DNA of 43,990 bases, from NCBI RefSeq assembly GCF_018006725.1, contig NZ_JAGMXV010000014.1, positions 1 to 43,990 on the forward strand, written 5' to 3'. Each line of letters begins with the position of its first letter. Position 1 is the stretch's first letter. The notes under the pieces are model-generated. The model made no database searches, had not been told where the DNA came from, and was given only the letters and a program-made list of their open reading frames with translations. Positions 1 to 43,990 of this stretch are shown here, one piece after another. The stretch is from Rhizorhabdus sp. (GTDB lineage: Bacteria; Pseudomonadota; Alphaproteobacteria; Sphingomonadales; Sphingomonadaceae). Made by a program: the position numbers and the translations under genes.

Positions 1-1508
1 GTCGGGATCATCATCGTGCCGAGCATGAACAGCATCAGCGCGATCATGAACCCGCCGACGACGGCGTTCATCCCGATCTTCCCCAGCGGGAACAGGAAGT
101 TCCATTTGTGGATGAAGCTGAACACATAGCGTTCGGGCATCTGCCAATGCTCGACCCGGTCCGCCAGCGCGCCGGTCGCGGTGTCGACGAACAGGGTCGC
201 GTTCACCGGCGGGGCATAGTCGACGCGCCAGACGGGCAGGCGCTTGTTGCGGAAATCATAGTCGGGGCCGAAGCGCGTGACGAGCCGCATGTCGGCGATC
301 TTGTCTTCGCCTACGCCGGCATAGCGGCTGGCCAGCGTCCGGGCGAGTTCGCGGTCGCCTTGTGGCGCGACGGCGCCCGTGCCGGCATCGATGTAGAGCG
401 CCGGGCCGGTCGGCTGCACCCCTTCGAAGCGCGCGCTGCGGATTTCCATCGCGGTCTTCGGCATCGCATGGCCGGCATGCGCGTCATGATCATGCTCGCC
501 CCGGGGCATGGCTTCGTCGCGCGCGAGACCCAGGCGATAGAGCGGACGCCCGCCTGCGCCTTCGACCAGCGATAGCGACTCGACCGTCAGCCCGCGCGTG
601 ATCCCGGTCCACTGGGCACCGATGGGAAAGCGGCCCGCGCGCAGGTCGATGGGCGTCGCCATCCGCATCTGGCTCATCGGCGGCGTGATCGCGGCCTGCA
701 CCAGATGATAGATGCCGCTGAGCGAGAACATGATCAGCGGCAGGGCAAGGACATAGCCCGCCATGCGGTGCCAGCCTCGTCCCCCTTCGGCGCGCTTCCT
801 GCGCCGAACCGTCACCAGCATGGCAATCCCGGTCAGCGCGAGCGCGGCCAGGCTGCCGACCATCGCGCCCGCGACGATCACCTTTGCCCAGACCATCGAC
901 GGCGGCACCCAGTCCCAGCTGTGCAGCGCGCGGAAGATCATCTGCAGCCAGCCCTTGGTCCGGTTGGTGACGGCGGCGAGGCTGCTCGTCTCGGTGTGGA
1001 CATAGGCGGTCAGATGGTCGTCGCCGGCGAAGCGGATCTTCCACACCGGCAGCAGCCGGTTGACCCAGCCATAGTCGGCATCGAAGCCGGTCTGGAGCGT
1101 GATCGATGAGATCGGTCGCGCCTCCTTCAGATAATGGCGCGCCAGATATTCGGCCTGACGGGCATCCTGACCCGGCATCTCGCGTCCCGAAACCGGATCA
1201 AAATAGCGCCTTTGGCCGGCAGGATCAGTGGTCACCTGGAGCAGGCTGTGCCCGTCATAGGCGACCGTTCGCACGGCCACCGCGCGATCGATCCCGGCCT
1301 TGCCCAGCATCTCGGCGACCGGCGGGCTGCCCTGCAGGTTCAGCGGCGCTCGGGGCGGCATGAACTGCGCCTGCTGCGGGCCGAACAGCACCATGGCGAT
1401 GTGGGTCAGGCCCGACAGGCCCCAGAGGAACAGGCTGATCCCGCCGACCAGCGCCAGCCAGCCATGTTTGCCGCACGCCCAGCGCGCGGTCTTCGTCTTC
1501 CAGCTCAT
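1..1508 (-). CDS. PepSY domain membrane protein (PiuB-like), C-terminus outside window
   Basis: An inner-membrane protein of the PepSY-associated TM / PiuB type, a family often linked to iron or copper uptake and surface reductase functions. The ATG at 1508 has a GAAGGA ribosome binding site 6 nt upstream. The frame stays open to position 1, so about 502 residues are visible and the end lies to the left. It opens with a hydrophobic segment at residues 15-40 (ending SGLTHIAMV). Repeated PepSY-like blocks contain aromatic 'YGWVNRLLPVWKI' and 'YDFRNKRLPVWRV' stretches. More membrane segments follow around residues 205-225 and 250-270, with a His-rich loop (GEHDHDAHAGHAM) between the two halves that could bind metal. 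It lies 56 bp downstream of the DUF2946 gene on the same strand. The metal substrate cannot be told from the sequence. Confidence 0.85.
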   Translation of the reverse strand, partial: MSWKTKTARWACGKHGWLALVGGISLFLWGLSGLTHIAMVLFGPQQAQFMPPRAPLNLQGSPPVAEMLGKAGIDRAVAVRTVAYDGHSLLQVTTDPAGQRRYFDPVSGREMPGQDARQAEYLARHYLKEARPISSITLQTGFDADYGWVNRLLPVWKIRFAGDDHLTAYVHTETSSLAAVTNRTKGWLQMIFRALHSWDWVPPSMVWAKVIVAGAMVGSLAALALTGIAMLVTVRRRKRAEGGRGWHRMAGYVLALPLIMFSLSGIYHLVQAAITPPMSQMRMATPIDLRAGRFPIGAQWTGITRGLTVESLSLVEGAGGRPLYRLGLARDEAMPRGEHDHDAHAGHAMPKTAMEIRSARFEGVQPTGPALYIDAGTGAVAPQGDRELARTLASRYAGVGEDKIADMRLVTRFGPDYDFRNKRLPVWRVDYAPPVNATLFVDTATGALADRVEHWQMPERYVFSFIHKWNFLFPLGKIGMNAVVGGFMIALMLFMLGTMMIP

Positions 1509-1564
1509 GCGAATGTCCTTCGTCGATCGTCGTCGGCCGGCGCCTTGGCCGGCAGGGTCGGAGA

Positions 1565-2002
1565 TCAGGCGAGGACGGGCGGCCCCGTGGCGGGCGGACG
1601 AGCGGCGCGGTGGCGGCTGACCGCGATGGTGGCGACCGTGTCGGGTGCGAGCGGAGCGAAGGCGGACGGAGGCAGGATCGCCGCCGAGGCGGGCAGCAGG
1701 GCCGGCATCGCGGCGGCGGCAAAGCCGCAATGCGGCATGGTCGGCTGCGCCTTGCCGTCGTCCTCATGGCCCGACGGGGCCGCCCGTTCTGCCATCGCTG
1801 CGCTGATCGTGGCGATCTTCGCGTAGAGCGGGTCCGCGCGATCGATCTGCGCGGTGGTCGCGCCGCTGCCCGAGCACAGGATGATGCTCAGGCCCTTGTC
1901 GCCATAGCGCGGCATGAAGCCTTGCGGCGCAAGCGCGCCGAACATCATCCCGATCAGGACGATCGGCAGGATGCGCATCCAGATATGCCGCAGTCGCTTC
2001 AT
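1565..2002 (-). CDS. DUF2946-like small membrane/exported protein
   Basis: A 145-residue protein starting MKRLRHIWMR. It has one hydrophobic N-terminal segment (residues 10-30) and a mid-region 'IILCSGSG' motif typical of DUF2946-like proteins. A PHCGF element and an Ala/Pro-rich tail follow. The open frame extends further upstream, but that part overlaps the end of gtrA, so the ATG at 2002 is preferred. DUF2946 proteins are commonly found next to TonB receptors and PepSY proteins, which fits the PepSY gene just downstream. Function is unknown; a metal-related role is an inference from context only. Confidence 0.65.
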   Translation of the reverse strand: MKRLRHIWMRILPIVLIGMMFGALAPQGFMPRYGDKGLSIILCSGSGATTAQIDRADPLYAKIATISAAMAERAAPSGHEDDGKAQPTMPHCGFAAAAMPALLPASAAILPPSAFAPLAPDTVATIAVSRHRAARPPATGPPVLA

Positions 2003-2057
2003 GTCCGCGCGGTAGAACGCTCGCCCCACCAAGACAAGCGCGGTCGTGGCGGGCGGA

Positions 2058-2462
2058 TCAGCGCGCGAAAACGAAGCGCTTGTCGAGCTGATATTTGAGG
2101 AGGTGGCCGAGCGCGAGACCGAGCGCGGCGCCGACATAGCGCATCGCTTCGCCGACGAAGAGCAGGTGGAACAGATATTCGACCGCGACGAACACCAAGG
2201 TCGTGATGCCGCCGAGCACCGTGTACAGCGTAAACAGCCGCGCATCGTGGAACAGGTCGCGCGAGGCGAAGGAGAAGACGAACAGCTTTTCGAGCAGATA
2301 TTTGACGGGCAGCACGGTCGCCAGCCCGACGATCATCGAAATCTCGACGTAGAAGCGCCCCTTGTAGATCGCCACGCTGGCCATCTGCGCACCTATGTTG
2401 AGCAGCGCCGCCATGCAGGCGATCGCGACGTAGATCGCCACCGGGCTCACCCGCCGCTCCAT
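2058..2462 (-). CDS. GtrA family membrane protein
   Basis: A 134-residue protein with four predicted membrane helices (about residues 8-28, 40-58, 75-97, 103-120). It ends in the GtrA-family signature LKYQLDKRFVFAR. GtrA-family proteins are proposed to flip or help translocate polyprenyl-phosphate-linked sugars across the inner membrane. It is divergent from the membrane protein at 2590. That places it at the head of the DprE1/DprE2/UbiA locus, where a flippase for polyprenyl-phosphoryl-pentose would be expected. In mycobacteria a GtrA-like protein (Rv3789) sits beside dprE1-dprE2 and has been linked to this pathway. Assignment to the local pathway is an inference. Confidence 0.85.
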   Translation of the reverse strand: MERRVSPVAIYVAIACMAALLNIGAQMASVAIYKGRFYVEISMIVGLATVLPVKYLLEKLFVFSFASRDLFHDARLFTLYTVLGGITTLVFVAVEYLFHLLFVGEAMRYVGAALGLALGHLLKYQLDKRFVFAR

Positions 2463-2589
2463 TTGCCGTCCCCCACCGGCAGAATTGCCGTACCTGCGCT
2501 GTAAGGGGCGTCGTTGCGGGGAGCAAGGCGCGGGCGAAGGGCTTGATTGCAGGGCCGACAGCGGTCACTCGTTCGGCATGGGGGCTGGG

Positions 2590-3822
2590 ATGAACGAAGC
2601 GATACAGGATCTTAGCCGGTGGGAGCGTGCTGCTGCCATCGCCGCCTTCGCGATCTTTGCGGCTTTCCTCCTTTATCGGCTGCCGCTCGGCTACGGCCAT
2701 GACCGCGACGCCTATCTGATGCTCGGTGCGTGGCAGCACATGCTGGCCGAGGGCCAATATGTGCCGTCGCGCTTCCCCGGCTATATCGTCGCCGAGTTCG
2801 CCCTGGGTATGGCCGCGACGCTCGGCGGAGCGATGGGGAGCAACGCGCTCGTCGCGCTGCTATCGATCGGCTCGCTGTGGGCGACCTATGCGATCGGCCG
2901 CGAGTTGGAGGTGGACAAGCCGCTGCTGCTGCCGGCGCTGATGGCGGCCTGCCCCTATGTCGCGATCGCGGCGTCCAGTTCGATGGATTATATGATCGCC
3001 TATGCCTTGCTCGCTTCGGGCATGTTGCTGTGCCTGCGCGGAGGCATGCTGTGGGGCATAGTGCTGCTGGCGGCGGCGGGAGGGGCGCGGCTCACCAACT
3101 GGGCGCTGGCGGCGGCCTTCCTGATCTGGCTCGCCCGGCGACGCGACGGCGAAGGCTGGTACGGATCGGTGGCCGCGCTCACCCTTGTGACCGGGCTGTT
3201 CTACCTGCCGGTCTGGATATCCGCGCATCTCGGTTTTGGCTGGCTTAGTGCCGCTTTGCCGGACGACCAGGGCCTGTTCGGTCTGCTCGCGCGCTTCGCC
3301 TACAAGGTCGTCCAGCCGTTCGGGCTGATCGGTACGCTCGCAGCGGGCGCGCTCCTGCTGGTGCAGCGGGAGCGCCTCCAGGCTGCGTGGCGCGATCCAG
3401 TTTTCCGGCTCGGCCTCCTGTTCGTTACCATCACGCTTCTCATCTTCGCGCGCGCGCCGATCGAGATATCCTATCTGATCTTCGCCATTCCCTTTCTGGG
3501 ATTGCTGCTTCTCCAGGCGCGCCTGTCCGGCGTCCTTGTGCTGCTCATCGCGGGCGGGCTGTTCGCCGGCGTCCTGCACGTCGATCTGATTGCTGTCCGG
3601 TACAGAGACACCGGGCCGTGCGGCCCCGTGATGGCCGAGGGCGCGCGCTTCGCACCCGGCGTGGGGACCGGCGTGCTGCTGGCGGAGATTGCGGATGCAC
3701 GGCGCTGGGATCGCTGCTTCAACCGCAGACCTCTGCTCGTCGAGCCCTATGCGACCGCGAACAGCCCGCTGCCGGTGCCGCCTCACGTCGCCCGGCCGCG
3801 CTTTCCCCGCCAGTCCGATTGA
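2590..3822 (+). CDS. multi-spanning membrane protein, probable GT-C glycosyltransferase
   Basis: A 410-residue protein with roughly ten hydrophobic helices. The ATG at 2590 (MNEAIQDLSRW) follows a GGGGCTGGG stretch; an in-frame ATG at 2578 is an alternative. After the first helix, an acidic loop (GYGHDRDAYLMLGAW) lies in the first non-cytoplasmic loop, the usual site of the catalytic acidic residue in GT-C transferases. The C-terminal 60 residues form a soluble tail with several Cys residues. It heads the rightward gene run into the UbiA-HAD fusion. A role in transferring a sugar from a polyprenyl-phosphate donor is inferred from fold and context. No specific family could be assigned. Confidence 0.7.
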   Translation: MNEAIQDLSRWERAAAIAAFAIFAAFLLYRLPLGYGHDRDAYLMLGAWQHMLAEGQYVPSRFPGYIVAEFALGMAATLGGAMGSNALVALLSIGSLWATYAIGRELEVDKPLLLPALMAACPYVAIAASSSMDYMIAYALLASGMLLCLRGGMLWGIVLLAAAGGARLTNWALAAAFLIWLARRRDGEGWYGSVAALTLVTGLFYLPVWISAHLGFGWLSAALPDDQGLFGLLARFAYKVVQPFGLIGTLAAGALLLVQRERLQAAWRDPVFRLGLLFVTITLLIFARAPIEISYLIFAIPFLGLLLLQARLSGVLVLLIAGGLFAGVLHVDLIAVRYRDTGPCGPVMAEGARFAPGVGTGVLLAEIADARRWDRCFNRRPLLVEPYATANSPLPVPPHVARPRFPRQSD

Positions 3823-3899
3823 TGCACAGTCGCAACCGGGTATAGACGGACCTGGCGTCGGCGCGATCCGTCCGACAAGTGGCTTGCGGGGGAAGCAGT

Positions 3900-5342
3900 T
3901 TGGACAAGGAAGTCCTGCCGGTCTTGGCGGTCGACCTCGACGGCACCCTTCTGCGCTCGAACATGCTCTACGAAAGCTTCTGGTCCGCGCTGGCGCAGGG
4001 CTGGATGGTGCTTTTCCAGCTGCTAATGGCCCTTCCCGGCGGCCGTTCCCGGATCAAGCATGTGCTTGCCGAGCATGCCTGCATCGATCCTGCGACGCTG
4101 CCTTATGACCAGGGAGTGATCGACCATATCCGCGGCTGGCGTGCGCGAGGCGGACGCGTGGCGCTGGTAACCGCCACGAGCGACCGTCTGGCGCGATCGA
4201 TCGCGGATCATCTCGGCCTGTTCGACGAGGTCATGGCATCGGGCCGCGACGAAAATCTCAAGGGCAAGACCAAGGCGCGCCGGTTGTGCGAGCGCTATGG
4301 CGAGGGCGGTTTCGCTTATATGGGCGACAGCCCCGCCGATCTCCCGGTGTGGGGCAAGGCGCGTACCGTGATCGCCTGCAACCCCGGGCGCCGGCTCTCG
4401 GCACGGCTCGCCACCCTTCATCCGGGGCATCAGACGCTGTCCCGTCCGAACGCGCGCTTCGCCGATTATCTGCGCGCGATCCGTGTCCACCAATGGGCAA
4501 AGAACCCGCTCGTCTTCCTGCCGATCATCGGCGCGCATCAGTCGGATCTGGCGACGCTGAGGGCCGGCTTCATGGCCTTCATCGCCTTCTCGCTGATCGC
4601 GTCGAGCGTCTATGTGCTCAACGACCTGCTCGATCTCGGTTCCGATCGCGCCCATCCGCGCAAGCGGCGGCGGCCCTTCGCAGCGGGAACGATCCCGATC
4701 GAACAGGCCAGCTGGATGGCGATCGGTCTGTTTGCGGGCGGCGTCGCGGTCGGTGCAGCGGTGGGACCGGCGTTCCTCGGCGTGCTGCTTTTCTACCATG
4801 TCGCGACCACCGCCTATTCGCTGTGGCTGAAACGCAAGGTGGTGATCGACATCTGCGCGCTCGCCGGCCTCTACACGCTGCGCGTGATCGCGGGAGCGGT
4901 GGCGGCGCAGGTGCCGCTGTCGATGTGGATGCTGGCCTTCACCCTGTTCCTGTTCTTCTCGCTGGCTGCAATCAAGCGCCAGGCGGAAATCGTCGACAGC
5001 CTCGCCGATGGCGGCCGCGTGCTGCACGGGCGGGGCTATGAGAGCGGCGACCTCGCGACCGTATCGCAGATGGCGATCTCGTCGGGCTATGTCGCGGTGC
5101 TCGTCCTTGCGCTCTACCTGAACTCCACCGCTGTCGACCGACTCTACGCCTTTCCCGAACTGCTGTGGGGCAGCTGCGCTATCCTGCTCTACTGGATCAG
5201 CCGGATCGCGATGGTCGCCAATCGCGGCAACATGCATGACGATCCGATCGTGTTCGCGGCGACCGACCGCGTCAGCCTCTGCTGCGCGCTGCTGATGGTC
5301 GTCATCGTCGCGGGCAGCGCGACCGGCTTCGGCCTGCTGTGA
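3900..5342 (+). CDS. HAD phosphatase-UbiA prenyltransferase fusion (polyprenyl-phosphoribose synthase type)
   Basis: A two-domain protein of about 480 residues. Residues 8-200 are a HAD phosphatase with DLDGTLL (nucleophile Asp12, acid Asp14), VTATS, the motif III Lys and MGDSPADLP. Residues 205-480 are a UbiA-type membrane prenyltransferase with the Asp-rich motif NDLLDLGSD (about 241-249) and a second conserved stretch GRGYESGDL. In the mycobacterial pathway a UbiA protein (Rv3806c) transfers 5-phosphoribose to a polyprenyl phosphate, and a separate phosphatase removes the 5-phosphate. Here both activities appear joined. The TTG at 3900 is chosen because GGGGGAAG (3888-3895) lies 4 nt before it; an in-frame GTG at 3879 is the alternative. 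It ends 9 bp before dprE1. Confidence 0.85.
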   Translation: MDKEVLPVLAVDLDGTLLRSNMLYESFWSALAQGWMVLFQLLMALPGGRSRIKHVLAEHACIDPATLPYDQGVIDHIRGWRARGGRVALVTATSDRLARSIADHLGLFDEVMASGRDENLKGKTKARRLCERYGEGGFAYMGDSPADLPVWGKARTVIACNPGRRLSARLATLHPGHQTLSRPNARFADYLRAIRVHQWAKNPLVFLPIIGAHQSDLATLRAGFMAFIAFSLIASSVYVLNDLLDLGSDRAHPRKRRRPFAAGTIPIEQASWMAIGLFAGGVAVGAAVGPAFLGVLLFYHVATTAYSLWLKRKVVIDICALAGLYTLRVIAGAVAAQVPLSMWMLAFTLFLFFSLAAIKRQAEIVDSLADGGRVLHGRGYESGDLATVSQMAISSGYVAVLVLALYLNSTAVDRLYAFPELLWGSCAILLYWISRIAMVANRGNMHDDPIVFAATDRVSLCCALLMVVIVAGSATGFGLL

Positions 5343-5351
5343 CGACAGGCC

Positions 5352-6686
5352 GTGGCTGATCGCGTGGAGCTCAGCGGCTGGGGGCTCTATCCGCGCCGCG
5401 CCACGCGGTTGCGTCGCGCCGGACAGCCGGCCGATGTTTCGGCGCTGCTCGATCCGGCGGGCACGGTGGCGCGCGGCAATGGCCGGGCCTATGGCGATGC
5501 TGCGATCGGGCTGTCGACCACGATCGACATGCGACGGCTCGACCGCCTGATCGCTTTCGATCATGCGGCGGGATTGCTTGTCGCCGAAGCGGGGCTGACC
5601 CTCGCCGATATCATCGACATCTTCCTGCCGCGCGGCTGGTTTCCGGCGGTCACGCCGGGCACGAAGTTCGTCACGCTGGGCGGCGCGATTGCGGCCGACG
5701 TCCATGGCAAGAACCATCATGGCGAAGGGAGCTTCCGGCGCCATGTCGCCTGGTTCGACCTACTCGGCCCGGATGGTGTCGAGCGCCGGTGCTCCCACGA
5801 GGACCATGCCGAGTTGTTTCACTGGACGATCGGCGGCATGGGTCTGACGGGCACGATCCTGCGCGCGGCGGTGCGGCTGCGCCCGGTCGAAAGCGCGTGG
5901 ATCCGCCAGCGGACGATCGCGACATCTTCGCTCGCCGAGACGATGGACGCGTTCGAGGCGAGCGCCGACGCGACCTATTCGGTTGCCTGGATCGACACGC
6001 TCGCGACAGCTCGCTCGCTGGGGCGCTCGATCCTGATGCTGGGCGAACATGCCCGCGCCGAGGAATTGCCGGCGGAGGTGGCGAAGGCTCCTTTTGCCCG
6101 CCGTCGCGGGCCGACCCTCGACGTGCCGCTCACGCCCCCGTTCAGCATCGTCGGCGGCCCGGTCGTTCGCGCGTTCAACGCGCTTTATTATGCCCGCCAT
6201 CGCCGCAAGACCGGCACGTCGCTCGTCCCCATCGACAGCTTCTTCTATCCGCTCGATGCGATATTGCGCTGGAACCGCATCTATGGCCGGCGTGGCTTCG
6301 TCCAGTTCCAGTGCGTGCTTCCGCTCGCCAGCGCACAGACCGGGCTGACGGCGATGCTGTCGCGGATCGCAGCCACCGGCACCGGCTCCTTCCTCGCCGT
6401 GCTCAAGCGCATGGGCGCGGAGGAGGGGCCTTTCTCCTTCCCGATGGACGGCTACACCCTCGCGCTCGATTTCCCCGTCGGCCGGCGCACCGCAGCGCTG
6501 ACAGCCGAGCTGCGCGCGATGACGCGCGACCATGGCGGGCGGCTGTATCTCGCCAAGGATGCACAGATGACCGATGTGGAGATGGCCGCGCTCGATCCGC
6601 GCGGGCTTGCCTTCGCGCGCTGGCGGCGCGACGGAGGCATGGCTGGGCCGCTGCGCTCCTATCAATCGGAAAGACTCGGACTGTGA
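5352..6686 (+). CDS. dprE1: DprE1-like FAD-dependent polyprenylphosphoryl-ribose 2'-oxidase
   Basis: A 444-residue VAO-type flavoprotein starting at GTG 5352. It shows the FAD-binding GNGRAYGD (about residues 42-49), the TPGTKFVTLGGAIAADVHGKNHH block (101-123) and FVQFQ (316-320). LYLAKD carries the conserved Lys402, matching Lys418 of the Mycobacterium tuberculosis enzyme. DprE1 oxidises the 2'-OH of polyprenylphosphoryl-ribose to the keto form, which DprE2 reduces to the arabinose epimer. The residue matching the benzothiazinone-reactive Cys387 is Ala371 (YTLALDFP). The stop codon overlaps the GTG start of dprE2, so the pair is translationally coupled. The exact polyprenyl length is unknown. 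Confidence 0.9.
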   Translation: MADRVELSGWGLYPRRATRLRRAGQPADVSALLDPAGTVARGNGRAYGDAAIGLSTTIDMRRLDRLIAFDHAAGLLVAEAGLTLADIIDIFLPRGWFPAVTPGTKFVTLGGAIAADVHGKNHHGEGSFRRHVAWFDLLGPDGVERRCSHEDHAELFHWTIGGMGLTGTILRAAVRLRPVESAWIRQRTIATSSLAETMDAFEASADATYSVAWIDTLATARSLGRSILMLGEHARAEELPAEVAKAPFARRRGPTLDVPLTPPFSIVGGPVVRAFNALYYARHRRKTGTSLVPIDSFFYPLDAILRWNRIYGRRGFVQFQCVLPLASAQTGLTAMLSRIAATGTGSFLAVLKRMGAEEGPFSFPMDGYTLALDFPVGRRTAALTAELRAMTRDHGGRLYLAKDAQMTDVEMAALDPRGLAFARWRRDGGMAGPLRSYQSERLGL

Positions 6687-7417
6687 CGCCTACCCTTCTC
6701 GTCGTCGGTGCATCGTCGGACATTGCCGAGGCGACCGCGCGTCGCTTCGCGGCCGCCGGCTATGCATTGCAACTCGCCGGTCGTGACGAAACCGCGCTGG
6801 GCGCCATCGCCGCCGATCTCAAGCTGCGCCACCGGGTAACCGTGACGGTTCATCGGTGCGACGTGACCGAGGCCAAGGATCGCGCTGCGCTGCTCGCCAG
6901 CCTGCCGGTCCTGCCCGATGTGATCGTCTGCGCGGTCGGTCTGCTCGGCGACCAGCGGCTGAATGAGACCGATGCGGTCGCAGCCGAACGGGTGATGCGT
7001 GCCAATTATGAAGGGCCGGCGTTGCTACTCGGAAGCCTGGCAGACGCTTTTTCCGCGCGTGGCAGCGGTGTCATCGTTGGCATCAGTTCGGTCGCGGGTG
7101 AGCGCGGGCGCGCCTCCAACTATGTTTATGGCTCGGCCAAGGCGGGGATGACCGCCTTTCTCTCGGGCCTGCGCAACCGCTTCGGCAAGACCGGCGTCCA
7201 TGTCGTCACCGTCCTGCCCGGCTTCGTCGATACGCGCATGACCGAGGGGATGACGCTACCCCCGGCGCTCACCGCCCAGCCCGACGAGGTGGCACAGGCG
7301 ATCTTGCGCGCGGTCGAACGACGCAAGGACGTCATCTATGTCCGCCCGCTGTGGCGCTGGATCATGGCGATCATCCGCGCAATACCCGAAGGGCTGTTCA
7401 AGAAGCTCAGCATCTGA
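6683..7417 (+). CDS. dprE2: DprE2-like short-chain reductase (polyprenylphosphoryl-2-keto-ribose reductase)
   Basis: A 244-residue classical short-chain dehydrogenase. The N-terminal nucleotide-binding motif is GASSDIAEA (residues 9-17). The catalytic Ser lies in GISSVAG and the YGSAK motif supplies Tyr149 and Lys153. The GTG at 6683 overlaps the dprE1 stop (GTGA). The C-terminal segment (WRWIMAIIRAIPEGLFKKL) is amphipathic to hydrophobic, as in mycobacterial DprE2. With DprE1 it would epimerise polyprenylphosphoryl-ribose to polyprenylphosphoryl-arabinose, a D-arabinofuranose donor. The assignment rests on the SDR motifs plus the dprE1 and UbiA neighbours. Confidence 0.87.
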   Translation: MTPTLLVVGASSDIAEATARRFAAAGYALQLAGRDETALGAIAADLKLRHRVTVTVHRCDVTEAKDRAALLASLPVLPDVIVCAVGLLGDQRLNETDAVAAERVMRANYEGPALLLGSLADAFSARGSGVIVGISSVAGERGRASNYVYGSAKAGMTAFLSGLRNRFGKTGVHVVTVLPGFVDTRMTEGMTLPPALTAQPDEVAQAILRAVERRKDVIYVRPLWRWIMAIIRAIPEGLFKKLSI

Positions 7418-7434
7418 CGGCGAGGGGGAACGGG

Positions 7435-8553
7435 ATGGAGGGCTCCGCAACAGCGCGGCGGCTAGGACGCTTGGCGACGCAGCATTTCCTGCCGCTCGCT
7501 CTGCTTTCGCTCGTTATCGGCTCGCTCGCCAATCTCTATTTCTGGCTCGGCGCCGACCGGCCGCTGGTCGGGCCGTGGCTGCTCAAGCAGTTCTACGTCA
7601 ACTATATCGACTTCGGCTTTGCCAAGCGTGCGCTGGTGGGCACGCTCCTTTATCCGGCCTTCTCCGCGCCGGTCGTCGATGCCTCGACCGGTGCCGCCAT
7701 AGCCACGGGCCTGTCGCTCGCGATCTTCGCGATGCTCATCCTTCTGTTCGACCGGCTCCATGCCCGTCCGCTTCGCACGGAAGTGGCAGGCCTCGGCGCC
7801 TGCGTCCTCGCGGCGTTGCTGCTCTCGCCCGCCGGGCTGATGGAGATCGCGCACGATATCGGGCGCTATGATGCGCTCAACATCGCGCTGCTGCTGGTCG
7901 CCGTCGCGCTTGTCCTGCACGGACGCCCGCGCCTCGCCGGGCTGGTGTTCGGCATCGCCGGTCTCGTCCACGAAGCAGTCTTCTTCTACGGGGCCGGGCC
8001 GCTCGCCGTCGCCCTGTTCGCCAAGCGGGCGCGTCCCGTCGACATGCTGGCATGCCTGTCGCCCGGCGCACTGGCGCTGGGCGCGGTCGGGCTGTGGGGC
8101 AATCTCGACCCGGCGCAGCTCGCCCTGCTCGACGCTCGCCCCGGCAGCGGCACCACCGTCTGGTCGCGCGGGGTGATCGAGGTGCCGATCGCGCTAAAGC
8201 CCTATGAACAGGCTGCGCTGGCCTTCTACACGCTGGCGCCCTTCGTCCTGCTGTTCGCGGTGCTGCGCCACAACCGCGCCAGCCTGTGGCGCTATTTCCT
8301 GCCGCCGGCGGCGACGCTGCTGCTCTTCCCCCTCGGCTTCGACTATTTCCGCTGGGCGAGCCTCGGTCTTTTCGCGGTGGCATTGACGCTGCTGACCGGC
8401 GCCGCCCGCCTCGGCTGGCGCCTGCCACCGGTCTCGCCGATGCTCGTCGCCACGTTCCTTTTGTACTGTCTGCCGCTTGGCCCATTGGGAACAGCGCACC
8501 CGTTGCCCTTCCTGGAGCTGATCTGGCTGGACTTCACCGGCTGGGGCCAGTAA
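7435..8553 (+). CDS. multi-spanning membrane protein, possible GT-C transferase
   Basis: A 372-residue protein with about ten hydrophobic helices. The ATG at 7435 has GAGGGGGAA 5 nt upstream and lies 17 bp after dprE2. Polar residues cluster in a loop with KQFYVNYIDFGFAKRALVG (about residues 51-69) and in EIAHDIGRYDALN (about 136-148). The second stretch is a plausible site of an acidic catalytic residue. It looks like a membrane glycosyltransferase or polymerase that uses the lipid-linked sugar made by the upstream genes. I do not recognise a specific family. It ends 2 bp before the HprK-like gene. Confidence 0.65.
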   Translation: MEGSATARRLGRLATQHFLPLALLSLVIGSLANLYFWLGADRPLVGPWLLKQFYVNYIDFGFAKRALVGTLLYPAFSAPVVDASTGAAIATGLSLAIFAMLILLFDRLHARPLRTEVAGLGACVLAALLLSPAGLMEIAHDIGRYDALNIALLLVAVALVLHGRPRLAGLVFGIAGLVHEAVFFYGAGPLAVALFAKRARPVDMLACLSPGALALGAVGLWGNLDPAQLALLDARPGSGTTVWSRGVIEVPIALKPYEQAALAFYTLAPFVLLFAVLRHNRASLWRYFLPPAATLLLFPLGFDYFRWASLGLFAVALTLLTGAARLGWRLPPVSPMLVATFLLYCLPLGPLGTAHPLPFLELIWLDFTGWGQ

Positions 8554-8555
8554 CC

Positions 8556-9494
8556 GTGACGGCTGGTGATCATTCCCTATGCGGTTGGCGCGTGCGTAGC
8601 GAATGGCCGCTGCCCGAGCTGCCGCGTTGGGACGGCGACGATCGGCCCGTGGATGTGGACATCCGCGTCGGACATGTGCCGGCGGTGCTGCCCGGCACCG
8701 TGGCGGCGAATCCGCTCGTGCAGGTGAACGACCGGGGGTGGCTGCGCTATACGGTGCAGGACGTTGCCGACTATCTCGTCCGCGATGGCCGCGAGGTGAT
8801 CATCGATACCCGGCTTGCGCGCGGCGCGCCCGATGTCGCCCTGTTCCTGCTCGGGTCTGTCCTAGGTTTCCTGTCTCATCAACGAGGGCTGTTCCCGCTG
8901 CATGCGAGCTGTGTCGCCGTGGAGGGGCAGGCCATCGCGCTCGTCGGGCATTCCGGCGCGGGCAAGTCGACGATTGCCGCGCTTCTGCTGGCGGAGGGGG
9001 CTCGTCTGCTGTCGGATGACGTCACGGTGATCGACATCCACGCGCCTGGCGGCCCACTCGTGCTGCCGGGCTTTCCACGCCAGAAGCTGTGGCGCGACAC
9101 GCTCGACATGCTCTGCATGATCCCCGGTCGGCCGCTGCGCAGCACGGTTTCGCTAGAGAAATTCGATCGTTCGGTGGCCGAGCAGTTTCAGCCGGAACAG
9201 ATGCGGTTGGCTGGCATCTGCCAGCTCAACCGTAAGATGCGCGACGGCGACCTGCGCCTCGTGCCGCTGGGCGGCCTGCCAGCGGTCCGGATGCTCTATG
9301 AGAATGTCTACCGTCGCACCGCTGGTGGCCTGCTCGGCCTCTCCGAGCGCATGTTCCAGGACTGTGCCCGCCTTGCCGTGACGCTTTCTCGCTTGTGCCA
9401 AAAGGTGGGGAATGGCTCATCGATGGACGGATCATTTCCAAACCCGACCTATATGCCCGTCTCGACAGCGTGGTCATGGAGGACGATCTCCTGA
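8556..9494 (+). CDS. HprK-like serine kinase domain protein with aberrant C-terminus
   Basis: A 312-residue frame from GTG 8556, 2 bp after the previous stop. Residues 105-275 match the HPr-kinase/phosphorylase C-terminal fold: LHASCVAV, Walker A GHSGAGKST (about 133-141), LLSDDVTVID and PGFPRQKLW. Such stand-alone kinases occur in polysaccharide loci and also as lasso-peptide kinases that phosphorylate a C-terminal Ser. Homology seems to stop near nucleotide 9390 (ERMFQDCARLAVTLSR). The last 35 residues are an out-of-frame reading of the ATP-grasp sequence that follows. Roughly 25-30 native C-terminal residues therefore appear to be missing. Activity is uncertain. Confidence 0.7.
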   Translation: MTAGDHSLCGWRVRSEWPLPELPRWDGDDRPVDVDIRVGHVPAVLPGTVAANPLVQVNDRGWLRYTVQDVADYLVRDGREVIIDTRLARGAPDVALFLLGSVLGFLSHQRGLFPLHASCVAVEGQAIALVGHSGAGKSTIAALLLAEGARLLSDDVTVIDIHAPGGPLVLPGFPRQKLWRDTLDMLCMIPGRPLRSTVSLEKFDRSVAEQFQPEQMRLAGICQLNRKMRDGDLRLVPLGGLPAVRMLYENVYRRTAGGLLGLSERMFQDCARLAVTLSRLCQKVGNGSSMDGSFPNPTYMPVSTAWSWRTIS

Positions 9495-10003
9495 TCCAGG
9501 AGCGCCTGACGGCAGCTTCCGATCTGGCAGATCTCGCAGTAGCCGGCCGGGCGCCCGTCCTGCGGCTTGTCACCGCCCGGATGCCCGGCGCCGAGCCCTT
9601 CCTGCATTCCGCACTGCTGACCGTCGGTGTCCCCGACCGAAATCCAGCCCATTTTCTGGAAGGCGCGGTGCATGTGCCGGTCGACGGCGCGACGGGCCAG
9701 ATGCTGCGCGGGCTATCGCTCTCGCGGCCGGATGAGCGGCTAGAGCGGCTACCCTGGAACGCATCGGTTCTGACTGGGCGGCGGTTAACCGACTTCGACC
9801 GCGCGGTGGACGCTGCGCTGACCGCGATGCATGTGCTTCCACCGCTCCCCCTCGTTCACTGGGACGTGATCCTGACCAGTAGTGGGCCCGTGTTCCTCGA
9901 AGGCAACAGCAGCGGCAACTGGATCATCGCCAGTCTGCCGGGGCTGGAGGGGCAGGGGGCATGCGATCTCGCCGAGTTGCTCGCCCATTGGCGCCCGTGC
10001 TGA
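9395..10003 (+). pseudogene. ATP-grasp (sugar-transfer associated) C-terminal fragment
   Basis: The frame encodes 202 residues resembling the C-terminal half of sugar-transfer-associated ATP-grasp proteins. It shows LIQERL, APVLRLVTARM, a PVDGATGQML segment and a terminal LVHWDVILTSSGPVFLEGNSSGNW, where Asp, Glu and Asn are the expected Mg-ATP ligands. The family's N-terminal lobe, including the first ATP-binding half, is absent. The frame overlaps the HprK-like frame by 100 bp in another register. The first usable start is GTG 9395; ATG 9476 lies further in. It is best read as the 3' remnant of a gene that lost its 5' part, together with the end of the kinase gene, in one deletion. Confidence 0.65.
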
Positions 10004-10051
10004 TCGAGCTTCGCCTGGAGCCGTGCTGCCGGGTGCGAGCCGGCCCTTCTC

Positions 10052-11875
10052 CTATCGTCCCGCCAGTTCGCGTCCCACCGGATAGAGCAGGTAGCGTGCG
10101 TCATAATAGCGGGTGCGCGCGTAGAACCAGGCGAGGCGGGCCTGCGGGTCGGCGGCGAAGGCCGGGTCTTCGGCCAGCTTCTTCTCGAATGCGGCCTTCA
10201 GGGCGGGGTCGCGCTCGAGCATCGCGTCGGCCATCGGCGCGATGACATAGCCCTCGATATATTCGGTGCGCTGGAGGAGCGCGGGGAAGAAGCCCCAGGT
10301 GAAGAGCGAATCCTCGCCCTGCGGCTCGAGCAGCATCGTCGCCAGCGCGCCGAGCGGCTGGTCGGTCGGCACGCGCACCGATCCGGCGGGGTAGGTCTCC
10401 TGCCGCCGCTCATGCGCGAAGCCGGCGGCGTGAACCATGACGCGGCCTTCGGTCGGGGTCGCGTCGAGCTTGGGATCTGCCACGCGGATCATGTCGACGT
10501 CGACCGTGCGCGGGGCGTCGATCACCTCCATCTGGACCCCGTGGCGGCGCAGCCGGTCGATCACCTCTCGGTCGACCGCCGACACCCAATAGGCGGCGGG
10601 CGGAGTGACTGTCACGTCGGGCTGCGAGCCGTAGAGTGGCACGACCGCTGCCGGCGCGGGCTTGGCGAGCCATCGCACTTCCTCGGCACCCGAAGCGGGG
10701 GAGGTGTAGTAATCGGCCTGCATCGGCAGGAAATCGATCGAGCGGACCGGATCGGCCTTGCTCTTCCAGGCGACCACCTCGGGGCCGGTCGCCTTGCGGT
10801 CGGCGGCGATCGCCGCCTTGAGCTTGGCGCCGTCGCTGGCGAGCGTCTTCAGCGTCTGTTCGAGCAGCACATAGGTGCCGAGCACGCGGCGGCCGAAGGG
10901 CTTGAGCGAGTGGTTCTCGACCAGCACCGCCGGCATGTGCCGCAGGTCGCCATAACCGTGCGAGAAGCGCGACGGGAAGGCGGGCAGCATCAATCCCTTT
11001 TCGGGATGGCGATCGTCGGCGGCGAGGATCAGCGGGCCGGGGACATGGCCTGCGCCCTTCAGCCCGGCATTGGCCTGGCTGCGATAGACGCCCTCGAACC
11101 AGCGGTTGATCGCGGGCGACTTGGTATATTGCGGCTCCTGCCAGCCGAAGGTGATGTCATATTGGAAGTCGAGCCCGTCCGAGACGTGCAGGTCCATGTA
11201 GAGCGTCGGGTCGAACCGGTTGAACAGCCCCAGCATCGCCTGCATCTCGGGCGCGTCGGCCTTCATGTAGTCGCGGTTGAGGTTGATGTTCTGCGCGGTG
11301 GTTCGCCAGCCCTGTGAAACCGGCCCGCGCTGGTTGGGGCGGTTATAGGCCGAGCTGCGCTCATGCCCGTCGAGGTTGAAGATCGGCACGAACACGAAGT
11401 TGACGCGGTCGAGCAGCCCATCCTTGCCGCGCAGCGCGATGTCGCGGAGCAGCATCATGCCGGCATCCTTGCCGTCGATCTCGCCCGAATGGATGCCAGC
11501 CTGCACCAGCAGCAGCGGCTTGGCCGGATCGAGCGTGGCGCCGTCCTTGCTGGCGACGACCAGCAGCATGTCGCGACCCTGCGGCGTCTTGGCGAAGCGT
11601 TCGACGCGAATCAGCGGCGAGGCGGCGGCGAGGCGGTCGAGATAGGCAGCCGTCTCGGCGTAGGTCGCCGTCGCGGTCAGGCTGCTCTTCTCGGCCGGGG
11701 TAATCCACGGGTCGGACGGCTTGACCGCCAGCTTCTCGCTCTTGCCGTGCCATGCCGGGACCGGAGGCAGGGGCGCCCGATCGGGGTCCGCTACAGGTGC
11801 AACTGCCATGGCGGCGCCCGCCAGGGTCGAGGCGGCGACGAGGAGCGTGAGCAGGAAGCGCTGGTTGGTCTTCAT
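10052..11875 (-). CDS. secreted M14 family zinc carboxypeptidase
   Basis: A 607-residue protein with a Sec signal peptide (MKTNQRFLLTLLVAASTLAGAAMA). Zinc ligands are visible as H129-S-G-E132 and H229 (YMDLHVSD). The substrate-binding Asn-Arg pair appears as NLNRDY (about 197-202), and the general-base Glu lies in VLVENHSLKPF. M14 peptidases remove C-terminal residues or cleave peptide and amino-acyl amides; this one should act in the periplasm or outside. The upstream in-frame ATG at 11941 would spoil the signal peptide, so ATG 11875 is chosen. It lies downstream of the TonB receptor on the same strand, separated by a strong terminator-like hairpin, so it probably has its own promoter. Confidence 0.88.
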   Translation of the reverse strand: MKTNQRFLLTLLVAASTLAGAAMAVAPVADPDRAPLPPVPAWHGKSEKLAVKPSDPWITPAEKSSLTATATYAETAAYLDRLAAASPLIRVERFAKTPQGRDMLLVVASKDGATLDPAKPLLLVQAGIHSGEIDGKDAGMMLLRDIALRGKDGLLDRVNFVFVPIFNLDGHERSSAYNRPNQRGPVSQGWRTTAQNINLNRDYMKADAPEMQAMLGLFNRFDPTLYMDLHVSDGLDFQYDITFGWQEPQYTKSPAINRWFEGVYRSQANAGLKGAGHVPGPLILAADDRHPEKGLMLPAFPSRFSHGYGDLRHMPAVLVENHSLKPFGRRVLGTYVLLEQTLKTLASDGAKLKAAIAADRKATGPEVVAWKSKADPVRSIDFLPMQADYYTSPASGAEEVRWLAKPAPAAVVPLYGSQPDVTVTPPAAYWVSAVDREVIDRLRRHGVQMEVIDAPRTVDVDMIRVADPKLDATPTEGRVMVHAAGFAHERRQETYPAGSVRVPTDQPLGALATMLLEPQGEDSLFTWGFFPALLQRTEYIEGYVIAPMADAMLERDPALKAAFEKKLAEDPAFAADPQARLAWFYARTRYYDARYLLYPVGRELAGR

Positions 11876-11994
11876 CGGCGTCGTGGTCCTTCGGGCAAGC
11901 TGGCGGAGCGGAGCCGCTATCGATGTCTGCACGCATAGCATGACGGGGCTATGCGGGCGGAAGAGGGTAATGGTGGGACGCTATGGTGGGAGCC

Positions 11995-12040
11995 CCAAAC
12001 GAATCCGGCCCGCCGCCGCTCGAAGGCGACGACGGGCCGG
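11995..12040 (-). terminator. strong hairpin after the TonB receptor gene
   Basis: Arms 12005-12019 and 12026-12040 can form a 15-bp stem (two G-U pairs on the minus strand) with a 6-nt loop. The structure starts 19 nt after the receptor stop. The minus-strand sequence after it is ATTCGTTTGG, a weak T-run, so a rho-independent terminator is likely. Confidence 0.65.
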
Positions 12041-12058
12041 CATGGGCATGTCAGTGGA

Positions 12059-14287
12059 TCAGAACTTCCACGTCACGCGGGTGCCGATGTTGCGTACCGA
12101 CGGCTCGACATAGAGGCCGCCAGCGAACGCCTTTTCATAGGCATTGGTGAAGTACTTGTTCTTGAACACATTCTCCACGAAGGCCTGCACCTCGACATTG
12201 CCACGGGTGAAGCCGGCGCGCAGGTTCCACTGGTTGAATGCGGGAACCTTGTACGGCCAGATGTTGTACAGGAGCGCCGCCTTGTCCGAGTAGATCGAGC
12301 TGCGATAGACCCACTCCGCACGGACGAAGCTGTCGAAGCCCTCCGCCGGGGTGAAGTTATATTCGCCGAAGCCGCTCAGCGTCCACTTGGGCGAGTTCGG
12401 CATGCGCCGGCCCGACAGGTCGATGATCTGGCCATCGATGAAGGCGTTCTCATATTTGCGGAACTCGGCGCTGAGATAGCCGACGGTGCCACCGACCTGC
12501 AGGTCGCGGGTCAGCTTGAACGTCGCATCCGCCTCGGCGCCGTAGCTGCGGGCCTTGGCCGCATTCTCGATGCCCGAGATGAAGGTGATGTTGCCGGCTG
12601 CGTCGGCGCGGGCCACTGCGAATTCGGTCTGGAGGTTCTTCCAGTCCATGTAGAAGGCTGCGACGTTGAACAGCAGGCGGCGATCGAAGGCCTGCGTCTT
12701 GAAGCCGACCTCATAGTTCCACAGGCTTTCCGGCGCATAGGAGGTGTCATTGATCAACGGGTTGATCTGGACGCCGCCAGCCTTGAAGCCGCGCGAGACG
12801 GTTGCGTAGAGGTTGGTGCGGTCGGCCAGCTCATAGGCGACGGTCACGCGCGGCGAGAAGTTGTTGAAGCTCGCGCTGTCGTCGACCACGCCGTTGACGC
12901 CGCCAGTCGAGGTGTTGAGCTGGGCGACGGTCACCTTCTCATGGGTGTAGCGGCCGCCGAGCGTCACCGACAAAGCGTCGTTCAGCTTGTACACGCCTTC
13001 GCCGAAGATCGCCCAGCTTTCGGACTTGCCGCGGTTCTGGGTCGAGGTGATCTGCAGATCGGCGGGCAGGCCGAACGGGTTGTCCGCGCCGGTGAAGGTG
13101 AACTGGTTGATGTTGCCCTTGTCGGTCGCATAGAGCGCGCCGATGGTCCAGCTCAGCGGGCTGCCATTGTCGTTCGACTGCAGGCGGACTTCCTGGCTGA
13201 ACGAGGAGCGGCTGATCGGCTTGGTCTCATAATAATAGTCCTTGCTCGACCCGTCGATGTCACCCTGCAGGAACTGCTTGGAGTGGATATAGCCGGTGAT
13301 GCTGGTCAGCGTCGCGAAGTCGAAGTCCCACTTCGCGCGGCCGGTGAAGTAATAGAACTCCGTGCCGATCTTCTGCGGGCGGTTGAAGTTCACCTTGTTG
13401 TCGTTGCGCGGGAAGAAGCCCACGCCGTCCGGATCGGCGACCGGGTTGGTCACGCCCGGATAGACGACCTGCAGCGCGGTATAGCCGAGCACGCCCGAGG
13501 GCACGCCGACGCGCATGCCGACATTTTCCTTGGTGTAGACGCCGGTCAGGTCGACCGTCAGACGGTCGGTCGGCGTCAGGCGCAGCATCGCCTTGCCATA
13601 TTTATAGTCGGAGTCGTTGCCGCCGCCGATCGGGTTGATGTTCTTGATGTTGCCGTCGCTCTTGGACAGGCGGCCGACCACGCGGATCGCGGCCTTGTCG
13701 GTGACGATCGGCACGTTGACCACGCCGTGCACGTCGAGCGTATCGAAGCTCGAATAGCCGATCGAGCCTTCGCCTTCGAACTCCTGGGTGTTCGCCTGCT
13801 TGGTCGTGATGTTGATCGCGCCGCCGACCGAGTTGCGGCCGAAATAGGTGCCCTGCGGACCGCGCAGCACTTCGATCCGGTCGATGTCGACGATCTCGGG
13901 GTTCACCGTGCCGGTCGAGACGTTGAACTCGTCGATGTAGAAGCCGAAGGTGCTCGTCCTCGGGATCGCGTCGGCGCTCAGCTGGTTGGTGATGCCGCGG
14001 ATGCTGATTTCCTTGCGGTCGCGCGCACCGGTCGAGGTGAAGCTGACGTTCGGCGTCTGCGAGAAATAATCGTCGATGCCCTGGACGTTCTGGCGCGTGA
14101 TCGCCTTGTCGTCGAACACGGTCAGGCTGATCGGCACGTCGGTGGCGAGCTGCTGGCGACGCTGGGCGGTGACGACGATGTCGCCATCGGCCGCATTGGC
14201 TGTGGCGTCGGCAGCGGTCTGCGCCATGACGGGCGCGCCAAAGGATATCCCGGCCAGCAGCAGCTGGACGAAGGCAGAGCGTTTCAT
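12059..14287 (-). CDS. TonB-dependent outer-membrane receptor
   Basis: A 742-residue receptor. A signal peptide ends near residue 22 (APVMAQ) and is followed by the TonB-box-like DIVVTAQRR. The plug domain shows DVPISLTVF, ISIRGI and IEVLRGPQGTYFGRNSVGGAINI. The 22-strand barrel ends in the terminal aromatic residue (VTWKF), as outer-membrane insertion requires. Sphingomonads hold many such receptors for siderophores, vitamins and aromatic or plant-derived compounds. The substrate cannot be read from the sequence. The NTF2-like gene upstream and the Rieske/EthD/GST genes nearby suggest an organic substrate. It needs TonB, and a tonB gene lies at 42247-42882. Confidence 0.93.
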   Translation of the reverse strand: MKRSAFVQLLLAGISFGAPVMAQTAADATANAADGDIVVTAQRRQQLATDVPISLTVFDDKAITRQNVQGIDDYFSQTPNVSFTSTGARDRKEISIRGITNQLSADAIPRTSTFGFYIDEFNVSTGTVNPEIVDIDRIEVLRGPQGTYFGRNSVGGAINITTKQANTQEFEGEGSIGYSSFDTLDVHGVVNVPIVTDKAAIRVVGRLSKSDGNIKNINPIGGGNDSDYKYGKAMLRLTPTDRLTVDLTGVYTKENVGMRVGVPSGVLGYTALQVVYPGVTNPVADPDGVGFFPRNDNKVNFNRPQKIGTEFYYFTGRAKWDFDFATLTSITGYIHSKQFLQGDIDGSSKDYYYETKPISRSSFSQEVRLQSNDNGSPLSWTIGALYATDKGNINQFTFTGADNPFGLPADLQITSTQNRGKSESWAIFGEGVYKLNDALSVTLGGRYTHEKVTVAQLNTSTGGVNGVVDDSASFNNFSPRVTVAYELADRTNLYATVSRGFKAGGVQINPLINDTSYAPESLWNYEVGFKTQAFDRRLLFNVAAFYMDWKNLQTEFAVARADAAGNITFISGIENAAKARSYGAEADATFKLTRDLQVGGTVGYLSAEFRKYENAFIDGQIIDLSGRRMPNSPKWTLSGFGEYNFTPAEGFDSFVRAEWVYRSSIYSDKAALLYNIWPYKVPAFNQWNLRAGFTRGNVEVQAFVENVFKNKYFTNAYEKAFAGGLYVEPSVRNIGTRVTWKF

Positions 14288-14365
14288 GTCATTCCCTTTT
14301 GGAGGGGCCGGTCGACCTGCAGCCGCCGGCCTGTGGTGCGGCCCGTATAACGGGCCTTGGTCAGG

Positions 14366-14860
14366 TCACTTGCCGGCGATGGGGCCCGGCTGACCGTCGA
14401 TGCTGATGAAGTTGACGAGGGCGATCTTGCCGTCACGGATTTCGGCATAGCCCATCACCATCGAGTGGCTGGTCTTACCCTTCTCCATGGCTTCCTCGAG
14501 ATGATAGGTGAAAATCTTCGACCCGTCGGGCGAGGAGAAGGCCTCGACGAAGGGCACCTTGATTTCGACCGCCTCGACGCCCTTCTGGATCATGCGAAAG
14601 CGCTCGGTCAGGTTCTGGATACCGGCGGCGCGGTTGGTGCCGTTGATGCGCAGCACCGCGTCGTCGGTGAAGTAGCGGCTGAACGCCTCGACCGTGAAGC
14701 CGTTGGGATCCTTGATCGCCTGATTCCACCAGGTGAACATGCGCGACAGGACATCGTCCTTTACGGGGGCGGAGAAGGTCTGCTCGGCGGCGACCGCGCC
14801 GGCCGGATGGAGGACCGTCGAAAGCGCCAATGCGGCAGCTGCGGTCAGGATCGTCTTCAT
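14366..14860 (-). CDS. exported NTF2-like / SnoaL-like protein
   Basis: A 164-residue protein with an N-terminal signal peptide (MKTILTAAAALALSTVLHPAGAVAA) and an NTF2-like alpha+beta-barrel domain. Recognisable elements are AFSRYFTDDAVLRING, a central acidic and aromatic pocket and the final strand GKIALVNFISIDGQPG. SnoaL-like domains serve as small-molecule isomerases or binding proteins; no catalytic pair is clear here. The ATG at 14860 has GAGAGGG upstream; an earlier in-frame ATG (14890) would break the signal peptide. It is 78 bp upstream of the TonB receptor on the same strand and probably shares its transcript. Confidence 0.8.
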   Translation of the reverse strand: MKTILTAAAALALSTVLHPAGAVAAEQTFSAPVKDDVLSRMFTWWNQAIKDPNGFTVEAFSRYFTDDAVLRINGTNRAAGIQNLTERFRMIQKGVEAVEIKVPFVEAFSSPDGSKIFTYHLEEAMEKGKTSHSMVMGYAEIRDGKIALVNFISIDGQPGPIAGK

Positions 14861-14987
14861 ATCGGCCAACCCTCTCTGATGATGGCGCAAAAGGACGGGG
14901 CGCTAGACACTTACCGTCGTCAGGAAACAGCCTTGTAACATTCCGTTGCGCCGAACAATGCGGGTTCCTGCTCTCGTTCGTTGCGTT

Positions 14988-15002
14988 TGTAACAACATTA
15001 CA
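14988..15002. promoter_or_regulatory. inverted repeat in the NTF2/EthD divergent promoter region
   Basis: TGTAACAACATTACA is a perfect 5-5-5 inverted repeat in the 286-bp gap between two divergent genes. A second TGTAACA half-site lies at 14934-14940. The arrangement suggests an operator for a dimeric repressor controlling one or both genes. The regulator is not in the window. Confidence 0.4.
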
Positions 15003-15146
15003 GAAAGTTAATGTTCAAAAGGCGCAAAATCCGATGCCGCGCGGGAGTTCGCATGGATCGATCCTGTCTTAAGTCAGCGGTGCACGGGCCGCCGCCATCG
15101 GTCAGGCTAGGCCCAAGCCGGGGCGACCGGCCGGAGGAGAGCGAGC

Positions 15147-15791
15147 ATGAGCAACAGCCCAACCGGTGTCGAGACGACCCTGGCCTTCATCGCCAGGGAC
15201 GACGAAGCGCCCGTGGCCGGCTTATTGGGGGCCTGTCGCGACACGCCGGGCTTGCGCGCATGGAAAGCGCTGCCGCGCGATCTGCTCGGTCCCAGCCCGC
15301 AGGGGGCCGCTGGCCCCGGCGCGCATTATGATCTGGTGCTCGAGGCGATTGGCGCGGCCGCTGCGGACCGACTGGCGGTGGCGCTTGCCGCCGCCGAGGG
15401 ACTGGATCGCACAGGGTCGCGGGCCTTCGTCGGCTCCGCTTATGAAATCGTGCCGGGGGGCGGGGACGTCGCGCTGTTCTGCCCGCTCGTGCGCCTAGGC
15501 CATCTGACCCCGGCGGGCTTCCAGCGATACTGGCTCGACGTCCATGCCGATTTCGGCCGGCGCAACCCGGTCAATGGCTATCGCCAGATCCACCCACGCG
15601 AAGCGGTTACGCCAGCCGGCTTGCCGAACGCCCCCTTCGACGGTGTCGCCCAGGCCCTCTTCGCCGACCTCCCGGCGATGCAGGCGCGGCTGGCCTCGCC
15701 CGACATCGCCGGCGATGCCTATGAGGACGAGCGCCGCTTCATCGACCACGGCCGCTCGGCCTTCCTGCCGTTCGAGCGCGTTATAGGCTGA
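15147..15791 (+). CDS. EthD domain protein
   Basis: A 214-residue protein with GGAGGAGAGC about 4 nt before the ATG. The C-terminal half matches the EthD fold (ferredoxin-like dimeric alpha-beta barrel): ALFCPLVRLGHLTPAGFQRYWLDVHADF, then YRQIHPREA and a final FERVIG. The N-terminal half looks like a degenerate second copy of the same fold. EthD proteins accompany oxidative degradation clusters and some act as small lyases or cyclases, with the conserved His pair as candidate catalytic residues. It converges on the Rieske gene with only 4 bp between the stops, which supports membership in the same catabolic neighbourhood. Confidence 0.75.
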   Translation: MSNSPTGVETTLAFIARDDEAPVAGLLGACRDTPGLRAWKALPRDLLGPSPQGAAGPGAHYDLVLEAIGAAAADRLAVALAAAEGLDRTGSRAFVGSAYEIVPGGGDVALFCPLVRLGHLTPAGFQRYWLDVHADFGRRNPVNGYRQIHPREAVTPAGLPNAPFDGVAQALFADLPAMQARLASPDIAGDAYEDERRFIDHGRSAFLPFERVIG

Positions 15792-15795
15792 GGCG

Positions 15796-17166
15796 TCAGC
15801 CTTTGCCCGTCATGTAGCGGTCGAGCTCGGCATGGAAATGGCCGATGCGCTGCTCCTGCTCGGACAGGATGGAGCCACGGAAAAAGCGGCTTTCGATCGC
15901 GCGCTGGACCTCGGCGAAGAGGCTGCTGTCCTGGTCGAACACCTCGCCCAACCCGCCTTCGCGCCAGTCGATATGCTGGATTTCGGCCTTTTCCCGGCCT
16001 GAAATGTCCCAGCCCTCGGGCAGGCCCATATAGGCCGGCGGCAGGATTTCGGGGCTCTCCTGCGGGTGCATCATGACGATGACATCGAAGATGAACTTGC
16101 GCGGGTCGGTCGCGTGCGGGCGAAAATAGAGCATCGACACGCCCTCCGGATGGATGCCCATCTGGATGTTCGGGAAGATCGCATAGTTCCAGTCGTCGGT
16201 CAGCTGGTTGTCGAGGAAGCCCGAATAGTCGAGGCCGAGCGCCTCGGCGCGCTGGCGCTTCGCCGCCTGGATCGCCTTGCGGACATCGCCCTTGCTGCCC
16301 TCGAAAGTGTCGGGGTCGAGCCCGACCTCGATCATCGTCGCCCGCAGCCCGGCGTTCAGCCCCTCCTGGCCCATGCGCGGACTTTCGGTCGCGAACTTGG
16401 TCACCATCCGGCTCATGCCGTTGGGATAGAGGTCGATCTGCGCATTATAGTCGTTGAACACCGGCAGGATCTGCGGGTGGATCGCGTGGACATGATAGGC
16501 CTCGTTGAAGCCGTCGACACCGATCTTCCAGTTCGCTTCCCACACGGCCTGCACCCGGCGCATGATCCGCATGTCCTTCAGGCGATAGGGGCGAGCGTGG
16601 GCGGGCAGCGGGCCGAGCGTCTCGATCAGCGGCGGGGCATTCTCGTCCATGTTGATGAAGACGAAGCCCTCCCAGCTCTCGCAGCGGACCTCGGCCAGGT
16701 CCATCGACCGGCACAGCGCCTCGGGGCGGAATGTCTCGCGGTCGGTAACGCGCGCGACCTTTCCGTCCAGGCCGAAATTCCAGTTGTGGAACGGGCAGGT
16801 GAAGCCGCCGGGCCGAGACCCTTCCTCGTCCGACACCAGCCGGTTGCCGCGATGCGGGCACACATTGGCATAGGCCCGGATCGCGCCGGTTTCGTCGCGC
16901 GTGATGATGAAGCTCTCGCGGCCGATTTCGAAGGTCACATAGTCGCCCGCGTCGGTTATGTCCTCCTCGCGCGCTGCCCAGTTCCAGACGCGCGGCCACA
17001 GCAGCCGACGTTCGGCTTCCATATATTCGGCCGAATAATAGCGCTCGGGCGAGATCGGCGCGGTGCCATTGTCGACATAGGGCGCCTTGGCCTCATAGCT
17101 GTCGGCCGGCGCCTCGGGATTGACCGGCCAGGTCAGGCGATAATCATATTGGCCGTCTTCGGTCAT
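15796..17166 (-). CDS. Rieske ring-hydroxylating oxygenase, alpha subunit
   Basis: A 456-residue oxygenase component. The Rieske [2Fe-2S] ligands are C103-P-H105-R-G and C124-P-F-H127-N-W. The mononuclear iron site is VDGFNEAYHVHAIHP (His225, His230), with a late acidic ligand expected in the C-terminal half. The ATG at 17166 follows GGAG by 8 nt; upstream in-frame ATGs are poorly placed. Members hydroxylate aromatic, carnitine-like or steroid-like substrates using electrons from a separate reductase. No reductase or ferredoxin gene is nearby, so electrons must come from elsewhere. A palindromic operator candidate lies about 125 bp upstream (17290-17307). Confidence 0.9.
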   Translation of the reverse strand: MTEDGQYDYRLTWPVNPEAPADSYEAKAPYVDNGTAPISPERYYSAEYMEAERRLLWPRVWNWAAREEDITDAGDYVTFEIGRESFIITRDETGAIRAYANVCPHRGNRLVSDEEGSRPGGFTCPFHNWNFGLDGKVARVTDRETFRPEALCRSMDLAEVRCESWEGFVFINMDENAPPLIETLGPLPAHARPYRLKDMRIMRRVQAVWEANWKIGVDGFNEAYHVHAIHPQILPVFNDYNAQIDLYPNGMSRMVTKFATESPRMGQEGLNAGLRATMIEVGLDPDTFEGSKGDVRKAIQAAKRQRAEALGLDYSGFLDNQLTDDWNYAIFPNIQMGIHPEGVSMLYFRPHATDPRKFIFDVIVMMHPQESPEILPPAYMGLPEGWDISGREKAEIQHIDWREGGLGEVFDQDSSLFAEVQRAIESRFFRGSILSEQEQRIGHFHAELDRYMTGKG

Positions 17167-17289
17167 GCACCCATCTCCTGATAGCGCCCGGCGGATATTT
17201 TTCCGCTTCGGACGAGGTATGGCGCCGACATCCTGCTCCTGTCTGCGCCGCTGCTCTGCATCGCCCGGTCCGTACAGGACTCGAAAAAT

Positions 17290-17307
17290 ACAAACATGCA
17301 TGTCTGT
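17290..17307. promoter_or_regulatory. TetR-type palindrome upstream of the Rieske oxygenase gene
   Basis: ACAAACATGCATGTCTGT is an 18-bp inverted repeat with one mismatched pair. On the minus strand it is directly preceded by TATAAA, a possible -10 element. This position suits a repressor that blocks transcription of the oxygenase gene until an inducer is present. The TetR-family label is inferred from the operator shape; no regulator gene is adjacent. Confidence 0.5.
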
Positions 17308-17389
17308 TTTATAGGGCGCGGTGAGGCGTGGCTAGTCCTTGCGCGACGGGTGGCGAAGCAGGGGCAGCGCGGGGCCGCCCGATCCGGCC

Positions 17390-18043
17390 TCAGTCGCGGT
17401 CGGGTGCGCCCAACGGGAAATAATGCCGGTACTTGTGGGCTTCCTCGACCGCGCGGGCGAAGGATGGCCGCTGGAGCAGTCGCGCGCGATAGGCGCGCAG
17501 GACGGGATAGGCCTGTGCGATCGGATGAACCCAGTCGGCGTAGAAGAGCGCCGGCGCCGCCGCGCAATCCGCGAGCGAGAAGGCGTCGCCCGCTGCCCAG
17601 CACCGCCCGGCGATCCGGGCTTCGATCCACCCATAGGCACGATCCAGCGCGGCCCCAGCAACGCGCTTCGCCTCGTCGAGGCGGTCGGGCTTTTCGCGCA
17701 GCGACTCGTTCACCGCACCCTGCACCGCGTTCATCACATAGCTGTCGAAAACGCGATCGAGCAGTCGCACCTCCAGAGCCGCCACCGGATCGTCGGGCAG
17801 GAAGCGGACCGGCCCGCGATGGTGCAGGTCCAGATGCTCGACGATGATGCTCGTCTCGGCGATGGCCTGGTCGCCGTCGACCAGCAGCGGGAATTTGCCG
17901 ATCGGCCAGTGCGCGCGCAATTCCTCGCCGGCGCCCGGCTCTTCCATGTGGCGATAGGTGAAGGAGGTGTCATTCTCCCACAGCGCGATGAGAACCTTCT
18001 GGCTGTAGGAAGAGAAGGGGTGGGCAAAGAGCGTCAACGACAT
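17390..18043 (-). CDS. glutathione S-transferase family protein
   Basis: A 217-residue two-domain GST. The thioredoxin-like N-domain begins LTLFAHPFSSYSQKVLIAL, with Ser and Tyr residues where the glutathione-activating side chain sits. It contains the cis-Pro/Asp-Gly stretch GKFPLLVDGD followed by AETSIIVEHL. The helical C-domain holds AGDAFSLADCAAAPAL, the conserved N-capping region. The ATG at 18043 is chosen because GGAGG (18050-18054) lies 6 nt upstream; starts at 18049 and 18058 are worse placed. Likely roles are conjugation or dehalogenation of catabolic intermediates together with the Rieske and EthD neighbours. The substrate is unknown. Confidence 0.9.
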   Translation of the reverse strand: MSLTLFAHPFSSYSQKVLIALWENDTSFTYRHMEEPGAGEELRAHWPIGKFPLLVDGDQAIAETSIIVEHLDLHHRGPVRFLPDDPVAALEVRLLDRVFDSYVMNAVQGAVNESLREKPDRLDEAKRVAGAALDRAYGWIEARIAGRCWAAGDAFSLADCAAAPALFYADWVHPIAQAYPVLRAYRARLLQRPSFARAVEEAHKYRHYFPLGAPDRD

Positions 18044-18192
18044 CGGCATCCTCCGCATCGGCTCGCCTTCCCGGTCAGTCTAGGCCGGTGCCGCCGATCG
18101 GATGCATCATGCACGGCCGCGAGGTCCGCGCCAGCGCGGATCTCGCCGATATGGATCATCTGACGCCCGGCTTGCCGGGGCCGGTTCGAGGC

Positions 18193-18227
18193 CGGTCGCG
18201 ACGAGCAAGGGAACCGTGTCGCGACCG
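18193..18227. repeat. 10-bp perfect inverted repeat downstream of the transducer gene
   Basis: CGGTCGCGAC (18193-18202) and GTCGCGACCG (18218-18227) are perfect inverted arms around a 15-nt loop. A further GGCCGG/CCGGCC layer lies outside. The structure sits between the GST start and the transducer stop. It has no T-run on either strand, so it may be a processing or stability hairpin and not a classical terminator. Confidence 0.45.
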
Positions 18228-18273
18228 AGCCGGCCGGGGAAGAAAGGGGGTGCTGATATCAATGTATGAGGGG

Positions 18274-19689
18274 TCAGAACTCGTGCCAGTCCTCGGCGAC
18301 TGCGACGGCTGCCGCCGCCCTGCTGCTGACGGCCGGCATGCGCACAGGCCGGGGGGTGGAGGCAGGGGCAACCCAGGCTTGCGGCTTGCGGTGACGCGGC
18401 GCGCCGACGTTGAAGCGGGCGACCGTACCCATCAGGCTGCCTGCTTCGTCGTTGAGTGAGGAGGCTGCTGCGGTCGCCTGCTCGACCATCGCGGCGTTCT
18501 GCTGCGTGACCTGATCGAGTTCGAGTACGACGGCGTTGACCTGACCCAAACTCGCTGACTGGGACTCCGCCGCCCGGGCGATCGTCGAGACCAGCGCGCT
18601 GACATCAGCGATCCTGTTGCTGATCGTTTCGAGCGAGGCGCCCGCCGCCGATACCAGCTGCACGCCATTCGACACTTCCGCAACGCTGCCGTTGATGCGG
18701 CCTGCGATGTCCTTCGCCGCTTCGGCTGCCCGCTGTGCCAAGGCGCGCACCTCGCTCGCGACGACCGCGAAGCCGCGACCCGAATCTCCGGCGCGAGCCG
18801 CCTCGACGCCGGCATTGAGCGCGAGCAAGTTGGTTTGGAAAGCGATGCCGTCGATCACGTTGATGATTTCGACGATCTCGCGCGACGAGCCCTGAATGCT
18901 GTTCATCGCCTCGATCGCATCGCGCGCGATCCTGCTGCCCTGGATCGCCTCGTTGCGGGCCTGTTCAACCGCCACGTCTGCGCGGGCGGCGTCGGCGGAG
19001 GTCGCTGCGACGGTGGATGTGATGAGGCCTACCGACGCCGACGCCTCTTCAAGATTGGCTGCCTGCATTTCGGTGCGGCGTGCAAGCTCGTCCGACGCCT
19101 TCTGAATTTCCTGCGCCCCGGTGTGCACACCCTGCGTCGCGTTGCTCGTCGCTGCAAGCGCAGCATCCAGCGACGCGATGGCAGCATTGAAATGCTCACG
19201 CAGGTCTTCATAATCCGCCGGGAAGATCTCGTTGAGCCTGATCGTCAGATCGCCTTTGGCCAGCGCCCCCAAGGCATCGGCCAGCGCGCCGATCACCGTA
19301 CGTTGCGCTTCCCGGGCGATCATCTCGGCCTTGGCGCTGGCTTGCACCTGCACGGCATTGTCGCGGAAAGTCGCCATGGCTTTTGTCATGCGCCCGACAC
19401 AGTCGCGATGATCCGTGAATTGGACTTCGCTGTTGAGATCACCGGCTGCCAGCCCCTCCATGCGCACCACGGTGGTGACATAAGGATCGCAGATCAGTTT
19501 CTTGTACAGAAAGGTGAGCGAAACCGTCGCGAGCCCGACCGCTCCCATCATGGCGAGTTGCGCCAGCGGGGGCGTCGCTCCAGACAGAGTCACCGCGCCC
19601 ATTCCCGCTACGGCCAGAAAGACATAGCTGCCTGCCATGACATTGAATTTGGACCGTATCGGCGCATCCGCCACAAACCATCGGATCAT
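18274..19689 (-). CDS. methyl-accepting chemotaxis-type transducer without sensor domain
   Basis: A 471-residue transducer. Two closely spaced membrane helices (about 17-36 and 42-62) leave almost no periplasmic loop. A HAMP domain follows ([16 protein letters not shown]...), then a second HAMP-like stretch ([26 protein letters not shown]). The signalling hairpin has the tip motif [26 protein letters not shown]. The last residues, DWHEF, resemble the C-terminal W-x-x-F pentapeptide that tethers CheR/CheB. The ATG at 19689 has GAGGAG 6 nt upstream; the frame runs upstream to 19803 but without a comparable ribosome binding site. The input is probably cytoplasmic or through the membrane. No other che genes are nearby. 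Confidence 0.88.
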
Positions 19690-19982
19690 ATCCAGCTCCT
19701 CGAATATGCCCACGCTATCCGATAGTTTCCGGTGGTTAATGTAATGCCTTGAAGCGGCTAAGTAATGTTCCCAGACCCTTCGACTTTCCGGTAAGTTTTT
19801 CATTGGAATCCGTCCGGATTTCTTTCCGGTGCCTCGCCTGGCCGGCTGTGGACTGCCCCCTGCCGAAGGATGGGATGCAGCGCCGTCGCGATGTCCGCTC
19901 GCCGCATGGTTGCGTCGAGCCGAAAGACTTCATCGAACATCATCCCATTTTCAATCGCACGGCTTTTCGATATCCGGACGTC

Positions 19983-20279
19983 ATGCCCGAGGAAGCCGAG
20001 ACCGCAGCCCTTCATAGCGTGCTCAGCCGGAATCCGGACTTCATGTGGTCGGAGGTCGACGGTGAAATCGTGATGCTCGACGTCGCGAACGGATCCTATA
20101 TCAGCTTCGACCACGTCGCTTCAGAGATATGGCGACTCATCGAAACGCCACTGGACGTGGGGGCTCTCGTCGACCGGCTATGCCTGAAATATGATGCCGA
20201 CCGATCGATCATCGAGAGCGATGCCATGCGGTTTCTCGACCGGGCGATCGCCCGCGATGTCATCCGTGTCGAAGGTTGA
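19983..20279 (+). CDS. PqqD-like RiPP recognition element protein (lasso B1 type)
   Basis: A protein of about 98 residues with the PqqD winged-helix fold. Key stretches are WSEVDGEIVMLDVANGSYISFDHVASEIWRLI, then PLDVGALVDRLCLKYD and the C-terminal helix with FLDRAIARDVIRVEG. In RiPP pathways this domain binds the leader of the precursor and hands it to the modifying enzymes. The start is uncertain: ATG 19983 gives the usual length, while ATG 19875 has a better ribosome binding site (GAAGGATGGG) and would add 36 residues. It overlaps the sulfotransferase gene by 23 bp and shares an operon with the cyclase. Its proposed partner peptides are encoded at 24433-24838. Confidence 0.8.
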   Translation: MPEEAETAALHSVLSRNPDFMWSEVDGEIVMLDVANGSYISFDHVASEIWRLIETPLDVGALVDRLCLKYDADRSIIESDAMRFLDRAIARDVIRVEG

Positions 20280-21240
20280 GCGCGAGACGGTCGTCCGCCC
20301 GATCCCGGTCAGGGCCTTCCCCATCGGCGAAGGACTGGAAATCGTAGAGATCGACATTGCCGGGCTGCGCAGCGATTATCCGTTCCAGCTCGACCAGATC
20401 GCGGCAGCCCGCGCCTTGCAGCGCCCACTGTCCAGCCGGCGGATTCCACCGCTCGACCTTGCGGACGCATCGGCTCCCGACGGGCTGATCTTCCATGCGG
20501 GCAGATGCGGATCGACGCTGCTTGCCGTCGCCCTGGCACGCCTGCAGTGGAGCCGGGTCGTTTCGGAGCCCGGCGCACTGAATGACGTGCTGAGCGAGAC
20601 GGGGTTCTGGCGCTTCCTTCCATGGCCGCGGCGTGAGGCGGCGCTGCGTCATCTGATGCACCTCCTGCCGGCCGGGTTTGGCGAAGATCCCGGCCCGCTC
20701 ATCGTGAAGATGTCGAGCTGGACGACGAGGGAGGCAGTGCGATTTCAGACCATGTGGCCGGGCGTCCCCAAGCTCTATCTGTACCGCGAGCCGCTCGCTG
20801 CACTTGCCTCCTTCGCCGCCCGGCCGCCGATTTGGGGGCGGCATGCTGGTGCGGAGGGCGCATGGAATTTTATCGCTCGGACAGTGGCGGATGGGATGAG
20901 CGTCATCGCCGAAATGGTCGAGGGCGATCCGATGGGCGACTGGATGCTCGTGAACTATGCCGAGCTCGCGGATTCCGTGCCTGCCATCTGCGGTCATTTC
21001 GCGATGAGCCCGGCAGACGATTTGGTAGCGCGCTTCAAGGTCCTGGCCCGCACGAACGTGAAGGAGGCCGACCGAGGCAAGGCCGCCGCGCCCCGGATCG
21101 ACCCCTGCGATCCTGCGCTCGAAGGCATCGTCGAGGCGGTGGTGCGCGAATCTTATAATCGGCTGGAAGCACTGCGTCTGGTGCAGAAGGCGCGGCCGTC
21201 CTTCGGCGATGACGCCGTTTGCGGCAGGAGCCGGTCATGA
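20257..21240 (+). CDS. sulfotransferase family protein of the RiPP operon
   Basis: A protein of about 327 residues. The PAPS 5'-phosphosulfate-binding loop is visible as FHAGRCGSTLLAVALARL (about 79-96). The 3'-phosphate-binding segment is VPKLYLYREPLAALASFA (about 170-187). Starts at ATG 20257 or GTG 20266 both overlap the PqqD-like gene; the stop overlaps the cyclase start (ATGA), so the three genes are translationally coupled. Sulfotransferases move sulfate from PAPS to a hydroxyl. In this operon the conserved C-terminal Ser of the precursor cores is an attractive acceptor by analogy with Ser phosphorylation of paeninodin-type lasso peptides. That assignment is an inference. Confidence 0.8.
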   Translation: MSSVSKVERETVVRPIPVRAFPIGEGLEIVEIDIAGLRSDYPFQLDQIAAARALQRPLSSRRIPPLDLADASAPDGLIFHAGRCGSTLLAVALARLQWSRVVSEPGALNDVLSETGFWRFLPWPRREAALRHLMHLLPAGFGEDPGPLIVKMSSWTTREAVRFQTMWPGVPKLYLYREPLAALASFAARPPIWGRHAGAEGAWNFIARTVADGMSVIAEMVEGDPMGDWMLVNYAELADSVPAICGHFAMSPADDLVARFKVLARTNVKEADRGKAAAPRIDPCDPALEGIVEAVVRESYNRLEALRLVQKARPSFGDDAVCGRSRS

Positions 21241-23177
21241 GTGCGATCTACGGAGCCTGGCATATCGACGGTCGACCTGGAGCGCATGCCGGGTGCGAAC
21301 GGATGCAGCAGGTGGCCCGCGCTTTTGGTCCCGATCAGGCGCGCACTTGGGATGGTGGAGAGGTCGCGCTGGGGGCTGCGTTGCTGCGGCTCCTGCCGGA
21401 AGATCGTTTCGATCGGCAGCCATTGCTCGGCGCGGGCGGGATAGTGACTCTCGTGGCCGACATTCGTCTCGACAATCGCGGCGAGCTCGGCGCAGCGCTC
21501 GCCCTGTCGCCCCCGGACATGGCTCGCAGAAGCGACGCGGATGTGCTTCTTGCCGCCTATGAGCGGTGGGGGGAGGCCGCCATCGACCGTCTCGTCGGCG
21601 ACTTTGCCTTTGCGGTCTGGGATGCGCGCGATCGCTCGCTTCTGATCGCCCGGGACCATGGCGACGCCCGTCCGCTCCATTATCACCGTGGCAAGGGCTG
21701 GTTCGCCTTTGCGTCCATGCCCAGCCTGTTGCTGTCGCTGCCAGCAATTGGGCGCGGGCTCGACACCGTCCGGCTCGCGCGCTGGCAGTTGCTGCAGTCC
21801 GACGGGGGAGGGCGGAGCTTCTACGAACAGATTTCGAGCGTCGAACCGGGGCATCTGGTGCGGGTGCACGCCGATGGCCGGGTGGATGTGCGGCGCCATT
21901 GGCGACCGGAAGCCATTTCGCCTCTGCGCCTGTCGCGGCCGGAAGACTATGTCGAGGGGCTGCGATCGGTTCTGGACCAGGCCGTCGAAGCACGTCTGCG
22001 CAGCGTGCGCGGTAATGCCCTTCTGCTCAGCGGCGGGCTCGACAGCGCCGCCGTCGCCACCAGCGCCGCGCCGATCCTCGCGGCCCGCGGGGAGCGGCTG
22101 ACCGCTATAACCAACGTGCCGCGATCCGACGTTCCCCGGCAATATATGGCGGACGCCCGCCTCGACGAAGGACCTTTTGCGGCGTTGGTTGCAGCGCGCC
22201 ACCCGAATATCGACCATGAATTCGTGCATCTGGCCGATGCCGACCTGCTGGCAGAGGTCGAGCGGCTGACCGGCTATGCCGATCAGCCGGTGATGAATCC
22301 GCTCAACACGGCCTGGTTGTGTCTGGGCTATGCGCTGGCGGCGAGACGCGGCAATTCGACGGTCCTCGTCGGGACCAAAGGCAATTTCGGGATCAGCTAT
22401 ACCGGCCAGCACGCCTTGTCGGAGATGGCGGAACGGGCGCGCTGGGGAAAGCTCCTCGCGGAAACGGGACGCCTCCGCCGGAACGGCTATGCGGAAAGGG
22501 CGGAGTATCGCCTCTACACAGTCGTTCGGAGGGCACTGACGTCACGCCTGCCGGGGGCAATCAGGCATCTCCGGAGGCATCCGATCTATGCCGATCTCTT
22601 TCCCATCGCGCCGGCCGCGCTCCAGAAACTGGGCTATGATGGTCCGGACGATCCGCGGCTCGCCGATGCGCTCTCCCCCCGCCTTCTGTCCTGGCAGGAC
22701 TGGTTCCGGCATGCGTGGGGTCGAACCGACGCCGCGCCGATGAACTCCGCCATTCGCGCGGCCTTCCGCATCGATCGGCGCGATCCGACCGGCGATCGAC
22801 GCGTGCTCGAATTTTGTCTCGCCACGCCGGCGGACATCTTTCTGCGCGAGGGGCAGCCGAAATGGCTGTATCGAAAGGCATTCGGAAGCCGTGTTCCGGA
22901 GCCGATCTGGGAGGACCGGCACAGGGGCCTGGCCGCATCCGACTGGAAGAGCGTGCAGTTGCAGGCGCAGCGCCCTCTGGTCGACGAGCTTCAGCGGCAA
23001 TCGGCGACCCGGGCGTGTCACGAGGTGGTCGACGTCGACACGTTGCTTGGTCTGGCGCAGACGCTGGAGCAGGCCGATCCGGCCGATCGCGCCTCCTATT
23101 ACCGCTATCACCTGAAGCTCATGCGCGGGCTTGCGACGGGCCTGTTCACGCGCAAAGCCAGTGGCAGCAACGCCTGA
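21237..23177 (+). CDS. asparagine-synthetase-like ATP-dependent macrolactam cyclase (lasso C type)
   Basis: A 646-residue protein. The N-terminal region is a class II amidotransferase-like fold (residues 1-190) that lacks the Cys2 nucleophile (it begins MSAIYG), so it should not hydrolyse glutamine. The C-terminal synthetase domain has the PP-loop SGGLDSA (about 264-270), which adenylates a carboxylate. Lasso cyclases use this to activate the Asp or Glu side chain at core position 7-9 and close the ring on the N-terminal amine. The length suits lasso C proteins (about 600 residues). Exopolysaccharide-type asparagine synthetases share this architecture, so the lasso role rests on the adjacent PqqD gene and the precursors. 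Confidence 0.82.
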   Translation: MSAIYGAWHIDGRPGAHAGCERMQQVARAFGPDQARTWDGGEVALGAALLRLLPEDRFDRQPLLGAGGIVTLVADIRLDNRGELGAALALSPPDMARRSDADVLLAAYERWGEAAIDRLVGDFAFAVWDARDRSLLIARDHGDARPLHYHRGKGWFAFASMPSLLLSLPAIGRGLDTVRLARWQLLQSDGGGRSFYEQISSVEPGHLVRVHADGRVDVRRHWRPEAISPLRLSRPEDYVEGLRSVLDQAVEARLRSVRGNALLLSGGLDSAAVATSAAPILAARGERLTAITNVPRSDVPRQYMADARLDEGPFAALVAARHPNIDHEFVHLADADLLAEVERLTGYADQPVMNPLNTAWLCLGYALAARRGNSTVLVGTKGNFGISYTGQHALSEMAERARWGKLLAETGRLRRNGYAERAEYRLYTVVRRALTSRLPGAIRHLRRHPIYADLFPIAPAALQKLGYDGPDDPRLADALSPRLLSWQDWFRHAWGRTDAAPMNSAIRAAFRIDRRDPTGDRRVLEFCLATPADIFLREGQPKWLYRKAFGSRVPEPIWEDRHRGLAASDWKSVQLQAQRPLVDELQRQSATRACHEVVDVDTLLGLAQTLEQADPADRASYYRYHLKLMRGLATGLFTRKASGSNA

Positions 23178-23209
23178 ACTTTGTTGGATTGCAGCGGAGC
23201 TTGCTTCGT

Positions 23210-24367
23210 TCAGTCTTCCAGAACGAACAGCAGCGACTTGCGTATCAACCCGGACAATGCCCGTTCCGTGGTTTCTGCTTCCGGTCCTTGCAGCAGGGCA
23301 TCGACGCGGCTTCCTCCGCTTTCGAGCAGCCTGACGAGCAGCGCGCGTTCGGCAGAATCCAGGACAATCCGGATCCCGTCCGCCTCGATCTCCGCGCCGC
23401 CCTCGGAGGGGAGGTCGGGACAGCGCCGCAATGATGGACAGACCCAGCTTCGCGGCGCGAGCGGACCGAAGAAGCCCAGGTTCAACGGTCTGAACGGGGC
23501 CGCCCGGCGATCCCGATCCGCAAGCATGTCGCCAAGGTCCAGTTGATCGACCAGCGCATGGAGTGCCTGCCTGATCCCCGTCGACCGCCGTGCGGCGGCC
23601 GCGTCCGGCTCCTGCGGGGATACATCCTCGCGAAAGAGGATGTCCTGAATGCCGCGCTCGCGCAGCCAGGAAAGGCTGTCGCAGGCCTTGAGAGTATGGA
23701 TGCCGATCGTCAGATGCAGCGACCGCTCTCCGACGACCGCCGCCTGATGGACCTCGCCACGCGGCAGGTAGAGCAGGTCACCCGGCTGGAGTTCCTCTAC
23801 CCACGAAGGCTGTTCGATCCTCGCAATCCCGCCCTTGAGGGGTCGGGCCTCCGCGCCCCCATAGCCTTTCCACGCCTTCCTGCCGTCGATCTGCAATATC
23901 AGGACGTCATGCTCGTCGGAGTGGGGTGGCAGGGCCCCGCCGCGGGTGAAGCTGGCATAGGCATTGACCTGCATGTCTGCGCGCAATTCGCGCTCGAGCG
24001 CGGCGGTGAGGGCTGCGATCTTCGAACTCAGGTTGTGGAGTCCGATGAGTTGTATGCTCAGCCCCTGATCGCATAGAAGGTGCAGGGCTTCGGCGAGCAG
24101 CACGCGCTCGCCGCTGTCCCTTCTCCTGCTCACGAGATCGATGGGAACTTCCCGTCCTGCCCGCATCAGTCTGACGCGCCCGGACATGAGACTGTCCATG
24201 GAGACGCAGCGGTTCAGTTCCGCCCATGGGAAGAAGTGCGCGAAATCGTCGCGCGACGTGCGCAGCTTCAGGGGCCGTTTTTCTGCAAATGCCGCGAGGA
24301 AGGAATCGACTTTCTCGGGCTGCAGCAGCGCCGATAATCCGTCGATCATCGCCTCATTGTCCGCCAT
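23210..24367 (-). CDS. JmjC/cupin Fe(II)/2-oxoglutarate oxygenase of the RiPP locus
   Basis: A 385-residue protein of the ribosomal-oxygenase-like cupin group. The iron-binding triad is H149-S-D151 (PPHSDEHDVLILQIDG) and H207 (LPRGEVHQAAV). The sheet residues around Lys164-Trp166 match the usual 2-oxoglutarate region. A C-terminal winged-helix-like part (about 300-385) follows, as in YcfD/RoxA. It ends 32 bp from the cyclase stop, tail to tail. It lies directly downstream of the two precursor genes on the same strand and is probably co-transcribed with them. Hydroxylation of a precursor residue such as a core Asp or Asn is an inference. A ribosomal-protein target cannot be excluded. Confidence 0.82.
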   Translation of the reverse strand: MADNEAMIDGLSALLQPEKVDSFLAAFAEKRPLKLRTSRDDFAHFFPWAELNRCVSMDSLMSGRVRLMRAGREVPIDLVSRRRDSGERVLLAEALHLLCDQGLSIQLIGLHNLSSKIAALTAALERELRADMQVNAYASFTRGGALPPHSDEHDVLILQIDGRKAWKGYGGAEARPLKGGIARIEQPSWVEELQPGDLLYLPRGEVHQAAVVGERSLHLTIGIHTLKACDSLSWLRERGIQDILFREDVSPQEPDAAAARRSTGIRQALHALVDQLDLGDMLADRDRRAAPFRPLNLGFFGPLAPRSWVCPSLRRCPDLPSEGGAEIEADGIRIVLDSAERALLVRLLESGGSRVDALLQGPEAETTERALSGLIRKSLLFVLED

Positions 24368-24432
24368 GTCGGGCTGGCCCTCTGTTATCGATCACAAAGG
24401 GCATTATAGGGCACTATAGAGAATGTTGGCGG

Positions 24433-24595
24433 TCAGGACAGCTCGTTGGTATCGGTATCGCCAATCGTGCCGGCGCCCGCCCGCGTAAGCGCGACCGCAT
24501 CCACCTCGGTCATCTGTGGCGGAATCCAGGGGAGTTTGGTTGTGTCGACCTAAGGTCCCGACAGGGTGCAAGTCCTGCTTCACCTGCTTTGTCAT
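24433..24595 (-). pseudogene. second RiPP precursor gene, frameshifted between leader start and core
   Basis: The ATG at 24595 begins MTKQVKQDLHPVGTLG, close to the intact precursor (MTKHEKQ...). The homologous leader and core, PWIPPQMTEVDAVALT then RAGAGTIGDTDTNELS and TGA at 24433, lie in a different frame. The two parts are 163 nt end to end, one base more than a whole number of codons. A TAG precedes the core frame, and no start codon lies between it and the leader motif. The predicted core would be AGAGTIGDTDTNELS. Either the gene is inactivated, the assembly has a 1-nt error, or a slip restores the frame. The conserved core argues for recent loss or an error. Confidence 0.7.
24491..24521. 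repeat. 31-bp direct repeat, copy 1 (leader-coding)
   Basis: This stretch is identical to 24744-24774, 253 bp away. On the minus strand it encodes the PPQMTEVDAVA part of both precursor leaders. The repeat therefore reflects duplication of the precursor gene. Confidence 0.9.
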
Positions 24596-24634
24596 GTACC
24601 GTTCCAATTTTGACTCTGCTGCCTGATTCTGCCA

Positions 24635-24652
24635 GCGAGCAGCTTGGCTCGC
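24635..24652 (-). other. hairpin between the two precursor genes
   Basis: GCGAGC and GCTCGC form a 6-bp stem with a 6-nt loop. It lies between the intact precursor stop and the start of the second copy. It may protect or attenuate the transcript and keep precursor levels above those of the enzymes. Confidence 0.4.
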
Positions 24653-24667
24653 CGCGTAGCAGCTTAC

Positions 24668-24683
24668 TCGGCCTGAAGGCCGG
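24668..24683 (-). other. hairpin directly after the intact precursor stop
   Basis: On the minus strand CGGCC-TTCA-GGCCG forms a compact stem-loop beginning about 3 nt after the precursor stop. A stem-loop after the A gene is common in RiPP operons, where it limits read-through into downstream genes. No T-run follows, so it is not a strong terminator. Confidence 0.45.
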
Positions 24684-24685
24684 GA

Positions 24686-24838
24686 TCAGGATACCCGATT
24701 GGGGTCTTGATCGGCTACCGCATCGCCGCCCGCCAGCGTAGCTGCGACCGCATCCACCTCGGTCATCTGTGGCGTAGCCCAAGGCTGCTTGGACGCATCG
24801 GGCTGGGCCACGTCCGCTTGTTTTTCGTGCTTCGTCAT
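24686..24838 (-). CDS. lasso-like RiPP precursor peptide (50 residues)
   Basis: The ATG at 24838 has AGGGGA 6 nt upstream. It encodes a 50-residue peptide starting MTKHEKQADVAQPDASKQ, with stop TGA at 24686-24688. The leader contains W20-A-T-P23-Q-M25, then D29 and T34. This fits the lasso leader pattern (aromatic-x-x-Pro-x-hydrophobic ... Thr at -2). Cleavage after Leu35 gives the 15-residue core AGGDAVADQDPNRVS, with Ala1 and Asp8 placed for an 8-residue macrolactam ring and a C-terminal Ser. A frameshifted paralogue downstream keeps Ala1, Gly2, Asp8, Asp10, Asn12 and Ser15. The PqqD-like and cyclase genes are 1.5-5 kb away on the opposite strand. The gene is too short for routine annotation and may be missed. 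Confidence 0.8.
   Translation of the reverse strand: MTKHEKQADVAQPDASKQPWATPQMTEVDAVAATLAGGDAVADQDPNRVS
24744..24774. repeat. 31-bp direct repeat, copy 2 (leader-coding)
   Basis: This is identical to 24491-24521 and lies inside the intact precursor gene, covering the conserved leader residues before the Thr-containing junction. Confidence 0.9.
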
Positions 24839-24857
24839 AGATGTCCCCTGTTCCCGC

Positions 24858-24876
24858 TGGCGTAATTAATGCGCCA
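24858..24876. promoter_or_regulatory. operator-like inverted repeat upstream of the precursor gene
   Basis: TGGCGTAATTAATGCGCCA has matching TGGCG/CGCCA ends around an AT-rich centre, 20-38 nt upstream of the precursor start. It overlaps where a promoter would be expected and may be a repressor site. No clear -35/-10 pair was found. Confidence 0.3.
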
Positions 24877-24921
24877 ATTTGCGGCTACTTGGCAAGGCAA
24901 TTGCGGGGCGGATGTCGATCG

Positions 24922-25713
24922 CTACGACGCGGTCAGGCTCTCGAGTAGCCGGATGGAACCGCGCGGCGCCGCCTTGCCGCCCGGATCATAGGCCGGCGAC
25001 AGGATGGCAAGGATCCGGGGCAGCGAGAAGCGCAGGAGGCGGCGGCGATAGGTCCGTTCCTCGGCGTTCAGCCGCGCACGGCTTGCCGCATCGAGCGCCG
25101 CCGTGTCGCAGGCGATCAGGTGGTCTGAAACCCGCTTGCCCCATTGACCGAGGTGTCGCGCCGCCAAAGCGAAACCCCGGACGCGGCTCAGATAGTCGCC
25201 ACCCAATTGCCGGTGGACGTCGAAGCAGACCGAGCGATGCTCGAACTCCTCCGCCAGATGCCATTGCCACAGACGAACCACGCGTGCGTCGGCACCTTTC
25301 AGAAGATCGTCGACATGCCCGAAGAAGAACTCGGCCTGGATCAGGCCCAGCGACTCGAACCCTTCGCAATAGGCGGCGCAGTCGCGGAGCGACCGTGTTT
25401 TGAGCATCGCCTCATATTCCGCCGTCAACTCCGCGTCGAACGCCCGCAGTTCGGGGTAGCGCGCCCACATCGTTTTGTTGAACAGGCGATGGTAGCGATA
25501 ATGATTACCTTCCTGGGACATGAAAATCTCGATGTCGCGCCGCGTGGCGGGGGCCGCGACCTCGCTCAGGGCGCGCGCCATCACCTTGTTCAGGAAGATC
25601 TCGACCGCCGGGATGATCAGTGATCCCGCGTTGACGATCTGGGCGAAGGCGGTGTTCGGGGCCCAGTGGGGCAGGGCGTCCTGAAAGACGATCCTCGGAT
25701 TACGCGCCTGCAT
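24922..25713 (-). CDS. metal-dependent hydrolase family protein (PF10118 type)
   Basis: A 263-residue, largely helical protein resembling the 'predicted metal-dependent hydrolase' group (PF10118/COG3687). Candidate metal-binding residues recur in SQEGNHYRYHRLFN, AEFFFGHVDD and WHLAEEFEHRSVCFDVH. The spacing of the E-x-x-H and H-x-x-E pairs recalls a ferritin-like di-metal four-helix bundle. The ATG at 25713 has GGAGAG upstream; the in-frame ATG at 25743 has no good site. Substrate and reaction are unknown. It precedes the precursor operon on the same strand, but the 84-bp gap holding an operator-like repeat suggests separate control. Confidence 0.75.
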   Translation of the reverse strand: MQARNPRIVFQDALPHWAPNTAFAQIVNAGSLIIPAVEIFLNKVMARALSEVAAPATRRDIEIFMSQEGNHYRYHRLFNKTMWARYPELRAFDAELTAEYEAMLKTRSLRDCAAYCEGFESLGLIQAEFFFGHVDDLLKGADARVVRLWQWHLAEEFEHRSVCFDVHRQLGGDYLSRVRGFALAARHLGQWGKRVSDHLIACDTAALDAASRARLNAEERTYRRRLLRFSLPRILAILSPAYDPGGKAAPRGSIRLLESLTAS

Positions 25714-25899
25714 CGGTGCTCTCCATGCACGGCCGCATCGCATCCTCTCCTATGTCTAAGCCGGCTTTCTGCCGGTCCTGAGAGCAAGATGTACGCGCGT
25801 TCGGAGGAGCAAGGGAGAGGGATTCGCAGGATGGTCGCGCATAGCCCCGTGACGAGCTGCCAGGTTCTGCGCATCTTTGGAATTTGTGGGAAAAGGAAA

Positions 25900-25975
25900 T
25901 GGTGGAGCCGAGGGGGATCGAACCCCTGACCTCTGCAATGCCATTGCAGCGCTCTCCCAGCTGAGCTACGGCCCC
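25900..25975 (-). tRNA. tRNA-Ala (anticodon GGC)
   Basis: A 76-nt cloverleaf on the minus strand: acceptor GGGGCCG, D-arm AGCTCAGCTGGGAGAGC, anticodon stem-loop CTGCA-ATGGCAT-TGCAG, T-arm GGGGTTCGATCCCC and encoded CCA. The loop reads GGC, the alanine anticodon for GCC/GCU codons. It stands alone, not in an rRNA operon. Confidence 0.96.
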
Positions 25976-26127
25976 GTGCCATTTCGGTCGCTCGCCGGTT
26001 GGGCCCGGCGGCGGAGCGCGCCCTTTAGGTCAGCTTCGAGGGCCTCGCAAGACCCTTTTCGCATCGCGCGCTATTTTATGACGATCGCCGCCGGGGCGGG
26101 CCGCAGGGGGCCGCCCCGGCGCGCGGA

Positions 26128-26445
26128 TCAGTTGTCGTCCTCGTCGTCGGCCGTGTTCAGGCCGATATCGTCGTCGCCGCCCAGATCGACGTCGTCGTCC
26201 GGATTCTCCTCGGCGTCCTCGTCGATGTCCAGATCGTCGGACAGGTCGGTGTCGACCGCCTTCGGCTCGGGACCTTCCTTCTTGGGCGCGTCGAACGGCA
26301 GCGGCTGCTTCGACTTGAGGACGGGTTCAGGCTCCCAGGCCGCACCGCATTCGATGCAGGTGACGGGATTGTCCTTTTCCAGGTCGTAAAAGCGGGTGCC
26401 GCACTTCGGGCAGGTCCGCTTGGTGCCCCATTCAGGTTTCACCAC
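26128..26445 (-). CDS. TIGR02300 / FYDLN-acid family protein
   Basis: A 105-residue protein. The N-terminal zinc-ribbon-like segment has two Cys pairs, CPKCG and CIECG, with the family signature [14 protein letters not shown]. The rest is extremely acidic, with runs of Asp and Glu and poor order. The family is conserved in alphaproteobacteria and has no established function. It diverges from aroA with a 114-bp gap, an arrangement often seen in this lineage. Confidence 0.92.
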
Positions 26446-26559
26446 GGTTTAGAAACTCCAGTCGACATTGCGGAAACTTCGCGGCCGCCCGAGTCAATGG
26501 AAGGCCGAAACGCCGGGCGCCTTGCCATAGCCCGGCGCCGCTGTCAAAAGCGCGCGCCT

Positions 26560-27897
26560 ATGCACGGCCCCCATCCAAGCCCCGCACGCTTCTCGGCCCC
26601 CGGCCCGTTGCGCGGAACCACCGGCGTTCCCGGCGACAAGTCGATCTCGCACCGGTCGCTGATGCTGTCCGCGCTCGCGATCGGCGAAAGCCGCGTCGAA
26701 GGGTTGCTGGAAGGGGAGGATGTCCTCGCCACCGCCGCTGCGATGCGGGCGATGGGCGCGACGATCGAGCGCGGTGCGGACGATGCCTGGCGCATCCATG
26801 GTGTCGGCGTCGGTGGGCTGCTCCAGCCGCAAGGCGCGCTCGACATGGGCAATTCGGGAACATCGACGCGCCTGCTGATGGGCCTCGTCGCCAGCCATGC
26901 GATCACCGCGACCTTCACCGGCGATGCCTCGCTGTCGAAGCGGCCGATGGGCCGCGTGATCGAACCGCTCGGCCTGATGGGCGCCGAGATCAGCGCTAGC
27001 CCCGGCGGACGCCTGCCGCTGATGGTGCGGGGGCTCTGTCCGGCTGTGCCGATCGACTATCGGCTCCCGGTCGCTTCGGCGCAGGTCAAGTCGGCGATCC
27101 TGCTCGCGGGTCTCAACACGCCGGGTATTACACGCGTGGTCGAACCGATCGCGACGCGCGACCATAGCGAGCGGATGCTGCGCGGCTTCGGTGCCGAACT
27201 GACGGTCGAGGAGGACGGCGCGGGCGCGCGGCTCATCTCGATCCGGGGCGAAGCCGATCTGCGGCCGCAGCATATCGTCGTACCGGGCGATCCGTCCTCG
27301 GCGGCCTTCCCCGTCGTCGCGGCGCTGCTGGTTCCGGGATCGGAGGTGACCGTCACCAATGTCGGGCTCAACCCCACCCGTGCCGCGCTGTTCGACGTGC
27401 TGCGGATGATGGGCGGCGATATCGTCTTCGCCAACCAGCGCGAGGTGGGCGGCGAGCCTGTCGCCGACATCGTCGTGCGCCATTCGGTGCTCAAGGGGAT
27501 CGAGACCCCGGTCGAGACCGTCGCTTCCATGGTTGACGAATATCCGATTCTGTTCGTCGCGGCGGCGCTGGCCGAGGGCCGCACCGTGGCGCGCGGGCTG
27601 GAGGAACTACGTGTCAAGGAATCGGACCGGATCGCGGTGATGGCCGAAGGGCTGCGCGCGATCGGCGCGCGGGTCGAGGAACTGGAGGACGGGCTGATCA
27701 TCGACGGTACCGGCGGCGACAAGCTGCCGGGCGGGGCGACTATCGCCGCGCGGCTCGATCATCGCATCGCAATGAGTTTCGCCGTCGCGGGGCTGGTCTC
27801 GTCGGCGCCGGTCACGATCGACGACATGGGCCCGGTGGCGACCAGCTTCCCCGGCTTTACGGGGCTGATGACCGCCCTGGGCGCCGAAGTCGCATGA
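26560..27897 (+). CDS. aroA: 3-phosphoshikimate 1-carboxyvinyltransferase (EPSP synthase)
   Basis: A 445-residue enzyme of the shikimate pathway that joins phosphoenolpyruvate and shikimate-3-phosphate. Signatures are [12 protein letters not shown] near the N-terminus, [13 protein letters not shown] (substrate loop), RDHSERML and the C-terminal [20 protein letters not shown]. The ATG at 26560 ([13 protein letters not shown]) is used; an in-frame ATG at 26497 would add a poorly conserved 21-residue extension. The stop overlaps the cmk start (ATGA). The aroA-cmk-rpsA order is a common proteobacterial arrangement. Confidence 0.96.
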
Positions 27898-28523
27898 TCA
27901 TCGCGGTCGACGGCCCGGCGGCTTCGGGCAAGGGCACCATCGCCAAGGCGCTCGCGCGCCATTACGGCCTGCCGCATCTCGACACCGGCCTGCTCTATCG
28001 CGCGGTCGGTGTGTCGGTGATGCGCGCCGGCGGAGATCCGGCCGATGCGGCCGATGCGTTGCGCGGCTGCAACTTCGAGGCGGCGCTGCTGGAGGATCCG
28101 GCACTCAAGACCGAGTCGGCGGGCCGCGCGGCCTCGCTCGCTTCGGTGCACAGCCAAGTGCGCGAAGCGCTGCTCGAACGGCAGCGTGTCTTTGCCGGAC
28201 AGACGGGGGGCGCGGTGCTCGACGGACGCGATATCGGCACGGTGATCGCGCCGGAAGCCGACGCCAAGCTGTTCGTCACCGCCCGTCCCGAGGTGCGCGC
28301 GCAGCGCCGCTTTCGCGAGATGGAATCGATGGGCACGGGGGTGGGCTATGACGCGGTCCTTGCCGATATCCTCGCCCGCGACGAACGCGACATGGGGCGG
28401 TCAGCCGCACCGCTGCGCCAGGCCGAGGATGCCGACTTGCTCGATACCAGCGATCTCGGTATAGAGGCGGCCGTCCAACGGGCGGTAGAACTCGTGGAAG
28501 CCCGGACGGCGAAACGCTCTTAA
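27894..28523 (+). CDS. cmk: cytidylate kinase
   Basis: A 209-residue CMP/dCMP kinase. The P-loop is [10 protein letters not shown] at residues 5-14, followed by the NMP-binding stretch [36 protein letters not shown] and [13 protein letters not shown] form the lid and adenine region. It shares a 4-bp ATGA overlap with aroA, so translation is coupled. It supplies CDP for nucleotide and phospholipid synthesis. Confidence 0.96.
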
Positions 28524-28722
28524 CAGCGGTCGCCAGCAGGCGCGACAGGGGGTCGGCAGTCAAGACGCCGTTCTCTTGCCGCGCCCTTATGCTTTTCGGG
28601 TTCCGCGAATCGAGCGACCTGCGGATGCCATAGCGGCATGAGGCCGTTATGGCGGTTCTGGCCCAAAGACCTCCGGAGACAACCGGATGGCCGGAATAAC
28701 TGACACAGGAAGACATTAGTCT

Positions 28723-30432
28723 ATGGCCACTACGGCAAACCCGAGCCGCGACGATTTCGCGGCGCTTCTCAACCAGACCCTCGGCGGCGAGAACGAAGGC
28801 TTCGAAGGCCGCGTCGTCAAGGGCACCGTCACCGCGATCGAAAACGACATGGCCGTCATCGACGTCGGTCTGAAGTCGGAAGGCCGCGTGGCCCTGCGCG
28901 AATTCGCGCCTGCGCCCGGCCAGAAGGCCGATCTGAAGGTCGGTGACGAAGTCGAAGTTTATGTCGACCGCGTCGAGAACGTCCATGGCGAAGCGATGCT
29001 CAGCCGCGACCGCGCCCGCCGCGAAGCCGCCTGGGACAAGCTCGAAGCCGAGTTCTCGCAGTCGAGCCGCGTCGAAGGCGTCATCTTCGGCCGCGTCAAG
29101 GGCGGCTTCACCGTCGACCTCAACGGCGCCGTGGCCTTCCTTCCGGGTTCGCAGGTCGACATCCGTCCGGTCCGCGACGTCACCCCGCTGATGGACATTC
29201 CGCAGCCCTTCCAGATCCTCAAGATGGATCGCCGCCGCGGCAACATCGTCGTGTCGCGCCGCGCCGTTCTCGAGGAAACCCGCGCCGAGCAGCGTTCGGG
29301 CCTGATCCAGTCGCTGGCCGAAGGCCAGGTGATCGAAGGCGTCGTCAAGAACATCACCGACTATGGTGCGTTCGTCGACCTCGGCGGCATCGACGGCCTG
29401 CTGCACGTCACCGACCTCAGCTACAAGCGCGTTGGCCATCCGAACGAGATGATCAACATCGGCGACGTCGTGAAGGTGCAGATCATCCGCATCAACAAGG
29501 ACACGCAGCGCATCTCGCTCGGCATGAAGCAGCTTGAGAGCGATCCGTGGGAAGGCGCTTCGGCCAAGTACCCGATCGGCGGCAAGTTCTCGGGCCGCGT
29601 GACGAACATCACCGAATATGGTGCCTTCGTCGAGCTCGAGCCGGGCATCGAGGGTCTGGTCCACGTCTCCGAAATGAGCTGGACCAAGAAGAACGTCCAC
29701 CCGGGCAAGATCGTCTCGACCAGCCAGGAAGTCGAAGTCGTCATCCTCGAGGTCGACGCCGACAAGCGCCGCATCTCGCTCGGCCTCAAGCAGGCGATCA
29801 CCAACCCGTGGGAGGCCTTCGCCGAAGCGCATCCGATCGGTTCGGTCGTCGAGGGCGAAGTCAAGAACGCCACCGAGTTCGGCCTGTTCATCGGCCTCGA
29901 CAACGATGTCGACGGCATGGTCCACATGTCCGACATCGCCTGGGGCGTGACCGGCGAGGAAGCCCTGTCGCTTCACCACAAGGGTGAGACGGTCAAGGCG
30001 ATCGTCCTCGACATCGACTCCGAGAAGGAGCGCATCTCGCTCGGCATCAAGCAGCTCGAGCGTGGCGGCATCGGCGCTGCGACCTCGGATGGCTCGAAGC
30101 TCAACAAGAGCGCGGTCGTCACCGTTACCGTCCTTGCCGTCACCGACGGCGGTCTGGAAGTCCAGGCTGGCGACGATGGCGCGGCTGGCTTCATCAAGCG
30201 CAGCGATCTCGGCCGCGACCGCGACGAGCAGCGTCCGGAGCGTTTCCAGGTCGGCCAGAAGTTCGACGCAATGGTGACCGGTTTCGACCGCTCCAAGAAG
30301 CCGACCTTCTCGGTCAAGGCGATGCAGATCGCCGAAGAAAAGCAGGCCGTTGCGCAGTACGGTTCGTCCGACTCGGGCGCATCGCTCGGCGACATTCTCG
30401 GCGAAGCCCTCAAGGCTCGTCAGAACGGCTGA
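28723..30432 (+). CDS. rpsA: 30S ribosomal protein S1
   Basis: A 569-residue protein with six S1 (OB-fold) repeats. Typical repeat cores include DYGAFVDLGGIDGLLHVTDLS, EYGAFVELEPGIEGLVHVSEMSW and EFGLFIGLDNDVDGMVHMSDIAW. S1 binds mRNA and helps unwind the start region on the 30S subunit. A 199-bp gap follows cmk and likely holds its own promoter. The codon choice is strongly biased to C-ending optimal codons, as expected of a highly expressed gene. A terminator follows. Confidence 0.97.
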   Translation: MATTANPSRDDFAALLNQTLGGENEGFEGRVVKGTVTAIENDMAVIDVGLKSEGRVALREFAPAPGQKADLKVGDEVEVYVDRVENVHGEAMLSRDRARREAAWDKLEAEFSQSSRVEGVIFGRVKGGFTVDLNGAVAFLPGSQVDIRPVRDVTPLMDIPQPFQILKMDRRRGNIVVSRRAVLEETRAEQRSGLIQSLAEGQVIEGVVKNITDYGAFVDLGGIDGLLHVTDLSYKRVGHPNEMINIGDVVKVQIIRINKDTQRISLGMKQLESDPWEGASAKYPIGGKFSGRVTNITEYGAFVELEPGIEGLVHVSEMSWTKKNVHPGKIVSTSQEVEVVILEVDADKRRISLGLKQAITNPWEAFAEAHPIGSVVEGEVKNATEFGLFIGLDNDVDGMVHMSDIAWGVTGEEALSLHHKGETVKAIVLDIDSEKERISLGIKQLERGGIGAATSDGSKLNKSAVVTVTVLAVTDGGLEVQAGDDGAAGFIKRSDLGRDRDEQRPERFQVGQKFDAMVTGFDRSKKPTFSVKAMQIAEEKQAVAQYGSSDSGASLGDILGEALKARQNG

Positions 30433-30471
30433 TCCGGACCGGTCCTTCGGGACCGGCAGGAGCAAGGGATC

Positions 30472-30510
30472 GGGGCGCGGAGGCTTTGGCTTCCGCGCCC
30501 CTTCTCTTTG
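30472..30510 (+). terminator. rho-independent terminator after rpsA
   Basis: GGGGCGCGGA (30472-30481) pairs perfectly with TCCGCGCCCC (30492-30501), with a 10-nt loop. TTCTCTTT follows. A smaller hairpin (CCGGTCC-TTC-GGGACCGG) lies just upstream at about 30439-30456. Confidence 0.85.
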
Positions 30511-30558
30511 TGGAGTTCGCCTGCTTGACGGCATCGCCGCTGCATCGCAGGCAGAGGC

Positions 30559-31086
30559 ATGACCATCGCCATCCGCCCCGCCGCGCCCGATGATGCCGAG
30601 CCACTCGCCCGGCTCAAGCTGAGCACCTTTCGCCAGACCTTCCTGGAAGACGGGTTCGCGATCCCCTACCCGCCGGCTGACCTCGCGATCTTCGAGGCGG
30701 AGGCCTATTCGGCGGATGCGGTTCGCGCCGAACTGGCCGATGGGGAGCGGCGAAGCTGGGTCGCGGATCGCGACGGCGAATTGCTGGGCTATGCGCAGGT
30801 CGGCCCCTGCAAGCTGCCCCATGTCGAAGTCGCGCCTGGCGAGGGCGAACTCTACCAGCTCTACGTCCTGCGCGAGGCGCAGGGGCTCCGGCTGGGTGCG
30901 GGGCTGCTCGCGGCCGCGCTCGATTATCTCGCCGTGGCGCGGCCGGGGCCGGTATGGCTGGGCGTCTGGTCGGGCAACGACAAGGCGCAGGCGGTTTATG
31001 CCGCACGCGGCTTCGAGAAGGTCGGCGACTACCGCTTCAAGGTCGGCAGCTGGTATGACGAGGAATATATCATGCGCCGCCGCTGA
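30559..31086 (+). CDS. GNAT family N-acetyltransferase
   Basis: A 175-residue acetyltransferase. It starts TIAIRPAAPDDAEPLARL, a typical first strand and helix. The acetyl-CoA-binding motif A is LYVLREAQGLRLGAGLLAAALDY (Q-x-x-x-G-x-G/A). Motif B is LGVWSGNDKAQAVYAARGFEKVGDY. It resembles the RimI-like group acting on small amines or protein termini, but the acceptor is unknown. It begins 49 bp after the rpsA terminator, so it is probably separately transcribed. Confidence 0.88.
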   Translation: MTIAIRPAAPDDAEPLARLKLSTFRQTFLEDGFAIPYPPADLAIFEAEAYSADAVRAELADGERRSWVADRDGELLGYAQVGPCKLPHVEVAPGEGELYQLYVLREAQGLRLGAGLLAAALDYLAVARPGPVWLGVWSGNDKAQAVYAARGFEKVGDYRFKVGSWYDEEYIMRRR

Positions 31087-31110
31087 GGCGGATCGATCGG
31101 GAGGCGCGCG

Positions 31111-32376
31111 CTATTCGGCGGCAATCTGGGTGGTGCCGCCCAGATAGGAACCGATGTCCACGATCTTCGACGCTTCGACCAACCGTGCGATCGACCCTTC
31201 GACCAGCATTTCGATCCCCTCGTCGCTGGCGAAGCCGCCATAGACAAGGCAGCGCGCCTGCAGCACGCGGGAGAAGGCATCCCAGATCTTCGCATTGGGC
31301 GGGGTCGGATCGCTCCAGAAGCTGTCGAGCGGCCCCTGAAAGGTGATGCCGGGGATGTTGTAGACTGCCTGGCCCAGCGTGATCACCGGAATGCCCGATG
31401 CCAGCGCCAACGTGCCCGTCGTGCTGTTGACCGTGACGACGCCCAGCGAATTCTCGACGATGTCGTCGATCCGGCCGCCCTTGGTGAACAGCACGCGATG
31501 CTCGACGTTCAGCCGTCGCGCCTCGCGCCGGATGAACCGGCGCCAGCTGAACAGGCTGCTGTCGAGCGGATGTTCCTTGACCAGAAGATAGGTGTCGTCG
31601 GGGGCCGAGCGGGCAAAGCTCTCGATGACATAAGAGGCGCCCGCCTGCATCGTGCCGAACAGCGAATGGACGCGGATCTGGTGGTCCGAGGACAACTGCA
31701 GCGGCAGCGCGAAATAGCGTTTGCCCTCAAGCTGGGCGAGGACGTTCTCGGCCCGGTCTTCCTGCAGCTTGCGCAGTGCGAACTGCTTGAGCCATCCGAG
31801 CGCTTCCGTCACCGCCGAACGGTCGCGGTGCGACTTGTAGTGCGGAAAGCGCCAGCGGCCGAGCGAGGTGCGGGCATAATAGCTGGTTGCTTCCTGTGCG
31901 CGGCGGCGGAAACGCGACGGCACGGTCGGGCGCTTGGCCAGCGGCGGGAGTGTGCGCGCCGCCTTCAGGTACCAGTTCGGATCGCGTGGCAGCGAGGAGT
32001 GACCGTTCACGCCGTCGAGTTCGAGCGTGGCCCAGTCGGGCCGGATATAGCCTTCCTCGAACACATGGACGCGCACGCCGCGCAGCCGCGCCATGCCGCG
32101 TGCCGCATTGTGCAACGGTCGGCAGTCGCCGAACAGGATCAGGTCGGTGATCCTGTGGTGGACCAGGAAATCGTCGACGAAGCTCGGCCAGCGCTCGGCG
32201 GTACCGCGATAATCGATCGCCGGACCCGACCAGGAGGCCACGTCACCGGCGTTGAGATTGATCCGGTGGACCGCATGGCCGAGCCGGCGCAACGATGCGC
32301 CGAGCCGGTCGAAAAAGGGTCCCGGCGGCCCTTGCAGGAACAGGAAGCGCTGCTTGGCGATGTCGTGAAGCTTCAA
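31111..32376 (-). CDS. KpsS-like capsule Kdo transferase
   Basis: A 421-residue protein of the capsular polysaccharide KpsS/KpsC retaining Kdo-transferase family. Characteristic parts are RFLFLQGPPGPFFDRLGASLRRLGH at the N-terminus, then VHVFEEGYIRPDWATLE and LLVKEHPLDSSLFSWR. GVVTVNSTTGTLALASGIPVI resembles a CMP-sugar-binding GT-B half. KpsS adds the first beta-Kdo to phosphatidylglycerol, and KpsC extends the poly-Kdo linker of group 2 capsules. It overlaps kpsC by 4 bp (ATGA). No export genes (kpsMTED) are in this window. The symbol is withheld because the exact orthology is not certain. Confidence 0.82.
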   Translation of the reverse strand: MKLHDIAKQRFLFLQGPPGPFFDRLGASLRRLGHAVHRINLNAGDVASWSGPAIDYRGTAERWPSFVDDFLVHHRITDLILFGDCRPLHNAARGMARLRGVRVHVFEEGYIRPDWATLELDGVNGHSSLPRDPNWYLKAARTLPPLAKRPTVPSRFRRRAQEATSYYARTSLGRWRFPHYKSHRDRSAVTEALGWLKQFALRKLQEDRAENVLAQLEGKRYFALPLQLSSDHQIRVHSLFGTMQAGASYVIESFARSAPDDTYLLVKEHPLDSSLFSWRRFIRREARRLNVEHRVLFTKGGRIDDIVENSLGVVTVNSTTGTLALASGIPVITLGQAVYNIPGITFQGPLDSFWSDPTPPNAKIWDAFSRVLQARCLVYGGFASDEGIEMLVEGSIARLVEASKIVDIGSYLGGTTQIAAE

Positions 32377-33911
32377 GCCCGGCCTCCCGCAACGGAGAGG
32401 GTTCGGCGCAGGCGGCCCTGAAGGCGGCGCAGGCGGGTCAGCAGCGTCTCACGGGGTTCCGGCTCGGCTGCAAGGCGCTCCACGAGAATTTCGGGAGAGC
32501 AGGGGAGCTTCGTTACCGGGTCGAGATAGCGCGGGTAGAGAATCAAAGTTGCCGCCACAAGCTGCGCCTTCGTTACGTTGTGGCCCCGTCTGCGCTCAAT
32601 GGGCGGCGCGAGGTCCCGCGTCAATCCCCATCCTGCATAGAAGGGCTGGCCGTGCGTCACAACGTCGCAGCCGCGAATAAGTGCCTCGAAACCCGTGAGC
32701 GACGTAAGGACATGCACGGCGTCGACCGCATCGAGCATCGACGCCATCGGCACGTCGCGCACGACCTGGTCCACATGGCGCAGGGCAACGGCATCGGTTA
32801 TGGCGCCCCGCCGGTGGCCGGCGTCGACGTCGGGGTGCGGCTTGAAGACGAGCCATGCGTCGGGCTCTGTGGCGCGCGCGCGGCGGATCAGGTCGAGATT
32901 GCCTTCGACGCCGGCACCGCCCAGTTTCACCGAAAGGTCATCCTCGACCTGGCCGGTGACGAGGACGATGCGGCGGTCCTTGACCGGGCGCTCCCAGGGG
33001 GCTCCGCCGCTCGCATATTTGCTGATCCCGGCGTCGACCAGCGACCGCATGAGCCGTTCCGCACGGGCGAGCAGTGCCGGATCGGCCGGTGCTGCGATCA
33101 TCGCTTCCAGGTCGGAAGGACGGGTCGGGTCGAGGTGAAGGCCGGACCGGTCCAGGATAATCGAATGCGGCGGGTGGCAGTCGCTCCCCAGCCCGGCGGA
33201 TCGGAGGAAGCCGTCCTCGACCGGATGCACGTTTACGCCATGGGCCGCGGCCTCCTCGGCCAGTCCGCGCGGCGCCTTGGAAGGCCATACCGCGATTTCG
33301 CCGCCTCCTCGCAGCGCGGCGCCGACGGCGTCTGCGGCATTGCCGGCGAAGACCAGGCTGTCACCCGGCCATAGCATCGCTTCGACCTCGCGCCGCTTCC
33401 AGCGCGCTATGCCAGCCGCGACGACGAGCCCCCGATTGCGGTCGATCGCCTGCCGCCAGAAAGCGAGCTGGTCGATCGCCGCTTCGATCGCGACCGGCCG
33501 TCCGGAAAAGGGGTCGCGATAGTCGGCCCCGTCGATCAGCCAGCGGGTCACCGCACGATCGAGCGCGTCCGGATCAGGGCTGTGCGCGATATCGGCAAAG
33601 GGGCCGGGACCGGTCCAATCGACACTAGCCCCGGCAATCAGTGCCAGCAGACCACGCTCGTCGTCGCCAGCGAATGCCAGCCTTTCGCCGCGCGCTATCT
33701 GATCCCAGACATTGTCAGCGCCAGCAGCCCAGAAACGCCCACCGATGCGCGCTTCCACGATCCTTTCGCGGATCAGTTGGGCGCGCTCGCGCAATTGAGG
33801 AGTGATGTCCTCACGCACCGGCGCGAGCGGGCGCTGCCGACTTACGGCGGCCGTCTCGGGCGCCGTCCCGGGAAAAGGTGGCGACCTGAGGATCGGTAGC
33901 GAGGGGCTCAT
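32373..33911 (-). CDS. KpsC-like capsule Kdo transferase, short form
   Basis: A 512-residue protein with motifs of the same family: LVVAAGIARWKRREVEAML, VNVHPVEDGFLRSAGLGSD, RRIVLVTGQVEDD, WLVFKPHPDV, VHVLTSLTGFEALIRG and VVTHGQPFYAGWGLT. KpsC proteins usually carry two transferase modules in about 670 residues. Here one complete module and an N-terminal partial region are visible, so it is a short form. It starts at 33911 and overlaps kpsS. Both would act at the cytoplasmic face of the inner membrane, building the capsule lipid anchor linker. Confidence 0.82.
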   Translation of the reverse strand: MSPSLPILRSPPFPGTAPETAAVSRQRPLAPVREDITPQLRERAQLIRERIVEARIGGRFWAAGADNVWDQIARGERLAFAGDDERGLLALIAGASVDWTGPGPFADIAHSPDPDALDRAVTRWLIDGADYRDPFSGRPVAIEAAIDQLAFWRQAIDRNRGLVVAAGIARWKRREVEAMLWPGDSLVFAGNAADAVGAALRGGGEIAVWPSKAPRGLAEEAAAHGVNVHPVEDGFLRSAGLGSDCHPPHSIILDRSGLHLDPTRPSDLEAMIAAPADPALLARAERLMRSLVDAGISKYASGGAPWERPVKDRRIVLVTGQVEDDLSVKLGGAGVEGNLDLIRRARATEPDAWLVFKPHPDVDAGHRRGAITDAVALRHVDQVVRDVPMASMLDAVDAVHVLTSLTGFEALIRGCDVVTHGQPFYAGWGLTRDLAPPIERRRGHNVTKAQLVAATLILYPRYLDPVTKLPCSPEILVERLAAEPEPRETLLTRLRRLQGRLRRTLSVAGGRA

Positions 33912-34052
33912 CTCACCAAACCGAAAGGGACCGGGTCACGCATTGCAGGAAAATACGCTACCCGGCTTCCCACGCAAGCGAGGAGGAGCCCGGCGTGCCG
34001 GGCGCAGCAGCCGTTCATCGGGTAATCGGCAGCGCCTGTCGCGGTCCCGCGA

Positions 34053-34631
34053 TCAGAACGGAACGTCGTCGTCGAGATCGCCGACATCGAACGGATCGGA
34101 CTTGCGCCCGCCGCCAGCGCTCTGCCCGCCGCCGCGATTGCCGCCACCGAAGCCGCCGCCGGCACTGCCGCCGCCGCCGAAGCCCGAGCCGCTGCCATAG
34201 CCGTCATCGTCGCCCCAGCTGCCGCCGCCGGCACCCATGCCGCCGCCGCCGGAGCCGCCGCCCATTCCGCCACCGCCTTCGGGGCGATCGAGCAGTACCA
34301 TCACGGCGTTGAAGCCCTGAAGCACGACCTCGGTCGAATAGCGCTCCTGGCCCTGCTGGTCGGTCCATTTGCGGGTCTGGAGCTGGCCTTCGAGATAGAC
34401 CTTGCTGCCCTTGCGCAGATAGCGCTCGGCGACGCCGGCCAGTGCCTCGTTGAAGATCGCGACCGAATGCCATTCGGTCTTGTCGCGGCGCTCGCCGGTG
34501 TTGCGATCCTTCCACTGCTCCGAGGTGGCGATGCGCAGGTTCACCACCTTGCCGCCATTGGCAAAGGAGCGGCTTTCCGGGTCGCGACCCAGATTGCCGA
34601 CGAGGATCACCTTGTTAACGCTGCCTGCCAC
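34053..34631 (-). CDS. ssb: single-stranded DNA-binding protein
   Basis: A 192-residue SSB. The N-terminal OB fold begins [18 protein letters not shown] and runs through [42 protein letters not shown] and [10 protein letters not shown] long Gly-rich flexible tail follows, ending in the conserved acidic DDDVPF that recruits partner proteins. It starts at GTG 34631 with GGGAGG upstream, overlapping the feoB stop only 10 bp away. The spacing suggests read-through from feoB, but a private promoter is likely for an essential gene. Confidence 0.97.
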
Positions 34632-34641
34632 GCGGGCCTCC

Positions 34642-36504
34642 CTACAAACCTAAAGCTAGCGCGCTCCAATAGGTAGCGCCTGCCGCGATGTAAGCCAGAC
34701 CGAACAAATAGGCCAGCATGAAGCCGGTCCATTTCCAGCTGTTCGTCTCGCGCCGCACGACTGCGATCGTCGACACGCATTGCGGCGCGAAAACGAACCA
34801 GGCGAGGAAGGCCAGAGCGGTTGGCAGCGACCAGCGCCCTTGCAGCCGTTCGACCAGCGACTGCTCCTGGACCGCTTCGTCCTCGGCATCGACAGCATAG
34901 ACGGTGGCGAGCGCCGACACGGCGACCTCGCGGGCCGCCATGGCCGGAATCAGTGCCAGCGCCATGTCGCGGTTGAACCCGACCGGCGCGAACACCGGTT
35001 CGAGCGCACCCGCGATCCGGCCGGCGATCGAATAGTCGATTGCGGGCTGGGAATAGTCGGCGGGGGCCTTGGGATAGGAGACGAGCAGCCACAGGACGGC
35101 CGTGGTCGCCGCGATGATCGTGCCGGCGCGGCGCAGGAAGATGATCGCGCGCTGCCACAGGCCCAGCAGCACGTCGCGCAGGATCGGCATCTGGTAACGC
35201 GGCATTTCCATCAGGAAGCCGGGAGCAGGCCCCTTGGTCACCGTCCGGCGCAGGATGTAGGCGGCGAACATCGCTCCGGCGATGCCGGCGATATAGAGGC
35301 AGAAGAGGACCAAGCCCTGCAGACCGACGCCGGGGCCGACGGTCCGCTCGGGAATGAAGGCCGCGATGATAACGGCATAGACAGGCAGGCGGGCCGAGCA
35401 GGTCATCAGCGGCGCGATCAGGATCGTCGTCAGCCGGTCCTTGGGATCGTCGATCGTGCGCGTCGCCATGATGCCCGGAATCGCGCAGGCGAAGGACGAC
35501 AGGAGCGGGATGAAGGCCCGGCCCGACAGGCCGACGCGCGCCATCAACTGGTCCATGATGAAGGCGGCGCGGACCATATAGCCCGATGCTTCGAGCAGCA
35601 GGATGAACAGGAACAGGATCAGGATCTGCGGCAGGAAGACGATCACCGCGCCCACGCCCGCGATCAGTCCCTCGGTGATCAGTGACCTGACGAAGCCGTC
35701 GGGCATCCGGTCGGCCACAATGCCCTGCAGGGCGACGAAGGCGCCGTCGATCGCATCGGCGGGCGCTGCGGACCAGGCGAACACAGCCTGAAACATCACG
35801 AACAGGATGGTCGCCAGCAGGATGGGGCCGATCACCGGGTGCAGCGCCACCGCATCGGCGCGGTGCGTCCAGCGCAGCCGGAAATTCTCTTCTGTCATTG
35901 CGGCGGCGGCGATCGCGCGCGCGCGCCGCTGCAGCGTGATCAGCGCGTCATGGTCGGTCGACGGTTCGCTGACCGGACGGGACGCCTGCGTCGCCGCCAG
36001 GCTGCCGAGCGCGACCTTGAGTTCGTCGATACCCTTCCGGCGGACGGCAACGGTCGGGATGACCGGCACGCCGAGCTCGGTCGAGAGCCGGTCGGCGTCG
36101 ATGCGCAGTCCGTCGCGCTCGGCCATGTCGACCATGTTGAGCGCGACCACCGTCGGCAGGCCGAGGTCGATCAGTTGGAGCGCGAAGCGCAGATGGTTGT
36201 CGAGATTGGTCGCATCCACGACGACGAGCAAGGCGGAGGGCATCCGCTCGCCCGGCTGCTTGCCGAGCAGCACGTCATGGGTGACGGCTTCGTCGGGGCT
36301 CGATGGCGTCAGGCTGTAGGTGCCGGGCAGGTCGAGCAATTCGAGCGGGCGGCCATCGTCGAGCGCCATGCGGCCCGATTTCCGCTCCACCGTCACGCCC
36401 GGATAATTGCCGACCTTCTGGCGGGCGCCGGTGAGCGCGTTGAACAGGGCGCTCTTGCCGGCATTGGGGTTGCCGGCCAGCGCAATCAGCGGGGTCGGCG
36501 TCAT
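34642..36504 (-). CDS. feoB: ferrous iron transport protein B
   Basis: A 620-residue inner-membrane Fe(II) transporter. The N-terminal G-domain has G1 GNPNAGKS, G3 DLPG and G4 NMVD. It is followed by a helical linker and about nine membrane helices with the gate motifs of FeoB (e.g. [18 protein letters not shown] and [14 protein letters not shown]). The start ATG 36504 overlaps the feoA stop (ATGA). GTP hydrolysis by the G-domain controls Fe(II) uptake. Expression is probably repressed by Fur with iron. Confidence 0.96.
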
Positions 36505-36746
36505 GATGCCGATCGAGGCCCGACCAGGATGGCGGACGCCTGGATGCTGCGCAGCGCGACGGTCATGCGGCCGATGCGGCACGCGATGGGATCGGCGCCG
36601 AACGGGCCCTTGTGCAACTTCTCCACCGACACGCCCTCGTCCACGCCCAGTTCACGCAGGCGGCGCGCATCGCGCTCGTCTAGCTGGTCCCAGCGTACCC
36701 CGATGATGGCGCCGCCGGTTCCCAGCGGCAGCCTGTCGAGGCTCAT
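36501..36746 (-). CDS. feoA: ferrous iron transport protein A
   Basis: An 81-residue SH3-fold protein: MSLDRLPLGTGG, RLRELGVDEGVSVEKLHKGPFG and DPIACRIGRMTVALR. It is a cytosolic partner of FeoB. ATG 36746 matches the family length. In-frame ATG 36767 and TTG 36785 would add residues lying within the Fur-like box, so they are less likely. It is the first gene of feoAB. Confidence 0.92.
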   Translation of the reverse strand: MSLDRLPLGTGGAIIGVRWDQLDERDARRLRELGVDEGVSVEKLHKGPFGADPIACRIGRMTVALRSIQASAILVGPRSAS

Positions 36747-36770
36747 CGTCTCTGCATCCACATCCATGAT

Positions 36771-36789
36771 GCGAGTGATTATCAATAAG
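36771..36789 (-). promoter_or_regulatory. Fur-box-like site before feoA
   Basis: CTTATTGATAATCACTCGC matches the 19-bp Fur consensus (GATAATGATAATCATTATC) at 13 positions by hand alignment. It lies 25-43 nt upstream of the chosen feoA start. Iron-dependent repression is expected. Confidence 0.6.
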
Positions 36790-36829
36790 GTGGCGTCTTT
36801 GCCATCCCCCCTCGCAAATTAAGCGCAGG

Positions 36830-37492
36830 TCAGGCCTGGAGGCGATAGCGCAGCCGTCCGAGAAAACGGACCGGGCTGAAATGTCGGTCGGGCTCGGGCT
36901 TCATCCTGGCCTTGAACTTCTCGAACCGCATGACGTCGTCGATCCGGCGATCAAGGAAGGCGCGCGTGTCGGCGAAGTCCTCGCTGTCGTCGTCCATCCA
37001 CGCGGTCAGAACCGATGTGTAGAGCGCGGCGAGCGTCGTCCGTTTGCTGTACCAGGCGATGTCGACGCTGGTGTCGCCGATCGCGCGCCACATCGAGTCG
37101 GCGGCGCGCCATGCCAGCTTGACCGCGCGTGCGGCATGGCGCGGACGCGCGAGCTGGGTGATCGCCCGGCGCAGGGCGTCGGGCTGGCGGGTGGCTTCGT
37201 CGAGCCGGACGAGCAGCGCGGTGCGGATGCGGTCGCGGATCTTCATCGCGCCGAGGTCGAGCGACCGGAGGTGCTCGGCCATCGCTGCATCGATGGTGGC
37301 GAACCAGGCGTCGATCATCTCGATCGCGCCGCCCGGGAAGCACAGCGCGGCCCGGTCGGCAGGGACGTCGAGCTCGTCGGCGGCATTGGCCAGCGCGGTG
37401 GAACTCCAGCCGTCGAACACGGCATGGGTGGGAAGGCGCTCGGCCAGCGCCCGCCGAAGCTCGTCGAGGGTCATGTCGGCGGGAGTAATCAT
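36830..37492 (-). CDS. COQ9 family ubiquinone biosynthesis protein
   Basis: A 220-residue all-helical protein of the COQ9 family (TetR-like fold that binds lipid). Family stretches are TLDELRRALAERLPTHAVFDGWSSTALANAADELDV, FPGGAIEMIDAWF and DTSVDIAWYSKRTTLAALY. COQ9 presents the ubiquinone precursor to the hydroxylase. The start codon overlaps the EamA gene stop (ATGA), so the two are probably co-transcribed. Confidence 0.93.
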   Translation of the reverse strand: MITPADMTLDELRRALAERLPTHAVFDGWSSTALANAADELDVPADRAALCFPGGAIEMIDAWFATIDAAMAEHLRSLDLGAMKIRDRIRTALLVRLDEATRQPDALRRAITQLARPRHAARAVKLAWRAADSMWRAIGDTSVDIAWYSKRTTLAALYTSVLTAWMDDDSEDFADTRAFLDRRIDDVMRFEKFKARMKPEPDRHFSPVRFLGRLRYRLQA

Positions 37493-38400
37493 GGCTGTTC
37501 CTTTAGCTTTTCGGGCGTCTGCTGACCAGTGCTACCGGCCCGGACGAGTACCAGGGCGGCGCAGATGGCGAGGCCGCCGGCGAGATCGAGGATGCCCAAC
37601 ATCTCGCCATAGCGCACGCTGCCGATAAGGGCAGCGATGAAAGGCTGGATGAGCAGTCCGATCCCGATCACCAGCGGCGGGAGATGGCCGATCGCATAGA
37701 CCATGAGTCCCTGCCCGACGACCTGGCTGCCGATCGCCAGCAGCAGCAACGGCGTCCAGTCGTGCGGCAGGATGGGGCCGCCGTCGATCCACGCGAACAG
37801 CAGCAGCGGCAGCACGCCCGCCATCGTCGAGATGAGCAGCACCGGCATGGGCTGCAGCATGCCCCGCGCCTTCGACAGGGCTATGATATAGCCGGTGTAG
37901 AAAATGCCGGCGAGAATGCACAGCAGGTCGCCGGTCAGGTAGCGGCTGTCGAGCTGGTAGGAGCGGCCGAGCAGCAGCGCCGTGCCGATCACGGCCAGCA
38001 GCAGTGCCAACGCCTGAACGCGATCGGGCAGCGATCGCGTCGCGATCAGCGCGAAGGCGGGCAGCAGGAAGCTGGCGAGATTGCCGAACAGGGTCGCATT
38101 GGCGAGCTTTGTGTGGTGGATGCCGACATGCCAGGCGCCGAGGTCGGCCGCGAAGAAAAGGCCGCCGACCGCGATCGTCCCGATCATGCCCCAGGACAGG
38201 CGCGGGATCGGCTGGCGCGCGAGCCGGGTCATCGCAAAGAGGAGGGGGCAGGCGAGTGCCAGCCGCCAGAAGGCCGAAGCGATCGATGAGGTGTCGGCGA
38301 GGCGGACCAGCCAGGGGCCGAAGGCGAGCGCGATATTGGCGATCACCATCGCGGCATAGGCGCGGGCGACGGGGGGCGAGGCGGGCGATGCGCTGCTCAT
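37489..38400 (-). CDS. EamA/DMT family transporter
   Basis: A 303-residue membrane protein with two EamA repeats and about ten helices. Typical motifs are IANIALAFGPWLVRLAD, SIASAFWRLALACPLLF and the second-repeat GQGLMVYAIGHLPPLVIGIGLLIQPFIAALIG. DMT exporters move metabolites or amino acids; the substrate is unknown. The ATG at 38400 is chosen; a longer frame (to 38472) lacks a hydrophobic first helix near its start. Confidence 0.88.
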   Translation of the reverse strand: MSSASPASPPVARAYAAMVIANIALAFGPWLVRLADTSSIASAFWRLALACPLLFAMTRLARQPIPRLSWGMIGTIAVGGLFFAADLGAWHVGIHHTKLANATLFGNLASFLLPAFALIATRSLPDRVQALALLLAVIGTALLLGRSYQLDSRYLTGDLLCILAGIFYTGYIIALSKARGMLQPMPVLLISTMAGVLPLLLFAWIDGGPILPHDWTPLLLLAIGSQVVGQGLMVYAIGHLPPLVIGIGLLIQPFIAALIGSVRYGEMLGILDLAGGLAICAALVLVRAGSTGQQTPEKLKEQP

Positions 38401-38438
38401 CGACCCGCCATCGCCTTCCGTCACAGCGAGGGCAAGAC

Positions 38439-38476
38439 CCAATTGCCGATACGCCGTGATGACGATCGGCAATTGG
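38439..38476 (-). terminator. 12-bp inverted repeat between ribH and the EamA gene
   Basis: CCAATTGCCGAT (38439-38450) and ATCGGCAATTGG (38465-38476) are perfect inverted arms with a 14-nt loop, starting 12 nt after the ribH stop. No clear T-run follows on the minus strand. It may end the ribH transcript or serve as an operator for the EamA gene. Confidence 0.5.
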
Positions 38477-38487
38477 TCTCGATCAGG

Positions 38488-38910
38488 TCAGGCGCCGAAT
38501 TTTTCGCGCAGTTCGAGCATGCGCAGTGCGGCCTTGGCCGCTTCTCCGCCCTTGTCCTTATCCGACCGGCGAGCGCGGGCTAGCGCCTGGGCTTCGTTCT
38601 CGACGGTGATGATGCCGTTGCCGATCGCGATGCCGTCCATCGACAGCGCCATCAGGCCGCGTGCGCTCTCGTTCGAGACCACCTCGAAATGATAGGTCTC
38701 GCCGCGGATCACGACCCCGATCGCGACGAAGCCGTCATAGCGTCCGCTCTCGGCAGCCATTGCGATGGCGCCGGGGATCTCGAGTGCGCCGGGAACGGTG
38801 ACCGTCTCGTGACGATGACCCGCTTCCTCGATCGCGGTGCGCGCGCCGTCGAGGAGCATGTCGTTCAGATGATCGTAGAAGCGCGCTTCGACGATGAGGA
38901 TCTTGGCCAT
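38488..38910 (-). CDS. ribH: 6,7-dimethyl-8-ribityllumazine synthase
   Basis: A 140-residue subunit of the lumazine synthase shell. Substrate-binding residues lie in [39 protein letters not shown] and [24 protein letters not shown], where the catalytic His of GETYHF is present. It condenses the ribB product with the ribD product. It is 13 bp downstream of ribBX and probably co-transcribed. Confidence 0.96.
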
Positions 38911-38923
38911 GGTCTAGCTCCTG

Positions 38924-40195
38924 TCAGGCGGCGGGAATGGGCCGCTCGCCTACGATCGACAGACCATAGCCGTCCAGCGCAATCAGCGTGTGGTGCGAAT
39001 TGGTGAGCAGGATCATGTCCTGCACGCCAAGTTCGGTCAGGATCTGCGCACCCACGCCATAGTCGCGCAGTTCGTCCATCGCCGAACTGTCGCCGGTCTC
39101 GCGCGCCTCGACCGCGCGGGTCATCCAGCCGCTCATCGGGCGGTTGAGGATGACGATCACGCCGGCGCCTTCCTCGGCGATCATTTCCATCGAGCGCTCG
39201 ATCAGGTCGCTGCGCGGGCTCTTCTCGCCATAGATGTCGGCGAAGGGGTTGAGCAGGTGCATGCGCACCAGAGTCGGCTTGTCGGGGTCGATATGACCCA
39301 TGACCAGCGCGGTCTGCTCGGTCCCGGTCGCCTTGTTGTAGAAGGTCGTCAGCTTCCACTCGCCGCCCCAGCGGCTGGTGAAGCGCGTTTCGGTGCGCTT
39401 CTCGACCAGATGGTCGTGCTTGCGGCGATAGGCGATCAGGTCGCGGATGGTGCCGATCTTGAGCTTGTGGGTGCGGGCGAACTCGACCAGCGAGTCCATC
39501 CGCGCCATCGTGCCGTCATCGTTCATGATCTCGCAGATCACGCCCGAGGGGTTGAGACCGGCAAGGCGCGCAACGTCCACCGCCGCTTCGGTGTGACCCG
39601 CGCGGATCAGCACGCCGCCGGGCTTGGCGACCAGCGGGAAAACATGGCCCGGCGTCACGATATGCTCGGGGCCCTTCGACGCGTCGATTGCGACGGCGAC
39701 GGTGCGCGCGCGGTCAGCGGCGGAGATGCCGGTGGTTACGCCCTCGCGGGCCTCGATCGAGACGGTGAAGGCGGTTTCGTGACGGGTGCCGTTGTTGCGG
39801 CTCATCAGCGGCAGGCCGAGCTGGTCGACGCGCTCCTTGGTCATCGACAGGCAGATCAGCCCGCGACCATATTTTGCCATGAAGTTGATCGCGTCCGGCG
39901 TCGCCATCTGCGCGGGGATGATGAGATCGCCCTCATTCTCGCGGTCCTCGTCGTCGACGAGGATGAACATCCGGCCGTTGCGCGCCTCGTCGATGATCTC
40001 CTCGATCGGCGACAGGCCAGAATAGGAGAGATAGCGCTCGAGCTTCTTTAGCGTATCCGCCGTGGGGTTCCAGTCGGGGTCGTCGAGCGACCGCAGCGAA
40101 TTGGGATGAAGTCCGGCGGCGCGGGCAAGGCCGGAACGGGAAACGCCGCGTTCGGACACGGCGTGGCGGATGCGATCGATCAGTTCGGTGCTCAT
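38924..40195 (-). CDS. ribB: HTH-RibBX: DHBP synthase with N-terminal DNA-binding domain and degenerate GTP cyclohydrolase II domain
   Basis: A 423-residue three-part protein. Residues 1-52 form a Cro/CI-type helix-turn-helix ([19 protein letters not shown], then [12 protein letters not shown]). Residues 60-265 are 3,4-dihydroxy-2-butanone-4-phosphate synthase, with [38 protein letters not shown] and TPGHVFPL. Residues 270-423 resemble GTP cyclohydrolase II but lack the zinc-binding cysteines: [17 protein letters not shown] stands where the CLTGDVFGSxRCDC-type motif would be. This is the RibBX layout, so a separate ribA is needed. The ATG at 40195 precedes the HTH; an in-frame ATG at 40225 lies inside the operator repeat. 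Palindromes upstream suggest self-regulation. Confidence 0.9.
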
Positions 40196-40206
40196 GGGTG
40201 CTGCGA

Positions 40207-40226
40207 TATCACATCGAGGTGACATC
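40207..40226. promoter_or_regulatory. downstream operator-like copy near the ribB start
   Basis: TATCACATCGAGGTGACATC matches the perfect palindrome at 40237-40256 at 13 of 20 positions in the same register. It is centred exactly 30 bp from it, about three helical turns, and 12-31 nt before the ribB start. The pair fits cooperative binding of a dimeric HTH protein. Confidence 0.55.
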
Positions 40227-40236
40227 GCAACGATTA

Positions 40237-40256
40237 AATCACATTGAAATGTGATT
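40237..40256. promoter_or_regulatory. palindromic operator upstream of ribB
   Basis: AATCACATTGAAATGTGATT has 9-bp perfect inverted arms around a 2-bp centre. It lies between the ribE stop and ribB. The HTH on RibB is an obvious candidate ligand. No FMN riboswitch (RFN element) was seen in this gap. Confidence 0.7.
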
Positions 40257-40261
40257 CCTTG

Positions 40262-40873
40262 TCAGGCCGAGGTGCGCAGCTGCTCCATGCGCCGCAGATA
40301 ACGGGCCAGCACGTCGATCTCCAGGTTCACGCTGTCGCCGACTTCGAGCAGGCCGATCGTCGTCACCGCCGCGGTATGCGGGATGATGTTCAGGCCGAAC
40401 AGGGTGCTGCCGTCCGGCTGGTCGGTGATCGTGTTGACCGTCAGCGATACGCCGTCGACCGTGATCGATCCCTTCTCCGCCAGATAGGGGGCGAGTTCCG
40501 CCGGTGCGCGAATCTCGAAGCGCTTCGAATCGCCGTCGGAACCGATCGAGGCGACCGTGCCGACACCGTCGACATGGCCTGTCACGATGTGGCCACCCAG
40601 TTCGTCGCCCAGCTTGAGCGAGCGTTCGAGGTTGAGTTTGCGACCGGTCACCCAGCGATCGGCTGCGGTGCGCGAGACGCTCTCGCCGCTGATGTCTATC
40701 GCGAACCAGTCGGGCCCGAGTTCGACCACCGTCATGCACGCGCCCGAACAGGCGATCGATGCGCCGATGTCGATCGAGCCCGTGTCGTAGGAGCAGGCGA
40801 CGCGCACATGAAGGTCGCCGCGCTGCTCGGTCGCGACGATGGTGCCGATGTCGGTGATGATTCCGGTGAACAT
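40262..40873 (-). CDS. ribE: riboflavin synthase, alpha subunit
   Basis: A 203-residue enzyme with two lumazine-binding repeats. The first begins MFTGIITDIGTIV with CSGACMTVVELG. The second has GHIVTGHVDGVGTV and ITVDGVSLTVN. It dismutates two 6,7-dimethyl-8-ribityllumazine molecules into riboflavin. The start ATG 40873 is one nucleotide after the ribD stop, so translation is coupled. Confidence 0.96.
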   Translation of the reverse strand: MFTGIITDIGTIVATEQRGDLHVRVACSYDTGSIDIGASIACSGACMTVVELGPDWFAIDISGESVSRTAADRWVTGRKLNLERSLKLGDELGGHIVTGHVDGVGTVASIGSDGDSKRFEIRAPAELAPYLAEKGSITVDGVSLTVNTITDQPDGSTLFGLNIIPHTAAVTTIGLLEVGDSVNLEIDVLARYLRRMEQLRTSA

Positions 40874-40874
40874 G

Positions 40875-41849
40875 TCAGCAGCGTTCGTAGATGCTGAGGC
40901 GGTCGCTGCCAAGCATGCGCGTGTCGGCCATGCACCAGCGGCCATGTGCCGATGCGAGATCGCCGAGGCCGATATCCGCGATCGCCGGCCGGCCGCCGCC
41001 GATCAGGATCGGTGCGGTGTAGAGCAGCAGTCTGTCGACGAGATCGGCGCGCAGAAAAGCCGCTGCCGTGGCCGCGCCGCCCTCAACGAACAGATGGTCG
41101 ACCCCTTCGAGGTCCGCGATCAGTTGCGGGCGGGCGATAGCGGTCCAGCCCTCGGGTGCCGCGCCGTGTGTGAGCAGCAGCCGGCGGGGGCTGCGATCGG
41201 CCAGCCCTGGCAGCCGCACGTCGAGGCGCGGCGCGTCGGCGTCGAAAGTGCGGCGACCGACCAGGATCGCCTCATGTCGGCTGCGTTCGACATGGCAATG
41301 CGCCCGCGCCGCGTCGCCGGTGATCCAGCGGCTGCTCCCGTCCGCGAGCGCGATGCAGCCGTCGAGCGACGTGGCGAGCTTGAGCGTGACATGCGGTCGG
41401 TTCGATGCTTGACGGGTGAGGAAGCCGGCCATCGACCGCCGCGCCTCGTCGGCAGCGACGCCGGCAGTTACCGCGATTCCGGCGGCCTCCAGCCGTGCGA
41501 TGCCCCGGCCATTGGTCCGCGGGTCGGGATCGGTCAGCGCCACGACCACGCGTGCCGGAGCGGCTGCTGCAAGAAGGTCGGCACAGGCGGGGCCGCGCGT
41601 CGAGAAATGCGCGCACGGCTCCAGCGTGACATAGACGGTGGCGCCTTCCACACTCCCTGCCATTGCCAGGGCCTGCGCTTCGGCATGAGGGCGGCCGCCA
41701 GCCTGCGTCACGCCCCGCCCCATCACGCGCCCGTCACGAACGACGATGCAGCCGACATTGGGGTTGGGTGCGGTGCGTCCGCTGCCGCGTCCGGCGAGCG
41801 CGATGGCTGCCAGCATCCACCGCCGGTCGTCCGCGCGCGGCGGGATCAA
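40875..41849 (-). CDS. ribD: bifunctional riboflavin deaminase/reductase
   Basis: A 324-residue enzyme. The N-terminal deaminase has the zinc site HAEAQAL and LEPCAHFSTRGPAC. The C-terminal reductase (from about residue 150) begins RPHVTLKLATSLDGCIALADGSSRWITG and ends with the NADPH-binding GVDHLFVEGGAATAAAFL. It starts with TTG 41849, overlapping the stop of the upstream gene (TTGA). An internal ATG (M12) is the alternative start. It catalyses the second and third steps of riboflavin synthesis. Confidence 0.95.
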   Translation of the reverse strand: MIPPRADDRRWMLAAIALAGRGSGRTAPNPNVGCIVVRDGRVMGRGVTQAGGRPHAEAQALAMAGSVEGATVYVTLEPCAHFSTRGPACADLLAAAAPARVVVALTDPDPRTNGRGIARLEAAGIAVTAGVAADEARRSMAGFLTRQASNRPHVTLKLATSLDGCIALADGSSRWITGDAARAHCHVERSRHEAILVGRRTFDADAPRLDVRLPGLADRSPRRLLLTHGAAPEGWTAIARPQLIADLEGVDHLFVEGGAATAAAFLRADLVDRLLLYTAPILIGGGRPAIADIGLGDLASAHGRWCMADTRMLGSDRLSIYERC

Positions 41850-42169
41850 TATTCGATGCCGAGTTTGTCGGCCACGCGGCGATATTCCTCCTGTTTCGCC
41901 TTGCGTTGTGCGTCGCGGACCTTCTGGTCGGCGATGTTCTGTTTCTCGATCTCGGCATCGGTGCGGGTAGAGGGCCAGCTCTCGACGAAGATCACCTGCG
42001 CCTTGGGCTTGTCGGTCTTCGAATCGACATAAAAGCCCCAGACGATGATCATCGGCATCAGCCCCGAGACGACCGCGATCATCAGCTTGTGGCGGTTCTG
42101 CTGATGCAGGAAGGCTTTTAGATCGGCAACAAAGGCGCGCGGGGTCGAAGGGCGGGGGAATATGGCCAT
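41846..42169 (-). CDS. small conserved single-pass membrane protein upstream of ribD
   Basis: A 107-residue protein. A single hydrophobic helix (about 30-50, MIAVVSGLMPMIIVWGFYVD) is followed by a charged coiled-coil-like tail (EIEKQNIADQKVRDAQRKAKQEEYRRVADKL). The ATG at 42169 (MAIFPRPSTPRAF) is preferred over an upstream frame that overlaps tonB. Its stop overlaps the ribD start. I do not recognise a function; the coupling suggests only co-expression. Confidence 0.7.
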   Translation of the reverse strand: MAIFPRPSTPRAFVADLKAFLHQQNRHKLMIAVVSGLMPMIIVWGFYVDSKTDKPKAQVIFVESWPSTRTDAEIEKQNIADQKVRDAQRKAKQEEYRRVADKLGIEY

Positions 42170-42246
42170 GAAGGCCAAGATAGGCGAGGACATCCCGTCG
42201 CGCCAGTCCGCGCCCGGAAGACCGGGCGCCAGACCGGCCGGCTGGA

Positions 42247-42882
42247 TCAGCTTTCCAGCTTGAACCGCACCGTCAGCGTGCGCCAGCTGTCGGTCGGCAC
42301 GCCCTCTCGCGTCGCGGGACGGAAGCGCCACGCGCGCAGGGCGTGATCGCGCGTGGCTTCGAAAAAGCCGGCATGGGTCGCGTTGACCAGCTCGACCTGC
42401 TTCACCCGGCCATCGGCGCCGATCAGCACGCGCACCGTTGCGCTCCCTTCGATATCTGCGCGGGCGAGGGCGGAAGGATAGCCCGGCTGGAAGCGCGCGG
42501 CGGCGCCCGGCTCGATCGCTGCAGGGACGAACAGCGGTGTTGCGGGTTGGACGGGTTGTACCGGCTGCGTCGTCGCGGGTTCGACCTGCGGAAGCGGATC
42601 GAGCCGGATGGGCTGGGTGGAAGGGGGCGCCAAGTCGACGATCGGCTTCACCAAGTGCGGCTTCGCCTCCTTCGGGGATGCCTTGGGCGGCGGGGGCAGC
42701 TGCTCATCTGGCGGCGGGGGTGCCTCGATGCTCTCGACGATGGTCGGGAGATAGACGATTCGTTTGAAGCTCTCAGGCGGCGCAAGGATCAGCGCGGCCA
42801 GGACAGCGGCATGGCCGGCGATGACCAGCCCGAGGCCGAGGGGATGGGATTTTCGTTCGGTAAGATAACCTCCATTGGTCAT
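42247..42882 (-). CDS. tonB: energy transducer TonB
   Basis: A 211-residue protein. An N-terminal membrane anchor (LGLGLVIAGHAAVLAALIL) is followed by a Pro-rich periplasmic spacer (APPPPDEQLPPPPKASP and repeated PVQPVQPATP). The C-terminal TonB fold contains ARADIEGSATVRVLIGADGRVKQVELVNATHAGFFEATRDHALRAWRFRPATREG. It couples the proton motive force (through ExbBD) to TonB-dependent receptors such as the one at 12059-14287. The ATG at 42882 has AGGAGT upstream. Confidence 0.93.
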   Translation of the reverse strand: MTNGGYLTERKSHPLGLGLVIAGHAAVLAALILAPPESFKRIVYLPTIVESIEAPPPPDEQLPPPPKASPKEAKPHLVKPIVDLAPPSTQPIRLDPLPQVEPATTQPVQPVQPATPLFVPAAIEPGAAARFQPGYPSALARADIEGSATVRVLIGADGRVKQVELVNATHAGFFEATRDHALRAWRFRPATREGVPTDSWRTLTVRFKLES

Positions 42883-43237
42883 GGCTATACTCCTACTCCG
42901 AGCGTGGCCGGATGTGTCTCCGACTCACTGGCGTGATAGTACATCATCACGCGTTCCTGCGGTCGTGGAATCTGGTCCGGATCGGACCTTTTGATTGTGG
43001 CCCCGACGGATATGGATTCCCGCCGTCGCGGGAATGACTCAATGAAGGAAATGGCCGGCGCCTATCGGGCAGATATGCCGCACCTTGGCGAATTTTCCGA
43101 TAAGATGGTGCCATATTCGGGATCGTCGGGCCGTGAAGAAGGTTTTAACCCCGATTTTCCTGGCTCCGAACATTTGGCACGGCTCCTGCACAGCATTGGG
43201 TATCCGGCCGAGGGGGCCGATCAAAGGGAGCCAGACC
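42883..43237. other. non-coding gap with a REP-like repeat
   Basis: This 355-bp gap lies between tonB (leftward) and the small gene at 43238 (rightward). It contains the palindromic repeat at 43016-43035 and presumably both promoters. I saw no further gene, tRNA or riboswitch in it. Confidence 0.5.
43016..43035. repeat. REP-like palindrome
   Basis: ATTCCCGCCGTCGCGGGAAT has 8-bp perfect arms around CGTC, within the familiar 'ATTCCCGC...GCGGGAATGAC' extragenic repeat type found in many alpha- and gammaproteobacteria. It sits in the gap between tonB and the small gene. Only one copy is in this window. Confidence 0.7.
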
Positions 43238-43405
43238 ATGTTCGACACCAACACCGAGATGAGCGACGCCAAGCGTTTTCTGCTCGCGGTCGGCGGTGCG
43301 CTGCTCTTCAGCCTCGCCTGTCTGGCGACCGCTCTGGGGCCGGCGAATGCGAACTGCTTCTGCTCCGCGACGCCGATCTCGGCCGAGCGCCCCGTCCTCC
43401 TCTGA
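43238..43405 (+). CDS. small single-pass membrane protein (55 residues)
   Basis: The ATG at 43238 follows AAAGGGAG at about 8 nt. The peptide has one hydrophobic helix (about 14-34, FLLAVGGALLFSLACLATALG), a CFC motif and a short tail. It lies 27 bp before the PspC gene on the same strand, so a shared transcript is likely. Function is unknown. The frame is open much further upstream, but the ribosome binding site supports this start. Confidence 0.6.
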   Translation: MFDTNTEMSDAKRFLLAVGGALLFSLACLATALGPANANCFCSATPISAERPVLL

Positions 43406-43432
43406 CCGTCCTGTCAAGCAAAGGAAATTGCC

Positions 43433-43633
43433 ATGTCCGTCCGTACCGAACGCTTTCGCCTCAACAAGAGCCAGGGCAAGATCATGGGCGTGTGCGCCGG
43501 TCTTGCCGACTATAGCGGAATCGATCTTTCGCTGATCCGCATCGCGGCGGTGCTGCTGACGCTCTGCGGCGTCGGCTCGACGATCCTGCTCTATCTGCTG
43601 GTTGGGCTGATCGCGCCGTCCAACCGCTTCTGA
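43433..43633 (+). CDS. PspC domain-containing protein
   Basis: A 66-residue small membrane protein with the PspC signature FRLNKSQGKIMGVCAGLADYSGIDLSLIRIAAVLLTLCGVGSTILLYLLVGLIAP. PspC proteins sense or buffer inner-membrane stress and may bind PspA/B partners. No pspA is in the window. It follows a small hydrophobic protein gene. Confidence 0.9.
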   Translation: MSVRTERFRLNKSQGKIMGVCAGLADYSGIDLSLIRIAAVLLTLCGVGSTILLYLLVGLIAPSNRF

Positions 43634-43655
43634 GGGTGAGCCGCTTCGTCGGGGC

Positions 43656-43990
43656 TCAGGATCCGGCGGCACGCAGCCGTGCAATTGCGCGGTCGCGGCC
43701 GATCAGCGGGAGCAGCGCGTTCATGTCCGGCCCATGCTCGCGCCCGGTGAGCGCGAGCCGCAGCGGCAGGAACAAGGCCTTGCCCTTGCGCCCGGTGGCG
43801 GCGTTCAACTGACCCGTCAGCGCTTTCCAGGTACCGGCGTCCCATGTGGCGGTTTCCGCCAGTTCGGCGGCCTGACGCACGAAGGCGGGATCCTCGTCAT
43901 CCAGCGCACTCTCCACGCTGCCCTCGACGACGCTCCACCAGTCGGCCGCGTCGTACAGCCGGGTCAGATTGGGCCGAATCGCTTCCCAAG
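43656..43990 (-). CDS. gltX: glutamyl-tRNA synthetase, C-terminal part
   Basis: Visible here is the C-terminal anticodon-binding region: WKALTGQLNAATGRKGKALFLPLRLALTGREHGPDMNALLPLIGR, ending IARLRAAGS. This is the typical end of bacterial GltX. The frame is open to the window edge, so the catalytic N-terminal part lies outside. The enzyme charges tRNA-Glu. Confidence 0.93.
   Translation of the reverse strand, partial: WEAIRPNLTRLYDAADWWSVVEGSVESALDDEDPAFVRQAAELAETATWDAGTWKALTGQLNAATGRKGKALFLPLRLALTGREHGPDMNALLPLIGRDRAIARLRAAGS

What the first reader, a model, noticed from the sequence alone, without database searches (positions are those of the whole stretch)
19983..24838. Uncharacterised lasso-like RiPP locus with two unannotated precursor genes
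Two opposed operons form one system: PqqD-like RRE, sulfotransferase and asparagine-synthetase-like cyclase on one strand; two small precursor genes and a JmjC oxygenase on the other. They meet tail to tail with 32 bp between stops. The precursors are short, easily missed, and carry lasso-type leader and core signatures. The gene mix (sulfotransferase plus 2OG oxygenase with cyclase and RRE) is one I do not recognise as a described cluster type.
Basis: partly seen in the sequence, partly recalled or inferred. Interest (0 to 1): 0.93.

Follow-up and report, generated by a model that had tools for sequence, protein, structure and literature searches.

The report
Lasso peptide cluster borrowing its protease
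A sphingomonad gene cluster encodes a short lasso-type peptide precursor, its recognition protein, its ring-closing enzyme, a sulfotransferase and an oxygenase but no protease to cut off the leader; that cut is likely made by the genome's one lasso-type protease, which is encoded elsewhere and would serve several such clusters.

Summary
The genes are as described: PqqD-like RRE, sulfotransferase and lasso-type cyclase (+), 32 bp, then JmjC oxygenase and a 50-aa precursor (-). The second "precursor" is a broken copy (frame shifted, in-frame stop, no start). The working precursor has the lasso leader (W-x-x-P, Thr at -2) and the core AGGDAVADQDPNRVS (Ala1, Asp8, C-terminal Ser). The core is identical in Rhizorhabdus phycosphaerae; Sphingomonas sp. 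R647 has the same system with two open precursor frames. The cyclase scores as lasso-type, not exopolysaccharide-type. The genome has one PF13471 gene, on a contig without a cyclase hit; it falls in a clade with B2s that sit beside relatives of the window's cyclase. Among 149 family genomes, all 11 with a lasso-type cyclase unlinked to B2 carry a B2 elsewhere, against 35 of the 121 without such a cyclase. Best reading: a dispersed lasso system, B2 acting in trans, with hydroxylase and sulfotransferase tailoring. Product, threading and modifications are predictions. New variant of a known kind.

The parts
19983..20279 (+). PqqD-like RRE (lasso B1), 98 aa
   Evidence: PF05402 E 4e-15; best NCBIfam hit lasso_PqqD NF033536 E 6e-16, below its cut-off
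20257..21240 (+). Sulfotransferase, 327 aa, P-loop HAGRCGSTLL; start overlaps the PqqD end
   Evidence: no Pfam hit; relatives PF13469; model pLDDT 89, best PDB matches tyrosylprotein sulfotransferases E 3e-7
21237..23177 (+). Lasso-type cyclase (C), asparagine-synthetase-like, 646 aa; start overlaps the sulfotransferase stop (ATGA)
   Evidence: NF033535 lasso cyclase 284 bits (cut-off 525), Asn_synthase 2e-27; no Cys at position 2 (sequence)
23210..24367 (-). JmjC_2 (ROX-type) Fe(II)/2-oxoglutarate oxygenase, 385 aa; HxD...H triad invariant in 31 aligned sequences
   Evidence: PF08007 E 1e-18; alignment; model pLDDT 92, best PDB matches MINA53/NO66/YcfD
24686..24838 (-). Precursor peptide (A), 50 aa with stop codon; leader 24734-24838, core 24689-24733 = AGGDAVADQDPNRVS
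   Evidence: ortholog with identical core in L040; two related precursors in L229
24433..24607 (-). Broken second precursor copy: leader and core in different frames, in-frame TAG before the core frame, no start codon before the leader motif
24922..25743 (-). Flanking gene, predicted metal-dependent hydrolase PF10118 (not assigned to the system)
   Evidence: conserved at the same place in L040

Best explanation
The locus encodes a lasso-type precursor, a PqqD-like RRE, a lasso-type cyclase, a sulfotransferase and a JmjC oxygenase but no leader peptidase, and is predicted to make a short Ala1-Asp8 macrolactam (likely lasso-folded) whose leader is probably removed in trans by the one unlinked B2 protease found in the same genome. 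Predicted course: the RRE binds the W-x-x-P leader motif; the JmjC enzyme likely hydroxylates a core residue (Asn12 is my favoured site) and the sulfotransferase likely sulfates the C-terminal Ser15, the only hydroxyl residue of the core, or the new hydroxyl; the shared B2 would cut after the leader's Thr-Leu; the cyclase would join Ala1 to Asp8. Shown here: the genes, their families, the absence of B2 from the cluster and its presence elsewhere. Inferred: every chemical step, their order, the threading and the sharing.
For: Precursor pattern and C-terminal Ser far above chance near cyclases. Core identical in R. phycosphaerae with 0 nucleotide changes in 45, while the cyclase has dS 0.35. Sphingomonas sp. 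R647 (L229) holds two precursors, JmjC, cyclase, sulfotransferase and PqqD in the same tail-to-tail layout. One PF13471 gene in the window genome, on a contig without a cyclase hit, and none within the fetched flanks of its 5 lasso-type cyclases; in the one-contig genome of R. phycosphaerae 7 of 8 lasso-type cyclase loci lack a B2 in about 6 kb either side, and an 82% identical B2 stands 715 kb from the ortholog of the window cluster. The 13 stand-alone B2s keep the Cys and His motifs (read by eye); that of the window genome nests with linked B2s of L105, L107, L113, L133 and L137 (10-row clade, 99), and four of those five loci have their cyclase in the window cyclase's 18-row clade. Of 149 family genomes the 28 with a cyclase of 200 bits or more all have a B2, against 35 of 121 others; 11 of 11 where cyclase and B2 are unlinked (Fisher p 4e-6).
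Against: No chemistry was observed. The cyclase scores below NCBI's lasso cut-off. Two of 16 genomes picked for a B2-less or truncated cyclase locus have no PF13471 gene (two acidobacterial MAGs). In R647 both B2s lie beside other cyclases, and so do those of 4 of the 11 unlinked family genomes, so a stand-alone B2 is not universal. The 200-bit threshold was set after seeing the data, linkage was read off coordinates, and one search scored only 8 candidates per genome. Six of the 12 B2-less lasso-type loci of the window genome and R. phycosphaerae also lack a recognisable PqqD. G000 is a 462-contig assembly with 7% contamination.
Confidence: 0.6

Rival explanations
1. Lasso-type cluster in which the leader is removed by some other, unrecognised peptidase, and the lone B2 does something else.
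For: Two of 16 genomes with a B2-less or truncated cyclase locus have no PF13471 gene. Unlinked proteases of other families mature lanthipeptides (PMC8960859, passages). Next to the lone B2 stands a Hydrolase_4/S15-like alpha/beta hydrolase gene, with a 74% identical one in R. phycosphaerae; a zinc carboxypeptidase (M14) gene lies 8 kb upstream of the window cluster.
Against: The lone B2 is nested among B2s that sit beside lasso-type cyclases, keeps its catalytic motifs, and B2 co-occurs with unlinked cyclases.
Confidence: 0.2
2. A macrolactam RiPP made by the cyclase that is not threaded (branched cyclic), or made without B2.
For: Core is only 15 residues, with a 7-residue tail lacking bulky aromatic plugs; related cores have 13. 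A paper title states that pseudomycoidin can be made without leader and leader peptidase (seen only in the reference list of PMC13352647).
Against: T(-2), a small residue 1 and Asp/Glu at 8 or 9 recur as in lasso precursors.
Confidence: 0.15
3. A decaying cluster: once a two-precursor lasso system, now losing function (broken second precursor, no own B2, no transporter seen).
For: Second copy broken in both species; no ABC transporter among the window genes that were family-searched (not all window genes were searched).
Against: dN/dS 0.17-0.27 for the four enzymes (dS over 1 for PqqD and sulfotransferase, so rough there) and an unchanged core; metal triad and P-loop present.
Confidence: 0.1
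4. Exopolysaccharide-type asparagine-synthetase locus with chance small ORFs.
For: AsnB-like enzymes occur in exopolysaccharide clusters (TIGR03108 also hits, 123 bits).
Against: Lasso model scores 284 bits; PqqD and precursor present.
Confidence: 0.02

Closest known systems
Lasso peptide clusters with an HPr-kinase homolog (paeninodin, SyanA/SyanK of Sphingobium yanoikuyae)
   Same: Lasso precursor with a conserved C-terminal Ser, which the kinase phosphorylates, with B1, B2 and C genes (PMC8498205, PMC9266682, passages); W/Y-x-x-P leader, Thr(-2) and terminal Ser in the relatives found here
   Different: No kinase and no B2 in this cluster; a sulfotransferase and a JmjC oxygenase instead; B2 unlinked
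Canucin A cluster (CanE, Fe/2OG Asp beta-hydroxylase)
   Same: A 2OG oxygenase tailors a lasso precursor (PMC8498205, passages)
   Different: The oxygenase here is JmjC_2/ROX-type (MINA53/NO66/YcfD fold). CanE's family was not compared here.
Ribosomal oxygenases MINA53, NO66, YcfD
   Same: Fold and HxD...H metal triad
   Different: Encoded in a RiPP cluster; substrate predicted to be the precursor, not ribosomal protein
Tyrosylprotein sulfotransferases
   Same: Best PDB matches of the sulfotransferase model
   Different: Low TM-scores (about 0.45), 15-19% identity; the core has no Tyr
Lanthipeptides matured by unclustered proteases
   Same: Leader protease encoded outside the cluster, found by co-occurrence (PMC8960859, passages)
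   Different: There other protease families and lanthipeptides; here the lasso B2 family itself

Membership tests
Lasso peptide biosynthetic cluster | Precursor with aromatic-x-x-P leader motif and Thr at -2 | tested here: met
   PWATPQM and T-L before the core; W instead of the usual Y
Lasso peptide biosynthetic cluster | Small residue 1 and Asp/Glu acceptor at position 7-9 | tested here: met
   Ala1, Asp8; the pattern used requires Asp/Glu at 7-9
Lasso peptide biosynthetic cluster | RRE (B1) | tested here: met
   PqqD PF05402 E 4e-15
Lasso peptide biosynthetic cluster | Lasso cyclase (C) | tested here: inconclusive
   Best NCBIfam model NF033535, E 2e-84, but 284 bits is below its curated cut-off of 525
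Lasso peptide biosynthetic cluster | B2 leader peptidase in the cluster | tested here: not met
   No PF13471 in the window; one in the genome on another contig. So filed as a variant with B2 in trans, not as a canonical cluster
Lasso peptide biosynthetic cluster | Threaded macrolactam product | not testable with these tools
   needs MS/NMR
HPr-kinase-type (paeninodin-like) lasso subgroup | HPr-kinase homolog in the cluster | tested here: not met
   the only window hit is a stray one at 8568-9491; the R647 relative has one in its cluster
XrtA/PEP-CTERM exopolysaccharide amidotransferase | Match to TIGR03108 above cut-off | tested here: not met
   123 bits against cut-off 817; lasso model 284
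Ribosomal oxygenase (JmjC_2) | PF08007 domain with HxD...H triad | tested here: met
PAPS sulfotransferase | Sulfotransferase fold with PAPS-binding P-loop | tested here: met
   fold; invariant H..RCGSTL stretch in 28 sequences; PAPS binding and activity not tested

The most novel reading that the evidence does not exclude
Hub-and-spoke lasso system: one stand-alone B2 protease serves at least five dispersed clusters in one genome, each with its own cyclase, and the window's spoke makes a hydroxylated (Asn12) and sulfated lasso peptide, a modification pair not seen for lasso peptides in the passages and listings searched.
Probability: 0.35. Interest if true: 0.78.

Novelty: new variant of a known kind. 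Interest (0 to 1): 0.62.

Why it matters
If one B2 works in trans, a search that expects precursor, B2 and cyclase genes side by side misses many lasso-type loci (five cyclase loci in this genome, eight in R. phycosphaerae), and B2 specificity, not linkage, sets which leaders are cut. It also gives a ready set of natural leaders for one protease and a candidate oxygenase plus sulfotransferase pair acting on a lasso precursor. The clean test is a single gene deletion.

Tried and rejected
Rejected: exopolysaccharide role of the cyclase; two working precursors; the no-Pfam-hit protein as something other than a sulfotransferase.

Searches for an unlinked lasso leader peptidase in print brought no lasso example in the rows listed (7 of 8 and 10 of 37 papers). 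The paeninodin kinase paper PMC4919450 is not held.

Against or weaker than hoped: precursors were not recognised near some cyclases (L035 and L042 among the window genome's and R. phycosphaerae's; 44 of 128 loci have a pattern ORF ending in Ser). A further Sphingomonadaceae group (L218-L226) has W-x-x-P small ORFs without a clear T(-2). Sulfotransferase and oxygenase genes go together in 6 of 9 cyclase loci against 16 of 119 (p 8e-4), but the models were seeded from these loci and window and L040 are near copies; the three misses (L100, L161, L162) have a longer sulfotransferase; L051 and L208, with both genes, were outside that count because no strong cyclase was found in the stretch. Asn12 also occurs in L043, which has no sulfotransferase of this type.
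Full report
What is there. On the + strand lie three overlapping genes: a PqqD-like RRE (19983-20279), a 327-aa sulfotransferase (20257-21240) and a 646-aa asparagine-synthetase-like cyclase (21237-23177). After exactly 32 bp come, on the - strand, a JmjC_2 oxygenase (23210-24367) and a 50-aa precursor (24686-24838). A protein of unknown source (P0003) carries the leader of the second copy joined to the core of the first, which suggests that tandem copies have recombined somewhere.

Lasso-type. The cyclase's best NCBIfam model is the lasso cyclase (284 bits; exopolysaccharide amidotransferase 123 bits; both below cut-off). The precursor reads ...PWATPQMTEVDAVAATL / AGGDAVADQDPNRVS: W-x-x-P leader motif, Thr at -2, Ala1, Asp8. 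A pattern built on these features is found in 67 of 7393 small ORFs (25-110 aa) within 3 kb of the cyclase in 128 loci, and in 0 of 2417 small ORFs read in other frames of the cyclase genes; 52 of the 67 end in Ser against 10.6% of the small ORFs there. The pattern was written after precursors had been seen, some of the 67 look like chance, and only 44 of 128 loci have a pattern ORF ending in Ser. The core AGGPGTTDSTILS is identical in R. phycosphaerae (L041) and Blastomonas sp. AAP53 (L108).

Relatives. The closest is G012, whose precursor (P0002) is listed under Rhizorhabdus phycosphaerae on a contig of the same 4,327,794 bases. Its cyclase is 90% and its JmjC 89% identical, with an unchanged core; PqqD and sulfotransferase are only 55-57% identical. 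dS is 0.35 (cyclase), 0.31 (JmjC), 1.15 (PqqD), 1.25 (sulfotransferase), 1.28 (upstream chemotaxis-receptor gene) and 0.15 (downstream gene), so a recombination edge probably lies near the cyclase start. Sphingomonas sp. R647 (L229) has the whole system in the same layout plus an HPr-kinase-like gene, with two precursors whose cores resemble those of the window, AGGAVSADQDPNQPS and AGEGTVGDLDSNDV.

The missing protease. Lasso leaders are cut by B2 (PF13471). Of 50 named relative loci with about 8 kb on each side of the cyclase, 39 have a B2 within 8 kb and 11 do not (one of the 11, L130, is the same genome as G009). The window cluster has none. The window's genome has five lasso-type cyclases (C451, C336, C250, C192, C453); a sixth hit, C405, is left out because it scores as an ordinary asparagine synthase (E 2e-101, against 2e-27 for the window's cyclase) and no precursor was found beside it. 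It has one PF13471 gene, on C76, a contig without a cyclase hit. R. phycosphaerae, on one contig, has eight lasso-type cyclases (a ninth hit, at 1572275, is left out as the counterpart of C405); one (L045) has a weak B2 near it, seven have none within about 6 kb, and an 82% identical B2 stands alone, 715 kb from the ortholog of the window cluster. Of 16 genomes picked because they hold a B2-less or truncated cyclase locus, 14 have a PF13471 gene, some of them beside another cyclase, and 2 acidobacterial MAGs have none. In 149 genomes of the family, the 28 with a cyclase of 200 bits or more (a threshold set after seeing the data; 8 candidates scored per genome) all have a B2, against 35 of the other 121. 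Read off the coordinates, 16 have it within 10 kb, 11 do not, and 1 (G134, short contigs) cannot be judged. Of the 11, seven (G000, G089, G110, G114, G130, G138, G144) have a B2 with no cyclase found in the fetched stretch around it (19 kb for six, 13 kb for G000), and four (G015, G024, G141, G148) have it beside another cyclase. Eleven of 11 against 35 of 121 gives Fisher p 4e-6; seven of seven gives 3e-4. In the tree of 85 B2s the stand-alone label of 13 changes six times, four of them forced by well-supported branches, so linkage changed more than once. The window genome's B2 groups with stand-alone ones of R. phycosphaerae, Oleisolibacter, Ferrovibrio and Sphingomonas sp. Root720 and with five linked ones (L105, L107, L113, L133, L137), support 99 in a quick tree. 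The cyclases of L105, L107, L113 and L137 fall in the window cyclase's 18-row clade (support 94, FastTree).

Tailoring. The sulfotransferase model (pLDDT 89) matches sulfotransferases, tyrosylprotein sulfotransferases first (E 3e-7, TM 0.45). The core has no Tyr or Thr and one Ser, the C-terminal Ser15, the residue that kinases phosphorylate in related lasso precursors (PMC8498205, PMC9266682, passages). The JmjC model (pLDDT 92) matches the ribosomal oxygenases MINA53, NO66 and YcfD, and its HxD...H triad is invariant in 31 sequences. Of 11 loci with a strong hit to this sulfotransferase model, eight have a 2OG oxygenase gene (window, L040, L046, L051, L208, L225, L229, L236) and three with a longer sulfotransferase have none recognised (L100, L161, L162); no cyclase was found in the L051 stretch and only a weak one in L208. 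Asn stands at position 12 of the core in the window and L040, in L046, in L236 and in one of the two L229 precursors; L051 has His at that distance from the end, the second L229 core lacks the terminal Ser, no precursor was recognised in L225, and L043 has Asn12 without this sulfotransferase. Asn12 as the oxidised site is therefore a guess from few cases.

What is shown and what is not. Shown: genes, families, conservation, the absence of B2 in the cluster and its place elsewhere. Inferred: cutting in trans, cyclisation Ala1-Asp8, hydroxylation, sulfation, threading. In print: a sulfotransferase gene in Firmicutes lasso clusters is mentioned without function (PMC8498205, passage); lasso plus JmjC gave two papers, of which one was looked into by passages and concerns JmjC fused to RRE-like domains, with bacterial homologs in RiPP-like contexts (PMC12710340), and the other was seen only in the listing. 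The searches cover open-access papers only.

Noticed in passing
window 8568-10003 (+): A lone HPr-kinase-like gene (Hpr_kinase_C E 1.5e-6) followed by an overlapping fragment of a sugar-transfer ATP-grasp (PF14397), beside genes that in R. phycosphaerae (L047) flank a full lasso-type cluster: probably the relic of another lasso cluster.
   Followed up: partly
window 18274-24367 vs L040: dS drops from about 1.2 (upstream gene, PqqD, sulfotransferase) to 0.3 (cyclase, JmjC): a probable recombination edge inside the cluster.
   Followed up: partly
L038 328-3946; L049 2880-5668: JmjC lasso-type clusters of two genomes sit beside carbamoyltransferase and P450 genes, with a methyltransferase in L038.
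   Followed up: partly
L203-L207, L218-L226: A Sphingomonadaceae group with stand-alone B2 (in L203-L206 beside an acyl-CoA dehydrogenase gene) and unlinked PqqD-cyclase loci whose small W-x-x-P ORFs lack a clear Thr(-2) and often an Asp/Glu acceptor.
   Followed up: partly
L041, L098, L108, L115, L124: Predicted cores of only 13 residues with Asp8: from recall, shorter than known lasso peptides if threaded.
   Followed up: no
P0033, P0034: Relatives of the sulfotransferase fused to an Asp/Asn beta-hydroxylase domain (PF05118), consistent with paired hydroxylation and sulfation.
   Followed up: no
L051: JmjC, sulfotransferase, HPr-kinase-like and PqqD genes with a lasso-like small ORF and an ABC transporter, but no cyclase found in the 14 kb fetched.
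   Followed up: partly
window 10052-14287 (-): Zinc carboxypeptidase (M14) and TonB-dependent receptor genes upstream of the cluster; any link to the peptide is untested.
   Followed up: no
window 25900-25975 (-): tRNA-Ala close to the cluster's end, a possible integration site; not tested.
   Followed up: no
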